Below, piece after piece: positions 1 through 64,000 of a stretch of DNA of 64,000 nucleotides. The notes under the pieces were generated by a model that saw only the letters and a list, made by a program, of their open reading frames with translations, was not told where the DNA came from and ran no database searches. Numbering within the stretch: the stretch's first letter is position 1; each line of letters opens with the position of its first letter. Source of the stretch: Mycoplasma elephantis ATCC 51980 (lineage in GTDB: Bacteria; Bacillota_I; Bacilli_A; Mycoplasmatales; Metamycoplasmataceae); the NCBI RefSeq assembly GCF_000687815.1, contig NZ_JHXU01000003.1, positions 1 to 64,000 of the forward strand, read 5' to 3'. The position numbers and the translations under genes were made by a program.

Positions 1-2039
1 AAACTTGAATCATTAACTTTTGTTTTTAAATCACTTAAATAGTTTAAATAATTTGTTTTTGAAGCACTTGTATATTTATCGTAATTTTCGTTTTCTTCAG
101 ATTTAATTTTTTCTAGAAGTAAATGTTTAAATGTTGTAGCTTTTGCTAATTCGTCTTGAATTTCTTTTTTCTTAGTTTGAAGATCGCTATTGTTTACATC
201 TGCGGGTACATTATATTCATTTAAATATTTTGTAAGTTTTTCTTTTTCACTAGCGGGAAGTGATTTATTATTTTCTACAGATTTTTTAGAATCTTCAATA
301 AATTTCTTTAATTCGTTAACTTTATTTTCTTCAAGTAACTTTTTCTTTTCATCTATTTCTTTTAGCTTTTGATTATATGTTGTTTCATTGTTTGCAAAAT
401 TAGGATCGTTAACTTCTTTTTCTAAATCTTTTAAATAATTAATAAAATTATTTTTTGATACACTTGTATATTTACTATAATCTAGAGCCTTTTCAGACGA
501 AATTCTTGATATTAATTTATCTTTAATATTAAATTGTTTTATGTAATTATCTAATTGAATAATTTTTTTATTATAATCATCTCTCGTTATATCCTTCGAT
601 ACATCTTGTTTTTCTAAATAATCTATAATAATTGTCTTATCACTTGTTAAATAATTATCAGATACATTTACTTTATCTTTTAATTCATTTATTTTATTTT
701 TTAAGACATCATTGTTTTTGATAAATACTGTCTTTTTCAATGTGTTAATAGAATCAATTTTATCTTTTAATTGCAACGAAGTAATACCATCACCTAATTT
801 ATTTTCGTCTTTTAATTTATTTAATAAATTTTTTAATTCATCAGATTGTGGTTGATATAAATCTCAATTAGTTGTATCATATTTATTAATTTCTCTACTT
901 AAAGCATCTCTATTAGAAACTAAACTGTCAAAAATTCTTTTATTTATTTCTTCAATTTCTTTATCATAATCTGCTTTTGTTATTTCTATTCTAAAAAAGG
1001 TTTTTAACTTATTTTTATATTCTTCTATTATTTGCTTAATTATTGTCTTTGATTTATCATATGAATTTTTTGTATAATAATCCTTATTTTCATCTAATGA
1101 CTTTTCTAATTTGTCAATTTCGTTTAAAATATCATGTTCAACCGTGCTTGAATATGATGTTATTTCATTTATAGCAACTTGTTTGCCAGCATATTTTTTA
1201 AAAAGCTTTTCTAATTGACTTTTATATCTAACATCATATGTCTCTGTTGTACCACCTGTATTTAACCGATATATATAACCAGTTTTAGCTCCGTTGCTAA
1301 ATGTATTCGTTAAACATACATATTCTGACCCATTTCATTTTCAGGCACTTTTATATCATAAATCTTGCAATTGGTCTGAAAAAGGTAATGCAGATTTTTT
1401 ACCTCCAAAAAAATTTATTTCAACAAAAGTTATTTTGTCATCAACTTTCTTACTAATGTCTGCAACATTTAAAAATCAATAACCAGAATTAGGATCTTTA
1501 TAAAAATCACTTCTAGTATAATTTATTTTATGAATTAATTTACTTGGCTCTGATGCAGATGTATATGGACTATAAAAAGCAATACCTATTCTATCACATA
1601 GATACTTTTCTTCTTTACCGAAATTAATTCTAAACATTTTTAAAAACTTAGATTTTTCTATCTGAAATTGAAAATAATGTTCTTTATCTTGCGCGTCTTC
1701 TCATGTTCCATTATTTTCGAATCCAAAATATGTTGAAATTCATGAAGTTTTATCATCGTTATCAAATACATTACCTGGTGTTATTATGTTGTTATCCAAA
1801 TAATTAGGAAGTTCTATACTCTTCAAAGGACCTGTAATGACTGGAGCAACTGTATCACTTGGCATACCTTTAGTATTATTTATGTTTTTATACTTAGAAA
1901 AAATATCCTTTGCACCATCTGTTTGGTTTTCATATTTAATGTCTTTAGTTGCATTAGGAATTCTACTTATTTCTGCGCTTATTAAAATAGCGGGTGATAA
2001 TGCAAGAGCACTTAAATAAATTAATTTTTTAATTTTCAT
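1..2039 (-). CDS. Secreted surface protein with sugar-binding-like domain and FIVAR repeats (3' end outside window)
   Basis: Start ATG at 2039 follows a strong GGAGGAAA ribosome binding site. About 679 residues are visible and the frame is open to the window edge with TGA as Trp. Residues 1-22 form a signal peptide without lipobox Cys (ends LISA), so the protein is probably secreted or anchored elsewhere. Residues ~60-230 resemble a discoidin/F5-8 type C fold (VFDNDDKTSW), an inference from pattern only. From ~residue 280 to the edge the protein is highly charged and helical, with at least two related units containing DYSKYTSVSK and NYDKYTSASK, each followed by NYLxDLxxxVND. This is typical of FIVAR three-helix modules, which occur in mycoplasma glycosidases and adhesins. 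No catalytic domain is visible; one may lie beyond the edge. The 5' untranslated region carries a TA tract that could tune expression. Confidence 0.75.
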
Positions 2040-2059
2040 AATGTTTCCTCCACAAAAAT

Positions 2060-2076
2060 TATATATATATATATAT
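2060..2076. repeat. (TA)8 dinucleotide tract in the leader of the surface protein gene
   Basis: Alternating T and A over 17 bases, flanked by an A/T homopolymer, 21-37 bases upstream of the start codon of the secreted surface protein and directly before its ribosome binding site. Simple repeats in this position drive phase variation of some mycoplasma surface genes. Whether this one varies in length cannot be seen from one sequence. Confidence 0.8.
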
Positions 2077-2393
2077 TTTTTTGCAAATTAAAATTTTGTA
2101 ATACCTATTAAAATTTAATGAACAATAACCACTTTATTTTTCATGATTCAAAATTGTTTTTATTTCATAAATAATGTTATAACATAAAAATTACCTTTAT
2201 CTTTACTAAATAAATTAAATTAAAAATTTTCAATTTTGTTAAAGAATCAATATTTAACAATTATAAAAGTTGGATTATAACATATGCAAAATCAGAAATC
2301 ATGTAAAAAATTATTTGTTTAATATCTTGCTAAAGTAAGTGTTGGTTATTTTAAAATAATTAGCATTTAATCTAGCAATTAAGTTGAAAATAA

Positions 2394-2425
2394 AAAATAC
2401 TGTTTTTTTGAATAACAATATTTTT
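2394..2425 (-). terminator. Putative terminator of the restriction-modification locus
   Basis: An 11-bp stem with one G-U pair (AAAATATTGTT / AACAGTATTTT), loop ATTCAAAA, followed by T-rich sequence on the minus strand. It begins at the stop codon of the specificity gene. The stretch 2077-2393 shows no other gene. Confidence 0.55.
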
Positions 2426-3551
2426 ATTTTTTTTCTAAAACTTCCTTTGTTTTTTCAATTTTTTTATCCGCAAACAAAACTACTTCTTTAATAACAAGTT
2501 TTTTTATAGCTGATATTAAAGTTTCCATATAGGTAAAATCTATTTCACCATTTTTGGTTATGGGGAGTTGGGTTATATCGTTTTTTAAGTTTTCTCTTCG
2601 CGGATACCCGCTATATCCACCATATCCCAAATTATTGATTAACGAACCTATAAATAATTTTTGGTTTAAGTTCCAATGTGGCATACACATAATTAAAATA
2701 TTATTTGCTAAAAGAAATTGCCCTTTATGATAAGTTACTGTTCCACTATATTTGCCTCTTGTTGATATTGTTAAGCTATCTTGAAAAACTTCTCTCTCGT
2801 CTGGAATATCAGTTGTATAATATTTTATACCATTATTTACTGTTTTGCCACTTATTACTGGTAAAGAATTTTTTAAGTATTTATTAAATCGATTTATCCA
2901 TTGTTTATTTTGACCATATACCCATTTATCAACATCAAACAAATCCCCAATTCTAAAATCTTGTCATTTTAAACTTTCAAAATTTTTAATTGCTTTTTCT
3001 TCTTCACTAGTTAATTTATAATCATTTAAACCAGTAACCTTTAGATAGGCCTCAAGCTCGGCAAAACGCTGAGCCTCAAGCTCGGCAACAAAGCTTTCCA
3101 TAAATTCAAAATCGATTTTTCCGTCTTTAGTTATGGGGAGTTGGATATATTCTTTTTTTACCTTATTCCAACCAGATTTATTTCCTCAATTATATTTTGT
3201 ATATATTTTATTTAAAGACGCAACAATAAAGTGATTTATTTTCTTAATATTTATGTTGTCATCTATAAATCTAAATGCGTAACTATCTTGCAAAACTGTA
3301 AAATCATGAGGCTGATAGAATGCTTTTCCAAAGCCATTAGCTGTTGCTGAAAATACATTTTTTAAAATGGTGGCATTTGTTCTTTTTATATATCTCCCTA
3401 TTTGATTATTTGACAAAACAGCTGTTGTTGAAGGTAAATCACCACTTTCATTATTTATAACTTTGTTGGTTTTAATTTTTTCAAACAAATTCCTAATCTT
3501 AAACTCGCCCCACTGAACATTATTTAGCTTTTGTTCCAGTGGGGTATCTAT
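2424..3551 (-). CDS. DNA specificity (S-like) subunit or domain of BcgI-like/type IIG restriction-modification system
   Basis: About 375 codons encode two target-recognition domains. Each opens with a similar motif (VQWGEFKIRNLF near the start, LKWQDFRIGDLF about 200 residues later) and closes with QLPITKDGKIDF / QLPITKNGEIDF. This is the repeated half layout of HsdS/BcgIB proteins, which recognise a bipartite DNA site. The centre carries two AELEA helical repeats. No ATG, GTG or TTG start with a ribosome binding site lies before the first recognition domain. The frame is entered exactly where a -1 slip on seven A's at the end of the methylase would put the ribosome, so it is probably expressed as a C-terminal extension of the methylase. 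A less likely start is TTG at 3488, which would remove part of the first domain. Base composition is less AT-rich than neighbouring genes, hinting at transfer. Confidence 0.75.
3049..3086 (-). repeat. 24-bp spaced repeat coding AELEA helices between the two recognition domains
   Basis: The 14-mer GCCTCAAGCTCGGC (plus strand) occurs at 3049-3062 and 3073-3086, a 24-base period, coding AELEAQRF-AELEAYLK. It sits in the central spacer of the specificity subunit, like the TAEL-type repeats of HsdS, whose copy number sets the spacing of the recognised half-sites. Confidence 0.75.
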
Positions 3552-3557
3552 TTTTTT
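3508..3557 (-). promoter_or_regulatory. Candidate -1 ribosomal frameshift signal: A7 slippery site, 6-nt spacer, stem-loop
   Basis: On the minus strand the methylase ends ACA AAA AAA TAG. The heptamer A AAA AAA (3557-3551) is in the classical X XXY YYZ phase. Six bases later a perfect 8-bp stem starts, CCCCACTG (3544-3537) pairing with CAGTGGGG (3515-3508) across a 21-nt loop, extendable by G-U and A-U pairs. A -1 slip reads ATA GAT ACC and enters the specificity frame. This GC-rich stem is striking in such AT-rich DNA. Alternatives are length variation of the A7 tract (8 A's would fuse the frames) or transcriptional slippage. Confidence 0.55.
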
Positions 3558-5634
3558 GTAGATTCATCCTCGCTTTCATTTTTTATTAGATTTGAAACTT
3601 CCCATGCTAAATAATCAGCTACCGTTTTTTTAAAATCTGCTAAATCTGGTCTCGTGTCAATTGACAGCATTTGATTCCAATCTGCCCCATTTTCTGGATC
3701 AATATGTCCCTCATAATATTCTTTTTCTGTAAAAATATTAAGCTTGTCTTTGCCAAACTTCACAAGATTAACAACTTCTTCATATCTGCCTAATGCATTA
3801 TCTGTATCTTTTAAATTTATGTTTGGTTTCTTTGCTTTTTTCCTATCTCTTCTAGTATAACCATCATTAGAAAACTCAATAAATTTTACTACATCATCTT
3901 TTTCATGGGCTTCTCCTACCCTAAAGACATAAATATAGGTCTGTACATTCGATTTGCCAATAAATAAATCTCCCGGCATTTTTATACTTGCTAAAAGTTT
4001 TGAATGTTTTAAAATTTTTTTGTTATATGGAATAGCTTGGCCACTTCCAGTACTATTTTGAATAATAACAGCCCCATATCCCTTATCCATCATCGATAAT
4101 GCTTTTTCTACGAAAATCATCCCATTCCCAGCTTGCGAATATGGAGGATTTAATACAAAAGCAGTAGCGGGAAATTTATCTTCCGTTCTACCAAAGCCAT
4201 ATTTACCGTCAAAGTCTAAAAGGGAATCAGCGTTTATAATATTAGAAGATCCATCCCCCATTAAAATCATATTTAAGACGGCTAACATATAGATATTTGA
4301 TAGCACCTCAATACCGAGTAACTGCTCAGATTTAATATGTGCTTCTTTTCTTAAATACTCATCGGGAGACTTTATCTTTTCCTTTGCATCTTTTAGCATC
4401 TCATTCATAGCAGCGACAAGAAGACCTGCGGAACCTGTTGCGAAGTCCCAAACATAAGAATTCATATTAACTCTTGTTAGTTTTACAAGAAGTTTTGCCA
4501 CATAAGAAGGAGTTAAGATTACATCATTTAACTTATCTTGAGTAAAGCCAAGCCATGAATACATTTCATTAAATAATTTGCCTGTAAAGTCAGTTGTGAG
4601 TCCTATTTTATAATAAATGCCAAGATCATCAACAATCTTTGTAAAAACCCTTTTTAATTGACTTTCTCCATCGACTGGTTTATTTATATTTTCAGCAGTT
4701 AAAGTGTTTTGGAGGGTTCTAACAATTAAATCTCTTTTGCTATCAGGTAGATTTTTCTCATTTAAAAAGGCTCTTATCTTTCTTAGAACAATATCACCGT
4801 CAGTGTTGCCTTCTTCAATACTGGATTTTAAATCATCTTTCCTAAGGGGGGCGACCTTGTCGGCAACCCCTAGCGTTGCGATAATTGTAGCGGCAACAAG
4901 GTAAACTCTATCATTTTCAGACAAACCCTTTTCTTCCTTGTAAATATCGTTATTTAACTTATTAAGGCTTGCTTGAATCTCTTTTTCTTTTTGTTCCCTT
5001 AACCTTTCGATTTCTTCTTCACTTAATGATAGTTCTTTAACCTTGGCGATAAAATCATCAAAGTTTGATTTTTTAAGAAAAGAAAAATCAGAAAATTCTC
5101 CAACTTTTTGACCAATTCCAAAATTTGATTTAGAAACAAAATAAACACCTATTTCATGTTGAAGTTTTCCCAAATCATCTTTATAGCCAGTCATACCTAT
5201 AGCAATAACATCAGTATAACTGGTATAATGCAAAATAGCATTAGCATAATGAACGGCACCATTCACTGCATATTCTTTAATGATATTATTATTAGGTTGT
5301 TTCTTTTTAACATCATTCTTTACCACTTGCTTTGCCACTTGCTTTGCCACTTGTCCATTTGGATCTAATTTGACAAGTTTATCTTTATACCCTTTATATT
5401 CAATTAAAATTGGATAATAATCGGTATTTTTATCTTTTAATAAAAGTTTACAATCTGGTCTATTTCCACCAGTGCCCCCCCCTTAGAAACATAGTTTTCT
5501 AGAGCTTTATCAATTTCTGTATTTAAGTTTTCTTGCTCTAATTTGTATTCTAGATTATAACTTTTTAGCCAACCATTACCAAGTTCAGCAATATTAGGTT
5601 CTACTGATTGATTTTTTTTCATAATTTTATTCAT
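3548..5634 (-). CDS. Phase-variable nuclease-methyltransferase of BcgI-like/type IIG restriction-modification system (frameshifted, OFF here)
   Basis: Start ATG 5634, or ATG 5622 with better spacing from GAAGGG. The first frame gives 65 residues (IAELGNGWLKSY...) and stops just after a G8 tract. The next frame continues without any start: RPDCKLLL...ILIEYKGYKD (a PD-(D/E)xK nuclease signature), then ~600 residues of an N6-adenine methyltransferase with the SAM motif DFATGSAG and catalytic NPPY (VLNPPYSQ). With 9 or 6 G's both parts fuse to ~695 residues, the family layout of nuclease plus methylase. With 8 G's a TAA lies directly before the tract in the methylase frame, so the full enzyme cannot be made by normal translation. 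The methylase part might be weakly made from an internal GTG at 5350. The protein would restrict and methylate DNA together with the specificity domain downstream. Base composition suggests acquisition by transfer. Confidence 0.85.
5323..5353 (-). repeat. 12-bp tandem repeat coding QVAK units
   Basis: CCACTTGCTTTG (plus strand) is present twice in full and once in part, coding repeated QVAK between the nuclease and methylase parts. Copy changes would stay in frame and alter only the linker. Confidence 0.75.
5475..5482 (-). repeat. Poly-G (G8) contingency tract in the nuclease-methylase gene
   Basis: Eight consecutive C's on the plus strand (G8 on the coding strand) in a genome where such runs are rare. 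The codons before it (VSK) and after it (GTGGNRPD) are in different frames. Nine or six G's would restore the reading frame, so this tract acts as an ON/OFF switch by slipped-strand mispairing. Confidence 0.85.
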
Positions 5635-6266
5635 CCCTTCACTATTTTAATTTTATTGTTAAAAGTGTATTTTTAAAAATTATAAAAGATTTTTCATTTA
5701 ATAAAAAAAATATAAATTTATAAAGTAAAACGACTTCATTTAATAAAAATAAATATTGTTTTTTAATCTAAATTGATTTCTTAATTTTGGTTAATTTCAA
5801 TTTATTTTAATATTAATTTAAAAAATAAAATTGTTTTTTTAAAATCAATTAATGTTAACACAAATCCCACATCACTTGAGCATCTTTTGTTTTCAAAACA
5901 AGCGATGCGATAAAGTGCCATGGCATTTTTTGCTTCCTTAATTGTTCATTAACCATTAAGGTGTTTATTTATTTTTAATTTAAATAATCTTTTGATACCA
6001 TTATTTTTGAAACATATATTTTACTTAGGATCTTTTTTCTTTTTAAAGGGTAAAACTAATTGAACTTCATTTAATTATTCTTTTGTGTATTGGGTTCACA
6101 AATTTTACTACATGAAAAAGCACTAAATGTAAATTTAACTTTAATGTTGGTAAAACTAATAATAAGTTCTTAGTTTTTTTATTTTTATCCTTTACATTCT
6201 TTACATTTTTTAATATTATTTATAGTTTTTTTATTTTGAGCAATATATATCAAATATCAAAATATT
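5635..6266. other. Intergenic region, no gene seen; two palindromes at 5880-5926
   Basis: No credible reading frame or known RNA was recognised. The notable part is a less AT-rich patch with a hairpin at 5880-5908 (GCATC / GATGC outer arms, TTGTTTT / AAAACAA inner arms) and the 10-bp palindrome TGCCATGGCA at 5917-5926 followed by T's. It lies upstream of the restriction-modification genes and downstream of the CvpA-like gene. It could hold a terminator, an operator, or the scar of an insertion. Confidence 0.4.
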
Positions 6267-7961
6267 TTAAAAAATAAATAATCTATATAAATTTAGAATA
6301 AAATAATTTAATTTATCTTCATCATTAAATTTACTTAAATTTGACAAATATTGTTTATTTCTACCATCTTTAATCGATAAATAATTAAATGTGATCTTTC
6401 TTTCTTCATCAAAATTAATGATGTCTTTTCTTGAAATATATGTTTTTACTAAATTGTTAATCTTGTTATCAAATCCTTCATCTAATTTAATATTAAATTC
6501 TTTTAAGTTGTTATTCATTTCATTATTGACTCTTAGATATAAATTAGATATATTGATATCTGTAACTCCATTCCCTATAAATTTATTATTTGTTTCATTT
6601 TTTTTATTTAAAAATGAAACATAATTTTTAGCTATATTAAAATAATCACTATCCTTAATTCCAGCTTGTTTTTTATCCATAAAATTTAATATACACTCTA
6701 AAAATAAAATTGTTTCTTCATTATAAAAATAATTATTGATTATTTTTTCTGCTTTTATTAATCCTAAGGAAATTTCATTATTTTCAGATATTAATTTGTT
6801 TTTTTCTTCAAAGTTTAAATTATCAGGTATATTTCAAGGACTAAATTCTAATAATGCTTTAATATCTAAATCAAAATTATCTATTTTACTTAAATTTTTA
6901 ATAAACTCTTTGTTTATATTTAATTTATCCTCACTTTCGGTTGGTATTCATTTTTTATCAATAAATCCATCATTATCCTCATCTCACATTGAATCAATGC
7001 CCCCAGTATTTTTAGGGTCTCAAATTTTATTAAATTTATTATTTTTATTTTTAAAAAAATCATCAATTTTCTTTGAAATCTCTCTTTTTTGTTGTTTAAC
7101 TTCTTCGGAATCATCAGGGTTTATTTTATTTCCTATTTCATCTCAAATTAATAGAAATATATCATTTTCGGGATTTCATTTACCTTCAATAAAATCCACA
7201 TCAGGTATTCAAAATATATCATTTTTACCATTGTCATCCAAATCACACATTACTTTAAACATATAATTATCTTCTGTTATTAATTTTTTAAATGATCCTT
7301 TTAATGCCGCAACAATTTCATTATCAGTAATTAATTTTAATAGCCCCATAACTGGCCTAGTGTATTTGCTTGAAGCTTTTGCTTTTTTAAATGTTAATGT
7401 TTCAAAAATATTATTATTTATTTTTAAAATCTCATTATCATGTGTAAGAGCTAGGCCGCAAACATTAATCGTTGAAACAACAAGAGGCATCGATGATATC
7501 ATGGATAAACCTGCTCCTCCAAGTCTATGAAATAATATTGTTTTATTTTTACTCTTCCTTTTCTTTAATGGTTTTTTTAATATTTTTTTTAAAAATATAC
7601 CGTATATAATTTCAAATATTATTGTAAAAAATACAAAAATTATAAATAAATAAATTCCGTTTATTAACGGTAAAAAGAACTGTATGAATGACTCATATTC
7701 TGTTGCATTAACAAATTTATTTGCTATTTTTGTAGCAATATTTTCCAAAATTGGAAAAGATAAAATAGATAAAATAATAATTAGAGATTGATATAGAAAA
7801 AAATATATCGAATAAAAAATACCTCTTATGAAACCAAATAAAAACGCTAACCCTAAGACTAAAATGCAAATACTTATTAAAAATAAATAAGAAAAATTTT
7901 CAGGGATAATTTTTCTTCAATAATAAGAAATATCATTACATAAATTTTGAATATTATCCAT
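6267..7961 (-). CDS. CvpA-like membrane protein with calcium-loop-like motifs, function unknown
   Basis: Start ATG 7961; 564 residues with several TGA Trp codons. Residues ~20-120 contain about three hydrophobic segments, the first with the glycine-rich FLFGFIRGIFYSIYF pattern of the CvpA (colicin V production) family, a resemblance judged by eye. The remaining ~440 residues are hydrophilic, acidic and Trp-rich. They include DLDDNGKND (~239-247) and DEDNDGFID (~327-335), which match the DxDx(D/N)G core of EF-hand or dockerin/TSP3 calcium loops. A TATAAT box ends only 6 bases before the ATG and no ribosome binding site is seen, so the message is probably leaderless. The gene diverges from the ABC-lipoprotein operon. 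Function is not known. Confidence 0.65.
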
Positions 7962-7967
7962 TTTATT

Positions 7968-7973
7968 ATTATA
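7968..7973 (-). promoter_or_regulatory. -10 box of the CvpA-like gene (leaderless start)
   Basis: TATAAT on the minus strand ends 6 bases upstream of ATG 7961, which leaves no room for a ribosome binding site. Confidence 0.5.
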
Positions 7974-8016
7974 ATTTAAATGATTTTTTATGTTTTAAAG
8001 ATAATTTTTTATATGA

Positions 8017-8022
8017 TATAAT
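8017..8022 (+). promoter_or_regulatory. Extended -10 box of the ABC-lipoprotein operon
   Basis: TGATATAAT, an extended -10 (TGn-TATAAT), 35 bases before the start of the permease gene. AGAAAG near the ATG is the likely ribosome binding site. Confidence 0.6.
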
Positions 8023-8057
8023 AACTTTGATTTACTTTTAAAAGTGTAGAAAGAAAT

Positions 8058-9884
8058 ATGAAAAACAAAAATATAAATTTGATTTCATTCTTTTATAAGT
8101 TCTTATTCTTAAAGAAAAACACAATTATAATTCCTCTTTCAATAATTATTTTGAACTTATCTCTATTATCCATATTTTATTTCATTAAAATCGAAGGTAG
8201 ATTTTTACCAGTAATAACTTATTCATTAATATTTTTAGAATTAATAATTACTATAGTTTATTCCGGTATTAAAAATTTAAACCTATATAACGATTTAGAA
8301 AATGAAGGATTAGAAATCATTATTTTTTCAAAACCAATAAAAAGAAACAACATTATACTAGCTAAAATATTAACCTTATCAACTTTAGGGCTTATTTATT
8401 CTTTTATTATTTCATTATCAAACTTACTCATTTTAATTAAATTAAACATTATGCCATGGTACTCTTTTTTCGCATATAGCTTTGTAAGTATTTATTTTAG
8501 CTTTTTGATTTTCGGAATAATTGTATCACTTTTATCCTTGAAAACCAACAAAGAAATATCACTATCATTACCATTACTTAGTTTTATATCTTTAACATTA
8601 ACTGGTTCTTTTATTCAATCAAACTCTGTTTCAACAGTAGAAAATATGGCATATTATTTAAATAAAGAATATAAATATACTCATGCTGGAAATATAGCTG
8701 ATATTGAATCATTTTATTTAAACAATCAAAAGGATAAATTGTATTTAATACCAAACGGATATGATGAGAAATATTTTACAAAAGAACAAAATAAATATTT
8801 AAAAGAGTTAAGTCAGGTTACAAAAAACTCGGGAAGAGAATGGCAAATTTTTTCATGATTTAGTATTCCTTACCAATTTGTAGATATATTAAATATAAAT
8901 AGTGAAAATATTTTTAATTTATTAAGTGGTGAAAAGAGATCAAACCTTGCAAATACTTTTTATTATCCAAATCAAGAAAACATTGCATATTCATATAAAA
9001 TTTCTAAAGAAAACGATTTGTTTAAACTTAGTGACAAAACAACAACAACCATTATTCCAAACCTTCTTAAAATGAATTCTGTCATAGATAACCAAAAAAA
9101 TACAGAAATTAATTATGCAAGAGTTGGTTTTAATAATGAAAATGCAATTTTTCCAGAAGATGATGAAAATATGATGTTAAGCCCAGATAACATAATTGGT
9201 TCTGTTAAATGAAAATATGTATTTGAACTACTCAATTCAAGTTATTTTAATAAAGAGGCAAATATATTTTTTACTAATTTATTGGAAAAATTAAGCGATT
9301 CAAAAGATAATATAAAAACATCGATAAATAATAAAAAAGAAATTTTAAATGCTATTTCGGAATATATAAATAACGAACAAAATAATTTAATGAAAATACA
9401 AGATAAAAATGTAACAGTTTTTGATCAAGCCGCAATTTTTGATACTAAATTAATTAAAAACCTAACAGAAAAAAAAGTCTATATTGCAATTGGTCTTATT
9501 TATTATGCGTATTTTAATTATCATGATTCTTTTATTCTTAAGGATTTACTAATAAATGAAAAAGAAAGCAAATTAACTCCAAGTTATCAAGTTACCCCAT
9601 TTATAATAAAAATTAATAATATTAATTATTATTTAGGTGGATTTGATAATTTTCAAGAAAAAAATGTTTATAAAAAAATAAATGATAAAGACAAAATAGT
9701 TGTTAGATATGAGGCGGAAGAAAACCCTAATAAAAATTTATTTTGTTTAACTAGAGATGTTTATGTAGTTGAACGAGATAAACATGTTAATGACAAACCA
9801 AAATATATTCTTATTTGATTCGTCTTAGGATTAACTTTGATGCTTTTAAGTTATTATGTGTTTAGTAAAAAGGACTATAAATAA
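8058..9884 (+). CDS. ABC transporter permease (ABC-2-like) with large central domain
   Basis: 608 residues from ATG 8058, with TGA Trp codons at 8856, 9210 and 9816. About six hydrophobic segments fill residues 20-200, separated by short loops including SKPIKRNNIILAK, typical of ABC-2-type permeases. A ~370-residue hydrophilic, probably extracellular stretch follows, and one last membrane segment (FVLGLTLMLLSYYVF) precedes the end. The stop codon overlaps the start of the ATPase gene (TAATG), so the two are translationally coupled and form one transporter. The substrate is unknown. The three lipoprotein genes that follow suggest a role in export, assembly or extracellular handling of a surface-associated substrate. 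Confidence 0.75.
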
Positions 9885-10591
9885 TGTGTGAAAATATATT
9901 GGAAGTTAAAAATTTAACTAAAATTTATAATAAAAAAACTGGCGTTAAAAACATTTCTTTTTCTGTACCTAAGGGGGATTTTCATTCATTTATAGGAGAA
10001 AATGGAGCTGGTAAAACAACTACAATCAAATCAATTATTGGTTCATACATAAACTTTTCTGGTGATATCTTTATAAATAAAATAAATAATAAAAAAGCAA
10101 ATAGCAAAAATATTATCGGTTATGTTCCAGAGGTAGCCAAATTTCCTAAAGAAATAAAAGTTTATGATTATTTAAAATATTTTGCCTTGTTATCAGACAT
10201 TGATCCACATGAAATTAATAAAAAAATTGATTTTTTATTAGAAAAATTCAAAATATCTGATTTAAAATACAAAAAACCTTACTCTTTTAGCTCAGGGCAA
10301 AAGAAAAAAGTTTTGCTTATTCAAGCATTAATTCATGATCCGTTACTAATAATACTTGACGAACCATCAGCAAATTTGGATCCCATTGCTCGTTTTGAAC
10401 TTTTTGATTTACTGCAAGAAATTAAAAAAAATGGTACTACAATTTTTATTTCATCTCATATATTATCCGAAATAGATAGATACACTGATTCTTTAACATT
10501 AATTCATGAAGGGGAAATAAAATATAGTGGAGTGAAATATGATAACCTTGAAAAAATATTCTATGAAAAAATTATCGAAAATAATAATTAG
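9884..10591 (+). CDS. ABC transporter ATP-binding protein
   Basis: 235 residues. Walker A is GENGAGKTT (~39-47), the signature region is SFSSGQKKKV, and Walker B is LLIILDEPSANLDP, followed by the switch His in SSHILSE. The arrangement is that of the BcrA/NatA/CcmA-type ATPases that pair with ABC-2 permeases. The start overlaps the permease stop by one base, and the end overlaps the first lipoprotein gene by 29 bases. It energises the transporter from the cytoplasmic side. Confidence 0.9.
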   Translation: MCENILEVKNLTKIYNKKTGVKNISFSVPKGDFHSFIGENGAGKTTTIKSIIGSYINFSGDIFINKINNKKANSKNIIGYVPEVAKFPKEIKVYDYLKYFALLSDIDPHEINKKIDFLLEKFKISDLKYKKPYSFSSGQKKKVLLIQALIHDPLLIILDEPSANLDPIARFELFDLLQEIKKNGTTIFISSHILSEIDRYTDSLTLIHEGEIKYSGVKYDNLEKIFYEKIIENNN

Positions 10592-11600
10592 TTCATTATT
10601 AATTTCATCTCTTTTTGCATCCTCTTGTGAATTTGAAAAAATAAATAGATACAATGAGAAAGAAACAACTTATTCATATTTAGAACCAGATCCTATTTAC
10701 AAAAATAACTTTATTCAATCATTATTAAAAATTAATTTTAATGATGATATTAATAAAATAAATTCATATATAAACATTACAAAAGAAACAAAATATCAAA
10801 ATCTAGAGGAATTATCAAATGCCCTAGTTTGATACTTACCTTTTAGAATCAATTCAATTAATGCGGCAGGAACAGGGCGTCAGAAATTTGCTTTAAATTC
10901 ACAGAAAATTATTTGTAATACACTAGAAAAAAACTGGTTATGATATCTTGTGAATATTGATAAAATAAGTTTTGTTTTTAATCCTTATGGAAGCAAATAT
11001 GCTAAAAAAGAAATTAATAAAAAAATTGATGGAAAAATAGTTACATTAACGGATGAATCGCAATTTAAAGAACTTAAGGAAAAGTTTAATAATTCAATTA
11101 TTTATAATCTTAAAAACAATAATATTAAAACTAATAAAACATTTAAATTGATTGATTTGGGTATAAAAGATGACGAAAATGATATATACAAAAACAAGAT
11201 TGTTGGTTTTATATTTTATGAGGATAATTTTTATATTAAATATTATCAATTCGATCATGAAAATAAAACAAATTTTATATTTTACCCTCATCTTTATTAC
11301 ATGGAAAAAATTAATTTAGATGTTTTAAAATCAATCGAAAAAAATTTGTGAGACACAAAAAATAGTAAAAAAGATGAATATATTAAATATTTAGTTGATA
11401 CGGATGATCCAAACGATCCGTTTTATACTCCTGATATTTTAAAGGAAGAAAAGATGAAATACAATGATAAAAACTTTATATCATTGTTTAACGATATATA
11501 CATAGATATTGAGACAGATATATTTGACAACTATTGATTAAGCAATGACTTAGAACATAAAATATATCGTTTTACATGGAGGTATGTGAATGAAAAATAA
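10563..11600 (+). CDS. Lipoprotein A of the ABC operon (aromatic-motif family)
   Basis: 345 residues. Start chosen at ATG 10563, which gives a lipoprotein signal peptide MKKLSKIIISSLLISSLFASSC with lipid-attachment Cys. An earlier in-frame ATG at 10539 would add a non-signal extension. The motif KNWLWYLVNI occurs near residues 123-132, with matching motifs at the same place in lipoproteins B and C. It resembles what is annotated in mycoplasmas as aromatic cluster surface protein, an identification from memory. The C-terminal part is hydrophilic (DTDDPNDPFYTP). The gene overlaps both the ATPase gene and lipoprotein B, so it belongs to the same operon. It is predicted on the outer membrane face; its ligand is unknown. 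Confidence 0.75.
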
Positions 11601-12432
11601 AAAAATATTTATTCTAGCACCATTATTTTTGTCATTTTTCATACCTTCATGCACAAACAAAAATAGTGAATATAAATTATCTTCAATAATTTCAAATTCA
11701 AAAGATGTAGTTATTAATAAATTAAAAGCAAAAGAAGAATATACAAATGATGTTATCAATAATTTTATAGATTTAGCTTATGGATCTCAAAGTTCTATCG
11801 AAAAAGATAAATACATAAAAAGTCAAAAAGAAAATCACGATATTCTTTTAGCTCAAGCAAAAGAATTTTCTGTAGAAATCAAGAAAAATAAAAGAAATTA
11901 CTTATTTTCTGAAAATTCCTATTTGAAAAAGTACAATGATTGATTTTCTGAAAATTGATTATTCGTGCTTTTAAATATTAATAAGTTTTATGGTGAATTT
12001 AAAGAGTTTTATTTCCTAAAATATAATGATGGTATTTTAAATTCAGATAAATATATAGGTGATGTATCAAAAAATAAAGGTACAAATGCTATTTTTCCCG
12101 ACAAAAATATTAGCGACATTAAAGATTCAAAGGGTGAAAATTCACATATGAGTGATAAAAAATATTATTTCTTCCTTATAAATAAAAGTATATTTCGAAT
12201 ATGTTTTAAAAATGAAAATTTAAACAAAAAAACTGTTATTTTTGAGCCGTTTGTTTGCTCTTTTACAAATAGCGAAGCTGATAAAATTTCATTAACATTA
12301 ATAGAAACTATATATCATAATGTAGTTTTTCATGGAGAAAAAAATGAATCAGATATAGATATGTTTGAGAAAACAATGGTGGAACACTTAAAATATAATT
12401 ATCCAACAACTTCTGTTATATTACTAAAATAG
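11590..12432 (+). CDS. Lipoprotein B of the ABC operon (aromatic-motif family)
   Basis: 280 residues from ATG 11590, preceded by GGAGGT that lies inside the end of lipoprotein A (11-base overlap). The signal peptide MKNKKIFILAPLFLSFFIPSC ends at a lipobox Cys. The aromatic motif ENWLFVLLNI lies near residues 120-129, and YIKSQK near residue 75 is identical in lipoprotein C. Related to A and C in length and layout but diverged in sequence, as expected for old tandem duplicates under surface selection. Function unknown. Confidence 0.75.
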
Positions 12433-12443
12433 AAAGGAATAAA

Positions 12444-13295
12444 ATGAAAAAATATAAAATATTTACTTTAATATCTAGTTTTTTTGCATTTGGATTCCTA
12501 AATCTATCAGTTTCATGTCAAACATATAATATTAATTTTAAACATAGCCATAATAACTTTGATGATTTTTGCAAAAACAAGCAAATTAACAAATTATTAA
12601 ATTTTATATATGATAATGATTCAGACAAAATTAATACCTACATAAAATCACAAAAAACATTAAATAGCTCTAATTATATTAATAAAGTTAAAGAAAATCT
12701 ATATTTCAATAGCAATTTAATTAATTCGTATCAATATGATGGTCATCAAATAGATATTTTTAAAGAAAAAGTTCCTTACCCTATGCAGAATCCAGAAAGT
12801 TATGATAATTTAATATCTGAAAATTGATTATGATATTTATATAATTTGCCAAATTTCAAATTTGTCTATGCTCCCTTGTTTCAAAATGAAGCAAGTGATG
12901 AAATATTTAAAAAAACTCAATGATTAAGTCGGAAAATTGGTAGAAAATGTATTCCTACAACGAATAATATTATAGATATAACTTGTTCACAAATTGAAAA
13001 AAATAATGATGATTGATGATCAATTGACTTGCTTACTAGTGATGGATATATTATAAATATTGAAAAATTTATCGATAACGATGAAAAAAAGATTAGATTA
13101 AAAAGTTATTTATATACCTTTAAAAATCTTTTACTAGAAGAAGAAAACATAAAAAACTTCAATTTAACAAAATATGCACAAACATTCACTGATTTTGAAA
13201 ACATAGACAATTTAACAACTAAACAAGCTTTGTTTTCTGAAAAATATGGTAGTGATAGATTACAATTTTCATTATATTCGGTAATTGCAAAATAA
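12444..13295 (+). CDS. Lipoprotein C of the ABC operon (aromatic-motif family)
   Basis: 283 residues from ATG 12444 with AGAAAGGA upstream. The signal peptide MKKYKIFTLISSFFAFGF... ends at SVSC. The aromatic motif ENWLWYLYNL lies near residues 126-135, with further Trp from TGA codons. It shares YIKSQK with lipoprotein B. It is the last gene of the operon and a clear hairpin terminator follows. Like its two relatives it should be membrane-anchored on the outside, close to the ABC permease. No enzymatic motif was seen. Confidence 0.75.
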
Positions 13296-13320
13296 AAAAC
13301 ATAGAATCACTATGTTTTTT
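13294..13320. terminator. Bidirectional terminator
   Basis: AAAAAACATAG / CTATGTTTTTT stem with loop AATCA between the lipoprotein operon (plus) and the efp operon (minus). It gives a T-run in both directions. Confidence 0.85.
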
Positions 13321-13616
13321 TAATTCAAAATATTTAATTGAATATTTTCAGGTTTTGATGTAATTAGTAATTTAACTATATTTTCTATTCCATTATATAG
13401 TTCTTTTACCACAGAACTTACATTATGGTTACCATTAATTCGAAAAGTAACTTTTACCTTTACATTGTTATTGTTTTCGGTTACTTGTACATCAGATGAA
13501 CCTTCAACTTCTAAGTATTCATATTTTGATAGTAAATGGTCTATTTGTTGTTTAAATACATTAACATGAACTCCATATGCTTGATTTGCGCTATGGTTTC
13601 TAACAATATAATACAT
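13320..13616 (-). CDS. Small conserved protein downstream of efp (Asp23/MMB_0454-like)
   Basis: 98 residues beginning MYYIVRNHSANQAYGVHVNVFK. The start ATG overlaps the stop of efp (TAATG), so translation is coupled. Composition and pattern (alternating beta strands such as VQVTENNNNVKVKVTFRI, then a helix VVKELYNGIENIVKLLI) recall the Asp23/Gls24 (DUF322) fold and the mycoplasma family I know as MMB_0454. This is judged by eye. Function unknown; constant linkage to efp suggests a cytoplasmic role near translation or the envelope. Confidence 0.6.
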   Translation of the reverse strand: MYYIVRNHSANQAYGVHVNVFKQQIDHLLSKYEYLEVEGSSDVQVTENNNNVKVKVTFRINGNHNVSSVVKELYNGIENIVKLLITSKPENIQLNILN

Positions 13617-14176
13617 TACTTAGCCTTACCAACATATTTACCTGTTACAGTAGAAATTGTTATTACATCTTTTTCTTTAATAAACATTGGAGTTTCTAGT
13701 TCATATCCTGTTTCAACAGTAACCTTCTTTTGTGGGTTTGTTGTGGTATTTCCTTTTACCGCATCTGGCGCATCGGTTACAACCAAATCTACATTAGGAC
13801 TTAGTTCAATATCTAAAATTTCTGATTCAAACATTCTTACTAATACACGACTTGATTCTTTTATAAAATTTAGTTCTCATTCAACATGTGATACTGGTAT
13901 ATTAATTTGTTCATATGTTTCTTCATCCATTAAAACAATATTCTCTCCATCGTTGTATAAATAGCTCATATTTTTTTTATCAATTCTAGCTGGTTGAACA
14001 CGATCTCCGCCAGTAAATGTTTTAATAGTAATGGCACCTGTTCTTAAATTTTTTGCTTTCGCCTTAACATTTGCTTGTCCACGTCCTTGTTTTGAGTGTT
14101 GTGCTTCTAAAACAACATATATTTCATTATCGTCTTGAAATGTTACTCCAGGTTTAAATTCGTTTACGTTTATCAT
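13616..14176 (-). CDS. efp: Elongation factor P
   Basis: 186 residues, the normal EF-P length. The N-terminal KOW-like domain contains VTFQDDNEIYVVLEAQHSKQGRGQA, with the conserved loop carrying the residue that is modified in other bacteria (Lys in HSKQGRG). The second and third OB domains follow (PNVDLVVTDAPDAVKGNT...ITISTVTGKYVGKAK). One TGA codes Trp (VEWELNF). EF-P rescues ribosomes stalled on polyproline. It lies 8 bases after the cation ATPase gene and overlaps the next gene by one base, forming a three-gene unit. Confidence 0.95.
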
Positions 14177-14184
14177 AATACTCC

Positions 14185-16851
<2,667 letters not shown>

Positions 16852-16857
16852 ATTCCA

Positions 16858-16863
16858 ATTATA
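16858..16863 (-). promoter_or_regulatory. -10 box of the cation ATPase-efp unit
   Basis: TATAAT on the minus strand, just downstream of the preceding gene's terminator and 6 bases before ATG 16851. This supports a leaderless start there. Confidence 0.5.
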
Positions 16864-16865
16864 AT

Positions 16866-16891
16866 AAAAAACCTGCATTAGCAAGTTTTTT
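16866..16891 (-). terminator. Terminator of the small membrane protein gene
   Basis: Arms AAAAAACTTGC / GCAGGTTTTTT with loop TAAT on the minus strand. It begins at the stop codon of the upstream gene and separates it from the ATPase unit. Confidence 0.75.
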
Positions 16892-17441
16892 AAATACCCG
16901 CCTTACAAAAAATTAATCCTGTAAAATTTAATCCAAATGAAATAGGAACACTTAATTTCAAGAATCATAAAACACCATCTGAATAATTTATCTTTCCTGT
17001 AAAATTTAAAATCAAAATCACAAAAAAACTAATCATAAGTAATCAACCTAATAATAATAAAGGCGCTCCTAATCAACGATTTTTAAAAAATCCAAATATT
17101 ATTTTTATCAAGAATAGAATTACATATCATGCTAAAAATACAATTGCAAGCAACCCCAAGCAAAAACCAAGTGACATTAGGATGCATGTTGTAACATCTG
17201 CTGATGCCGCATTTTTTATTGAGTCAATAATTTCATTAAACTTTTTAGTCATCGATGGTAACTCATCTAATGCAAGAATATTAATTGTATTTATTTCAGT
17301 TTCTGGTAATTTGCCTAAAAATGTGTTACTAAAATTTACGAAAAATCAATAAATAATAGGCGCAAGAAATAATACCAAAAATATTAAAACAGTTAAAGAA
17401 CCGCCAATAGACATTTTAAGTTTTTGCTTTCCCTCTGACAT
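16890..17441 (-). CDS. Membrane protein of unknown function
   Basis: 183 residues from ATG 17441 with AGGAGAT ribosome binding site. Four hydrophobic segments: one near residues 12-30 (LTVLIFLVLFLAPIIYWFF), then an external-looking polar loop (~33-80), then three more (~75-105, 118-140, 150-180). Several Trp residues come from TGA. It has its own TATAAT box (17471-17476) and a terminator at each end, so it is a single-gene unit between the sugar transporter and the cation ATPase. No family recognised. Confidence 0.7.
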
Positions 17442-17470
17442 ATATCTCCTAAAATAATTTTATAACATAA

Positions 17471-17476
17471 ATTATA
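17471..17476 (-). promoter_or_regulatory. -10 box of the small membrane protein gene
   Basis: TATAAT on the minus strand, 30 bases before ATG 17441 and downstream of the sugar transporter terminator. Confidence 0.5.
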
Positions 17477-17494
17477 CAACAATCTAGATATTAA

Positions 17495-17515
17495 AAAAAC
17501 AAGAAACTTGTTTTT
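17495..17515 (-). terminator. Terminator of the sugar ABC operon
   Basis: Stem AAAAACAAG / CTTGTTTTT with loop TTT on the minus strand. It overlaps the stop codon of the permease gene. Confidence 0.8.
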
Positions 17516-19778
17516 AACCTATCTTACGATTATTAAATACATCAATACCAACAGCACTTATTAATATAATACCTTTAATTATATATTGATATGCATTTGA
17601 TACTTGAAGTAAATTAAGCGAGTTATTTATAACAGACATTATAAAACCACCAATAATAGTTCCTATAACATTACCAGTACCACCACTCGCGCTAGCTCCA
17701 CCAACATACACGGCAGCTATAACATCTAATTCTTGTCCTATACCAGTACTTGCTGGTATAACACCTTGAGAACCAGCATAAGTAAATCCGGCTAATCCCA
17801 TCATTAATCCGATAGTTAAATAAATATAAAATGTTGTTCTTTTTGGATTAATACCCGAAAGTTGGGCAGCCACCCTATTGCCACCAATGGCATATACTTT
17901 TCTACCAAATGATGTATTTTTTGTAATAATAAACATAATAATTATTGCTACAAATATAAATACAATAAATCATCTTGTGCCATTTGTATTTCTTGCAAAA
18001 ATAAGACCAAATACAATAATGACCAAACTAATAAATAATGTTTTTATTGTGAATGTTAATGGCTTATCAACTAAAAGATTATATTTTTCAGCTTTTCTTC
18101 TTGAAACAATGCATAAAATTGCGGCAAATATGCTAAATAATATAAATGCTAAAAATATAAATAGAAAGAATGGTTCTGATTTAGTTCCTATATTAACATC
18201 TGGTATTTTCTTTTGTAAGAATCTAAGAGAATCTTCATTAGATAAGTTAGAAGGCAATCCGCTAGAAATTAATAACATCAACCCATTAATAATAAGTGTT
18301 GTACCTAAAGTTGTAACGAATGCTGGTATTTTTAAATATCCAATTATAAACCCATTAAAAATACCAATAAGAGCACCAATAGATAATGAACATAAAAGAA
18401 CAAATACATCCTTTCCTGGCAAATCCTGTAAATATTCATTATTTATTTTTATAGTTAAATATGCCACCATACCATACGCGACTCCAGCACTTAAATCAAT
18501 GTATCCAGCAATAATAACAAGTAACATACCCATTGATATAATAAAGACAAAGCTATTATATTTAAAGTTATTAATTATTTGAACTGGTTTTAAAACAGAG
18601 AAATCACTTAGAAAACCAAAAACCAATAAAAGGATAACCATTATATAGAACATAGAAAATTTTCTAAAATTTGAAGAAAATCTTTTTAAGTAAAAACTTA
18701 TTGAGTTACCAAATAAATGATTTGCATATAAGTCATCAATAGCTACCTTTAATTTTTTTAATGGTTTAATTGGCATTATAATTTGTTTTCTTGCGTTTAA
18801 ATCATCATTTTCTTTCTTTTTATTTAATTCAAGTTTTTCATGTTTTAAATCATAAATTGCATTAAAATCCATTTTTTTCAAGTTTGCAAGTAAGTTATTT
18901 CATTTACGTTGTAATTGAACTGAATTAATAGAAATTTCATCTATTAATTTATTTGCTTTTTCACTTGAAATAGCATAAATATCTCTTTTGTATTCAATAT
19001 TTTTAATTTTCTTTTCTGTGTTAGCTTGAATTTCAGATATTTTCTTTTCATATTTAGCTTTTAATTTTTGATATCTTAATTCAGCACGATTATTTATTGC
19101 TGATATTTTTTCGTTATATATATCTTGAGGTTTGTTTTTTTGTCCGTATTTAATTTGAACATTTTGTATTTCTCTTAAATTTTTATCAATAAGTTCATTT
19201 ATTCTATCAACATTTTTATAATAAATATCTTCATATTCTTTTGTTTTTTGTTCTAATAACTTGTTATATTTGTCATTAATAATTGTAATATCATGTTCTA
19301 AAACCGGAATTGATTTTAATTCTTCATCATTTAAATTATCTTTTACTTTATTTAAATACCTAAGTTGTGATTTTTTAGTTAATAATTTATTTTGCAATGG
19401 ATACATTTTATCTAATCCATAGGCATTAGAAAATAATTCTTTATTATTTTTTAAGAAATTCAAATCATCTTTTAGTATCACATCTAATGTTTTATGAAAA
19501 TTAATATATGGAGTTACCCCCGATACTGAACTTAACTCTTTTTTTAATTTTAGTTTGGCTTCTAAAATATTGTATTTTTTATTGATTTTATTTTCTTTTT
19601 TAAGCATTTTAACCTTACGCAACTTATTATTGGTTTCAGTTAAAAATGTATTTTTTTCAATTAGTAATTCTTGCTTAATTTCTCTTAATGCATCTTTTTT
19701 AGTCTTTTTTAATTCTTCTTGTTTTCTTTTTATCAAGTTTTTTTCTTTTAATGTTTCAAAATTATTAATTTGTGACAT
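17514..19778 (-). CDS. CUT2-type sugar ABC permease with long N-terminal coiled-coil extension
   Basis: 754 residues from ATG 19778 with a strong AGGAGGAG site, overlapping the ATPase gene end by 14 bases. Residues 1-310 are highly charged, Lys/Glu-rich and predicted coiled coil (KIKNIEYKRD, KLKAKYEKKISEI). They are joined in frame, through a TGA Trp at 18900, to a ribose/xylose-type permease from ~residue 370 with about ten membrane segments, including GYIDLSAGVAYG, IPAFVTTLGT and ASASGGTGNVIGT. This family (RbsC/XylH/GguB) is normally ~320-400 residues without such an extension. The extension must be cytoplasmic if topology is standard, and may bind the ATPase or a partner. The substrate is probably a pentose or related sugar; no binding protein gene is in the window. 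Confidence 0.85.
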
Positions 19779-21366
19779 TTGCTCCTCCTTCTTTATTTTG
19801 TGTACCAATAGAAATTTGCATAATTTTTTCACTAGTTGCTTCTATTGTTGGTAATTCGCCTTTAATTACACCGTGTGACATTACAAAAATACGATCTGTA
19901 ATTCCAAGCAATTCTTCAATTTCGCTAGAGATAACCACTACTCCTTTACCAGCTTCGCTCATATTAAAAAGTAGTTTATATATTTCGTATTTTGAACCTA
20001 CATCAATTCCTTTTGTTGGTTCATCAACAATTAATACATCAAACTCTGTCGATAATGACTTAGCAAGCAACACTTTTTGTTGATTTCCACCCGATAATGT
20101 ATTTACTGGGTAAAAAATATCTGGTACCTTGATATTAACTTGATATTTACGCTTAACAGAATTATCAATTTCTTTGTTTTTATTTAAAAAACCAAATTTA
20201 TTATAAATATGACCAGCTGATTGATTTATATTTGTATGAACAGAAAACATTTGAATTAAACCTTCATTTTTTCTATCTTCTGACGCATATGCCAGTCCAT
20301 TTTTCAATGCTTGAGAAATATTTTTAAAATCAACTGTTTTTCCATTTAACTTCATTGTTCCGTGTTTTTTAACACCATATGCGTTACCAAAAATAGATTT
20401 TGCCAGTTCTGACCTGCCAGAACCCACAAGTCCACTTATACCAACAATTTCTCCTCTTCTAACATTGAATGAAGCATTTTTTACTCGCATAAAACCACTA
20501 ATCTTAGGATCTTCAACAGCTCATTCATTTACTTCTAAAATAATATCCCCAATTTCTCGATTTGTAGGTTTTGATGGAAATTTACTACCTAATTCTCTTC
20601 CAACAATATCTTTAATTAACCTATCTTCACTAATTGGTTCATCGAGTGAATTTTCATAATCGGAAATATGACTTCCATCGCGAATAATAGTAATATCATC
20701 AGATACATAAGCAACTTCTTTTAATTTATGTGACACAAATATACTTGTTATCCCATTTTCATCTCTAAGCTTTTTAACTATATCTAATAATGCGTAACTA
20801 TCCGAATCATTCAACGATGATGTAGGTTCATCTAAGATTAATAATCTTGCTTGCTTGGATAGAGCTTTTGCTATTTCTAGTAATTGTTGTTGAGCTATAG
20901 ATAACATACCAGCTTTTGTTAATGGATCAATTTTTAAGCCTACCATATACATGTAATATTTTGCTTGCTTAAGCATTTCTGTTCAATTTAAAAAACCAAA
21001 TTTATTTTTTATATATCTACCAACAAACATATTTTCATATGCGCTTAATTCGGGAGAAATTGCTAGCTCCTGATGAATAATTGCAATCCCGGCTTTTTCT
21101 GAATCTTTTAAATTAGAAAAATTTGTTTCAATACCTTCAAATACAACACTTCCGGAAAACTTATTATTAGGAATAACCCCAGAAATAATTTTTAAAAGAG
21201 TTGATTTTCCGGCTCCATTTTCTCCTACTAAACCTAATATTTTCCCTTTTTTTACCTTAAAAGAAACATTGTTTAGAGCAACTACACCAGGATATGTTTT
21301 TGTAACTTTATTAAGTTCAAGAATATATCTTTCTTTTTCCACATTGCCTTTCTTATATATTAACAT
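19765..21366 (-). CDS. Sugar ABC transporter, dual-domain ATP-binding protein (RbsA/XylG/MglA type)
   Basis: 533 residues with two ABC domains. The first has Walker A GENGAGKST, signature-like MLSIAQQQLLEIAKAL and Walker B LLILDEPTSSL. The second has the degenerate loop GLVGSGRSE, signature TLSGGNQQKV and Walker B VLIVDEPTKGIDVG, the usual asymmetry of CUT2 ATPases. Start taken at ATG 21366, with TATAAA about 12 bases upstream (possibly leaderless). GTG 21342, preceded by AAGAAAGG, is an alternative. The end overlaps the permease gene by 14 bases, so the two are co-translated. Two TGA codons give Trp. Confidence 0.92.
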
Positions 21367-21441
21367 TTATATTTTATATAAACTAACATTTATACATATT
21401 AAAAATATAAATTAAGATATGGAACAAAACCACTTTAAAAC

Positions 21442-21469
21442 AAAAAACACACTAAAAAGTGTGTTTTTT
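21442..21469 (-). terminator. Terminator of the tRNA-Leu/tRNA-Lys unit
   Basis: AAAAAACACAC / GTGTGTTTTTT stem with an A/T loop, 17 bases downstream of tRNA-Lys on the minus strand. It would also work in the other direction. Confidence 0.8.
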
Positions 21470-21485
21470 GCGGACATATTTGAAA

Positions 21486-21561
21486 TGGTACGTCTTAGAG
21501 GATTCGAACCTCTGACCCAATGGTTAAAAGCCATTTGCTCTACCTTCTGAGCTAAAGACGC
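21486..21561 (-). tRNA. tRNA-Lys (anticodon UUU)
   Basis: 76 nt cloverleaf with acceptor GCGTCTT / AAGACGT, D-loop AGCTCAGAAGGTAGAGC, anticodon loop CTTTTAA, T-loop GGTTCGAATCC and an encoded CCA end. It lies 5 bases after tRNA-Leu on the same strand, so they share a transcript. Confidence 0.95.
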
Positions 21562-21566
21562 ATATA

Positions 21567-21652
21567 TGGTGCCTAAGACTGGACTTGAACCAGCACAGAG
21601 TTGCCTCCGAGGGATTTTAAGTCCCTTGCGTCTACCATTCCGCCACTTAGGC
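21567..21652 (-). tRNA. tRNA-Leu (anticodon UAA)
   Basis: 86 nt class II tRNA with a variable arm (TCGGAGGCAACTCTG), acceptor GCCTAAG / CTTAGGC, anticodon loop CTTAAAA and encoded CCA. Confidence 0.95.
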
Positions 21653-21775
21653 TAGTAGCCAATTTATTATACAAAAAAAATAAAAAAAATATTATTTTTT
21701 TATAAAAATATTTATATTTTTAAAACATCAAAAAATTAAAAATATCAGTAAATATTGTATATTTTAAAAGAAAAT

Positions 21776-22429
21776 TTATAATTTTGCGTGTTTTCCATTT
21801 ATTATATAATATAATGACTCACAAATATTAACTATATGATCCCCAGCTCTTTCCAAACTGTTTGCCAAATTAATTAAATAAACCCTCTCACTAATTTCTG
21901 CTTCTGTATGTTGTTTTTTAGAAAAAGATGCAATTAATTCCTTGTTTACCTCTAATGTTTTAAGGTCAACGACTTCATCATCTCCAACAAGTTTTATAAT
22001 AAGTTCATTATTTTCTTTTTCAATATTTTCGCAAAGCGATCTTAACATTTTAAGAACTGCATCATATATATCTCTAATTCTTCTTACACTACTTGCACTT
22101 GGTTTTTTAACATTCAATACAAAACGCCCAATATGTTTTGCATAATCACCAATTCTTTCTAATTCTTTAACAATGATTAAGTATGAGACAGCTCTACGTA
22201 AATATTTTGCTAATGGTTCTTTTGTTAATACAAAACTAATATCATTTTTAATTGATTCCATTTCATTATCAATTTTTATATCGTCATCTACAACAATTTG
22301 CGCTAATTCTTGATCATTTTCAACTAATGAACAATATGCTTTTTCATGTTGATATAAAACAGTATTGGTAAGATCTATTAGTCTTTTTTTTATTTTTAAA
22401 ATTTCATTTGTAATAATTGAATTCGACAT
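21776..22429 (-). CDS. phoU: Phosphate uptake regulator PhoU
   Basis: 217 residues with the two repeated three-helix units of PhoU and their metal-binding signatures ELERIGDYAKHI and NSLERAGDHIVNI. It is the last gene of the pst operon, 3 bases after pstB. In other bacteria PhoU restrains Pst transport when phosphate is plentiful and links it to PhoR. No PhoR/PhoB is seen here, and mycoplasmas generally lack them, so it probably acts directly on the transporter. Confidence 0.95.
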   Translation of the reverse strand: MSNSIITNEILKIKKRLIDLTNTVLYQHEKAYCSLVENDQELAQIVVDDDIKIDNEMESIKNDISFVLTKEPLAKYLRRAVSYLIIVKELERIGDYAKHIGRFVLNVKKPSASSVRRIRDIYDAVLKMLRSLCENIEKENNELIIKLVGDDEVVDLKTLEVNKELIASFSKKQHTEAEISERVYLINLANSLERAGDHIVNICESLYYIINGKHAKL

Positions 22430-22432
22430 AAA

Positions 22433-23248
22433 TTACCCCATCTTTCCATTAATATAATCAGCAGTTAAATTTTCACTTGGATTAGTAAAAATTTTCTTTG
22501 TTTCATCAAATTCTATAAGTTTACCCATATAGAAAAATGCTGTCAAATCACTAATTCTAGCGGCTTGTTGCATAGAGTGAGTTACTATAATAATTGTATA
22601 ATTATTTCTTAGTTTATCAATTAGTTCTTCAATTTTTGAAGTTGCTATAGGATCAAGAGCACTTGTTGGTTCATCCATTAAAAGAACATCAGGTTTTAAA
22701 GCTATTGCTCTAGCTATACAAAGTCTTTGTTGTTGTCCACCACTTAATCCCTGGGCATCATCACCTAATCTATCTTTTACCTCTTCTCACAATGCAGCAT
22801 CAACAAGGGCATCTTTAACAATTTTATTTAATTCTACAGGATTTTTAATACCATTACTACGAGGACCATACGCAATATTGTCATATATAGACATTGGAAA
22901 AGGTGTTGGTTTTTGAAACACCATACCTACCTTGCTTCTTATTTCAATAGGAGACATCTTGTTTGCATTACTTTTCTTAAAAACATTTTTTATTGAATTT
23001 ATTAATCCACCATTATTTTGAACTATATTTATTCCATTAAAAATAATTTCACCTTCAGTCACGGTGTCTGGAATTAAATTATTCATTAAATTGAAACAAC
23101 GTATAAATGTACTTTTACCACATCCACTAGGCCCTATAAAAGCTGTAACATTATTTTTTGGTATATTAATATTAATATCTTTTAAAGCATGTGTATGTTT
23201 TTTATTGTAGTAAAAATTTAAATTTTTTACTTCAAAAATATTATCCAT
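22433..23248 (-). CDS. pstB: Phosphate ABC transporter ATP-binding protein PstB
   Basis: 271 residues; Walker [10 protein letters not shown], signature [10 protein letters not shown], Walker [14 protein letters not shown], switch HSMQQAAR, and the PstB-specific [18 protein letters not shown]. One TGA codes Trp. The start overlaps the end of pstCA by 8 bases. It drives high-affinity phosphate import. Confidence 0.96.
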
Positions 23249-25250
23249 ACAACACCTCCTTCTCTTTGTCTTTATTTTTTAATAATTTTAAAATGTGTTT
23301 ATTGAATTTAATTCGACGTTTCTTTTTTATATAATTAATTAATGGTTCAACACTATAGGAAATAATAATTAATAATGTAATTATTAATATTGTTATAAAT
23401 GCAAATTTATATGATTGTCCTATTCTATACGACATACTTTCAACTCCATAAACTTGATTTTCTAAAATTCATGTATTAAGAGTTTGTCCATGATTTAGTA
23501 ATCCATAATTAGGGTTAAATGACATACCTAATGTAAGGAAAACTGGGGCGGTTTCTGATATTATCCTAGACATAGAAAGAATAGTTCCTGATATTATTCC
23601 GGATATTGATATGGGTATAATAATTTTTCTAATTGTTTCTCATTTTCCGGCACCTAATGCTAATGATGAATTCCGTAATTCTTGCGGAATATTCGTTATA
23701 ACTTGTTCGATGCTTCTCGTATATGTTGGTAAAATAACAAGCACCATCGTTAACGCGCCAGCAATAAGGCTTCTTGTTCCGCCGGGTAATTTTAGTCCCA
23801 TAACTTCCAAGAACATCATCATACCAAAAATACCAAATAAGATGCTTGGTGTTCCTCCTAAAGAATCTAAAAAGAATTGTATTAATTTTCCATATCATTT
23901 ATGTTTTGCATACTCGGCTAAAAATATTGCGGTAAATAATGCTAATGGAAATGTCAATATTATTGTTAAAATGATTAATAAAATTGTTCAAATTAAAGAG
24001 TTCATTATTCCATTTTTTTTGTAATTAAAATCCATTAATCTTAATTTAGGGGCACCTATTAAAATAACATCATACAAAATTCAGACAACAATCATGGTAA
24101 CAAATATCGCGCTAATGATTTCGAAAAATATTGTTCAAAATAAATTAAATATCTTAACATTATAAACATACTTATCATGTTTTATCTTGCAAATTTTTAT
24201 GCATAAAAAGGATAAAATAGAACTTATTCAATACTCTATATATTTAAAAGCTATTTTGAATAATTTATTTAAAATTAAAATTAAATAATAAATACTAGTT
24301 CAAGGAAGTTTTAATGTATCAATAAGAATATTTTTTCAATCTTTTTTTGAATAAGGTAGGGAAATTTTAAATCTTTTTTTACTCGAAATTCTAGAGACAA
24401 TAAATATTAGAATCATGACTATAACAAACAAGCTAAGACCCATAGCAAAAGCGTTTTCAACAACTGATTCTTGAGTTGCATCAGTAAACATATAACCAGC
24501 TATTGCAGTAGATAATGTCTTATAACTTTCATTAAATAAGCCAAACCCCTCTTTAAAAACATTAGGAGGCGTTGTTGAATATAGCAAAATTGATGTAGCC
24601 ATAGTTTCACCAATTGCTCTTCCCAATGCCACAATACAAGCAACATATATACCTGGTTTTATAGATTTTAAAGCTACATTATATATTGCCTTTGTTCTTG
24701 TATTCCCGAGCGCAACTGAAGACTCAACCAACTGGTTTGAGACAAGGTAAAGCTGATTTGTAATTAATGACACCATTGTTGGAATAATCATAATTGCTAG
24801 CATTAGCGTTGCATTAAAAATAGTTATACTTGCATCAGTTCCTGTAATAATACCCGATAATTTACCTAAAGAATTATAAGCAAATACCCCATAAATAATA
24901 CTTGGAACACCCGCCAATATATCAACAACAATTCGAAACAATCGACCATAACGAAGTAGCCTATATCTTATAAGAATTGCTAAACGTTTTGAAATTGGAA
25001 GCGCAATTAAAACCGCGCCAACACTTGTAATTAGACTTACACACAACGAACCTCAAATTCCAAATCCTTCAAGAATATCCGCTGTAAAAAAGATTGTATA
25101 TCAATTGCTTTTAATAGCCGGAAATGCTTTTTTTAATATAAAGCTAAACATTGCCACTAAAGCAACAATTGAAAAACATGAAACAGTAAATATAATACAT
25201 TTCAATATAAAATCAATAATTTTTTTGTTTTTTATCGATTTTTCTCCCAT
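23241..25250 (-). CDS. pstA: Fused phosphate ABC permease PstC-PstA
   Basis: One open frame of 669 residues from ATG 25250 (AGGAG upstream), checked through TGA codons at 24336, 24300 and 24228. Residues ~1-300 match PstC (RIVVDILAGVPSIIYGVFA, ALGRAIGETMA). Residues ~340-640 match PstA (LDSLGGTPSILFGIFGM, SLALGAGKWETIRKII, SRIISETAPVFL). Both halves carry the EAA-type loop that docks PstB. The linker (~300-370) adds membrane segments. The fusion is a known arrangement in mycoplasmas, where the product is named PstA. A 19-base gap to pstS and the overlap with pstB show one operon. Confidence 0.92.
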
Positions 25251-25269
25251 TTAACTCCTTTCAATTATT

Positions 25270-26379
25270 CTAAATTTTTAAACCATAAAGCGCATTAGTT
25301 CCTTTATCTTTTTTAAATTTTTTAATTTTATTTGGGTCATATTTAAATTTTTCATACATCTCTATATCAGATTTTTCTAGGTCATTTTGCAACTCTATTT
25401 GTTCTTTAGTTAAATCAACAAAATCTAGGTTTTTAACTAATGCTTGAACTTCTTTATTTAATAAAAATTTAACAAATTTAATTGAATCGCTATTTGTTAC
25501 ATCATATATAACGTTAAATGGTCTTGTTCATTTATATGTTCCTAAGGAAACATTTTCTAACTTTGGATCTCATATTTCTGATTCATTAACTTTAATTCTT
25601 GCCATTTTTACTTTATTATTTTCATTTTTTAATCCAAATCCAAGAGATACATAAGTTAGAGAACCTACTCTTTGATCCACGAAATTAAATGCGGTAGAAT
25701 TTGGTTCAGGTGTTTGTTGATCATTTGGGATAGTTTTGTGATTTTCAAATTCTTCTTTTTGTTCTTTTGTAAGTTTAATATATTTTTTCAATGTATTCAT
25801 AAAGCCATCGGTAGTTCCAGAAGTGGATTTACCACCCTCTCTACCATAAACTTTAGCAAATTCATTATTTTCATTTTCTAAGTTAATCACAAGTTTACTC
25901 CATGTAACTTTTTCTCCATTGTAAGCTTTGGCAAGTTCTTTTATGTCAATGATTGGCGACTCATTATTAATAGTTTTTGATTTTTTAGGTAAATGCACAG
26001 CAACTCCGATTGCATCAATTGACCATGTAACTGTGCGTAAGTTAGGATTTAGTCACGATTTATTTTCTCCGGGGGTTTTGCTCGAACTTGTCATAGCAAA
26101 TGGTTGACTTGGAGTTTTTTTATTCATAGATTTAAAACCACCACCAGAACCTGTGGAGTCATATGAAAGATTACCATTAGATATGCCAATAAGTTTACTC
26201 ATTATCGGAAGAACTGAACTTGATCCTTGTCCAGCGATTGTGGTTGTTATACCAGAATTAATTCAATTTGGCAAAATTATATTATTAGAAACATTTTCTT
26301 CACAAGAAAGCGAAAGAAAAGGAGTCATTGTACATATGGCTAATATATGGGAAAAAAATAATTTCTTTTTTTTACTCAT
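25270..26379 (-). CDS. pstS: Phosphate-binding lipoprotein PstS
   Basis: 369 residues from ATG 26379. The signal peptide MSKKKKLFFSHILAICTMTP... ends in lipobox SLSC, so the protein is lipid-anchored outside. Phosphate-binding segments are visible: AGQGSSSVLPIM, YDSTGSGGGFKSM and SGTTDGFMNT. TGA Trp codons interrupt the standard reading frame. It is the first gene of the pst operon, with TATAAT at 26414-26419 and a weak ribosome binding site. It delivers phosphate to PstCA. Confidence 0.9.
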
Positions 26380-26413
26380 CTTTTTTACTAGTCCTATTTG
26401 TTTTTACGAAATT

Positions 26414-26419
26414 ATTATA
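26414..26419 (-). promoter_or_regulatory. -10 box of the pst operon
   Basis: TATAAT on the minus strand, 34 bases before the pstS start. The gap 26420-26699 holds no other gene; it is almost pure A/T. Confidence 0.5.
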
Positions 26420-26699
26420 CAAAAAAATACTAAAATTTTTTTTTAGTTTTTTTTATTACTTTATTTAAGTATTTTTATTTAATTTATAGTTTTCATTCTC
26501 TCCTAATTTTCATAATTCTTGTCATAGGATTGATATACTAAATAAACTTAATAACCTTTATGTTTAATATAAATAAATTAAATAATAAAGGTGATTAGAT
26601 AAAAAAACAATTTTTTTAAATCAAAAATTAAATAATTAGAATAGTTTTATAATTGCGTTTTTTAAAAAAATAACTTTTTATATGCAAAAATTATATAAA

Positions 26700-26721
26700 A
26701 AGCAATGTAATTACATTGCTT
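26700..26721 (-). terminator. Terminator of the ldh-glpF-membrane protein operon
   Basis: A 22-bp perfect palindrome AAGCAATGTAA / TTACATTGCTT, 28 bases after the stop of the small membrane protein gene, followed by a T-rich stretch on the minus strand. Confidence 0.65.
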
Positions 26722-26748
26722 TCTTACTAAAATTCATTAACGTTTTTA

Positions 26749-27159
26749 TTATTTTCTTACAAGCAATAATGATGTTACTATAATATATGCTGGTACTGAA
26801 AAACATAAAAATGAACAAATGACGATTCCAAACGCTCTATAATTTATGTTTGAACCAGATGCTGCTAATATTGTGTAAATTAATGCAATAACTGAAACTA
26901 GAAAGACAACAATAAGAATCCACATAAATGCTTGGTGCAATGGTTTTCTCCAACTTGACTTACCAAACACGTTAATAAAATATCCCGCAACACTTTGCAC
27001 CATCAATGTAAAAATTACTGAACCTGAAATAGTTAGCAGAATTAATGAGCCATTACCGTTACTACTTATAGATTCAATAAATCCAAAAATTGCCAATGCC
27101 AAAATAACACTTGAAAAAACTATTTGAGATATTAAATATCCTCTTTTTTTATTCGACAT
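26749..27159 (-). CDS. Four-helix membrane protein of unknown function
   Basis: 136 residues, start ATG 27159 with AAGGAG. Four hydrophobic segments (~10-28, 40-62, 78-100, 112-133) and short loops. It lies 40 bases after the aquaglyceroporin gene and is probably co-transcribed with it and D-lactate dehydrogenase. No family was recognised. Confidence 0.65.
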   Translation of the reverse strand: MSNKKRGYLISQIVFSSVILALAIFGFIESISSNGNGSLILLTISGSVIFTLMVQSVAGYFINVFGKSSWRKPLHQAFMWILIVVFLVSVIALIYTILAASGSNINYRAFGIVICSFLCFSVPAYIIVTSLLLVRK

Positions 27160-27199
27160 ATTTACTCCTTTTTTAATTAATTATATATTAAAAATTTTC

Positions 27200-28087
27200 T
27201 TATTTAAGTTGATCAATTTTAAAATTTTTATATGCAATTATTTTTGTTACAAATGGATTTATATAATTTTCTAATATACCTTGCACAAGGGCATAAAATA
27301 CTGCTGACAAAGATGAGCCGAACAACATAGCTAAAGTTGCCACAATTAAATCAATTTTTGCATCTTGTATATCCTTTACATATTTAAAAGCACATGAACC
27401 ATTTTTAAGTCCGAAAAATAAATCCGGAACTTGTTGCGCCAATCCTCTTGCAGGATTAATTGCGGCACTTCCAAGTAAAAGCCCGAATAAAACTGATAAT
27501 GATATTATAAACATTATAAGAATATCACGAGTCTTATCTTTTAAATTAGGACTAAAAATAGGAAACAATAAAATTGAAGTCATAACCATTTCACCAAAAA
27601 ATATTCACGCACCACCCGCAGCAATACTATTGCTTTCAATAAAATCTTTATTTGAAACTGCTAATGCCGAAATTGACAAATTAGCCGCATCATTATTATT
27701 TGTATTTTTTCCAATTCAGTAAATAATTAATCCAGTTAAAATTCCGGCTATCATTTGAATAGCAATTTTAGCTAATCCATAAATACATGTATTTAATCCA
27801 TTTATCATTCTATACAATGTAACAGCAGGATTAAGATCACAAGATCATCTTAAAAAAACAAGAAGCGCAATCCCAACAACTATAAACCCTGCGTAAAACG
27901 CAACAATTAAATTGTGAATCATAAATGATTCAACAGATTTATTATTAATCAATATAGATAAACCCGCTAATCCAAAACTTATTCATATAGTTCCAAAAAA
28001 TTCTGCAGATAAGTGTTTAAACCAATTTATTCATGAATTTGGTTCTTTTGCATAACTTCTATCTTTCATTTTAAAATAATTAAACAT
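27200..28087 (-). CDS. glpF: Aquaporin / glycerol facilitator family protein
   Basis: 295 residues from ATG 28087, whose A overlaps the stop of the D-lactate dehydrogenase gene. Both pore signatures of the MIP family are present: NPA in SCDLNPAVT (~92) and NPA in AAINPARG (~210), with six membrane segments and two half helices. The residue after the second NPAR is Gly, where GlpF has Asp and water channels usually Ser, so selectivity is not certain. It likely lets glycerol, water or small neutral solutes such as lactic acid cross the membrane. Coupling to a lactate dehydrogenase makes lactic acid export worth considering. Confidence 0.85.
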
Positions 28088-29127
28088 TATCCATTCACCA
28101 CCTTTCCATTTTCTAGTAATTCTAATGCTTTTGTAAAATCATTTTTTTGTGCCATATCAGCATTTTCTAATGTTATTTTTGCTATTTGTTCTAATGAGAT
28201 ATCTGTTAAATATGCTTGATGACTTGTGACAATCACATTTTCGAACTCTAGCAATTCCTTCCATTCCTTATCTATTTTTTGAATGTCTTTAGCTAGTTCT
28301 GAAATATCATTATAAAATCTTCCTTCTTCTCTTTCTAAAACATCTACAGCTAAACCGCCAATCTTTTTATTTTTTAATGCTTCAATGATATCACTCAAAT
28401 TTATTATTTCTCCTCTTGCGGTGTTTACAATAATAACATCATTTTTCATATGTTTTATAGCGTGTTTATCAATAATATATTTTGTTGAAGGAAGAAGAGG
28501 GGCATGAATACTTATAAAATCACTGTTTTTTATTAATGTTAAAAAACTTACATACTCAAAATTCATTTTTTTAGCTAATTCAAAATTATGAACTTGCATA
28601 TATTGGTCATAAACGATTACTTTTGCTTTTAAACCCTTTGCCATTATTATAAATTCTTGGCCTATTTGTCCAGCACCTATTACACCTATAATTGAATTTT
28701 CTACATTTTTACCATTTAAATCATTTAAACTAAAATTATATTTTTTTACTTTACTTATTGCTTGGGGTATTTTTCTATTAAGTGCTAGCATTGTTGTTAA
28801 TGCAAATTCCGCAACGCTACTTGCCGAATAATTGGGAACCCTAAATACCTTTATATTTACTTTTTTAGCATGTTTTAAATCAACTTTATTGTAACCCATT
28901 GATCTTTGTAATCAATATTTGACATTATACTTACTCAATAATTCTAATATAAATTTATCTCCACTAGTATTAACGAAAGCACAAATTGCATCAAAACCTT
29001 TTGCCAAAGATACATTTTCAATGGTTAAATTTTCTTTAAAATATGTAATTTCATGATTGCTATAAATATTAGCTTTATTAAAATAATAAATGTCGTATTC
29101 TTTAGCATCAAAAAATGCAATTTTCAT
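28087..29127 (-). CDS. ldhA: D-lactate dehydrogenase (D-2-hydroxyacid dehydrogenase family)
   Basis: 346 residues from ATG 29127 with AAAGAGG. The NAD-binding fingerprint GVIGAGQIGQEF lies in the middle. Catalytic Arg is in NTARGEI, Glu in the VLEREEG segment and His in TSHQAYLT, the triad of the D-LDH group. SMGYNKVDL near residue 75 is the substrate loop; one TGA codes Trp just before it. It reduces pyruvate to D-lactate and regenerates NAD+ at the end of glycolysis. It is translationally coupled to the glycerol facilitator gene. Confidence 0.9.
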
Positions 29128-29148
29128 TTTTTACCTCTTTTTTAACAT

Positions 29149-29154
29149 ATTATA
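29149..29154 (-). promoter_or_regulatory. -10 box of the D-lactate dehydrogenase operon
   Basis: TATAAT on the minus strand, 21 bases before ATG 29127. Confidence 0.5.
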
Positions 29155-29199
29155 TTTTAATAAAAATAATAAATTTTACCTTATTTAATTTTTAAATAA

Positions 29200-29205
29200 T
29201 ATAAT
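29200..29205 (+). promoter_or_regulatory. -10 box of the PTS IIB-IIA gene (leaderless start)
   Basis: TATAAT ends 9 bases before ATG 29215 and no ribosome binding site fits between, so translation probably starts on a leaderless message. Confidence 0.55.
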
Positions 29206-29214
29206 AAAAAAATA

Positions 29215-30006
29215 ATGACTAGAGATGAAAAAATAAAATTAATTAAAGCACTTGGAGGATTTGAAAACATATTGCTTATGTCTAACTGTGCAACAAAGTT
29301 AAGATATGATATTTTAAATAAAGAAGATATAAATCTTGATTTAATTAAAGAATTAAATCCTAATAATATTGAATTAATAGGACAAAATCATATTCAAATA
29401 GATTTCGGGGATGATGCCGAACAAATTAATATAGAGATACAAAATATCAAAATTAATGAAAACGTAAAGATTGATAAATTCAATAAAAATAAAGAAAATT
29501 TACTCAAAAACAATAAAAAGTTGCACAAATATAGATGTAATAATATTATTTATTCTACAAATAAAGGGATTTCTATACCTTTATCAAATTTAAATGATGA
29601 TTCATTTTCGAAATCATTATTAGGCCGTGGCTACGCGATAAAAGTAGATGAGTTTAAAAGCATAAATATTCACGCACCTGTATCTGGAGAAGTAATTTTT
29701 ATTTATCCATCAAAACATGCATATGGCATAAAAACAAAATTTGGAAATGAAGTACTAGTTCATATTGGAATAGGATTAGGAAAATATAATGGAATAGGGA
29801 TTGAATCATTTGTAAAAATTGGGCAAAATGTAAATCATGGTGATAAAATAGCTCATCTAGACATAGAAAAATTAAAAAAATTTAATGATAAATCACTTAG
29901 ATTTGAAATAATAACCGTTTTAACTGACCCGGTTCGTAAATATACTAACTTTGAGTTATTACTTGATAAAATAAATAAACCAAACCTTCCATGATTTAGG
30001 ATTTAA
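29215..30006 (+). CDS. Glucose-family PTS protein with IIB and IIA domains, no IIC
   Basis: 263 residues. Residues 1-85 match the IIB domain of the glucose/GlcNAc family, with the phosphorylated Cys in LMSNCATKLRYD. Residues ~115-250 match IIA(Glc): the two active-site His are in KHAYGIKT and VLVHIGIG, and DPVRKYTN lies near the end. One TGA Trp precedes the final FRI. A IIC membrane domain is absent, and none is found next to the gene. It could serve a IIC encoded elsewhere, or be regulatory like Crr. HPr of this genome is at 45579-45848. Confidence 0.88.
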
Positions 30007-30056
30007 ATATTAAATGGAAACAATATATAAATTTTTCATAAAATAAATATTTATTA

Positions 30057-30084
30057 AAAAAATATCACAATTGTGATATTTTTT
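30057..30084. terminator. Bidirectional terminator between PTS gene and tRNA-Gly
   Basis: A 28-bp perfect palindrome with AAAAAATATCACAA / TTGTGATATTTTTT arms, giving a T-run on both strands. Confidence 0.8.
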
Positions 30085-30104
30085 AATGATCAAATAAACT
30101 GATA

Positions 30105-30178
30105 TGGAGCGAGTGAAGGGAATCGAACCCTCATAGTCAGCTTGGAAGGCTGAAGTTCTACCATTGAACTACACTCGC
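30105..30178 (-). tRNA. tRNA-Gly (anticodon UCC)
   Basis: 74 nt cloverleaf: acceptor GCGAGTG / CACTCGC, anticodon loop CTTCCAA, T-loop GGTTCGATTCC, encoded CCA. Confidence 0.95.
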
Positions 30179-30260
30179 ACATAAACTTTATATATTATAT
30201 TATAAAAATGCTTTTTAGATTAAAAAAATAAAAACACTTTATGTATTTTTATTTTTTAAA

Positions 30261-32183
30261 TTAAAATTTTTTCATTATTTTGATTAAAATTATAAATATT
30301 CCTATAAATGATAAAACAAATAAAATATTTAATCCAAATTGATGTCAATTAAATGGAGTTGTCTCATTAATTTTAGTTATTTGCTTGTTATCCATATTAT
30401 TTAATTGACTTATTTTTTTAATTGTTTCAACTTCAAACTCTAAATCATTTATAGTATCGATTATTTTTTCTTTATATTCTATATTATTTAATACATTTTC
30501 TGCTTTTTTTGTCTCATTTTCAATCATAACTTTAACATTTTTATCAGAATCAAATTTATGATTATTAACAAAATTTTTTGTTTGTAAAATTTTATCTTCT
30601 AAAATATAATAATATTTTTTATCAAATGGTCATGATTTATTTATTTCTTTATATTTAGAAAATATTTTCTCAAACTTAATTTTATGATTTCTAATATCAG
30701 ATATTGTTTTATTGTCAAAATTAATAATGAAATTATTTACTTGATTTAATAATTCATCAATTTTATTTGTTAGTTTTTTATTATTTTCAAAATTGTTATG
30801 TTTCTTCAATTCAACAATATTAGATTTGATCTTATCAAAAATAAAGTAATAGGTTTTTTTAAGCTTGAATGAAAAATCATTTAGTAATTCGGTTGCTTCA
30901 CGAAGTATAAATTGACATCTTGATTTTAAAAGAATTTTATCACCTTTAAAAAAGGCATATTTATCAAGCTCATCCTTAAATATACCTAATCGATTTGCAT
31001 CATACATATCAGCAATATCAGAATCAATTAATTTTCATTCATTCATAGCATCATTTAATTCATTATAAATTTTAGTTAATTTAGCTTCATCATAATCCTT
31101 ATTAAATTTTAAGGATGTAAATACACTATGTTGTTCCTCTCTCATTTTTTTAAATATAGAAGGTGAAATAGTTTCTATTTTAACATCCTTAGTAATTACA
31201 GGTATAAGTAGGTCGTAAAAAGTTGAAATTAAAGACATCATTTTATTGTAGCCATCATCCATAAAATCTTCTTTCATAGCTTTTTCATATAGATCAAAAT
31301 ATGATTGGTATTCCATGAAAGCCGATTGAAATTCAGTTTCATCATATACTAATTGATTTTCTCATGTTTTTAACTGATCCAAAAGATCTTTAACATCCTT
31401 TTCACTCAAATTATTTTCATTATTTTTTAATGCATTATTAATAGCAAATAATGATTTCTCATATGGCAAATAAGATTTCTTTGTGTAAAATTCTTTATTT
31501 TTTATTTTTATAGTTTTTAGTTTATCAACATCACCCTTCAAAACAGGATTATTTAAGCTATTTTCTAAATTATCAGCAATTATATTGATTTGTTGTTGAA
31601 TAATAATATTTTTTGTCTTCGCTTCCACTATATAATCAACAAGTTTTTTAACTTCATTTTTTTGATCAGTTGTCCATTTATCTTTATTTATAGTTTTCTC
31701 TTTTTTAAGAAGTAAATCTAATTTTTCATAATTAGGTAAATTTGTTTCTTTTGACATTGAAATGTTTTTTATATGAAGTGGTTTGGAGTAAATAATTTTA
31801 AATGAATCAATTCTATATTTATCAGCATCAACTCTAAAAGCTTCTCTTTTATGCGCTAATTTACCTGCATTTATTTGTTCATTTTTATTAGTTGTTTTAT
31901 TAAATACATTTAAGATAATATTTGCATCAGAAATATATGAAAGTTCTTGTTCTATAAATATTGTATTAAATTGTTCGTCTTGATTTTTATAATTAGAAAT
32001 TTCTAAAACACCTTCTTTATCATTTGAAACGAAATTAGAATATTGTTCATAATTATATTTATTATTGGGTATAGAAACTACATAATCAAGTGGTAAATTA
32101 ATTTTCTCATTCAATATTCATTTAAGCAAAGGATATAAATAATCTCTACCAGTTCTAATTAAAATTCTTTCTTTTTTATATTT
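30261..32183 (-). pseudogene. C-terminal part of the GH84-like surface protein, cut off by an in-frame TAA
   Basis: 640 codons open in the same frame as the upstream GH84-like gene and directly after its TAA at 32184-32186. There is no convincing ribosome binding site at the break. An ATG at 32114 lies 23 codons downstream but without a good site. It begins with a beta-rich domain (FKIIYSKPLHIKNISM) and continues with ~400 residues of Lys/Glu-rich helices. It ends in a membrane segment followed by KIMKKF, a plausible C-terminal anchor. In the intact ancestor these parts would have displayed and anchored the enzyme-like domain. Either one base change created the stop or the sequence has an error. 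Confidence 0.7.
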
Positions 32184-34160
32184 TTAAGTTTTTAAATCAA
32201 AATATGTAACCTCAGGACCTAAAAGATTTTCATAATAATCCAAATATTTTTTTGTCAATATAAGGTTATGAATAGAAGATGGTGTTAGTTGTTCTATTTT
32301 TACTTTCTCTGCTAAATTTAAATCAATATCCTTAAATACTAATAATGCATGTTGCATAGATTTAGCAAGATAATTAAGATTTAATAAATATGGTTCTAAT
32401 TCTTTTAAAAATTTCTTATTTTTTGATAAAGTATTTAATAAACTAATACTACTTTGTATAGCATCAACTTCACTTAATATCTCATTTATAATAATTTCAT
32501 TAAAAGAATTTTTTAATAATTCAATAGAACCTTTATATTTATGTTGTATACTATAGGACTCACTATTTGTTGTTAATCCATTTTTAATATTTGGTACAAC
32601 AAATTCATTTTTTTCTTTGTCTCAAATTCTAGTTGAAGAAATATGATTAAGCGTACTAAATAATTGCTTAATACTTGGTTCTATTTTTGCAATAGTATCC
32701 AAATAGATATTTTTAGGATCAAGATCAACATTATTTCACATTAATGAACCAATAATTGCCATTGCAATTTTCGATGCTTCAGCTTCATCCATACATTTTA
32801 AAACATAACCAGGAAGTGTAGTATTAACAAAAGGTATTTCTTCTAATCAACTTAAGTGCAAGGTTGAGCGATCATATATGTTTGTAGGCCAATTAAATGG
32901 AATTATAAATTTATTATTATAAAAATCTATAGTTTCATCGCTTGGAACAAAGGGAGATATAGCATCCGTTTTAATAAAAATATCTTTTAATTGTATATTT
33001 TTTTGATATTCCCTTAACACATCAAATGAATTCTTGTTTGCATCATTTAAATTAGGAATTAATATTCACTGAGTAATATTACGACCTTCATTTTTTCCCC
33101 ATTGTCATAACTCATCCATTATTTTAGAAACATTGTTTACATTTTCATTAGAAAGACTAAAATCAATACCAAATTGTCTTGCTCCAGCATCATATAATTG
33201 TTGAAATTTATTTTTGAGAATATTTAATGATTCTTCATAATTATTATTTAAATCAATTATTTTATTATTTTTACCTTCTTTATTTAATGACCAAGGATTC
33301 ATTATTCATGTAAAATTAATACCATTTTCATTAGCCGCTTCTATAATTTTTTTTATTTCTTCTATTTTATCTTCAGAATATAATTCATTTCATTTGTTTG
33401 TACAATAAATATCGTCAGTCCCATATATGTATGAATTTAATTTATATTTGATACCAAATTCAAATAAAGATTTAAGTTCTTCTAATGTTCAAGAAAATTT
33501 TTTATCGCCTTCGGTAAATGCCCTAAATTTACTATTAGCAGAATCTGTTATAAAAAAATTGCGAATATTTCTTCCTATCAAATCATCAAAAATTCATGAA
33601 AGTGTTGAAAAGGCAAAAAATAATGCCTGTTTATTTTTTACCATAATTGAAATTTCATTGTTATTTGAATAAATTGAATATCAATCATTTTTATGAATTT
33701 CACTTCAAAACTCAAAAGGCGTAGGCATTACATCAATATGTTTATTTTTAATGCTTAAAGAAATATCATCATCTCCATCAACAAAACCTATTGATATCTT
33801 TGTATTAGTGGTAATACGTCTATTTTTATTATTAGGATTAGAAATTTTAATATTATTTGCTTCTAATGTTTTTTTAATAAAAGATAATATATTACTATCT
33901 AGATTTTTATTTTCATAACATAAATCTATTTCTTCAGTCATGAAATATGAACCATAAAATTCAACAAAACCAAACGGTTTTGGAAATATTTCATATCTTT
34001 TTTTACTTATATATTTATCATCATCAGAAATATATTTAATAAATTTATTAAAGGCAAAGTCATTTACATTGCCAATCTTAAAATTCATTGAGGAAAAGCT
34101 CGCAACACTAACTATGGGCGCCAAAGCTAATAATGTTTTTAAAATAAATTTATTTTTCAT
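32184..34160 (-). CDS. GH84 (O-GlcNAcase/hyaluronidase)-family surface protein, catalytic Asp pair missing, truncated
   Basis: 658 residues from ATG 34160 (GAAAGGA upstream), ending at TAA. The signal peptide MKNKFILKTLLALAPIVSVAS has no lipobox. Residues ~30-210 look like the GH84 N-terminal domain. The barrel follows: FRAFTEG, KLNSYIYGTDDIY, WNELYSEDKIEEIKKIIEAA, IMNPWS (~287), QQLYDAGARQFGIDFSLS (~325-338), then FNWPTNIYD and SKIAMAIIGSLMWN. Family enzymes have two adjacent catalytic Asp where Ser-Leu stands here (~335-336), and the EGFYG substrate loop is changed to EGDKK. So it is recognisably GH84 but probably inactive as a hydrolase; a binding role is possible. The C-terminal half and membrane anchor lie beyond the stop. 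Confidence 0.78.
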
Positions 34161-34285
34161 TCTTAAATTCCTTTCAAAATACTTGTATAAATACATATAT
34201 TTAATATGTGTATAATTATTATTCTCTAAAATATATCAAAAAAAATTCAATATGTATCTTTTTCACTAATTTTTGCCATTTTTTT

Positions 34286-34291
34286 TATAAT
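34286..34291 (+). promoter_or_regulatory. -10 box of acpP
   Basis: TATAAT, 31 bases before the acpP start, with TTCACT 18 bases upstream as a possible -35 element. Confidence 0.5.
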
Positions 34292-34322
34292 ATAAGTAAA
34301 AAATAAACGAAAGTGAAGAATT

Positions 34323-34541
34323 ATGGAAGAAAAAATAATAAGTGCTATTCAAAATTTAACTAATTTAAAAGTTAATATAAATTCAAGTATTGAAGAATTA
34401 GGTATTGATTCTTTAGATCTTGTACAACTTGTTGTTGATGCAGAAAATGAATTTAACATACAAATTGATGATGAAGAGATTGCTGGTATAAAATATGTTA
34501 AAGATTTTATTAATTTAGCAAAAAGTAAATTAAGTAATTAG
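34323..34541 (+). CDS. acpP: Acyl carrier protein
   Basis: 72 residues. The phosphopantetheine attachment Ser is in GIDSLDLVQLV (Ser ~29), and acidic helices follow as in all ACPs. Mycoplasmas lack most fatty acid synthesis, so it probably feeds acyl groups to phospholipid synthesis or lipoprotein acylation. It is a single gene, followed by tRNA-Trp on the same strand after 30 bases. Confidence 0.93.
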   Translation: MEEKIISAIQNLTNLKVNINSSIEELGIDSLDLVQLVVDAENEFNIQIDDEEIAGIKYVKDFINLAKSKLSN

Positions 34542-34571
34542 TATATAATTTTGTTTATCATATTTGGCTAT

Positions 34572-34647
34572 AGGGGTATAGTTCAATCGGTAGAACAACG
34601 GGCTTCAACCCCGTGTGTTGTGGGTTCGAGTCCTGCTACCCCTGCCA
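34572..34647 (+). tRNA. tRNA-Trp (anticodon UCA) reading UGA
   Basis: 76 nt: acceptor AGGGGTA / TACCCCT, anticodon loop CTTCAAC with anticodon TCA, T-loop GGTTCGAGTCC, encoded CCA. The UCA anticodon decodes UGA as Trp, as well as UGG by wobble. It is the molecular basis of the alternative code seen in nearly all genes of this window. Confidence 0.97.
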
Positions 34648-34673
34648 TTTTTTTATTTTTAAAAAATAAAATG

Positions 34674-34679
34674 TATAAT
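34674..34679 (+). promoter_or_regulatory. -10 box of rpsT
   Basis: TATAAT, 38 bases before the rpsT start, just after the A/T-rich stretch ending tRNA-Trp. Confidence 0.5.
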
Positions 34680-34717
34680 AAATAAGATTTTTATTTATAA
34701 ATATAAAAAGGAGAAAA

Positions 34718-34984
34718 ATGGCAAATATTAAATCTAAGGTTAAAAATATTGCTCGGATTGAAAAACGTCGTGCAAGTAACTTCGCATTTAAGTCAAGAAT
34801 TAAAAAAGCTATTCGCGCCGCAAGGGAAGCTGTTGAATCAAATTCAGATAAAGCAAAAGAACTTGTCGCTAATGCTCATAGCTTAATTAATAAAGCGGCC
34901 TCAAAAGGTGTTTACCACCCTAATAAGGCAGCACGTAAATCTTCAAGACTTGATTTATTTGTACAAAAACATACACAAAAATAG
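34718..34984 (+). CDS. rpsT: 30S ribosomal protein S20
   Basis: 88 residues, start with AAAAAGGAG. It has the typical Lys/Arg/Ala-rich helical S20 sequence (MANIKSKVKNIARIEKRR at the start, NKAASKGVYHPNKAARKSSRL near the end). S20 binds 16S rRNA during 30S assembly. A hairpin terminator follows at 35000-35024. Confidence 0.96.
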   Translation: MANIKSKVKNIARIEKRRASNFAFKSRIKKAIRAAREAVESNSDKAKELVANAHSLINKAASKGVYHPNKAARKSSRLDLFVQKHTQK

Positions 34985-34999
34985 TTCAAGCTTAATATT

Positions 35000-35024
35000 A
35001 ATCCTAGATTTCTAGGATTTTTTT
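35000..35024 (+). terminator. Terminator of rpsT
   Basis: Stem AATCCTAG / CTAGGATT, loop ATTT, followed by seven T's. Confidence 0.85.
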
Positions 35025-35039
35025 ATTTAAAAGGAATGT

Positions 35040-35777
35040 ATGGAAAGAATTAAAAAAGACCATTGATTAAGAAAAAAATTTATTGCCCACCGTGGTTTCC
35101 ATAATGAAATTTATCCTGAAAATTCACTGGGTGCATTTCAATATGCAATTGATAATAATTTTGCAATAGAATTAGATATACATCTTTTAAAAGATGGCAA
35201 TATAATTGTTTTTCATGACGATAATTTATATAGAATGACAGGTTTTAATAGAGACATAAAAAATACAACTTGAACAGAAATTAAAGATTTAAGACTGAAA
35301 AATACGGAATATTGTATTCCATTGTTTTCTAATGTTTTAGAATTAGTAGCTGGTAAAGTTCCTTTATTAATAGAATTTAAAACTGGTTCAAAAAATCATG
35401 CTCTAGAAGAAAAGGCGTGAGAAATTCTAAAAAATTATAAGCATGAATATGCAATTCAATCTTTTGATCCGTTTATAGTATTTTGATTTAGAAAAAATGC
35501 TCCTTTTGTTATAAGAGGGATATTATCAGGTAGTTTTAAGAATGAAAAATTACCTTTTTATAAAAAATTTATTTTAAAAAAATTACTATTAAGAAAGAAG
35601 ATTAGACCAGACTTTATTAATTATGAAATTGATTTTTTAAAAAGTAAAATAATTTTAAAATTAAGTAAAAAAAATATTATTTTAGGGTGAACAGCAAGAA
35701 ACAAAAAAACATTTTTTGATAATTATAATCTTGGTTATAACTGTATATTTGAAAATTTTAACCCAAACAATAAATAA
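35040..35777 (+). CDS. Glycerophosphodiester phosphodiesterase
   Basis: 245 residues from ATG 35040 with AAAAGGAA upstream. Five TGA Trp codons hide it from a standard-code translation. GDPD signatures: AHRGFHNEIYPENS (catalytic His and Arg, Glu), AIELDIHLLKDG (Glu and Asp metal ligands), VVFHDD-type IVFHDDNL (catalytic His), then LLIEFK and AIQSFDP. It cleaves glycerophosphodiesters to glycerol-3-phosphate. In mycoplasmas this feeds glycerol metabolism, H2O2 production and virulence. It has no signal peptide, so it is cytoplasmic. It converges with truB, 11 bases apart. Confidence 0.92.
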
Positions 35778-35788
35778 AATAATTCTTG

Positions 35789-36643
35789 TTATTGAAGCCT
35801 TTTCCCAAAAAGCTTTTTAACTTTTATAAAACCATCAGTTATATTTATAATTCCATAAACTTCATATTTATCTTTATCAACCAAAATATAGTCGTCATTT
35901 TTATTTATTATTTTTTTATACCAATCTAACTTACATACATAATTAAAATGATTTTTTTGCAATTCAATTACATCTTTCTTATTTGTCAAAATAATATTAT
36001 TTTTAAAAAGTTTTTTTATTATTTCTTTATGCGATATACCAAAACTAATACCACTAATTTCATACCTATCTAAATTTGTCATTGTTGCATAAGTTCCTAA
36101 TTCATTTCCTAAATCATTAACAATACTTCTTATATATGTACCATTAGAAACGTGAATATCAAATTTTAATATCTGATTTTCTACGTCAAAATCTACATTT
36201 TCTATACTAAAAATTTTAATTTGTATGTTTGGCAGCGTAAATTTTACATTACCTCTTGCTAAATCATATGCTCTTTTACCATTCACTTTTTTTGCTGAAA
36301 AAATAGGTGGTTTTTGAAAATCCACTTTTTTAATTTTTTCAATAGAATTCATTATTTCTTCTAGAGAAAAACATTTTTTTGTTGTTTTATTTACAACCAT
36401 ACCGGTTATATCAAATGTATCTGTTTGAAAACCTAGTTGGGACTCAACATGATATTTTTTTGTTTTGTTTTTTATAAATGTAAAAAGTTTTGCATCATCA
36501 TCACTGCCCAAAAGTAAACAACCTGTTGCCAATGGATCAAGCGTTCCTGAATGACCTATTTTTATTATTTTGTTGTTTTTCGCAAAGTTAGTTATAGCTG
36601 CAAAACTAGATATATTTTTTTCTTTCCTTATAAGATAAAACAT
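35789..36643 (-). CDS. truB: tRNA pseudouridine(55) synthase TruB
   Basis: 284 residues. The catalytic loop is IKIGHSGTLDPLATGCLL, with Asp ~36 as nucleophile, followed by the family motifs KKYHVESQLGFQTDTFDITG, KPPIFSAKKVNGKRAYDLAR and GTYIRSIVNDLG. It converts U55 in the T-loop of tRNAs to pseudouridine. Usually next to ribF; here ribF is not seen beside it. Confidence 0.95.
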   Translation of the reverse strand: MFYLIRKEKNISSFAAITNFAKNNKIIKIGHSGTLDPLATGCLLLGSDDDAKLFTFIKNKTKKYHVESQLGFQTDTFDITGMVVNKTTKKCFSLEEIMNSIEKIKKVDFQKPPIFSAKKVNGKRAYDLARGNVKFTLPNIQIKIFSIENVDFDVENQILKFDIHVSNGTYIRSIVNDLGNELGTYATMTNLDRYEISGISFGISHKEIIKKLFKNNIILTNKKDVIELQKNHFNYVCKLDWYKKIINKNDDYILVDKDKYEVYGIINITDGFIKVKKLFGKRLQ

Positions 36644-36734
36644 GAATATATTTTAAACAAAAAAACTACTTTATAGTATGAAATAACAATATAAAATAAT
36701 ATTTATTTCCTCGTTTATATGTATTTTATTTTTA

Positions 36735-37586
36735 ATGTATTATTTAGATATGATTAATTTTTACAAAATAAACAATCAAATTGACCAAATATTTGTTCAA
36801 GATAACAACTCAATAAACACGTTAGTTTTTATTCATGGAGTAAACTCTAATTTTGAATTTGCTAGAAGAGTTTATGGCGAAAAATTAAATTTTAATGTTA
36901 TAGCATTAAATATGCCTGGTTCAAAAATGAATTTAAATAATCAAGATGCAAATTATAACGAATGAATAAAATATGCTAGTTGAATAATGGACAATATTAA
37001 AAACTCAAATATTTATTTATTATGTCACTCCATTGGTGGAGCAGTTGCATATGAAATAACTAAAAAATATAATTGCATTGAAACATTTTTGGTAAATCCA
37101 ATCCACCCGGACATGAGACATACAATAGGATATAAAATTCTTTCTTTAGCACATAGCGATTCTGTTATTGCAAAAAAATCAATTACATCACTATTAAAAT
37201 TAAACACATTAAATAATATTTATCAACGTAACTTAATGGATGTTTTTATCAATCCGAAATCTGCTTGATTTGAAATGATAAAAGAAAACGTCATTAATCT
37301 TGATTTTTTAAATAAATTGAATGATATGTATAACGAAATAAAGGACAAAACAACTTTTATTGTCTCTGAAAAAGATATTGTAATAGATGGATTAAAACTA
37401 ATTAATTATCTTGAAGATAATAAAATGAATTTTATTAAAATTGGCAATGACCACAATCCTTTTATTAAAAATAGTAAGGAAATAGTTGATTTTTTAAATT
37501 CAAAAATTCCGTTTAAAAAACGTCCAAGGCATTGATTTAGAAAAACAAAAATATTTAATCTGAAAATAATCAAAAATAAAAAATAA
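36735..37586 (+). CDS. Alpha/beta hydrolase (lipase/esterase-like)
   Basis: 283 residues with four TGA Trp codons. The oxyanion segment is LVFIHGVNSN (~31-40) and the nucleophile elbow LLCHSIGGAVA (Ser ~97), with Cys where most have the first Gly of GxSxG. Catalytic Asp is probably in SEKDIVIDG and His in GNDHNPF. No signal peptide is present. No ribosome binding site precedes ATG 36735 or the in-frame ATG 36750, so the start is uncertain. A small esterase, lipase or peptidase is likely; the substrate is unknown. Confidence 0.82.
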
Positions 37587-37606
37587 AAAGTTCATATGAA
37601 CTTTTT
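37585..37606. terminator. Bidirectional terminator
   Basis: Palindrome AAAAAGTTCATATGAACTTTTT between the convergent hydrolase and DJ-1 genes. It overlaps the stop codons on both sides. Confidence 0.75.
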
Positions 37607-38141
37607 ATTTTGGATTTGTGCCATTAGCTATTTGATTTGCTAACTCATCACCAAATAATGTTCTTATTATTTGAATGGCAAAATCATGAGATGCATATGG
37701 CGATTTCCCCGTTACTAAATTACCTTCCACACAAACTAAATCATTAACTCTATTTTTTCCTGGTTTAAAATTTGGCATTGGATAAGAAGCATATTTTTTA
37801 ACCGGAATTAGACCATTTTCATAAAGCGCATTAGGAGCATCACAAATAGCAAATACATATTTTTTACTATCCATAAAGTATTTAACTAAATCTAATCCTC
37901 TTTTATCTTTTCTTAATGTTTGTGCTTGTTTGCCACCAACTATTAATATTCCATCATATAATTCTGGTTTTAATTCTTCCTTAATAACATTAAGTTTTAT
38001 AACCTTATGAACCCCAGTTACATCCTTATAATCAGGATTGTAATATGTAACATTTATTTTTTTTGTTCTTTCCAAAATACCTAGAGTACCAGCCAATTCA
38101 ATATCTTGAAAATCATCATAAACTAAAACAAGTAAATTCAT
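37605..38141 (-). CDS. DJ-1/PfpI family protein
   Basis: 178 residues from ATG 38141, chosen because GGAGGAAAA lies just before it; an ATG 15 bases upstream lacks a site. It starts MNLLVLVYDDFQDIELAGT. The reactive Cys is at the nucleophile elbow FAICDAPNALY (~102), and the conserved acidic residue is Glu in DIELAG. DJ-1 proteins act as glyoxalases/deglycases, chaperones or redox sensors. In a glycolytic cell with few stress genes, detoxifying methylglyoxal is plausible. Confidence 0.88.
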   Translation of the reverse strand: MNLLVLVYDDFQDIELAGTLGILERTKKINVTYYNPDYKDVTGVHKVIKLNVIKEELKPELYDGILIVGGKQAQTLRKDKRGLDLVKYFMDSKKYVFAICDAPNALYENGLIPVKKYASYPMPNFKPGKNRVNDLVCVEGNLVTGKSPYASHDFAIQIIRTLFGDELANQIANGTNPK

Positions 38142-38248
38142 TTTTCCTCCCAACATTATATTTCAATTATATATCTTTATTAACAATGAAAATTAATTAT
38201 TAAAGATATATTTATATGTTAAAATAATAAAGCAACTATTTAAATGTT

Positions 38249-38323
38249 GGCACCATAGCCAAACGGCCAAGGCATGGGTCTGCAACACCCTGATTACCGG
38301 TTCGAATCCGGTTGGTGCCTCCA
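38249..38323 (+). tRNA. tRNA-Cys (anticodon GCA)
   Basis: 75 nt: acceptor GGCACCA / TGGTGCC, anticodon loop CTGCAAC, T-loop GGTTCGAATCC, encoded CCA. It is 4 bases before tRNA-Arg. Confidence 0.95.
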
Positions 38324-38327
38324 TTGT

Positions 38328-38404
38328 GCGCCCGTAGCTCAATTGGACAGAGTGCTTGGTTACGGCCCAAGAGGTTAGGGGTTCGACTCCTCTCGGGCGC
38401 GCCA
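38328..38404 (+). tRNA. tRNA-Arg (anticodon ACG)
   Basis: 77 nt: acceptor GCGCCCG / CGGGCGC, anticodon stem CTTGG / CCAAG with loop TTACGGC, T-loop GGTTCGACTCC, encoded CCA. A34 needs TadA deamination to inosine to read all CGN codons. Confidence 0.94.
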
Positions 38405-38426
38405 TATAATTTTTATTACCACAAAT

Positions 38427-38451
38427 AAATATCGGTTAAGCCGATATTTTT
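38427..38451 (+). terminator. Terminator of tRNA-Cys/tRNA-Arg
   Basis: Stem AAATATCGG / CCGATATTT with loop TTAAG and trailing T's. Confidence 0.85.
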
Positions 38452-38469
38452 ATTTATGTAAAAATAATA

Positions 38470-38475
38470 TATAAT
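38470..38475 (+). promoter_or_regulatory. -10 box of the rimP-nusA-ylxR-infB operon
   Basis: TATAAT placed 19 bases before a hairpin and 64 bases before the rimP start. Transcription should begin near 38482. Confidence 0.6.
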
Positions 38476-38493
38476 AGAAGTGCAGTTTTATAT

Positions 38494-38519
38494 AAAAAGT
38501 TGCGCTTGCGTAACTTTTT
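38494..38519 (+). promoter_or_regulatory. Terminator-like hairpin in the leader of the nusA operon (possible attenuator)
   Basis: AAAAAGTTGCG pairs with CGTAACTTTTT (one G-U) around loop CTTG and ends in a T-run, between the -10 box and the rimP ribosome binding site. An intrinsic terminator here would let NusA level or translation control its own operon. Confidence 0.55.
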
Positions 38520-38538
38520 ATTTATTAAGGAGAGTGAA

Positions 38539-38952
38539 TTGAAAGAAAAAATATTAAATGAATTTGGCAAATACATTTCAAATATAAATATAAAAAACGA
38601 TATTTTTGAAGTTGAAACAACTTTAGATAACTTAAATGATGTTACCGATTTAAGCAGTAAAATAGTTAAATTTATCAACGTGAATGATGCGTCTTTTTTA
38701 GAAAATTACAATATCGAAGTACTTTCTAAAGGATCTGAAATTGATATAAAACAAGAAAATATAAACAATTTTATTGATAAAAAATTAAAAATTGTTTGCA
38801 ATAAAATTGTAAATAACCATAATGAATATTGCGGAAAAATCATAGAAAATAATGATGAATATATAATTGTTTTATGAAACGCTAAAGGTCAATTTCGTAA
38901 ACAAAAAATAAAATGGTCTGAAATAAGCAAAATTGAAATTAAATACTATTAA
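38539..38952 (+). CDS. rimP: Ribosome maturation factor RimP
   Basis: 137 residues. Start chosen at TTG 38539 because AAGGAG lies 6 bases upstream and no ATG exists at the front of the frame. The sequence is diverged, but size, two-domain pattern and the C-terminal EYIIVLWNAKGQFRKQKIKWSEISKIEI (an Sm-like beta barrel) fit RimP. Position first in the nusA-infB operon is its conserved place. It helps assemble the 30S subunit. The name rests more on context than on strong motifs. Confidence 0.75.
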
Positions 38953-38963
38953 AGGAGATGAAT

Positions 38964-40550
38964 ATGGCAAGAAATGAAGAAAATTTAAATAATATAAACT
39001 ATTTTGGTTTCTTTGAAGAAATCGCAAAATCAAAAAATTTAGAAATAATAGACGTAATTAATTGTTTTAAAACCGCTATTGAACAAGTGTTTTTAAAAAT
39101 GGACCCTGAATCAAAAGTAGAATTTGAGATAGATAGATCTCAAAATATTTTTAAGTTTTATAAAAATAAAATTGTATTAAATGATGAAGACTATGAACAT
39201 GATTTTAGAGCCGATAAAAAGAAAGAAGCTTTTATTGCTACTTTTATAAAACTTTCTGATGCACAAAAAATACAAAATGATATTCAAGATAATGACCAAA
39301 TAAAAGTAGAAGTTATTTTCACTAAATTACCACAACAAAACGAGAGAGCAATTAGGTCGCAATTTAGTCAATTGTTAAATACTATCTCAAAAGAAAATAT
39401 ATACAACAAATATAAAGATAAAATAGGTACATTGGTTAAAGCTAGAATTACATCACGTGGACCAAAAGGTATAAATTTATTAATTAAAGATGATAATTTA
39501 TTAGCTTTTATGCCTTTAAAATATACACACAAAAAATATCTTGAAGCAAATGATACAAGTTTAGAAATTGATGCATATGTTGAAACTGTAATGCCAGAAT
39601 CAAAATACTCTCAAATAATTTTATCAACCGTTTCTAATAAAATATTGTTAAACGAATTTGAAAAACAAATTCCAGAAATTGCCAATAAAGAAATTGCAAT
39701 TATTAATATAGCACGTAATGCAAGTAATAGAAGTAAGGTTTCAATTGCTCCTTGCGACAACAAACAAATTGATTATGATATAACTGGTGCAGTAATAGGT
39801 CCTAACTCTTCAAGAATAAATGCCATTTGTGAAAAATTAGGTGAAGAAAAAATTGACATTGTTCGCTATAGCGAAAACAAAATTGATTATATAGTTAATG
39901 CTTTTATGCCAGCTAGAATACTCAGTGTTATCGAAAAATCAAAAGATGAATATGATGTTATAGTACCAAATTCTCAATTAACTTTAGCTATAGGTAAAGG
40001 TGGTGTAAATGTCTCACTTGTTGTTGATTTAGTAAATGCCAAATTAAATATATTAAAATATGATGAGGCAATAAAAAATAATATCCAAATTATTTTTAAT
40101 GGTAATGTTTCTGAAGCAGAACTCGATGAACTTAATAAAGACATTAAAAGAGAGCGTTCTACCTTTACTAGAATTCCTAGAAATAAACAAAAAGAACGTC
40201 ACCAAAAACCAAAAGATATGTTCGAATCTGTTGATTTTGATTCAATTATGAATGAAATCAATGAATTTAATAATATAGTTAAAACTAGTGATTCTTACTC
40301 AGAATATAAAGATGAGTTAACAAAAGATATTGAAAAAATTCCACGTTCATTTTCTAAAAAAGATAACTCAGATAAAGATGATTTTGAAAATGATTTTGCA
40401 GAATTTGAACAAGCTATGAAAGAATCATCATCTAAAGAAAGCTTAATGGATATTCAAAAAACAATGTCAAACTTTACAACAGATAAAGACTTACTTGATT
40501 CACTAGGAGACTTAAATATAGGTGATATTACAGATGAAGACTGAGATTAG
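38964..40550 (+). CDS. nusA: Transcription termination/antitermination factor NusA
   Basis: 528 residues from ATG 38964 with AAAGGAG at good distance. N-terminal RNA-polymerase-binding domain (~1-125), S1 domain (GTLVKARITSRGPKG...), then two KH domains: GAVIGPNSSRINAICEKLGEEKIDIVRY and LAIGKGGVNVSLVVDL. A ~140-residue acidic C-terminal tail replaces the repeats of larger NusA proteins and is typical of this operon in mycoplasmas. It ends in TGA (Trp)-GAT-TAG and overlaps ylxR by 17 bases. Confidence 0.95.
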
Positions 40551-40803
40551 AACAAGAAAATGCGTCTTTACTAACCAAATATTATCCATTGATCAACTAT
40601 TAAGATTTAATAAAAATAAAAATAATGAAATTTCAATAGATTGAAATAATTCATTAAAAGGTCGTGGAGCATATATAATAAAAAATAAGAAAATAATTTT
40701 AGAAGCATTAAATCGTAAGATACTACACAAATCATATCGAATGAATGTTTCTCAGGATGTCTATACAAAAGTAATTAAGGAGGTGGAAGAATATGGCTGA
40801 TAA
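40534..40803 (+). CDS. ylxR: YlxR family RNA-binding protein (RnpM)
   Basis: 89 residues, seen only when TGA is Trp. Family motifs: TRKCVFTNQ near the start, LLRFNKNK, and LKGRGAYIIKNKK. It overlaps nusA by 17 bases and infB by 11 bases, its conserved position. In Bacillus the protein binds RNase P RNA and modulates its activity. A ribosomal L7Ae-like protein often follows it in other Firmicutes but is absent here. Confidence 0.88.
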
Positions 40804-42595
40804 ACGTAATCAATCAAAAAATATAGATCAAATTAAATCACAACTTAAAAAGGTTGTTACAGAAGTTAAAGATGGTGTTCTTATTTATTCGGGTAGAATG
40901 TCAATTTCGGATCTAGCAAAAAAATTAAATATAAATGCCAATGAAATAATTAAAAAATTCCTTTTACAAGGCAAAGCTTATCCACTTAACTATGTTTTAA
41001 GCGAAGAAGAAATTGCTGAAGTTTGTTTTGATCATGGAATCGACTTAAAAAGAGAACAAGAAATTAATGCATCAAACTTTCTAAACGAGGTGAAATTTGA
41101 TGACAAGGAAGAAGAATTAGTTAGTCGCCCACCCGTTGTAACAGTTATGGGTCATGTTGACCATGGTAAAACAACATTAATTGATAAGATGCGTAAAACT
41201 AATGTTGCCGCAAATGAAGCATCAGGAATTACACAACACACTGGAGCTTATCAAGTTGTATACAAAGGCAAAAAAATAACTTTTATTGATACCCCGGGCC
41301 ATGAAGCATTTACTCAAATGCGTTCACGTGGTGCAAAAATTACCGACATTATAATTTTGGTTGTTGCCGCCGATGATGGTGTTATGCCGCAAACTAAAGA
41401 AGCTATTTTTCATGCAAAATCATCTAATGTTCCATTAATTGTATTTATAAATAAGATAGATAGACCTAACAAGGATATAGAAAAAATAAAAGCAGAGCTA
41501 GCTGCTGAAGATGTTATTGTTGAAGATTATGGTGGTGATACACAAGTTGTTTTAGGTAGCGCATTACAAGAAAAAGGAATTAAAGAATTATTTGAAAAAA
41601 TTCTATTTTTAGCCGAGGTTTTAGACCTTAAAGCAAATAGAAGACGTTTCCCTATTGGAACCGTTATTGAATCTAAATTGGATAAGGGATTAGGAGCTGT
41701 AACAACATTAATAGTCGAGAATGGTACTCTTTATAAGGGTGATTTTATTGTTGCCGGGAGCAAATACGGAAGAATTAGAGCATTAATGGATTCTAATTAC
41801 AAAAATGTTGTTCATGCACATCCTGGTGCCCCAGTTCTTGTAACCGGACTTAACTATCTACCCTTAGCTGGTGACAGATTTGTTGGCTTTAAAGATGAAA
41901 AATTTGCAAAAAAATTAGCAAATGAAAAGCGTTTAAAAGATAAACAAACAGAACTTTATGAAAAAACACAAGAAGTTGAAATTACTGGTAAAAAAGTAAT
42001 AAATATAATTATAAGAAGTGACACTCAAGGTACTGCAGAAGCAATAAAACAAACAATAGATAAAAAAGAAAATGATGATGCTGTTATAAGAGTTATTTCA
42101 TATAGTGGTGGACAAGTAACAAACTCAGATTTACTGCTTGCACAAACTGCAAATGCTCAAATATTTTGTTTCAATATTAAACCTGATTTAAGTACTAAAC
42201 AAGGAGCAAAAAATTTAGGTGTTAGAATTTCTACATATAATGTAATTTATAAAATTATTGAAGATGTTGAAGCTATTTTATCAAGTAATGAAATGCCTAT
42301 TTATGAAGATTTCAAAATTGGCGAAGCTCATGTTATGAAGTTATTTACTTATTCAAAAGTTGGAACGATAGCTGGTTGCATGATGGATGAAGGGATAGTA
42401 AAGTCAAATTCTAAAGTAAAAGTTATTAGAAATAAAAAAGTTGTCCATGTTGGCTTTAATGATACATTACGTAGAGGAACTAATGATGCCAAAGAGGTTC
42501 AAAAAGGTAAAGATTTTGGCCTTCATATAAAAGGGTTTAATGATATAAAATTAGACGATATATTAGAATTTTGAGAAGAACGAAGAGTAAACTAA
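40793..42595 (+). CDS. infB: Translation initiation factor IF-2
   Basis: 600 residues, start with AAGGAGGTGG. A short N-terminal region and an IF2-N motif (MSISDLAKKLNINANEIIKKF) precede the GTPase: G1 GHVDHGKTTL, G3 DTPGHEAF, G4 NKID, G5 SALQEKG. Domains II-IV follow (DTQGTAEAIKQ, GEAHVMKLF). The long variable N-domain of other bacteria is missing, as in other mycoplasmas. TGA near the end is Trp. It brings initiator tRNA to the 30S subunit. Confidence 0.97.
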
Positions 42596-42620
42596 AAAAA
42601 CCGTTTTTGACGGTTTTTTT
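42594..42620 (+). terminator. Terminator of the nusA-infB operon
   Basis: AAAAAAACCG / CGGTTTTTTT stem with loop TTTTTGA, beginning at the infB stop. It is symmetrical enough to serve mnmA on the other strand too. Confidence 0.85.
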
Positions 42621-42626
42621 ATTAAA

Positions 42627-43727
<1,101 letters not shown>

Positions 43728-43765
43728 TTATTAATACTATATATAATATATAAAAAAGGAGAAAA

Positions 43766-44212
43766 ATGGATGCTAAAAAACTCTGTTTAAAAATTTGTTT
43801 TATAACATTATTATCTATTGGTGCATTTTCAATGTTAAATATGATAGCAATATTAATAACCTCATTGGCAAAAAGTTCCACCATTATTTATGCACTATCT
43901 GGTTATACTTTGACAACCGGAATGGTTCTTGTCGGGGTTCCTATCTTATCTTTTTTATTAATTTACACATTTAATATCAAAAAAGACATTTTTTCAAACA
44001 AAAACATTGATAATTCAAGAATTAAGTTGTTAGTAATAGCGTTCATAATTTTAGATTTAATAAGCGCTTTTTATGTGGTAATCTCATTATTATCAACACT
44101 TATTATTCCAGAATTATGACTTATTATTATAAATAATGTATTGTTAATATCGGCAATAACATTTGCAATTATTCAAATTTATTCTTTCATAAAGAATATT
44201 AGATTTGAATAA
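43766..44212 (+). CDS. Four-helix membrane protein of unknown function
   Basis: 148 residues with AAAAAGGAG before the ATG. Hydrophobic segments at ~8-32, 38-65, 85-112 and 117-142, with a short charged loop NIKKDIFSNKNIDNSRIK. One TGA codes Trp. It is a single gene between the divergent mnmA and convergent rplT. No family recognised. Confidence 0.65.
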
Positions 44213-44225
44213 AATATAATACAAA

Positions 44226-44253
44226 AAAATAAATGCTCATGCATTTATTTTTT
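44226..44253. terminator. Bidirectional terminator
   Basis: AAAATAAATGC / GCATTTATTTT stem with loop TCAT between the membrane protein gene (plus) and rplT (minus). It overlaps the rplT stop. Confidence 0.75.
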
Positions 44254-44595
44254 ATTTTTTATTTGATTAACAAGTTTTGAAAATGTTTCAGGTTCATTAA
44301 TGGCTAATTCTGATAACATTTTTCTATTTATTAAAATGTTATTTTCTTTTAATCCATTAATAAATCTTGAATAAGATATACCTTGTTCACGAACTGCGGC
44401 ATTTATTCTTGATATTCATAATTTTCTAAAATCACGTTTTACTTGTTTTCTATCTCTAAAAGCATATGTTCATGACTTGACAACTGCTTGTTTGGCTACT
44501 TTGTAACCTACAGATTTATGTCCAAAATATCCTTTAGCAAGTTTTAATCATTTTCTACGTCTTGTTTTTGTAACTGTTCCACCTTTAACTCTCAT
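44245..44595 (-). CDS. rplT: 50S ribosomal protein L20
   Basis: 116 residues from ATG 44595 with AAGGAG. Typical L20 start [23 protein letters not shown], then [26 protein letters not shown] Trp codons prevent its detection in standard code. L20 starts 50S assembly and in other bacteria represses its own operon by binding the leader. Third gene of infC-rpmI-rplT. Confidence 0.95.
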
Positions 44596-44604
44596 GATTT
44601 CTCC

Positions 44605-44793
44605 TTAAATTAAAGCCTTAAATCTCTTAACATCACTTGGATGCATTATGGTTGATTTACGAGATTGACGTTTTTGTTTTGTTGATTTATTTTGTGCTAA
44701 ATGTGAACGATATGCTTGTTCACGCATTATTTTTCCAGTACCTGTAATTTTAATCCTCTTTTTTAGAGAACTCTTTGTCTTCATTTTTGGCAT
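44605..44793 (-). CDS. rpmI: 50S ribosomal protein L35
   Basis: 62 residues, [22 protein letters not shown] at the start, classic L35. Its start lies inside the end of infC, a 44-base overlap, and it is followed by rplT after 9 bases. Confidence 0.96.
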
Positions 44794-45382
44794 TATCTTT
44801 CTCCATCTCTGTATTTTTTTGTTCTTTTAAAAATTTAGCAATTTTCACTTTTGAAGGTTGAATTTGTAAATCTAAAAAACGATCTTGTGTTAAAGTAGCT
44901 TCTTTTGCTATTTCAGCAATATCTTCAACCAATAAAAAAAACCTATTTAGTGTTTCATGGCCCAACTCTTGACGTGTAAGTTCGCGACCTCTAAATTTAA
45001 GACTTACTTTAATTCTGTCACCATTCAATAAGAACTCTCTAGCTTTTCTAGCTTTTGTTTGAAGATCATGATCACCTATAAGAGGAGTTAAACGAACTTG
45101 TCTATTTTGTATGTTTGTTTGTTTTTCCTTAACCTCTTTAGCTTTTTTCTTGCGATTATATTTAAACTTACCATAATCCAAAATTTTTGCAATTGGATTT
45201 GGTTGAATATTAATTAAAACTAAATCCATACGTTTTTCTTTTGCCATCGCAATGGCGGCATCACGCTCCATAACACCTATTTTTTCATTATTTTCATCAA
45301 TAACAAAAACTTTTTTATACGGAATAAATTCGTTTAATGTATGTTCAGCCTTTGGACCATTATTTTTTATATTTACTGCTAT
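44750..45382 (-). CDS. infC: Translation initiation factor IF-3
   Basis: About 210 residues. No ATG, GTG or TTG stands at the right place. AAGGAG (45389-45394) is followed by AAA ATT ATA, so translation starts at ATA 45382 (6-base spacing) or ATT 45385. Rare AUU/AUA starts are a known self-control device of infC. N-domain: [25 protein letters not shown] and [24 protein letters not shown]-domain: [13 protein letters not shown]-like [20 protein letters not shown] ~25-residue acidic tail overlaps rpmI. IF-3 discriminates against wrong initiator pairing. Confidence 0.93.
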
Positions 45383-45389
45383 AATTTTC

Positions 45390-45560
45390 TCCTTAAAATA
45401 AATAAAAAAGTGGTTTCCCACCCCTTTACAACAAAAAAGATTATCTAATTGATAAGGTATCAACAATAAATAACTTAATTGTAGCAAAACCCATGAATAT
45501 ATCCATCAGGTGAGAAGTGATTCTACTTTCTGCAATTAATTATTGCTTTATAATGATACC
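45390..45560 (-). promoter_or_regulatory. infC-rpmI-rplT leader with attenuator (L20 leader-like)
   Basis: A structured ~170-base leader without a reading frame precedes infC. It ends in a terminator-like hairpin at 45404-45427 (AAGGGGTGG, loop GAAA, CCACTTTTTT), just upstream of the ribosome binding site. Low-GC Gram-positives carry an L20 leader here, in which L20 binding favours termination. The match is by position and shape, not by covariance search. Confidence 0.65.
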
Positions 45561-45578
45561 ATATTTTATAAATTATAT

Positions 45579-45848
45579 TTAATTATCAATAATATTATTA
45601 GCAATCATTACTTTTTTAAGCCCCTCAATGGCAGCAACTTCATCACTTCCATCCGCTGTTATTGTAACTTGAGTATTTGTTTTAACTCCTAGCGACATTA
45701 TATTCATAATTGATTTTAAATTACCAGATGCTGTTGCTGTTTTAAGCTCTATTTTAGAACTATATTTAGCTGCTTCTTGGCATAATTGAGATGCAGGTCT
45801 TGCATGTAAACCAATTGGGTCAATAATTGTAACTTTAATTTCTTTCAT
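45579..45848 (-). CDS. ptsH: Phosphocarrier protein HPr
   Basis: 89 residues. Phosphorylated His is in GLHARPASQ (His ~15), and the regulatory Ser in LKSIMNIMSLGV (Ser ~46) is the target of HPr kinase. It relays phosphate from enzyme I to PTS IIA domains such as that at 29215-30006. Monocistronic, with GGAGAAAG before the start. Confidence 0.96.
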   Translation of the reverse strand: MKEIKVTIIDPIGLHARPASQLCQEAAKYSSKIELKTATASGNLKSIMNIMSLGVKTNTQVTITADGSDEVAAIEGLKKVMIANNIIDN

Positions 45849-45982
45849 ATCTTTCTCCTAATCATGTATGATAATCTTATTAATAAATTATAAACTACAA
45901 TTATTTATTTAAATGCATTTTTTGATAATATAGCATTTTTAACCAATATGTGTATAATTTTAGAACAATATGAAAGGGAAAA

Positions 45983-46267
45983 ATGGTATTTTTAGTTATC
46001 ACATACATAATAAAAAATGAATTTAGAAATAGTTTTATTGAAGCTGCAAACAAATATATTGATGCTTCAAGAAAAGAAACTATTAATCTATCTTTTGATT
46101 ATGGACAAGGGAAAAATGAAAATGATTTTGTCTTCGTTTCAAGATGAGTTAGCGATAAATCATATAACGAACACAAAAAAACTGAACATTTTAAAGAATT
46201 TGCAAATTCAATTATCCCTATGTTAGGTGATAATTTTATACCGAATATTATAAAGGGGATTAGATAG
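45983..46267 (+). CDS. Antibiotic-biosynthesis-monooxygenase (ABM) domain protein, YgiN-like
   Basis: 94 residues from ATG 45983 with GAAAGGG, visible only when TGA is Trp. The pattern FVFVSRWVSDKSYNEHKKTEHFKEFA is that of the ABM ferredoxin-like fold found in quinol monooxygenases and small stress proteins. No catalytic residues can be named. It is 8 bases before deoD and so probably in the nucleoside salvage operon. Confidence 0.75.
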
Positions 46268-46275
46268 GAGAAAAA

Positions 46276-46974
46276 ATGACACCACACATTAATGCAAAAC
46301 CTGGTTCAATAGCAAAAACCGTTTTAATGCCAGGAGATCCGCTTCGTGCAAAATATATTGCCGAAACATATTTAAAAAATGTAGAATTAGTTTCTAGCGT
46401 TAGAAATGTTTTGATGTATACTGGAGAATACAACGGTAAAAAAATAAGTGTTGCCGCTAGTGGTATGGGATGCCCATCTATTGGAATATATAGTTACGAA
46501 CTTTTTAAATTTTATGATGTTGATAACATTATTAGGATTGGCTCAGCTGGTTCATACATCAAAAATTTAGATTTATATACAACAGTGCTAGCTACTGAAT
46601 CATATTCAGATTCAAGCGCTTTTTCAGAATTAGTATTAGGTGAAACAACCAATATTGCCAAACCTAGTGAATCATTAAATAAAAAACTTCGTGAAAGCGC
46701 AAAAAAATTAAACATTAAATTAGTTGAAGGAAGAATTCATTCATCAGAAGTTTTTTATGCTTCTAGACCACTTGAAGAAACAATTAAAATTACTAAATCA
46801 TTAGCAGTTGAAATGGAATCTTATGCACTATTTATAAACGCTAAAAAATTAAACAAAAATGCAGCATGTCTTTTAACGATTTCTGATAATTTAATTACAC
46901 ACAAAGAAACAACCCCATTAGAACGTCAAAACTCTTTTAATGATATGATGAAAATTGCATTAGGAGTTGCATAA
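46276..46974 (+). CDS. deoD: Purine-nucleoside phosphorylase DeoD
   Basis: 232 residues with TAGGAG before the ATG. Typical hexameric PNP sequence: start TPHINAKPGSIAKTVLMPGDPLRAK, then ASGMGCPSIGIYSYEL, IIRIGSAGS, AVEMESYALF (ribose binding) and TISDNL with the catalytic Asp. It phosphorolyses purine (deoxy)nucleosides. Its stop overlaps the deoA start (TAATG). Confidence 0.96.
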   Translation: MTPHINAKPGSIAKTVLMPGDPLRAKYIAETYLKNVELVSSVRNVLMYTGEYNGKKISVAASGMGCPSIGIYSYELFKFYDVDNIIRIGSAGSYIKNLDLYTTVLATESYSDSSAFSELVLGETTNIAKPSESLNKKLRESAKKLNIKLVEGRIHSSEVFYASRPLEETIKITKSLAVEMESYALFINAKKLNKNAACLLTISDNLITHKETTPLERQNSFNDMMKIALGVA

Positions 46975-48269
46975 TGCGTGTAACAGATATTATTAATAAA
47001 AAAATTAATAAGATCGAACTTTCTAAAGAGGAAATTGATTTTTTAGTTAATGGCTATGTTGAAGGAAAAATCCCGGATTACCAAATGTCAGCATTTTTAA
47101 TGGCGGTAGTTTTTAATTCAATGAGTTCGAAAGAACTAGGTTTTTTAACAAAAGCATATATAAAATCTGGTGAAGTTTTGGACTTAAGTAAAATTAAAGG
47201 GATAAAAGTGGATAAACACTCAACTGGTGGCGTTGGAGATAAAACAACCATTGCTATAGCACCAATTGTATCATCATTAGGTGCTCCAGTGGCAAAAATG
47301 TCAGGAAGAGGATTAGGGCATACAGGGGGGACCATTGATAAGCTCGAAACTATTCCTGGCTATAGAATCGAATTAACTCAACAAGAATTTATTGATAATG
47401 TAATAAAACATGGTGTTGCTGTTGTTGGACAATCAAAATCACTAGTGCCCGCAGATAAAAAAACCTATGCACTTAGAGATGTTACCGGAACCGTTAACTC
47501 AATACCGCTTATTGCTGCTTCAATTATGTCTAAAAAACTTGCGACAGGAGCAAACGCTATCTTACTTGATGTTAAATGTGGTGAGGGAGCTTTTATGAAG
47601 GATTTAAAATCAGCCAGAGAATTAGCAACCACAATGATTAATATAGGAAAAGAATTAAATGTTGATGTAAGAGCAGAAATTACAAACATGTCTAGTCCTA
47701 TTGGAAAAGAAATTGGAAATAAAAACGAGGTGCTAGAAGCTATTAAAACATTAAAAGGTGAAGGACCAGAAGATTTTAATGAATTGGTTTATTCAAGTTG
47801 CGCAACCATGCTAGATCAAGCAGGAATTGAAAAAGATCATAAAAAAGCATATAAATTAATAGATGAGTCAATAAAAAGTGGAAAAGCACTTAATAAATTT
47901 TATGAGTGAATTAGTTCGCAAAGCGGTGACATAGAGGCATTAAAAAATCCTTTGTTTTGAAATCCTAAATATAAATTTGAAGTTAAATCAAAAACTGATG
48001 GGTATATGAATATATATGATAGTTTAGTATTTGGAAATGTTGCTATGAAACTTGGCGCTGGTAGATTAACAAAAGAAGATATAATAGATAATGAAGCAGG
48101 CATTACCATAATTAAAAAAACAAATGATAATGTTAAAATAGGCGATGTGATTTTTCGCTTATATTCATCAAACCCAATAGATTTAAACCTTATAAAAGAA
48201 TTAGAAAAAGGATTTGAAATTAATAAACAAAAAGTCGAAAATAAAGTAATTTTAGATAGACTAAAATAA
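46974..48269 (+). CDS. deoA: Thymidine (pyrimidine-nucleoside) phosphorylase
   Basis: 431 residues with TGA Trp codons near 47907. Signature SGRGLGHTGGTIDKLE, phosphate loop DKHSTGGVGDKTT, and KKLATGANAILLDVKCGEGAFM. The C-terminal GYMNIYDSLVFGNVAMKLGAGR domain is complete. It releases thymine or uracil and deoxyribose-1-phosphate, which can enter glycolysis through DeoB/DeoC. Coupled to deoD; a strong terminator follows. Confidence 0.96.
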
Positions 48270-48270
48270 T

Positions 48271-48299
48271 AAAAAACAAACAAATATTGTTTGTTTTTT
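48271..48299 (+). terminator. Terminator of the deoD-deoA operon
   Basis: Stem AAAAAACAAACAA / TTGTTTGTTTTTT around ATA, directly after the deoA stop. Confidence 0.85.
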
Positions 48300-48325
48300 A
48301 TTGAATTATTTAATTTTTTGTATAG

Positions 48326-48356
48326 AAAAAACACTTTGTTATATAAAGTGTTTTTT
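48326..48356 (-). terminator. Terminator of tRNA-Ser
   Basis: Stem AAAAAACACTTT / AAAGTGTTTTTT, 4 bases downstream of tRNA-Ser on the minus strand. Confidence 0.8.
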
Positions 48357-48359
48357 ATA

Positions 48360-48452
48360 TGGCGGACAATGAGGGATTTGAACCCCCGCGAAAGTTGCCT
48401 CTCCTAACGGTTTTCGAAACCGCCCCCTTCAACCGAACTTGGGTAATTGTCC
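48360..48452 (-). tRNA. tRNA-Ser (anticodon CGA)
   Basis: 93 nt class II tRNA with a long variable arm (GTTAGGAGAGGCAAC), acceptor GGACAAT / ATTGTCC, anticodon loop TTCGAAA, T-loop GGTTCAAATCC, encoded CCA. It reads UCG. Confidence 0.94.
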
Positions 48453-48531
48453 ATTTTATATTTAATTATGACATAATAATACAAATTTGTAATATTATAA
48501 ATATTATACAAACAAAATGAAAGAGGTGAAA

Positions 48532-49860
48532 ATGATAGATCAAAAATTATTAAAAGAATTTGCGAAAAAATATGATTCAAAAAAAGAAAATAAGGCCGTT
48601 GAGTCAGCTATAGCTCGCGTTGGAATTTTAGAGGCATCAATAAATAATGAAGCCATTAAAAGACATACATTCAAATTTTCAAACACTACAAAAAAAGGCG
48701 ACATAACAAATCAAAATAATAGTGGTAGATGCTGAATGTTTGCTGCATTAAATACAGCAAGAGTAAAAACAATGGAAAAATATAATTTGAAAACAACCGA
48801 ATTTTCACAAAGTTATACATTTTTCTGAGATAAACTAGAAAGATCAAATTATTTTTTAGATGCAATTATTGATACCGTTAAAGAAAAATTAGATTCTAGG
48901 TTAATTGCCCATTTATTAAAAAACCCGCTTGAAGATGGTGGACAGTGAGATATGTTTAGCGCCATTTTAAGAAAATATGGAGTTGTTCCAAAAGACCATA
49001 TGCCTGAAACATTAAATTCTGAACGTAGTTATCAAATGAATTCAAATTTAACTAGTATGTTAAGATATTTTGCATATGAATTACGTAGTGAATATGCAAA
49101 CACTAAAAAAATTGAAAATCTAAAAAATATGAAAAAGAAGTATTTACAAATTATTTATAATGTTTTAGTTAAATCGCTTGGACGCATACCCGAATTTGTA
49201 GAATTTGAATATGAAGATAAAGATGGTAAATATCATCGTTTAGAAAAAATGACTCCACAAGAATTCTTTAAAGAGGTTGTTGGTTGAAATTTAGATGACA
49301 AAGTTAGTGTTATTAATGCTCCAACAGAAGATAAACCATATAATAAAGTTTACACAGTTAAATATTTAGGAAATGTTGTAGAAGCAAAACCTATTAGGCA
49401 TTTAAATTTACCTATTGGCGAACTTAAAAGAATGGCAATAGCGGCAATAAAAGATAAAGAACCAGTTTGATTTGGTTGCGATGTTGGCAAAATGAGCAAT
49501 AGCAAACAAGGTATCATGGATCATGAAATGTATAATTTTGAAGATACGCTAGGATATATGCCAAATTGAACAAAAGCTCAACGTTTAGATTATGGCGAAA
49601 GTCTTTTAACACACGCAATGGTATTTACTGGTGTAAACTTGGATGACAAAGGTAACCCAATTACATGACAAGTAGAAAACTCATGAGGTGATAAAATTGG
49701 TAAAAATGGAGTATTTTCTATGTCTGATAAATGGTTTGACGAATTTGCATATCAAATAATGATTGACAAAAAATACTTAACAAATGAACAAAAAGAAATT
49801 TATGAAAGTGCAAAACTTGTTGAATTATCACCATGAGATCCTATTGGCGCTCTAGCATAA
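48532..49860 (+). CDS. pepC: Aminopeptidase C (bleomycin hydrolase family)
   Basis: 442 residues from ATG 48532, chosen because AGAGGTG sits just before it; the in-frame ATG 48517 lacks a site. Catalytic Cys is in TNQNNSGRCWMFA (~71), His in LLTHAMVFTG and Asn in VENSWGD, as in papain-fold C1B peptidases. Ten or so TGA Trp codons. Length is that of PepC/BLMH, which form cytosolic hexamers. It trims peptides imported as amino-acid source. Ends with a terminator shared with fmt. Confidence 0.95.
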
Positions 49861-49861
49861 T

Positions 49862-49896
49862 AAAATAGTGGATTAATTATTTAAATCCACTATTTT
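49862..49896. terminator. Bidirectional terminator between pepC and fmt
   Basis: Stem AAAATAGTGGATT / AATCCACTATTTT with an A/T loop and trailing T's. It overlaps the last codons of fmt. Confidence 0.8.
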
Positions 49897-50712
49897 TTTT
49901 GATTCAAATTGATATTTCGTTAAATATAGATTCCCGTCTTTTAATTCTATAAATGGGGCGCCCTTAATTTGTTTGACTTGTGCTCTAAAAACTTTAACTC
50001 TTTTATTGTTTATAAAAGTAAATGCGCCAGGATTATCAGCATATGCTCTAATAATATTTATGTTTTCAGAAATTGTTTTATCAATTTTAAGCTCGCCATT
50101 TTCCTTTTCTAACTTAGGAGCAAAAGTTACAAACCTTTCGTCTTGTTTAGTAATAAATATATCATTTTTCTCTATTTTTTCTAATCATAAATTGATATTA
50201 TTCTTTGCTAATTCAGTAATTTTACTGAATAAAATAGAAGTTGTGTCATTTGGTTCTATATCAATTTTTTTTGTAAAAAGTATATCACCTGCATCCATTA
50301 TTTTTGTCATGTATATCAAACTTATTCCTGTCTCTTTTTCATCATTTAAACATGCATGTTGTATTGGGGCGGCGCCACGATATTTAGGTAATAAACTACC
50401 ATGAATATTGATTGCAGCAATCTTTGGTAATAAGAGTATTTTCTCAGGAATATATTGACCAAAAGCATATGTTAATAAAATATCGAAATCTAATTGTTTT
50501 AATTCTTCGTATATATTTCCTATTTTGTCAGGTTTGAAAAGTAAAAAGTTATTTTTTTTCGCAAAAGCCGATACCTTATTTTCACATAATTGTTGTCCTC
50601 GATTAGCTTTTTTATCTGGTTGAGTAATTACGGCTATAATATCATGTTTTTTTGATATTTCAAAAAAAACAGGGACCGTAAACTCTGGTGTTCCACAAAT
50701 AATTATTTTCAT
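49873..50712 (-). CDS. fmt: Methionyl-tRNA formyltransferase
   Basis: 279 residues. The N-terminal CGTPEFTVPVF fold and signature INIHGSLLPKYRGAAPIQHA carry the catalytic His. TGISLIYMTKIMDAGDIL contains the catalytic Asp, and the short C-terminal domain holds NPGAFTFINNKRVKVFRAQ. One TGA codes Trp. It formylates initiator Met-tRNA, which shows that this species kept formylation although some mycoplasmas lost it. Confidence 0.95.
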
Positions 50713-50802
50713 ATGTTTATTTTACAAAAAATTAATATTTTTATTACCTTTATATTAAAATATACATTATAAATTATTATTTTTTTAACATGAAAGGAAA
50801 AA

Positions 50803-52164
50803 ATGAATAAACCAAATAATAAAAGAAATAAAAATATTGTTTTATTAAAGGGAACTTTTAATAAAAATGAAAAAGAAAATTTAATAACCGAATTCGGAGT
50901 TATCACGGAATATTTAGAAAACAATGAGGCATTTGTTTTTTTAGGAGATAGAGAAAAATTTAATACCACTTCATTAAAAAATGTTGCAACAAAAATTGTT
51001 ACAACATCAAAAAGAAGTTATGAAATAGATTTAGACTCATTTATAACAAATAATATTGATATAAATACAATTGCAACTTATTTTGCCGAATCTATATCAT
51101 ACAATACTGAAAAAATTTGAAATAAAAAAACACAAAAAAATGAATCAAAAGCTAATAAATTTGAATTATTAACAACAAAAAAAATAGATGATAATGAATG
51201 AAACAAATCTCAAATATTAATTAATGCAATAAAAATGACTAGAGATCTTCAAATTATGTCTCCAAATGAACTTAATTCTGAAAATATGGCTAAACTAGTT
51301 GAAGAAAATGCAAAACCTTTTTTGAATGATAAATTTAGTATTAAGATTCTAAATAAAAAAGAAATTGAAAAAGAAAAAATGGGATTATTACTATCAGTAA
51401 ATAAAGGTAGTATGTATGAACCTAGAGTTGTAGTTTTAGAATATAAAGGCGACCCTAATTCAGATAAAAAAATAGTTTATGTAGGAAAAGGTATTACATT
51501 TGATTCTGGGGGTTATAGTTTAAAACCATCCAGATATATGATAGGAATGAAGTTTGATATGTCTGGGGCCGCAATTGTGGCATCAAGCCTGATTTCCATA
51601 GCTCAATTACAGCCAAAATCAAATGTAGCAGCAGTTTTATGTATAACAGATAATAGAATTAACGGCGATGCTTCATTACCAGATTCTGTTTGGACATCAA
51701 TGAATGGTAAAACTGTTGAAGTTAACAACACAGATGCAGAAGGAAGACTTGTGATGGCTGACGGAATAACTTATGCAATTAGAAAATTAAAAGCAACAAG
51801 AGTAGTTGATGTAGCAACACTAACAGGAGCTATTTTAACCGCGCTAGGAACAACATACACCGGAATCTGAGCAACAACTGAAAATGCATGAAATGATATT
51901 TCTATGGCTGCTTTAAACTCAAATGAATTAGTATGAAGAATGCCTCTTAATGATGAATTTGCAAAAAATATAAAAAAATCAGAGGTTGCCGATCTTAAAA
52001 ACACAGACTTTTCCGGAAATGGTGGCTCATGTTCAGCCGCAATGTTTTTAAAAGAATTTACAGAAGATGTGGAATACATACATTGTGATATAGCGGGAAC
52101 CTCTGAACAAAATGGAATTCCTACTGGTGTAATGGTTAAAACACTTACAGAATTAGCACTTTAA
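50803..52164 (+). CDS. pepA: Leucyl aminopeptidase (M17 family)
   Basis: 453 residues from ATG 50803 with GAAAGG. The N-terminal domain is diverged. The catalytic domain has VGKGITFDSGGYSLKP (Lys and Asp metal ligands), MKFDMSGAA (Asp) and NTDAEGRLVMAD (Asp, Glu ligands and catalytic Arg), then TLTGAILTALGTTY. Several TGA Trp codons. Such enzymes are hexameric di-metal cytosolic aminopeptidases. In some mycoplasmas they are also found at the surface. A terminator follows. Confidence 0.95.
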
Positions 52165-52180
52165 AATCAAAAAAACTAAT

Positions 52181-52214
52181 AAAAACCCGTTATTTTATTA
52201 AATAATGGGTTTTT
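52181..52214 (+). terminator. Terminator of pepA
   Basis: Stem AAAAACCCGTTATTT / AAATAATGGGTTTTT (one G-U), then T's. Confidence 0.8.
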
Positions 52215-52326
52215 TTATTTCAATAATAAAATATTTTATTTACTAAAAAATACGAAAAAATGATGGTTTTTTGGAATTTTTTTTGTTTTTTTTTATAATA
52301 ACTCATATTTTAAAAAGAATGAGGAA

Positions 52327-53068
52327 ATGAAAAAGACAAAATTATTATTATTTGGTTCTTTAACAATTTCTACGTTATTAGTTGCATCAACAATAGGATG
52401 CAATAGTAAACAAGAAAACAAAAAGGAAAAAGAAGAAGATTCAAAAAAACCAAAAGACACAAGAATTAAAACAGTTGAGAAGATTAATGTTGATAAGGCT
52501 GGATTAAAAAATATATTGGATGTTTATCTATCGGATGATGAAATAAATAAATTACTTAACTTTTACATTAATGAAATAAATGCTGTCCCAAATTCATTAA
52601 ATAAGGCCATATATTTTTCAGAAGATGTAGTGAATCAAGCAGTTAATGCTCATGCAACAAAAATATTAAACCTTCACATTAAACATGCTTTAAAAAACAA
52701 AACATTATTATCAAGTTTTAAAAACCACTTTAATAAAGTAGTAAAAAAACAAGAGTGGCTTTTTAAGTAAAGCATTAGGACTTGGAAAACTTAGTCTAAC
52801 TCTAATGGATACAAAATTTGAAAAAGCAAAATGCTTTATCAAAGCCGCTAAAGAGCAAAATGATGAGGAATATGAATTAAATTATAATTCAGTACTTTTC
52901 ACTAATGAATATAAGGATTTTATAAGTTCAGAAAAAATAAAATTTGATAATTGATTAAAAAAAGGTTCCGCCCTTATTGAAAGCGGTAAATGAACAAAGG
53001 ATAATTTACCAGAAATAAAAGAGGTAGTTAAATCTTTATTACGTTTTAATACCCCAGATAAAGAATAA
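52327..53068 (+). pseudogene. Lipoprotein gene with frameshift at an A7 tract
   Basis: A lipoprotein signal peptide MKKTKLLLFGSLTISTLLVA...IGC starts at ATG 52327 (GAGGAA before it). The frame stops at 52770 after 147 residues. A second frame continues exactly from the run of seven A's at 52743-52749 (NKSGFLSKALGLGKLSLTL...) to TAA 53068, with normal composition and TGA Trp codons. Six A's would join the two into a 246-residue lipoprotein. The gene is either phase-variable and OFF, recently broken, or affected by a sequencing error in the homopolymer. The mature start is Lys/Glu-rich (KQENKKEKEED). Function unknown. Confidence 0.8.
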
Positions 53069-53106
53069 AAATACACAAAACATCAAAAATTTTTGTGTAT
53101 TTTTTT
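53067..53106. terminator. Bidirectional terminator
   Basis: Stem AAAAATACACAAAA / TTTTGTGTATTTTT between the lipoprotein gene and rsmE, touching both stop codons. Confidence 0.8.
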
Positions 53107-53785
53107 AATTTAAATTATTAATATTTGAAACCATTTTTAAAATTGATGTTTCTGATCTTAAAATTCTTTTACCAAGGCTAATTATTTTGTAATTATTATT
53201 TTTCGCTATATCAATTTCATTATCGGTAAATCCACCCTCGGGACCTGATAAAAAAACTAAATTACCACTAAATTGATATTGATTATTTTCTAAGCCATAC
53301 TTTTCATGAGCAATATATTTGTTGTATTTTGGGTAAATTTTGATAAATTGCTCAAAATTTATTGGTGCATGAATTTTAATTCAACTATTTCTAAAACATT
53401 GTTCACATGCCGCTTTCGAAATTAAAGTTCAACGATCTATTTTTTTGTTTATATCTTTTTCATTTCATATAACGGAAATATTTTTTGTTATTAATAAATA
53501 AATTTCCTTAACACCTAACTCTGTTAATTTTTGAATTAATAAGTCAATTTTTTTATACTTAATTAATGGCAAACCAACAATAATATCATTTTTATACTCA
53601 TTATTAATATTTGTTTTTTCAATAATTTTTGCTTTGTTATTTTCTAATTTACAAATATAGTATTCATTATTATATAAACAATGAAATTGTTGATTTTCTT
53701 TAATTCTATTAACTTTTATGTGATTTAATGTTTCTTTACTTAAGATAAAAAAATCATTTTGTTTTTCATACACGATATATCGCAT
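53105..53785 (-). CDS. rsmE: 16S rRNA (uracil-1498-N3)-methyltransferase RsmE
   Basis: 226 residues with TGA Trp codons. N-terminal PUA-like region (HIKVNRIKENQQFHC), then the SPOUT fold: IVGLPLIKYKKIDLLIQKLTELG, VFLSGPEGGFTDNEI and ISLGKRILRSETS, the knot that binds SAM. It methylates U1498 near the decoding centre of 16S rRNA. Start is 3 bases after the MATE exporter stop, so they share a transcript. Confidence 0.94.
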
Positions 53786-53788
53786 TTT

Positions 53789-55540
53789 TTAATCCTGTTT
53801 TTGAACACTTATTTTTTCATATTCTTCAGCTTGCTTAATTATTTTGTGTTCTAATTTTCTTAAAAATGTTAGTTTATTTTGATCAATATAAGGAATTTTT
53901 TTATACAAATATCAAAATGAAACTATCCCTAAAATTAACCCCGTCACAAAAGAATTAATTATTCAACCTATAGCAATAGACATATTTGCAACCCAAGTAC
54001 CATAACCATTTTTGTATAATAATAATCCTGTAACGTATGACAATGACATAATAACTACAAAACTTAAAAATCCTTCAAAAGCAGCCACAATGTTTGACAT
54101 TACAACATTATTTGTCCCTTGGAATAGAATTAATGCAACTATAACAGGTGAGAAAAACAATATTCTAAATGAAAACATTCTTAAAAACAAAATACTTCCA
54201 TTTTTTTTATCATCTTGAACATTTAATAATTCAACAAATTGATTCGCAAATACATTCATTAACACGATTGAAACGATAGCAACAATAACAGCAGATGTTA
54301 ACCCCCATATCATCGTTTCTTTACAACGCTTAAAATTACGATTAGCATAGTTATAAGACATAAGAGGTCTAACACCATCAGTTATACCGAAAATACCATA
54401 CATAAATAACACTAAAATAGGATTTGATTTAGACCAATAATATTGGAAATTAGCTGGATCACTAAATTCAGAATGGCTAAATATAAAAGTAATAACAAAA
54501 ATAGAAAAACCAATTGTAAATGTTCTAATAAAACCGCTTAATCCTAAGAGAGATATTGGAACAAGCATATTTTTTTTAAATTTAAATTTAAATAAATGAT
54601 TTATATCAAGTCATGTTTTTTGTTTTCTTGCATTGTATCAGCAATATGATAAGTAACCAAGTAGATTTATTGATCATCCAATTAATGTAGCTAGCGCGCC
54701 ACCTAGCACCCCTAATTTAAATACAATAATAAATAACATATCTAATAATATGTTGCTTATATTTGAAATTATTGCAATAAAAAGAACATAATTATTTCTG
54801 CCTTCAGCTTTTATTAAAAATGATAATATAACATGTAAAGCCATTATAAATGCGCCGCCAGCATAAACATATATGTAATCCTTTGCCCAAGCAACACTAA
54901 GATCATGCGCTGCATCAAAATATGCTTTCATAAGTAAAAAATCATCACCCATTTTATTTGCTACAACATTATCATATGTATTATTTCCGGCCAAAATGTC
55001 TGGCACACCTAAAATAGATACAAATATAGCAATCATACCAGATATTAAACCAACTATAAATGACATCCAAAAAACTGTGGCTCATACATCTTTCCCTAGC
55101 TTCTCATGATTTTTTGCAATTAACTTTGTATAGTAAACACTAGAACCAACGGGAATAAAAAGTACTATTGCATTTATAATAATTATTATTGGATTAAAAC
55201 TAACTATAGCTGTTGATACAACAGTATTCGAAGTCATTAATGACAACTCGGAATATTTTGTTTTATCGGTTATATTGCTATTATATATTTTAATAAGTTC
55301 TTGAAGCTCTTCGCTAGATAAAGATTTAAACCCGTCTATATATCCATAAATTAAACCATCATCCCCAAATAATGGCTTTGTCTCTGGTGTAAATTGTTGA
55401 ATTAATAGTTGATCTACGAATGTATAAAGACCAGCCATAATAGCACTTAAAAGTGCCGGTATACCAACAATTCAAATTACTTTTGCAACTTTTGTTTCAT
55501 TAAAAAGTTTATAAGCTTTTTCTTGTTTTTGATTATTCAT
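53789..55540 (-). CDS. MATE family efflux transporter
   Basis: 583 residues from ATG 55540, with TGA Trp codons at several places. Twelve predicted membrane segments in two related halves (IVGIPALLSAIMAGLYTFVDQLLI at the front, LVPISLLGLSGFIRTF opening the second half), plus GITDGVRPLMSYNYANRNFKRCKE typical of MATE transporters. The loop after segment 1-2 is unusually long (~60 residues). It likely exports drugs or metabolites in exchange for Na+ or H+. Coupled to rsmE. Confidence 0.88.
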
Positions 55541-55973
55541 AGTATTTATTATATTAAATAATAAAAAATTTATAGATTTAATTATGAATCTATCAAAAAA
55601 ATAAATTTTTTAGTTATTTATTCATTTACTATTTTGAAGATTATTAATTTAATTAAAATGAATATTATCATCATGTATTTTCGCAAAATCAATATTACTT
55701 AATTTAATCTATATTTACATAAATATGATTATCAATTAAAAGAAAAATTATATTATTTATAGATAAGTAACTAATTGATTTAAAAAATATTGAATAAAAT
55801 TATTATATTAAGTACTTTTTAACGTATTAAATTATGCGTTTGTAAAATAAGTTAAGTCTATATTTGGCATAAATTAATAGAATTAAATCTAATACTTTTT
55901 TTAAAATATAAGAATATAGGCAATTACAAATCATTAATAAATCGATAGTTTGGTTTTAAAATAACTTAAAAAA
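55541..55973. other. Intergenic region, no gene seen
   Basis: A 430-base, almost pure A/T stretch without a credible frame in any of six readings. The only structure noted is a hairpin at 55572-55594 (ATAGATT / AATCTAT) followed by T's on the minus strand, which could end transcripts from the glycosyltransferase gene. Confidence 0.4.
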
Positions 55974-57299
55974 TTACTGTTGTTCTTTTCTTTTAATAGG
56001 TGTTGTTGAATAAGTTTTTTTAAATAATGATAGAAATGAAATTGGGAGATATGTAAACATAAAAAATGGGTAGGTAAAAATTGAAATAATTTTTATTTTA
56101 GCAGTGGTGTTAATCTTGTTCCAATTCTTTACAACGGTAATAAAAGACCATATTAAAAAATTTATAAAAATTGTACCAAAAATATATAATGGAGTACAAA
56201 AAACATAAGAACATAAAAAAGCAAAATAAGGTGATTGAACATCTAAATCATAATTAACATAACAGTTTAAAAATATTAAAAAACATGTTAATAAATATAA
56301 AACAAAATTTATTATTAAAGTAATACATATTGGTAATATATTAGTGTAATTTGATATTAATTGTATTGGTTTATTTTTAAAAGTTACAAGTTGTTTCAAA
56401 AGTTTTGAAGAATATAAAACAAAAACTTGTTTAAATCCCACGCATCATCTCATTCTTTGTTTTCACGAGCTCTTAAAATCAATCGGCTGTTCATCATAAA
56501 ATATAGCACTATCAGTATATCCGCTTTTAATTTTATTTAATAAAAGTCATTGAGTAAATTCAATATCGTGGCTTAATGAATTAAAATCTCATCAATTTGT
56601 TTTTTATAAGATATTTCTTGTAAAAGAAAATCCAGTTCCATTAACATATGCGGAGTATCCTAAGGTAGCTCTCCCTTTATTAATAATATTAGACTCTTTT
56701 ATAAACTGAATCGAATTAGCGCTAGATATTCAATTATCACCAAAATTTTTTGAATTCCTATATGTTGTAACCACCTCTACTTTATCATTAAAATCAAACA
56801 ATTTATTAACTTCATAAACTCAATTTTCATCTAAAACATTATCGGCATCAAATGAACAAAAACAGTCATATTTTTTTAACAAATTATTATCTCTAATATG
56901 TCTAAGTCCATATTGTATAGCAAAATTACCACCCCGTAATGTTTTATGAAATCTTTGTAAAACATTAATATTTTTATCAATACCTATATTATATGTTTGA
57001 CGTTGATCGGTACAATTATCCGCAACTAAATAAATATCAATTAATCCATCATATTTTTGATTTTTTATACTATCAATTAGTTTACCAACAACAGCAGATT
57101 CATTGTGAGCTGGAATAATAATGGCAAAATTCCTATTTTTACTTGGTTTATAATTTCTATATATTTTTTTCTTCTTAGCGAAAGAAAAAATTAAATAAAG
57201 CCACTCAGAAAATGAAGTAATAAACATGAAAAATATACCAATACCTAAAGTAATTCAAAAAAATATATTTGTTATTTGTTCTAAAATAATATTATTCAT
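55974..57299 (-). CDS. Membrane-bound family 2 glycosyltransferase (processive type)
   Basis: 441 residues from ATG 57299 (GAAAGG before it). One N-terminal membrane segment, then the GT-A domain: FAIIIPAHNESAVVGKLIDSI, LVADNCTD, CSFDADN (DxD metal site), and the acceptor motif QRMRWCVGFKQ (QxxRW). Three or four membrane segments fill the C-terminus. QxxRW with flanking membrane spans is typical of cellulose/hyaluronan/poly-GlcNAc synthase-like enzymes, so it may make a capsular polysaccharide. A glycolipid product cannot be excluded. Several TGA Trp codons. Confidence 0.85.
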
Positions 57300-57581
57300 A
57301 AATATTTACCTTTCACATAATTACCCCAAATTACTATTGATAATTTCTAATTATTGAAATTTTAAATCCATAACAACTATTTAGCATTTAACACTATCTA
57401 GTAACTTATACTTATATATAAAGTGGAATTTACTAATAATCATTTTTCTTTTCTTCTATAATGCAAAATATTATAACATTTTATATTTAATTTAAATTAA
57501 TGCTTTATTTTTACTATTTTGTCATAATTTAGGAAATAAATTGAATGCATAAATACATAAATTTACTTTACTTAAAATAAA

Positions 57582-57600
57582 AAAAGGACATAGTCCTTTT
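57582..57600 (-). terminator. Terminator after tRNA-Ile
   Basis: Stem AAAAGGAC / GTCCTTTT with loop TAT, 17 bases downstream of tRNA-Ile on the minus strand. The gap 57300-57581 shows nothing else. Confidence 0.75.
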
Positions 57601-57616
57601 GATCAAATAAATGAAA

Positions 57617-57693
57617 TGGTGCGAACGAATGGAATCGAACCATCGACCTCACGATTATCAGTCGTGTGCTCTAACCGTCTGAGCTACGCTCGC
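57617..57693 (-). tRNA. tRNA-Ile (anticodon GAU)
   Basis: 77 nt: acceptor GCGAGCG / CGTTCGC, anticodon loop CTGATAA, T-loop GGTTCGATTCC, encoded CCA. It is 23 bases downstream of rpsI on the same strand, probably on the same transcript. Confidence 0.95.
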
Positions 57694-57716
57694 ATAAAAA
57701 TTCATAAAGAATTTTA

Positions 57717-58133
57717 TTAACGTTTTGAGAATTGTCTTGCACGACGAGCTTTTCTTAAACCTGGTTTTTTACGTTCTTTAACTCTTGCATCTCTAGTTAA
57801 CATTTTTTCAGATTTAAGTCTTGCTTTATAATCAGCATTAACTTCTAATAAAGCTCTAGCAATACCTAGACGAATTGCTCCAGCTTGACCACTTAACCCG
57901 CCACCTTTAACATTAACATTAATATCAAATTTATTTAAATTATTTGTTAACGAAAGTGGTTGAAGAGCATCTTGAATAAAAATATCTGAATTTAAATATA
58001 ATTTAGCTTCTCTATTATTTACAACAAATGATCCCGAGCCAGGTTTAATGATAACACGAGCTGTAGAACTTTTTCTTCTACCCAAACCACGATATGAAAT
58101 AGTATTTGTATTTGTTTTTTTTGTTATAGCCAT
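57717..58133 (-). CDS. rpsI: 30S ribosomal protein S9
   Basis: 138 residues. Standard S9: [19 protein letters not shown] near the start, [19 protein letters not shown], and the C-terminal tail [17 protein letters not shown] that reaches P-site tRNA. Start overlaps the rplM stop (TAATG). Confidence 0.97.
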
Positions 58134-58567
58134 TATTTAACCTCGATTTTTTCTGGTTTTTGTGCTGCATGAGGATGTTCATTGCCAGCATAAACATATA
58201 AATTATTGAATTGTTTGTTTCCTAATTTTGTATGTGGTAACATACCTTTAACTGCTTTTTCTAATATAGCAATAGGTTTTTTTTGTCTTAAATCATGTGC
58301 ATTAATGACTTTTAAACCACCTGGGTAGCCAGAGTGACTATAGTATAATTTATCGTGTTCTTTTTTTGCTGTTAGTTTTACGTCTTTAGCATTAATTACT
58401 ACAACATAATCCCCCATATCTACATTGGGTGTAAAAGTTGGTTTATTCTTACCTCTTAAAATATCTACTATTTTAGAAGCTAGTCTACCCAAAATTAAAT
58501 CTTTAGCATCAATAAGAAGTCATTTTTTATTTGTTTCTAAATGCTTTATGATAGTTGTTTGGCGCAT
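58133..58567 (-). CDS. rplM: 50S ribosomal protein L13
   Basis: 144 residues from ATG 58567 ([21 protein letters not shown]), with a TGA Trp near residue 16 that hides the first 25 codons in standard code. [19 protein letters not shown] and [11 protein letters not shown] are L13 motifs. GAAAGGAAT precedes the start. First gene of rplM-rpsI. Confidence 0.97.
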
Positions 58568-58645
58568 ATGATTCCTTTCTTATGTCTTAAACTTCGATAA
58601 CGTTTTTAATTATATATTAATTTATATAATAAAAATAAACATTTT

Positions 58646-60424
58646 TTAAATTTTAGTAATAATTTTATTTATTTTTTTGCAAATTGTACTTGTTTTGTTC
58701 TTGTTTGTTAGAATTATACTTTTAAATTTTTTATAATGGTTTTGTATATTTTTAAAAATATTTTTATAAACTATATAATAATCATCAAAACTATTCATAT
58801 CTTCAGAATAGTCGAATGTCATAATAATATTATTTTTATTTTTAATTAATCCATCTCTTTGAATTAAATAATTAATAGGTTTTAAACCAAAATCAAAAGA
58901 TGAATATGTTCAATTTTCATGAGGTTTTTTTCCAATCAAAGCATCATCAAAAATAATATTTTTTTCGAATTCCAAATTCAATATAACATTGCTAATAATA
59001 TAACCAGTTAAACCTTCAAACAAAAAAGTAAAAGATAAAGAGGTATAATAAAACTTTTTTTGTAAATAGTTGATGATATTTCATACTATGTTTTCAATAT
59101 AAGTATTAAAAAAATGAGTTTTTTCTAAATTGTTATTCAATCATCTTTTTATATCATAATCCAAATAAATATTAACTACAATATAATCATTATTTGCGAA
59201 TATTTGATTTTTCAAGTCATATTTATTCAATCTTTGGCAAAATGGTCAGTCATTGAATTTAATTAAAACTTTATGAGTAACATTTTGCGCATTCTTATGC
59301 AATATGTTAAACGGATTATAAATAATAAAATTAAGACCATTATATGAAATATTTGTGGGAATAATATAGTTATTATTCATTAGTTTAACGTTAGTTTGAC
59401 TTAATTTTTCTAATGAGCTAGCAACAATGTCATAAATATAATAATTTGATTTTGATATAGTATTTGTTTCAAATATCAAACAATATTTTTTATCATTAGA
59501 TGTTTCTATTCTTATGTGCGAGTTAACCTTATCACCAATTTTACTTTTAAAAATTTGATTTATTTTAGTTTCAAAATCCTTTAATTTTGAATCACAGTAA
59601 TTTGTCAAAATTAAATTTAAACATGCATCATATGTTTCAAATTTTAAAAGCTCATTGTTCTCAACCCATATTTTGTTAATAGAAAAGTCATGATTTGATT
59701 CATAAATAATTTCTTGAAGATTCAATTTTAAATCATATTTTCCTAAAATATATTTTTCTAAACTATATGTTTTGACTAATAGTTTTGATTTACTTAACAT
59801 ACCAACTATTTCAAAATTTTGAATTGATGGAATTGTTAATATTTTCAAACGTTTACCTTTTGAGTTTATTGAATTTATGAAATAATTCTTTTCTGCTAAT
59901 TCAAATGTATATTTTGGAAATAAATTTTTATTATAAATACATTTTTGGTTTTTTATATCTTTATTTACAAACAAAAATTCTTTATCTTTAAATTCAAATT
60001 TTTCAGTAGAATTCATTGTTTTTATATTGAAAATGTATTGTTTACGTATTTTCAAAAATCGTTCATTTTTAACATAAGATATACAATCATCACTAATATT
60101 TTCAAGGGCATCAAAAGATATAACATCATTAGAAATTAATATATTTGAATTATTAAATATATTGTACATAAACAAACTAAATGAATTTACTATTTTATTT
60201 TTCAATAAATAAAAAATAAATTTATTATCCTTTATATCAAATATATCAATATCATTCATTTGTTGGGTTGTGATATTCATTTCGATATGATTTTTTATAT
60301 TCCTTACTCACAAATTCTTAGTTCTTAAATATTTTTTTAAATAAATTAAAAAATTGCCATCATCAGTTATTTTGGCATTTGAAATATTTGAATCTAAAAA
60401 TATATTCGTCATATTTGAACCCAT
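58646..60424 (-). CDS. Large cytoplasmic protein of unknown function (possibly degenerate S9 peptidase-like)
   Basis: 592 residues from ATG 60424 with AGGAG 4 bases before; ATG 60412 is an alternative. No signal peptide or membrane segment. The first ~340 residues are beta-rich with repeated short strands (ITDDGNFLIYLKK, FDIKDNKFIFYLL, ENNELLKFETYD), which recalls a beta-propeller as in prolyl oligopeptidases. The C-terminal ~200 residues contain no recognisable GxSxG nucleophile. The sequence is unusually rich in Asn, Ile and Phe. The gene starts 24 bases after tRNA-Thr. The peptidase suggestion is weak. Confidence 0.55.
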
Positions 60425-60447
60425 ATTCTCCTAGTGGTTAAACCATA

Positions 60448-60523
60448 TGGTGCTACCTACAGGATTCGAACCTGCTGCCTATTAATTACGAGTTAATTGC
60501 TCTGCCAATTGAGCTAAGGTAGC
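60448..60523 (-). tRNA. tRNA-Thr (anticodon CGU)
   Basis: 76 nt: acceptor GCTACCT / AGGTAGC, anticodon stem ATTAA / TTAAT with loop CTCGTAA, T-loop GGTTCGAATCC, encoded CCA. It reads ACG. Confidence 0.94.
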
Positions 60524-60525
60524 AT

Positions 60526-60545
60526 AAAATGTCTTAAGACATTTT
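60526..60545 (-). terminator. Possible terminator at the end of lspA
   Basis: A 20-bp palindrome AAAATGTCTT / AAGACATTTT over the lspA stop codon. The T-run is short, and tRNA-Thr follows immediately, so read-through is possible. Confidence 0.45.
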
Positions 60546-61211
60546 TAAATTATTATTATAAGTTTGATTGTTTTTGTTCTTGAAGGAATCATTTTCTCCT
60601 TCGTTTTTCAATAACTTGTTTCTTCTTTTATCTTGTATTATTTCAAATATTGTCACAAATAATATAAACAAACATCCAAGTGATAACCAAATATCGGCAA
60701 AATTAAATGTTCCTAAATCCATTCATGGTATATACAGTATATCTTTAACCATACCATTATATAAAAAACGATCTAACATATTCCCGAAATCACCAGCAGC
60801 AACTATTCCTAAACCTACAGTTATAAATATATTTTTAGTAAATAAAACACAAAATATTGATATTAATAAGAAAATTATTGATAGAACCTGAATAAAAACA
60901 ATATTTTTTGTCGGTAAAAACGTTACTCCAACATGTCCAACAGATCTTATCCCAAAAAGGATAAAATTAGTATATTTTGATGAATCAACATCAAATTCAC
61001 CGCGCGTTGAACCATTAAAACTTTTGCTTCCATCATCAAAAACAAAAAGTGTTTCTTTGGCGGCGAAATCAATTATGAATAGTATTAAAAATACAATAAG
61101 AAATATAAGATAATTAATAAGAATATATTTTCAATTATTTTTAAAATATAATTTTAATTTTATAAAGTAATTATTTAATTTGTCGTTTCAAGATTTTGCA
61201 TATTTTGCCAT
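60534..61211 (-). CDS. lspA: Lipoprotein signal peptidase (signal peptidase II)
   Basis: 225 residues from ATG 61211, overlapping the ileS stop (TAATG). Catalytic Asp residues are in GDFGNMLDRF and GTFNFADIWLSLG, with VKDILYIPW between. Four membrane segments. The ~65-residue N-terminal part and a hydrophilic C-terminal tail make it longer than the usual ~160. It cleaves the signal peptide of lipidated prolipoproteins such as PstS and the lipoproteins at 10563-13295. Confidence 0.93.
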
Positions 61212-63907
61212 TAGTTATCACTATATCCTTTAATAATATTTGATTCATACTCCTTAACTATATCGCAACAACGTTTACATAAGTTATCTTTTACTTTTTT
61301 AGAATCAAAAATAACTCAACATCTATCGCACTTTTTACCTAAGAATTTATCTATTTTATTTTCATTACCTTTTTTAATTTTACCCACCATAAGAAGTGTA
61401 TTTAAATTTTTTAATCCATCCAAAAAATTAACATCATAATCTTTTTTGTTAAAAGTAATTTCAGCTTCATATGATCGATTAATTTTCTTACTTTTTATCG
61501 CTTCTTCAATCAATAAATTAACATCATCCCTTAGTTTAAAAAATGTTTGTCATGATTGTAATGTGTCATCATCCGGTTTTTTGGGATTAGCAAATTTTTC
61601 TAAATGAACTGATTCTTTTTTATCTTTTTTACTGAAGTGTTCATATGCATCCTCGCATGTAGTAGGCAAAATAGGGGCTAAAGCTAAAATTAAAAAATAT
61701 GATATATTGTAAAAATTATATTTAACCATTAATAATTCATTATCATCATTTTTATTAACATATAAAATATCTTTTGCAATATTTAAATAAAAACTTGATA
61801 ACTCACTTAGATAATTATTAACTTCTTTAATAACCTGTAAAAAACTGAAATTATTATAAAAATTAAAAATTTTATTTTGAACATCATAAAGTTGATTCTC
61901 AATATATTTATGAACACCTTCAGTTTTTATTTTTTTATGTTTATAATTATTCAAATTACCTAACATAAACTTAATTTTATTGCGTATATTTCTGTAAATT
62001 TCAACATTTTGCTTCAAAATAGATTCCGAAATAGAAATATCATTTGTGTATTCGCTATTAGCAACTCAAAGTCTTAGAATATCAGCACCATATTCTTTTA
62101 TTACATCAAGAGGAGAAATTGTGTTTCCTTTTGATTTAGACATTTTTTCACCATTTCCATCAAGTGTAAAACCATGTGAAAGTAAATTTTTATAACATGG
62201 TTTATTCATAAATGCAACAGAATTTATTAATGAACTATTAAATCATCCACGATATTGGTCGCTTCCTTCCAAATATAAATCATAAGGGGCATTGGCGTCT
62301 TTAATTTTCGCCCCTAAGAATGAAACACCACTATCATATCAAACATCCATTATATCATTTTCTTTTCTAAGATTTTTATTACGATATTTTTCAGGAAGCA
62401 ATTCATCAGTTGATAATTGATATCAAATATCGGTACCATTTTTAGAAACTAAATCTATAACATAGTCAAAAATCTCATCATTTAAAACTATATTATCATC
62501 TTTATCATAAAAGGCAATAATAGGAACACCTCAAGTACGTTGCCTACTTATGGTCCAATCATCACGGTTTTTAATCATTAACATTAATCTTTTTTTAGAC
62601 CAGGAATTTAAAAAATTAATTTGGTCTAATGAATTAAGAATTTTATCTTTTATCTTATCTATAGAAACAAATCATTGAGGTGTTCCGCGATAAATAATTG
62701 GTTTATGTGTTCTTCAATCATGAGGATATGAGTGTTTTATTGTAGTTTTATAAATAAGTAAATTATCATTTTTAAGTTTTTCTAAAATTTTATTATCAGC
62801 ATCCAAGTAGAATAAACCACCAAATTCTTTACTATATTTAAAATCAATTAAACCATCATCTAAAATATGCATAATTTGATTTAATTTATTATTTCTCCCG
62901 ATTATAAAGTCATCTTCACCAAATAATGGGGCTATATGAACTAATCCAGTTCCAGTATCTAATGTTACATGATGGCCATAAACAATAGGGGATAAATTAT
63001 TATTTAATGGCGACAAGTATTTAACATTCATTAATTTTTTTGATGCAAAAGTATCTATTATAGCAATATCTTTTCACCCGAATGTTTTTACAAGTTCGTT
63101 TACTAATTTAGTTGCGATTATATATCTTTCATTATTATGTTTAACTAGAGAATAATTATCTTTTTCACTAACAGCAACACCTGAATTAGCTATAAGAGTT
63201 CAAGGAGTTGTTGTTCAAATAATTATTTTGTCATTTTCTTTAATTAAATTATTCCCCTCTACCACATTAAAAGCAACATAAATGGATGGCGAAACAAAAT
63301 CTTCATACTCAACTTCCGCCTCCGCTAAGGCTGATTGGCTACTTGGCGATCAATAAACTGGTTTTAACCCTTTATATATAAGGCCATCATTCCACATTTT
63401 TTTAAAAACTCTAAGTTGATTTACTTCATATTTTTTATCAAGAGTTACATAATAATCTTTTAAATTACTTTGTAATTGCAATAATTCAAATTGTTTTTTT
63501 TGTTTTTCAACTTGTTTTAATGCATAACTAGCAGCTTTTTTTCTTAATATTAATGGAGTAAAATCTTTATTCGACATTTTTAATTCGCTCAACATTTTAT
63601 GTTCAATTGGCAAACCATGCGTATCCCAACCAGGAACATAAGGAGAATAAAAACCAGACATTGTTTTGTAACGAATAACAATATCTTTTAAAATTTTATT
63701 TAATGCATGACCAACATGAATATCTCCATTTGCATAAGGAGGGCCATCATGAACTATAAACTTATTATTATGGTCATTTGAGTTTAAAATTTTTTCATAT
63801 AAATTAATATTTACTCATTTTTTTCGATATTCAGGTTCTTTTTGACCAAGATTACCACGCATATCAAATTTAGTAAAGGGCATATTAAGTGTTTTTTTGT
63901 AATCCAT
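61211..63907 (-). CDS. ileS: Isoleucyl-tRNA synthetase
   Basis: 898 residues from ATG 63907 with AAAGGAAAA. Class I signatures: HIGH motif in [16 protein letters not shown] and KMSKS in [13 protein letters not shown]. Further conserved: [12 protein letters not shown], the editing domain [23 protein letters not shown], and a C-terminal zinc site CDRCW...CKRCC. Many TGA Trp codons. It charges tRNA-Ile, one of which is at 57617-57693. It overlaps the pyrG 3' end by 23 bases and lspA by one base. Confidence 0.97.
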
Positions 63908-64000
63908 ATTTTCCTTTCTTTTCTAATATTTTAGAAATAAAATAATCAAATAATGGATGTGAGGTTAATATTGTTGTATTAAATTCTGGGTGATATTGAA
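63885..64000 (-). CDS. pyrG: CTP synthase, C-terminal end (rest outside window)
   Basis: The last 37 codons of a frame entering from the right edge: QYHPEFNTTILTSHPLFDYF followed by a short Lys-rich tail and TAA at 63887. The pattern HPEF...HPLF is the end of the class I glutamine amidotransferase domain of CTP synthase and includes the His and Glu of its catalytic triad. It overlaps the ileS start by 23 bases, so the genes are co-transcribed. Too short for certainty; other GATase proteins rarely share PHPLF-type ends. Confidence 0.75.
   Translation of the reverse strand, partial: QYHPEFNTTILTSHPLFDYFISKILEKKGKYGLQKNT

Follow-up and report, generated by a model that had tools for sequence, protein, structure and literature searches.

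A conserved candidate −1 ribosomal frameshift signal between the methylase and specificity frames of a mobile restriction-modification enzyme family

Conserved programmed frameshifts in cellular genes of bacteria are few and comprise dnaX, prfB, copA, cso2 and some others. In Escherichia coli dnaX, the signal consists of a Shine-Dalgarno (SD) sequence 10 nt upstream, a slippery heptamer and an 11-bp stem (PMC5009743), and, according to the same source, the reversed arrangement, in which the long product is the one made by the shift, occurs in a few bacterial dnaX genes. Antonov 2013 describes four new frameshift families, none of which is a restriction-modification (R-M) family. The literature that we searched, including Antonov 2013, Atkins 2016 and PMC3874165, gave no description of a frameshift for any R-M gene, an earlier listing in GeneTack or REBASE being possible.

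Among R-M enzymes, BcgI and BsaXI combine two RM subunits with one S subunit (2 RM : 1 S; PMC4027205, PMC3874165, PMC11997821). The two-chain Type IIB enzymes of the BcgI/Sau42I kind resemble the enzyme branch analysed here in having an RM fusion subunit and an S with two TRDs. The single-chain Type IIB enzymes AloI, CjeI and TstI carry R, M and S in one chain, which corresponds to the frameshift product predicted below; they are encoded by one continuous reading frame with 1 RM : 2 TRD, whereas the frameshift branch would also make free RM. This 1 RM : 2 TRD stoichiometry has been called a mystery (PMC3874165). In EcoKI, hsdM and hsdS overlap in different frames, as do the two frames at our locus; the genes are coupled from stop to start over a 1-nt overlap, and an engineered M–S fusion works (PMC3510504). 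A slippery heptamer or stem is not described for EcoKI.

The junction in Mycoplasma elephantis

The window, that is, the whole 64-kb stretch of M. elephantis ATCC 51980 DNA analysed (NZ_JHXU01000003.1), has a GC content of 25.6% and a mollicute-type genetic code with TGA read as Trp: translation table 4 opens frames that are broken under table 11, and a tRNA(UCA) was found. An RM gene lies on the minus strand, from about 5634 to 3548, with the following parts:

5437–5634, minus strand: start of the nuclease domain (RM N-terminus, ORF of 65 aa), with ATG at 5634 and a TAA ending the frame broken at the G8 tract
5475–5482, minus strand: G8 tract, in the nuclease motif SKGG..GGNRPD
3548–5482, minus strand: RM frame with the remaining nuclease domain and the N6-adenine methylase, stop TAG at 3550–3548

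If read in frame with the rest, the nuclease part is a VRR_NUC-like PD-(D/E)xK domain, slightly below the Pfam cut-off. The methylase part matches PF02384 (N6_Mtase, E 2e-18), and the RM frame matches PADLOC REase_MTase_IIG PDLC03616 (E 7e-210). The RM open frames of homologues, of about 675–715 codons, hold nuclease and N6-adenine methylase in one chain. In the assembly, the G8 tract, the sole run of more than 6 G/C in the window, breaks the reading frame between the nuclease N-terminus and the methylase. A break of the same kind is present in one homologue (L010), while two others, with eight and nine G (L007 and L008, respectively), are in frame and differ in the neighbouring bases, so that the tract looks phase-variable; it is probably either a phase-variable site or an assembly error. 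With the frame broken in this way, the copy in the window may be off or silent. An AlphaFold model of the methylase part had low confidence (mean pLDDT 57.8) and was not used. A PDB search with single sequences gave no match, a PDB profile search reached HsdM and RM.BsaXI weakly, and no family was matched in an Rfam search of the region.

At the end of the RM frame, the initial annotation had proposed a textbook bacterial frameshift layout: A AAA AAA in slippery phase before the methylase stop, a perfect 8-bp GC-rich stem six bases further on, and a −1 frame leading into the specificity domain. These elements are all present, and the layout is that of a dnaX-type signal, completed by an SD-like element that had been missed:

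3567–3571, minus strand: internal SD-like element GAGGA, 9–10 nt upstream of the slip site
3551–3557, minus strand: slippery heptamer A AAA AAA, in X XXY YYZ phase relative to the 0 frame
3548–3550, minus strand: 0-frame stop TAG of the RM product, directly after the heptamer
3537–3544, minus strand: 5' arm of the stimulatory stem, CCCCACTG, pairing with 3508–3515
3525–3527, minus strand: CTA codon (Leu) of the −1 frame
3508–3515, minus strand: 3' arm of the stimulatory stem, CAGTGGGG, pairing with 3537–3544
2424–3557, minus strand: −1 frame after the slip, with the linker KKIDTPLEQKLNNVQW and the two-TRD specificity domain, 377 codons with TGA as Trp

In the 0 frame the junction reads ...GAA TCT ACA AAA AAA TAG ATA CCCCACTG...CAGTGGGG, with a 6-nt spacer, TAGATA (3550–3545), between heptamer and stem. 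The −1 reading is AAA AAA ATA GAT ACC CCA CTG and remains open to 2424, but only under the mollicute code, since TGA is used for two of its Trp residues past the junction. This frame carries Methylase_S (PF01420) and matches PADLOC Specificity_II PDLC03593. The two PADLOC entries are the best family matches of the two frames and are annotated as two genes, their frame relation being unmentioned. The 8-bp stem can be lengthened by G.U and A-U pairs, and the hairpin folds with a z of −3.9 relative to shuffled sequences. Counting both strands, the window contains only two perfect 8-bp hairpins that are GC-rich, and of these only the one at the junction lies just downstream of a slippery heptamer. 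The statement that the S frame has no start codon of its own has to be amended, in that an ATG exists in this frame at 3605, 16 codons upstream of the slip site; as this ATG is unconserved in homologues and has no obvious SD, the statement was right in substance.

The junction is like that of E. coli dnaX in the internal SD about 10 nt upstream, the X XXY YYZ heptamer and the nearby downstream stem. As with tau and gamma of E. coli dnaX, two co-N-terminal products of one gene are predicted, RM and RM-S. It differs in that the shift is required for the longer product, the short one terminating at the stop beside the heptamer, in the main heptamer of the branch (G GGA AAA) and in the gene concerned, which encodes an R-M enzyme. 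The window locus has neither a separate S gene with its own start, as in BcgI-like two-chain enzymes, nor an AloI-like continuous RMS reading frame.

The junction in homologues

To find homologues, the joined protein was compared with 320 genomes of the order and the RM protein by itself with 84,980 species genomes; the best 80 loci (table 11) of the latter search were taken. Since no part of the junction is included in the RM query, these 80 table-11 homologues were gathered without regard to it. By their record names, the best 80 loci belong to Clostridia, Bacilli, Bacteroidota, Gammaproteobacteria, Campylobacterota, Spirochaetota, Verrucomicrobiota, Actinomycetota, Seleniivibrio, Patescibacteria and others. 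RM identity is 70–76%, which makes it clear that the gene has moved between phyla. The layout of heptamer, stop, 5–6 nt spacer, stem and S in frame −1 is shared by 72 of the 80. The remaining eight comprise three in-frame fusions (L054, L055 and L078), one locus with another heptamer (L104), two in which S begins at its own ATG (L110 and L112) and two whose contigs end before the junction (L071 and L111). Together with 14 mollicute loci and the window, the 72 loci make up the set of 87 used below, whose counts are not independent because of recent horizontal transfer; tree-based counts correct for this only partly. Heptamer and stem, whose conservation the initial annotation had suggested checking, are thus kept across phyla, with compensatory changes in the stem.

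In all 87 loci the heptamer stands exactly 15 codons ahead of a conserved Trp of S, with zero indels. The eleventh −1 codon encodes Leu in 87 of 87, with all six Leu codons used, which indicates translation in the −1 frame just past the slip site. Translational coupling offers another route to S: ribosomes would stop at the end of RM and restart nearby to make S as a chain of its own, the mode of EcoKI hsdM/hsdS and Sau42I-like systems. Overlapping ATG starts of S do occur in Sau42I-like L138 and L139 and in lactobacillar L136 and L137, and in ten loci the TGA stop creates an ATG in the S frame. However, such an ATG (AATGA) is present in only these 10 of 87 loci, the overlapping codon being ATA or GTA in most, and in 43 of 87 the open S frame contains no ATG, GTG or TTG upstream of the conserved Trp, so that the ordinary S start that would have spoken against a frameshift is mostly absent. 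In eight loci the stop has moved 3–24 nt downstream, with heptamer, stem and frame unchanged. Coupling requires neither a slippery heptamer nor a phased stem, and the coding selection on the −1 peptide begins just past the heptamer. Moreover, for E. coli homologues PGAP (NCBI) places the start of S 68 nt further on or flags S as 'missing N-terminus'. We regard coupling as an improbable explanation of the junction; it may contribute in the roughly ten AATGA loci.

The heptamer is GGGAAAA in 53 of the 87 loci, GGGAAAG in 12, AAAAAAG in 10, AAAAAAA in 9, GGAAAAG in 2 and GGGACAA in 1. It has the strict X XXY YYZ form in 84 of 87 aligned loci; the frequency of in-phase heptamers at other RM codon positions of the same genes is 0.17%. 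A change from GGGAAAA to AAAAAAA took place at least three times on the RM tree, replacing Gly by Lys with slipperiness kept. In E. coli, A AAA AAA is less slippery than A AAA AAG. The mollicutes and a few other loci have A7 or A6G runs, at which transcriptional slippage could add an A to some mRNAs and so fuse the frames, a route used by Thermus dnaX (PMC5009743). Most homologues, however, have G GGA AAA/G in the same place before the same stem, which is unsuited to polymerase slippage because it contains only three or four A, and the stem and the SD-like element fit a ribosomal signal; slippage of the polymerase is very improbable here. The A7 run has also to be considered as the OFF allele of a phase-variable A tract, or as a homopolymer sequencing error, with A8 as the true in-frame fusion. 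Eight A would fuse the frames, and the same gene has the phase-variable-looking G8 tract, but in most homologues the heptamer here is G GGA AAA or A AAA AAG, the frame relation is constant in the 87 loci whether the heptamer is a homopolymer or not, the 151-nt junction of one homologue does not vary among 20 E. coli genomes, and the stem evolves through compensatory change. We give the A8 reading practically no weight. As general explanations, phase variation, sequencing error and transcript slippage all fail; G GGA AAA sites are open to neither transcript slippage nor A8 phase variation.

Upstream of the heptamer, the energy of the duplex with the anti-SD dips at 6–10 nt in the homologues. 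The Glu codon at position −5 is GAG in 39 of 46 table-11 loci versus 24% elsewhere in the gene (p 3e-17, with kinship ignored). The SD-like element is weak in most mollicutes.

Two loci carry a different type of S. L104 has the heptamer A AAT TTT followed by another, strong stem in the equivalent position (z −6.9), and L128 has G GGA AAA with a stem of its own; they show the putative frameshift device in a second S type. A scan of viral contigs yielded one further frameshift locus, L133.

Selection on the RNA stem

The stem statistics were obtained from a gapless alignment of 66 sequences (A1) with a 12-bp stem. In this alignment 93.2% of the stem cells are paired, compared with 86.8% when partners are shuffled and 34–48% when the arms are slid by 1–3 columns. 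The covariation score is 0.328 versus 0.204, and 0 of 500 shuffles reach the observed value. On average 11.2 of 12 pairs are formed, as opposed to 7.7 (sd 0.18) under synonymous recoding and 10.5 (sd 0.06) when synonymous codons are permuted within columns. Reconstruction on the RM protein tree, which corrects partly for kinship, gave 24 compensatory double changes at the true register and 0–5 at registers slid by 1–4. The clearest covariation links the silent wobble base of a Leu CTN codon with position 1 of a Lys/Gln/Glu codon that lies 22 nt further on, as T-A, C-G and G-C. A register shifted by one base, with the stem kept, is found in Pasteurellaceae; it occurs in L074, L082, L092, L097 and L109, where HLT or RLT replaces SLN in the protein. 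The in-frame fusions among the relatives (L015, L054, L055 and L078; n=4) have no heptamer, and their stem MFE values are −3.6, −3.7, −8.1 and −10.7; the frameshift loci average −18.4, the weakest of them being −12.4.

The stem that lies 5–6 nt past the heptamer is under selection as RNA. Although both arms are coding and the Val-x-Trp-Gly sequence is conserved, the synonymous-codon controls, the compensatory changes, the register shift in Pasteurellaceae and the weak stems of the in-frame fusions speak against a by-product of conserved protein sequence, and no U tract follows the stem as it would in a terminator, so that either origin of the stem has a vanishingly small probability.

Predicted products and subunit ratio

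The comparisons demonstrate a signal in the sequence and selection on this signal. From them we infer, with high confidence, that ribosomes slip at the junction, which would make it a dnaX-type programmed −1 ribosomal frameshift signal. The frameshift interpretation of the methylase–S junction given in the initial annotation is strongly supported at the level of sequence. In the proposed mechanism, the internal GAGG(A) would engage the anti-SD of the ribosome that is ending the RM frame, and the same ribosome would meet the stem. Some ribosomes would slip back by one base on the heptamer (Lys-Lys in the window, Gly-Lys in most relatives) and make RM-S, and those that do not slip would stop and release RM. 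RM and RM-S could then assemble, giving two RM units per two-TRD S. A frameshift frequency near one in two would be expected to yield RM and RM-S in the ratio known from BcgI and BsaXI.

The length of S past the slip site is consistent with this ratio. In 69 of 78 uncut loci it is 358–416 codons, a two-TRD size, whereas the S part of the four in-frame fusions has 190–206 residues and one TRD. One TRD in the fusions and mostly two in the frameshift loci would fit the supply of a 2 RM : 1 S enzyme; the in-frame fusions have 1 RM : 1 TRD and probably form homodimers. We consider it likely, with less confidence than we place in the signal, that in a Type IIB-like RM branch found in many phyla, prophages and plasmids −1 frameshifting sets 2 RM : 1 S, a plain fusion being used when S has one TRD. 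The signal belongs to this horizontally spread enzyme branch and not to M. elephantis as such, and the comparisons support a frameshift signal that is conserved within a mobile R-M family, the window locus being its visible tip. The earlier description of the enzyme as BcgI-like holds for its architecture. It does not extend to the junction: the Sau42I/BcgI-type relatives that were checked, L138 and L139, have an ordinary overlapping S start, whereas in the frameshift loci S lies in frame −1, has no conserved start and would be fused to RM if shifted, which sets these loci apart as a distinct branch.

If this reading is true, the junction would be a natural means of setting the stoichiometry of a multi-subunit defence enzyme, comparable to tau/gamma, and S production would be tied to completed RM translation. 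It would also bear on the puzzle of single chains with two TRDs per RM, since free RM would come from the ribosomes that do not shift, and each RM of an in-frame fusion has a single recognition domain. In annotation pipelines the S gene of such systems is cut short or dropped, so that specificities are recorded wrongly.

Some S frames are short. In one mollicute clade (L011–L014), which at first sight departs from the two-TRD rule, the second TRD lies downstream in another frame; in L012 and L014 at least, this is due to an AG-repeat tract, likely a phase-variable site, between the two TRDs. Short S frames were also observed in L079, L082 and L108.

Reach of the frameshift layout

A second type of specificity gene (S) carries its own frameshift layout at two of the homologous loci fetched for comparison, L104 (positions ~5700-5775) and L128 (2370-2436). 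The slippery heptamer there is A AAT TTT or G GGA AAA, and the stem, of different sequence, is equally placed, which suggests that the putative frameshift device extends beyond the branch studied. At 10 further loci (L035, L036, L040, L042, L044, L045, L058, L066, L073 and L106), the GGGAAAA heptamer is followed by a TGA stop, so that an ATG arises in the S frame; at these loci slippage and stop-start coupling, in which a separate S chain would be started near the methylase stop, could therefore both operate. The system was also found in Escherichia phage PhiR12_3 (L134) and in 30 E. coli genomes, where it is carried by a prophage and where PGAP either starts S 68 nt too far downstream or marks it as incomplete.

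Repeats in the nuclease and specificity genes

5475-5482, G8 tract within the nuclease motif
5318-5353, 12-bp tandem repeat, three copies (AKQV repeats), in the nuclease-methylase linker

The G8 tract, the only G/C run longer than 6 in the 64-kb window, looks like a phase-variable switch of the nuclease, judging from the reading frames. The nuclease start is out of frame in the window and in L010 (also G8); L007, likewise with G8, and L008, with G9, have it in frame. Eight-base poly-G runs are present too in L036, L037 and L064. In the mollicute loci L012 and L014, an AG dinucleotide repeat (encoding RERERE... or HTERE) separates recognition domains 1 and 2 of S, the second lying in a different frame from the first. 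This repeat is probably a phase-variable specificity switch of the mollicute clade L011-L014.

A probable TGA-reading tRNA

34572-34647, 'tRNA-SeC (tca)' according to ARAGORN, most likely the mollicute TGA-reading tRNA-Trp(UCA)
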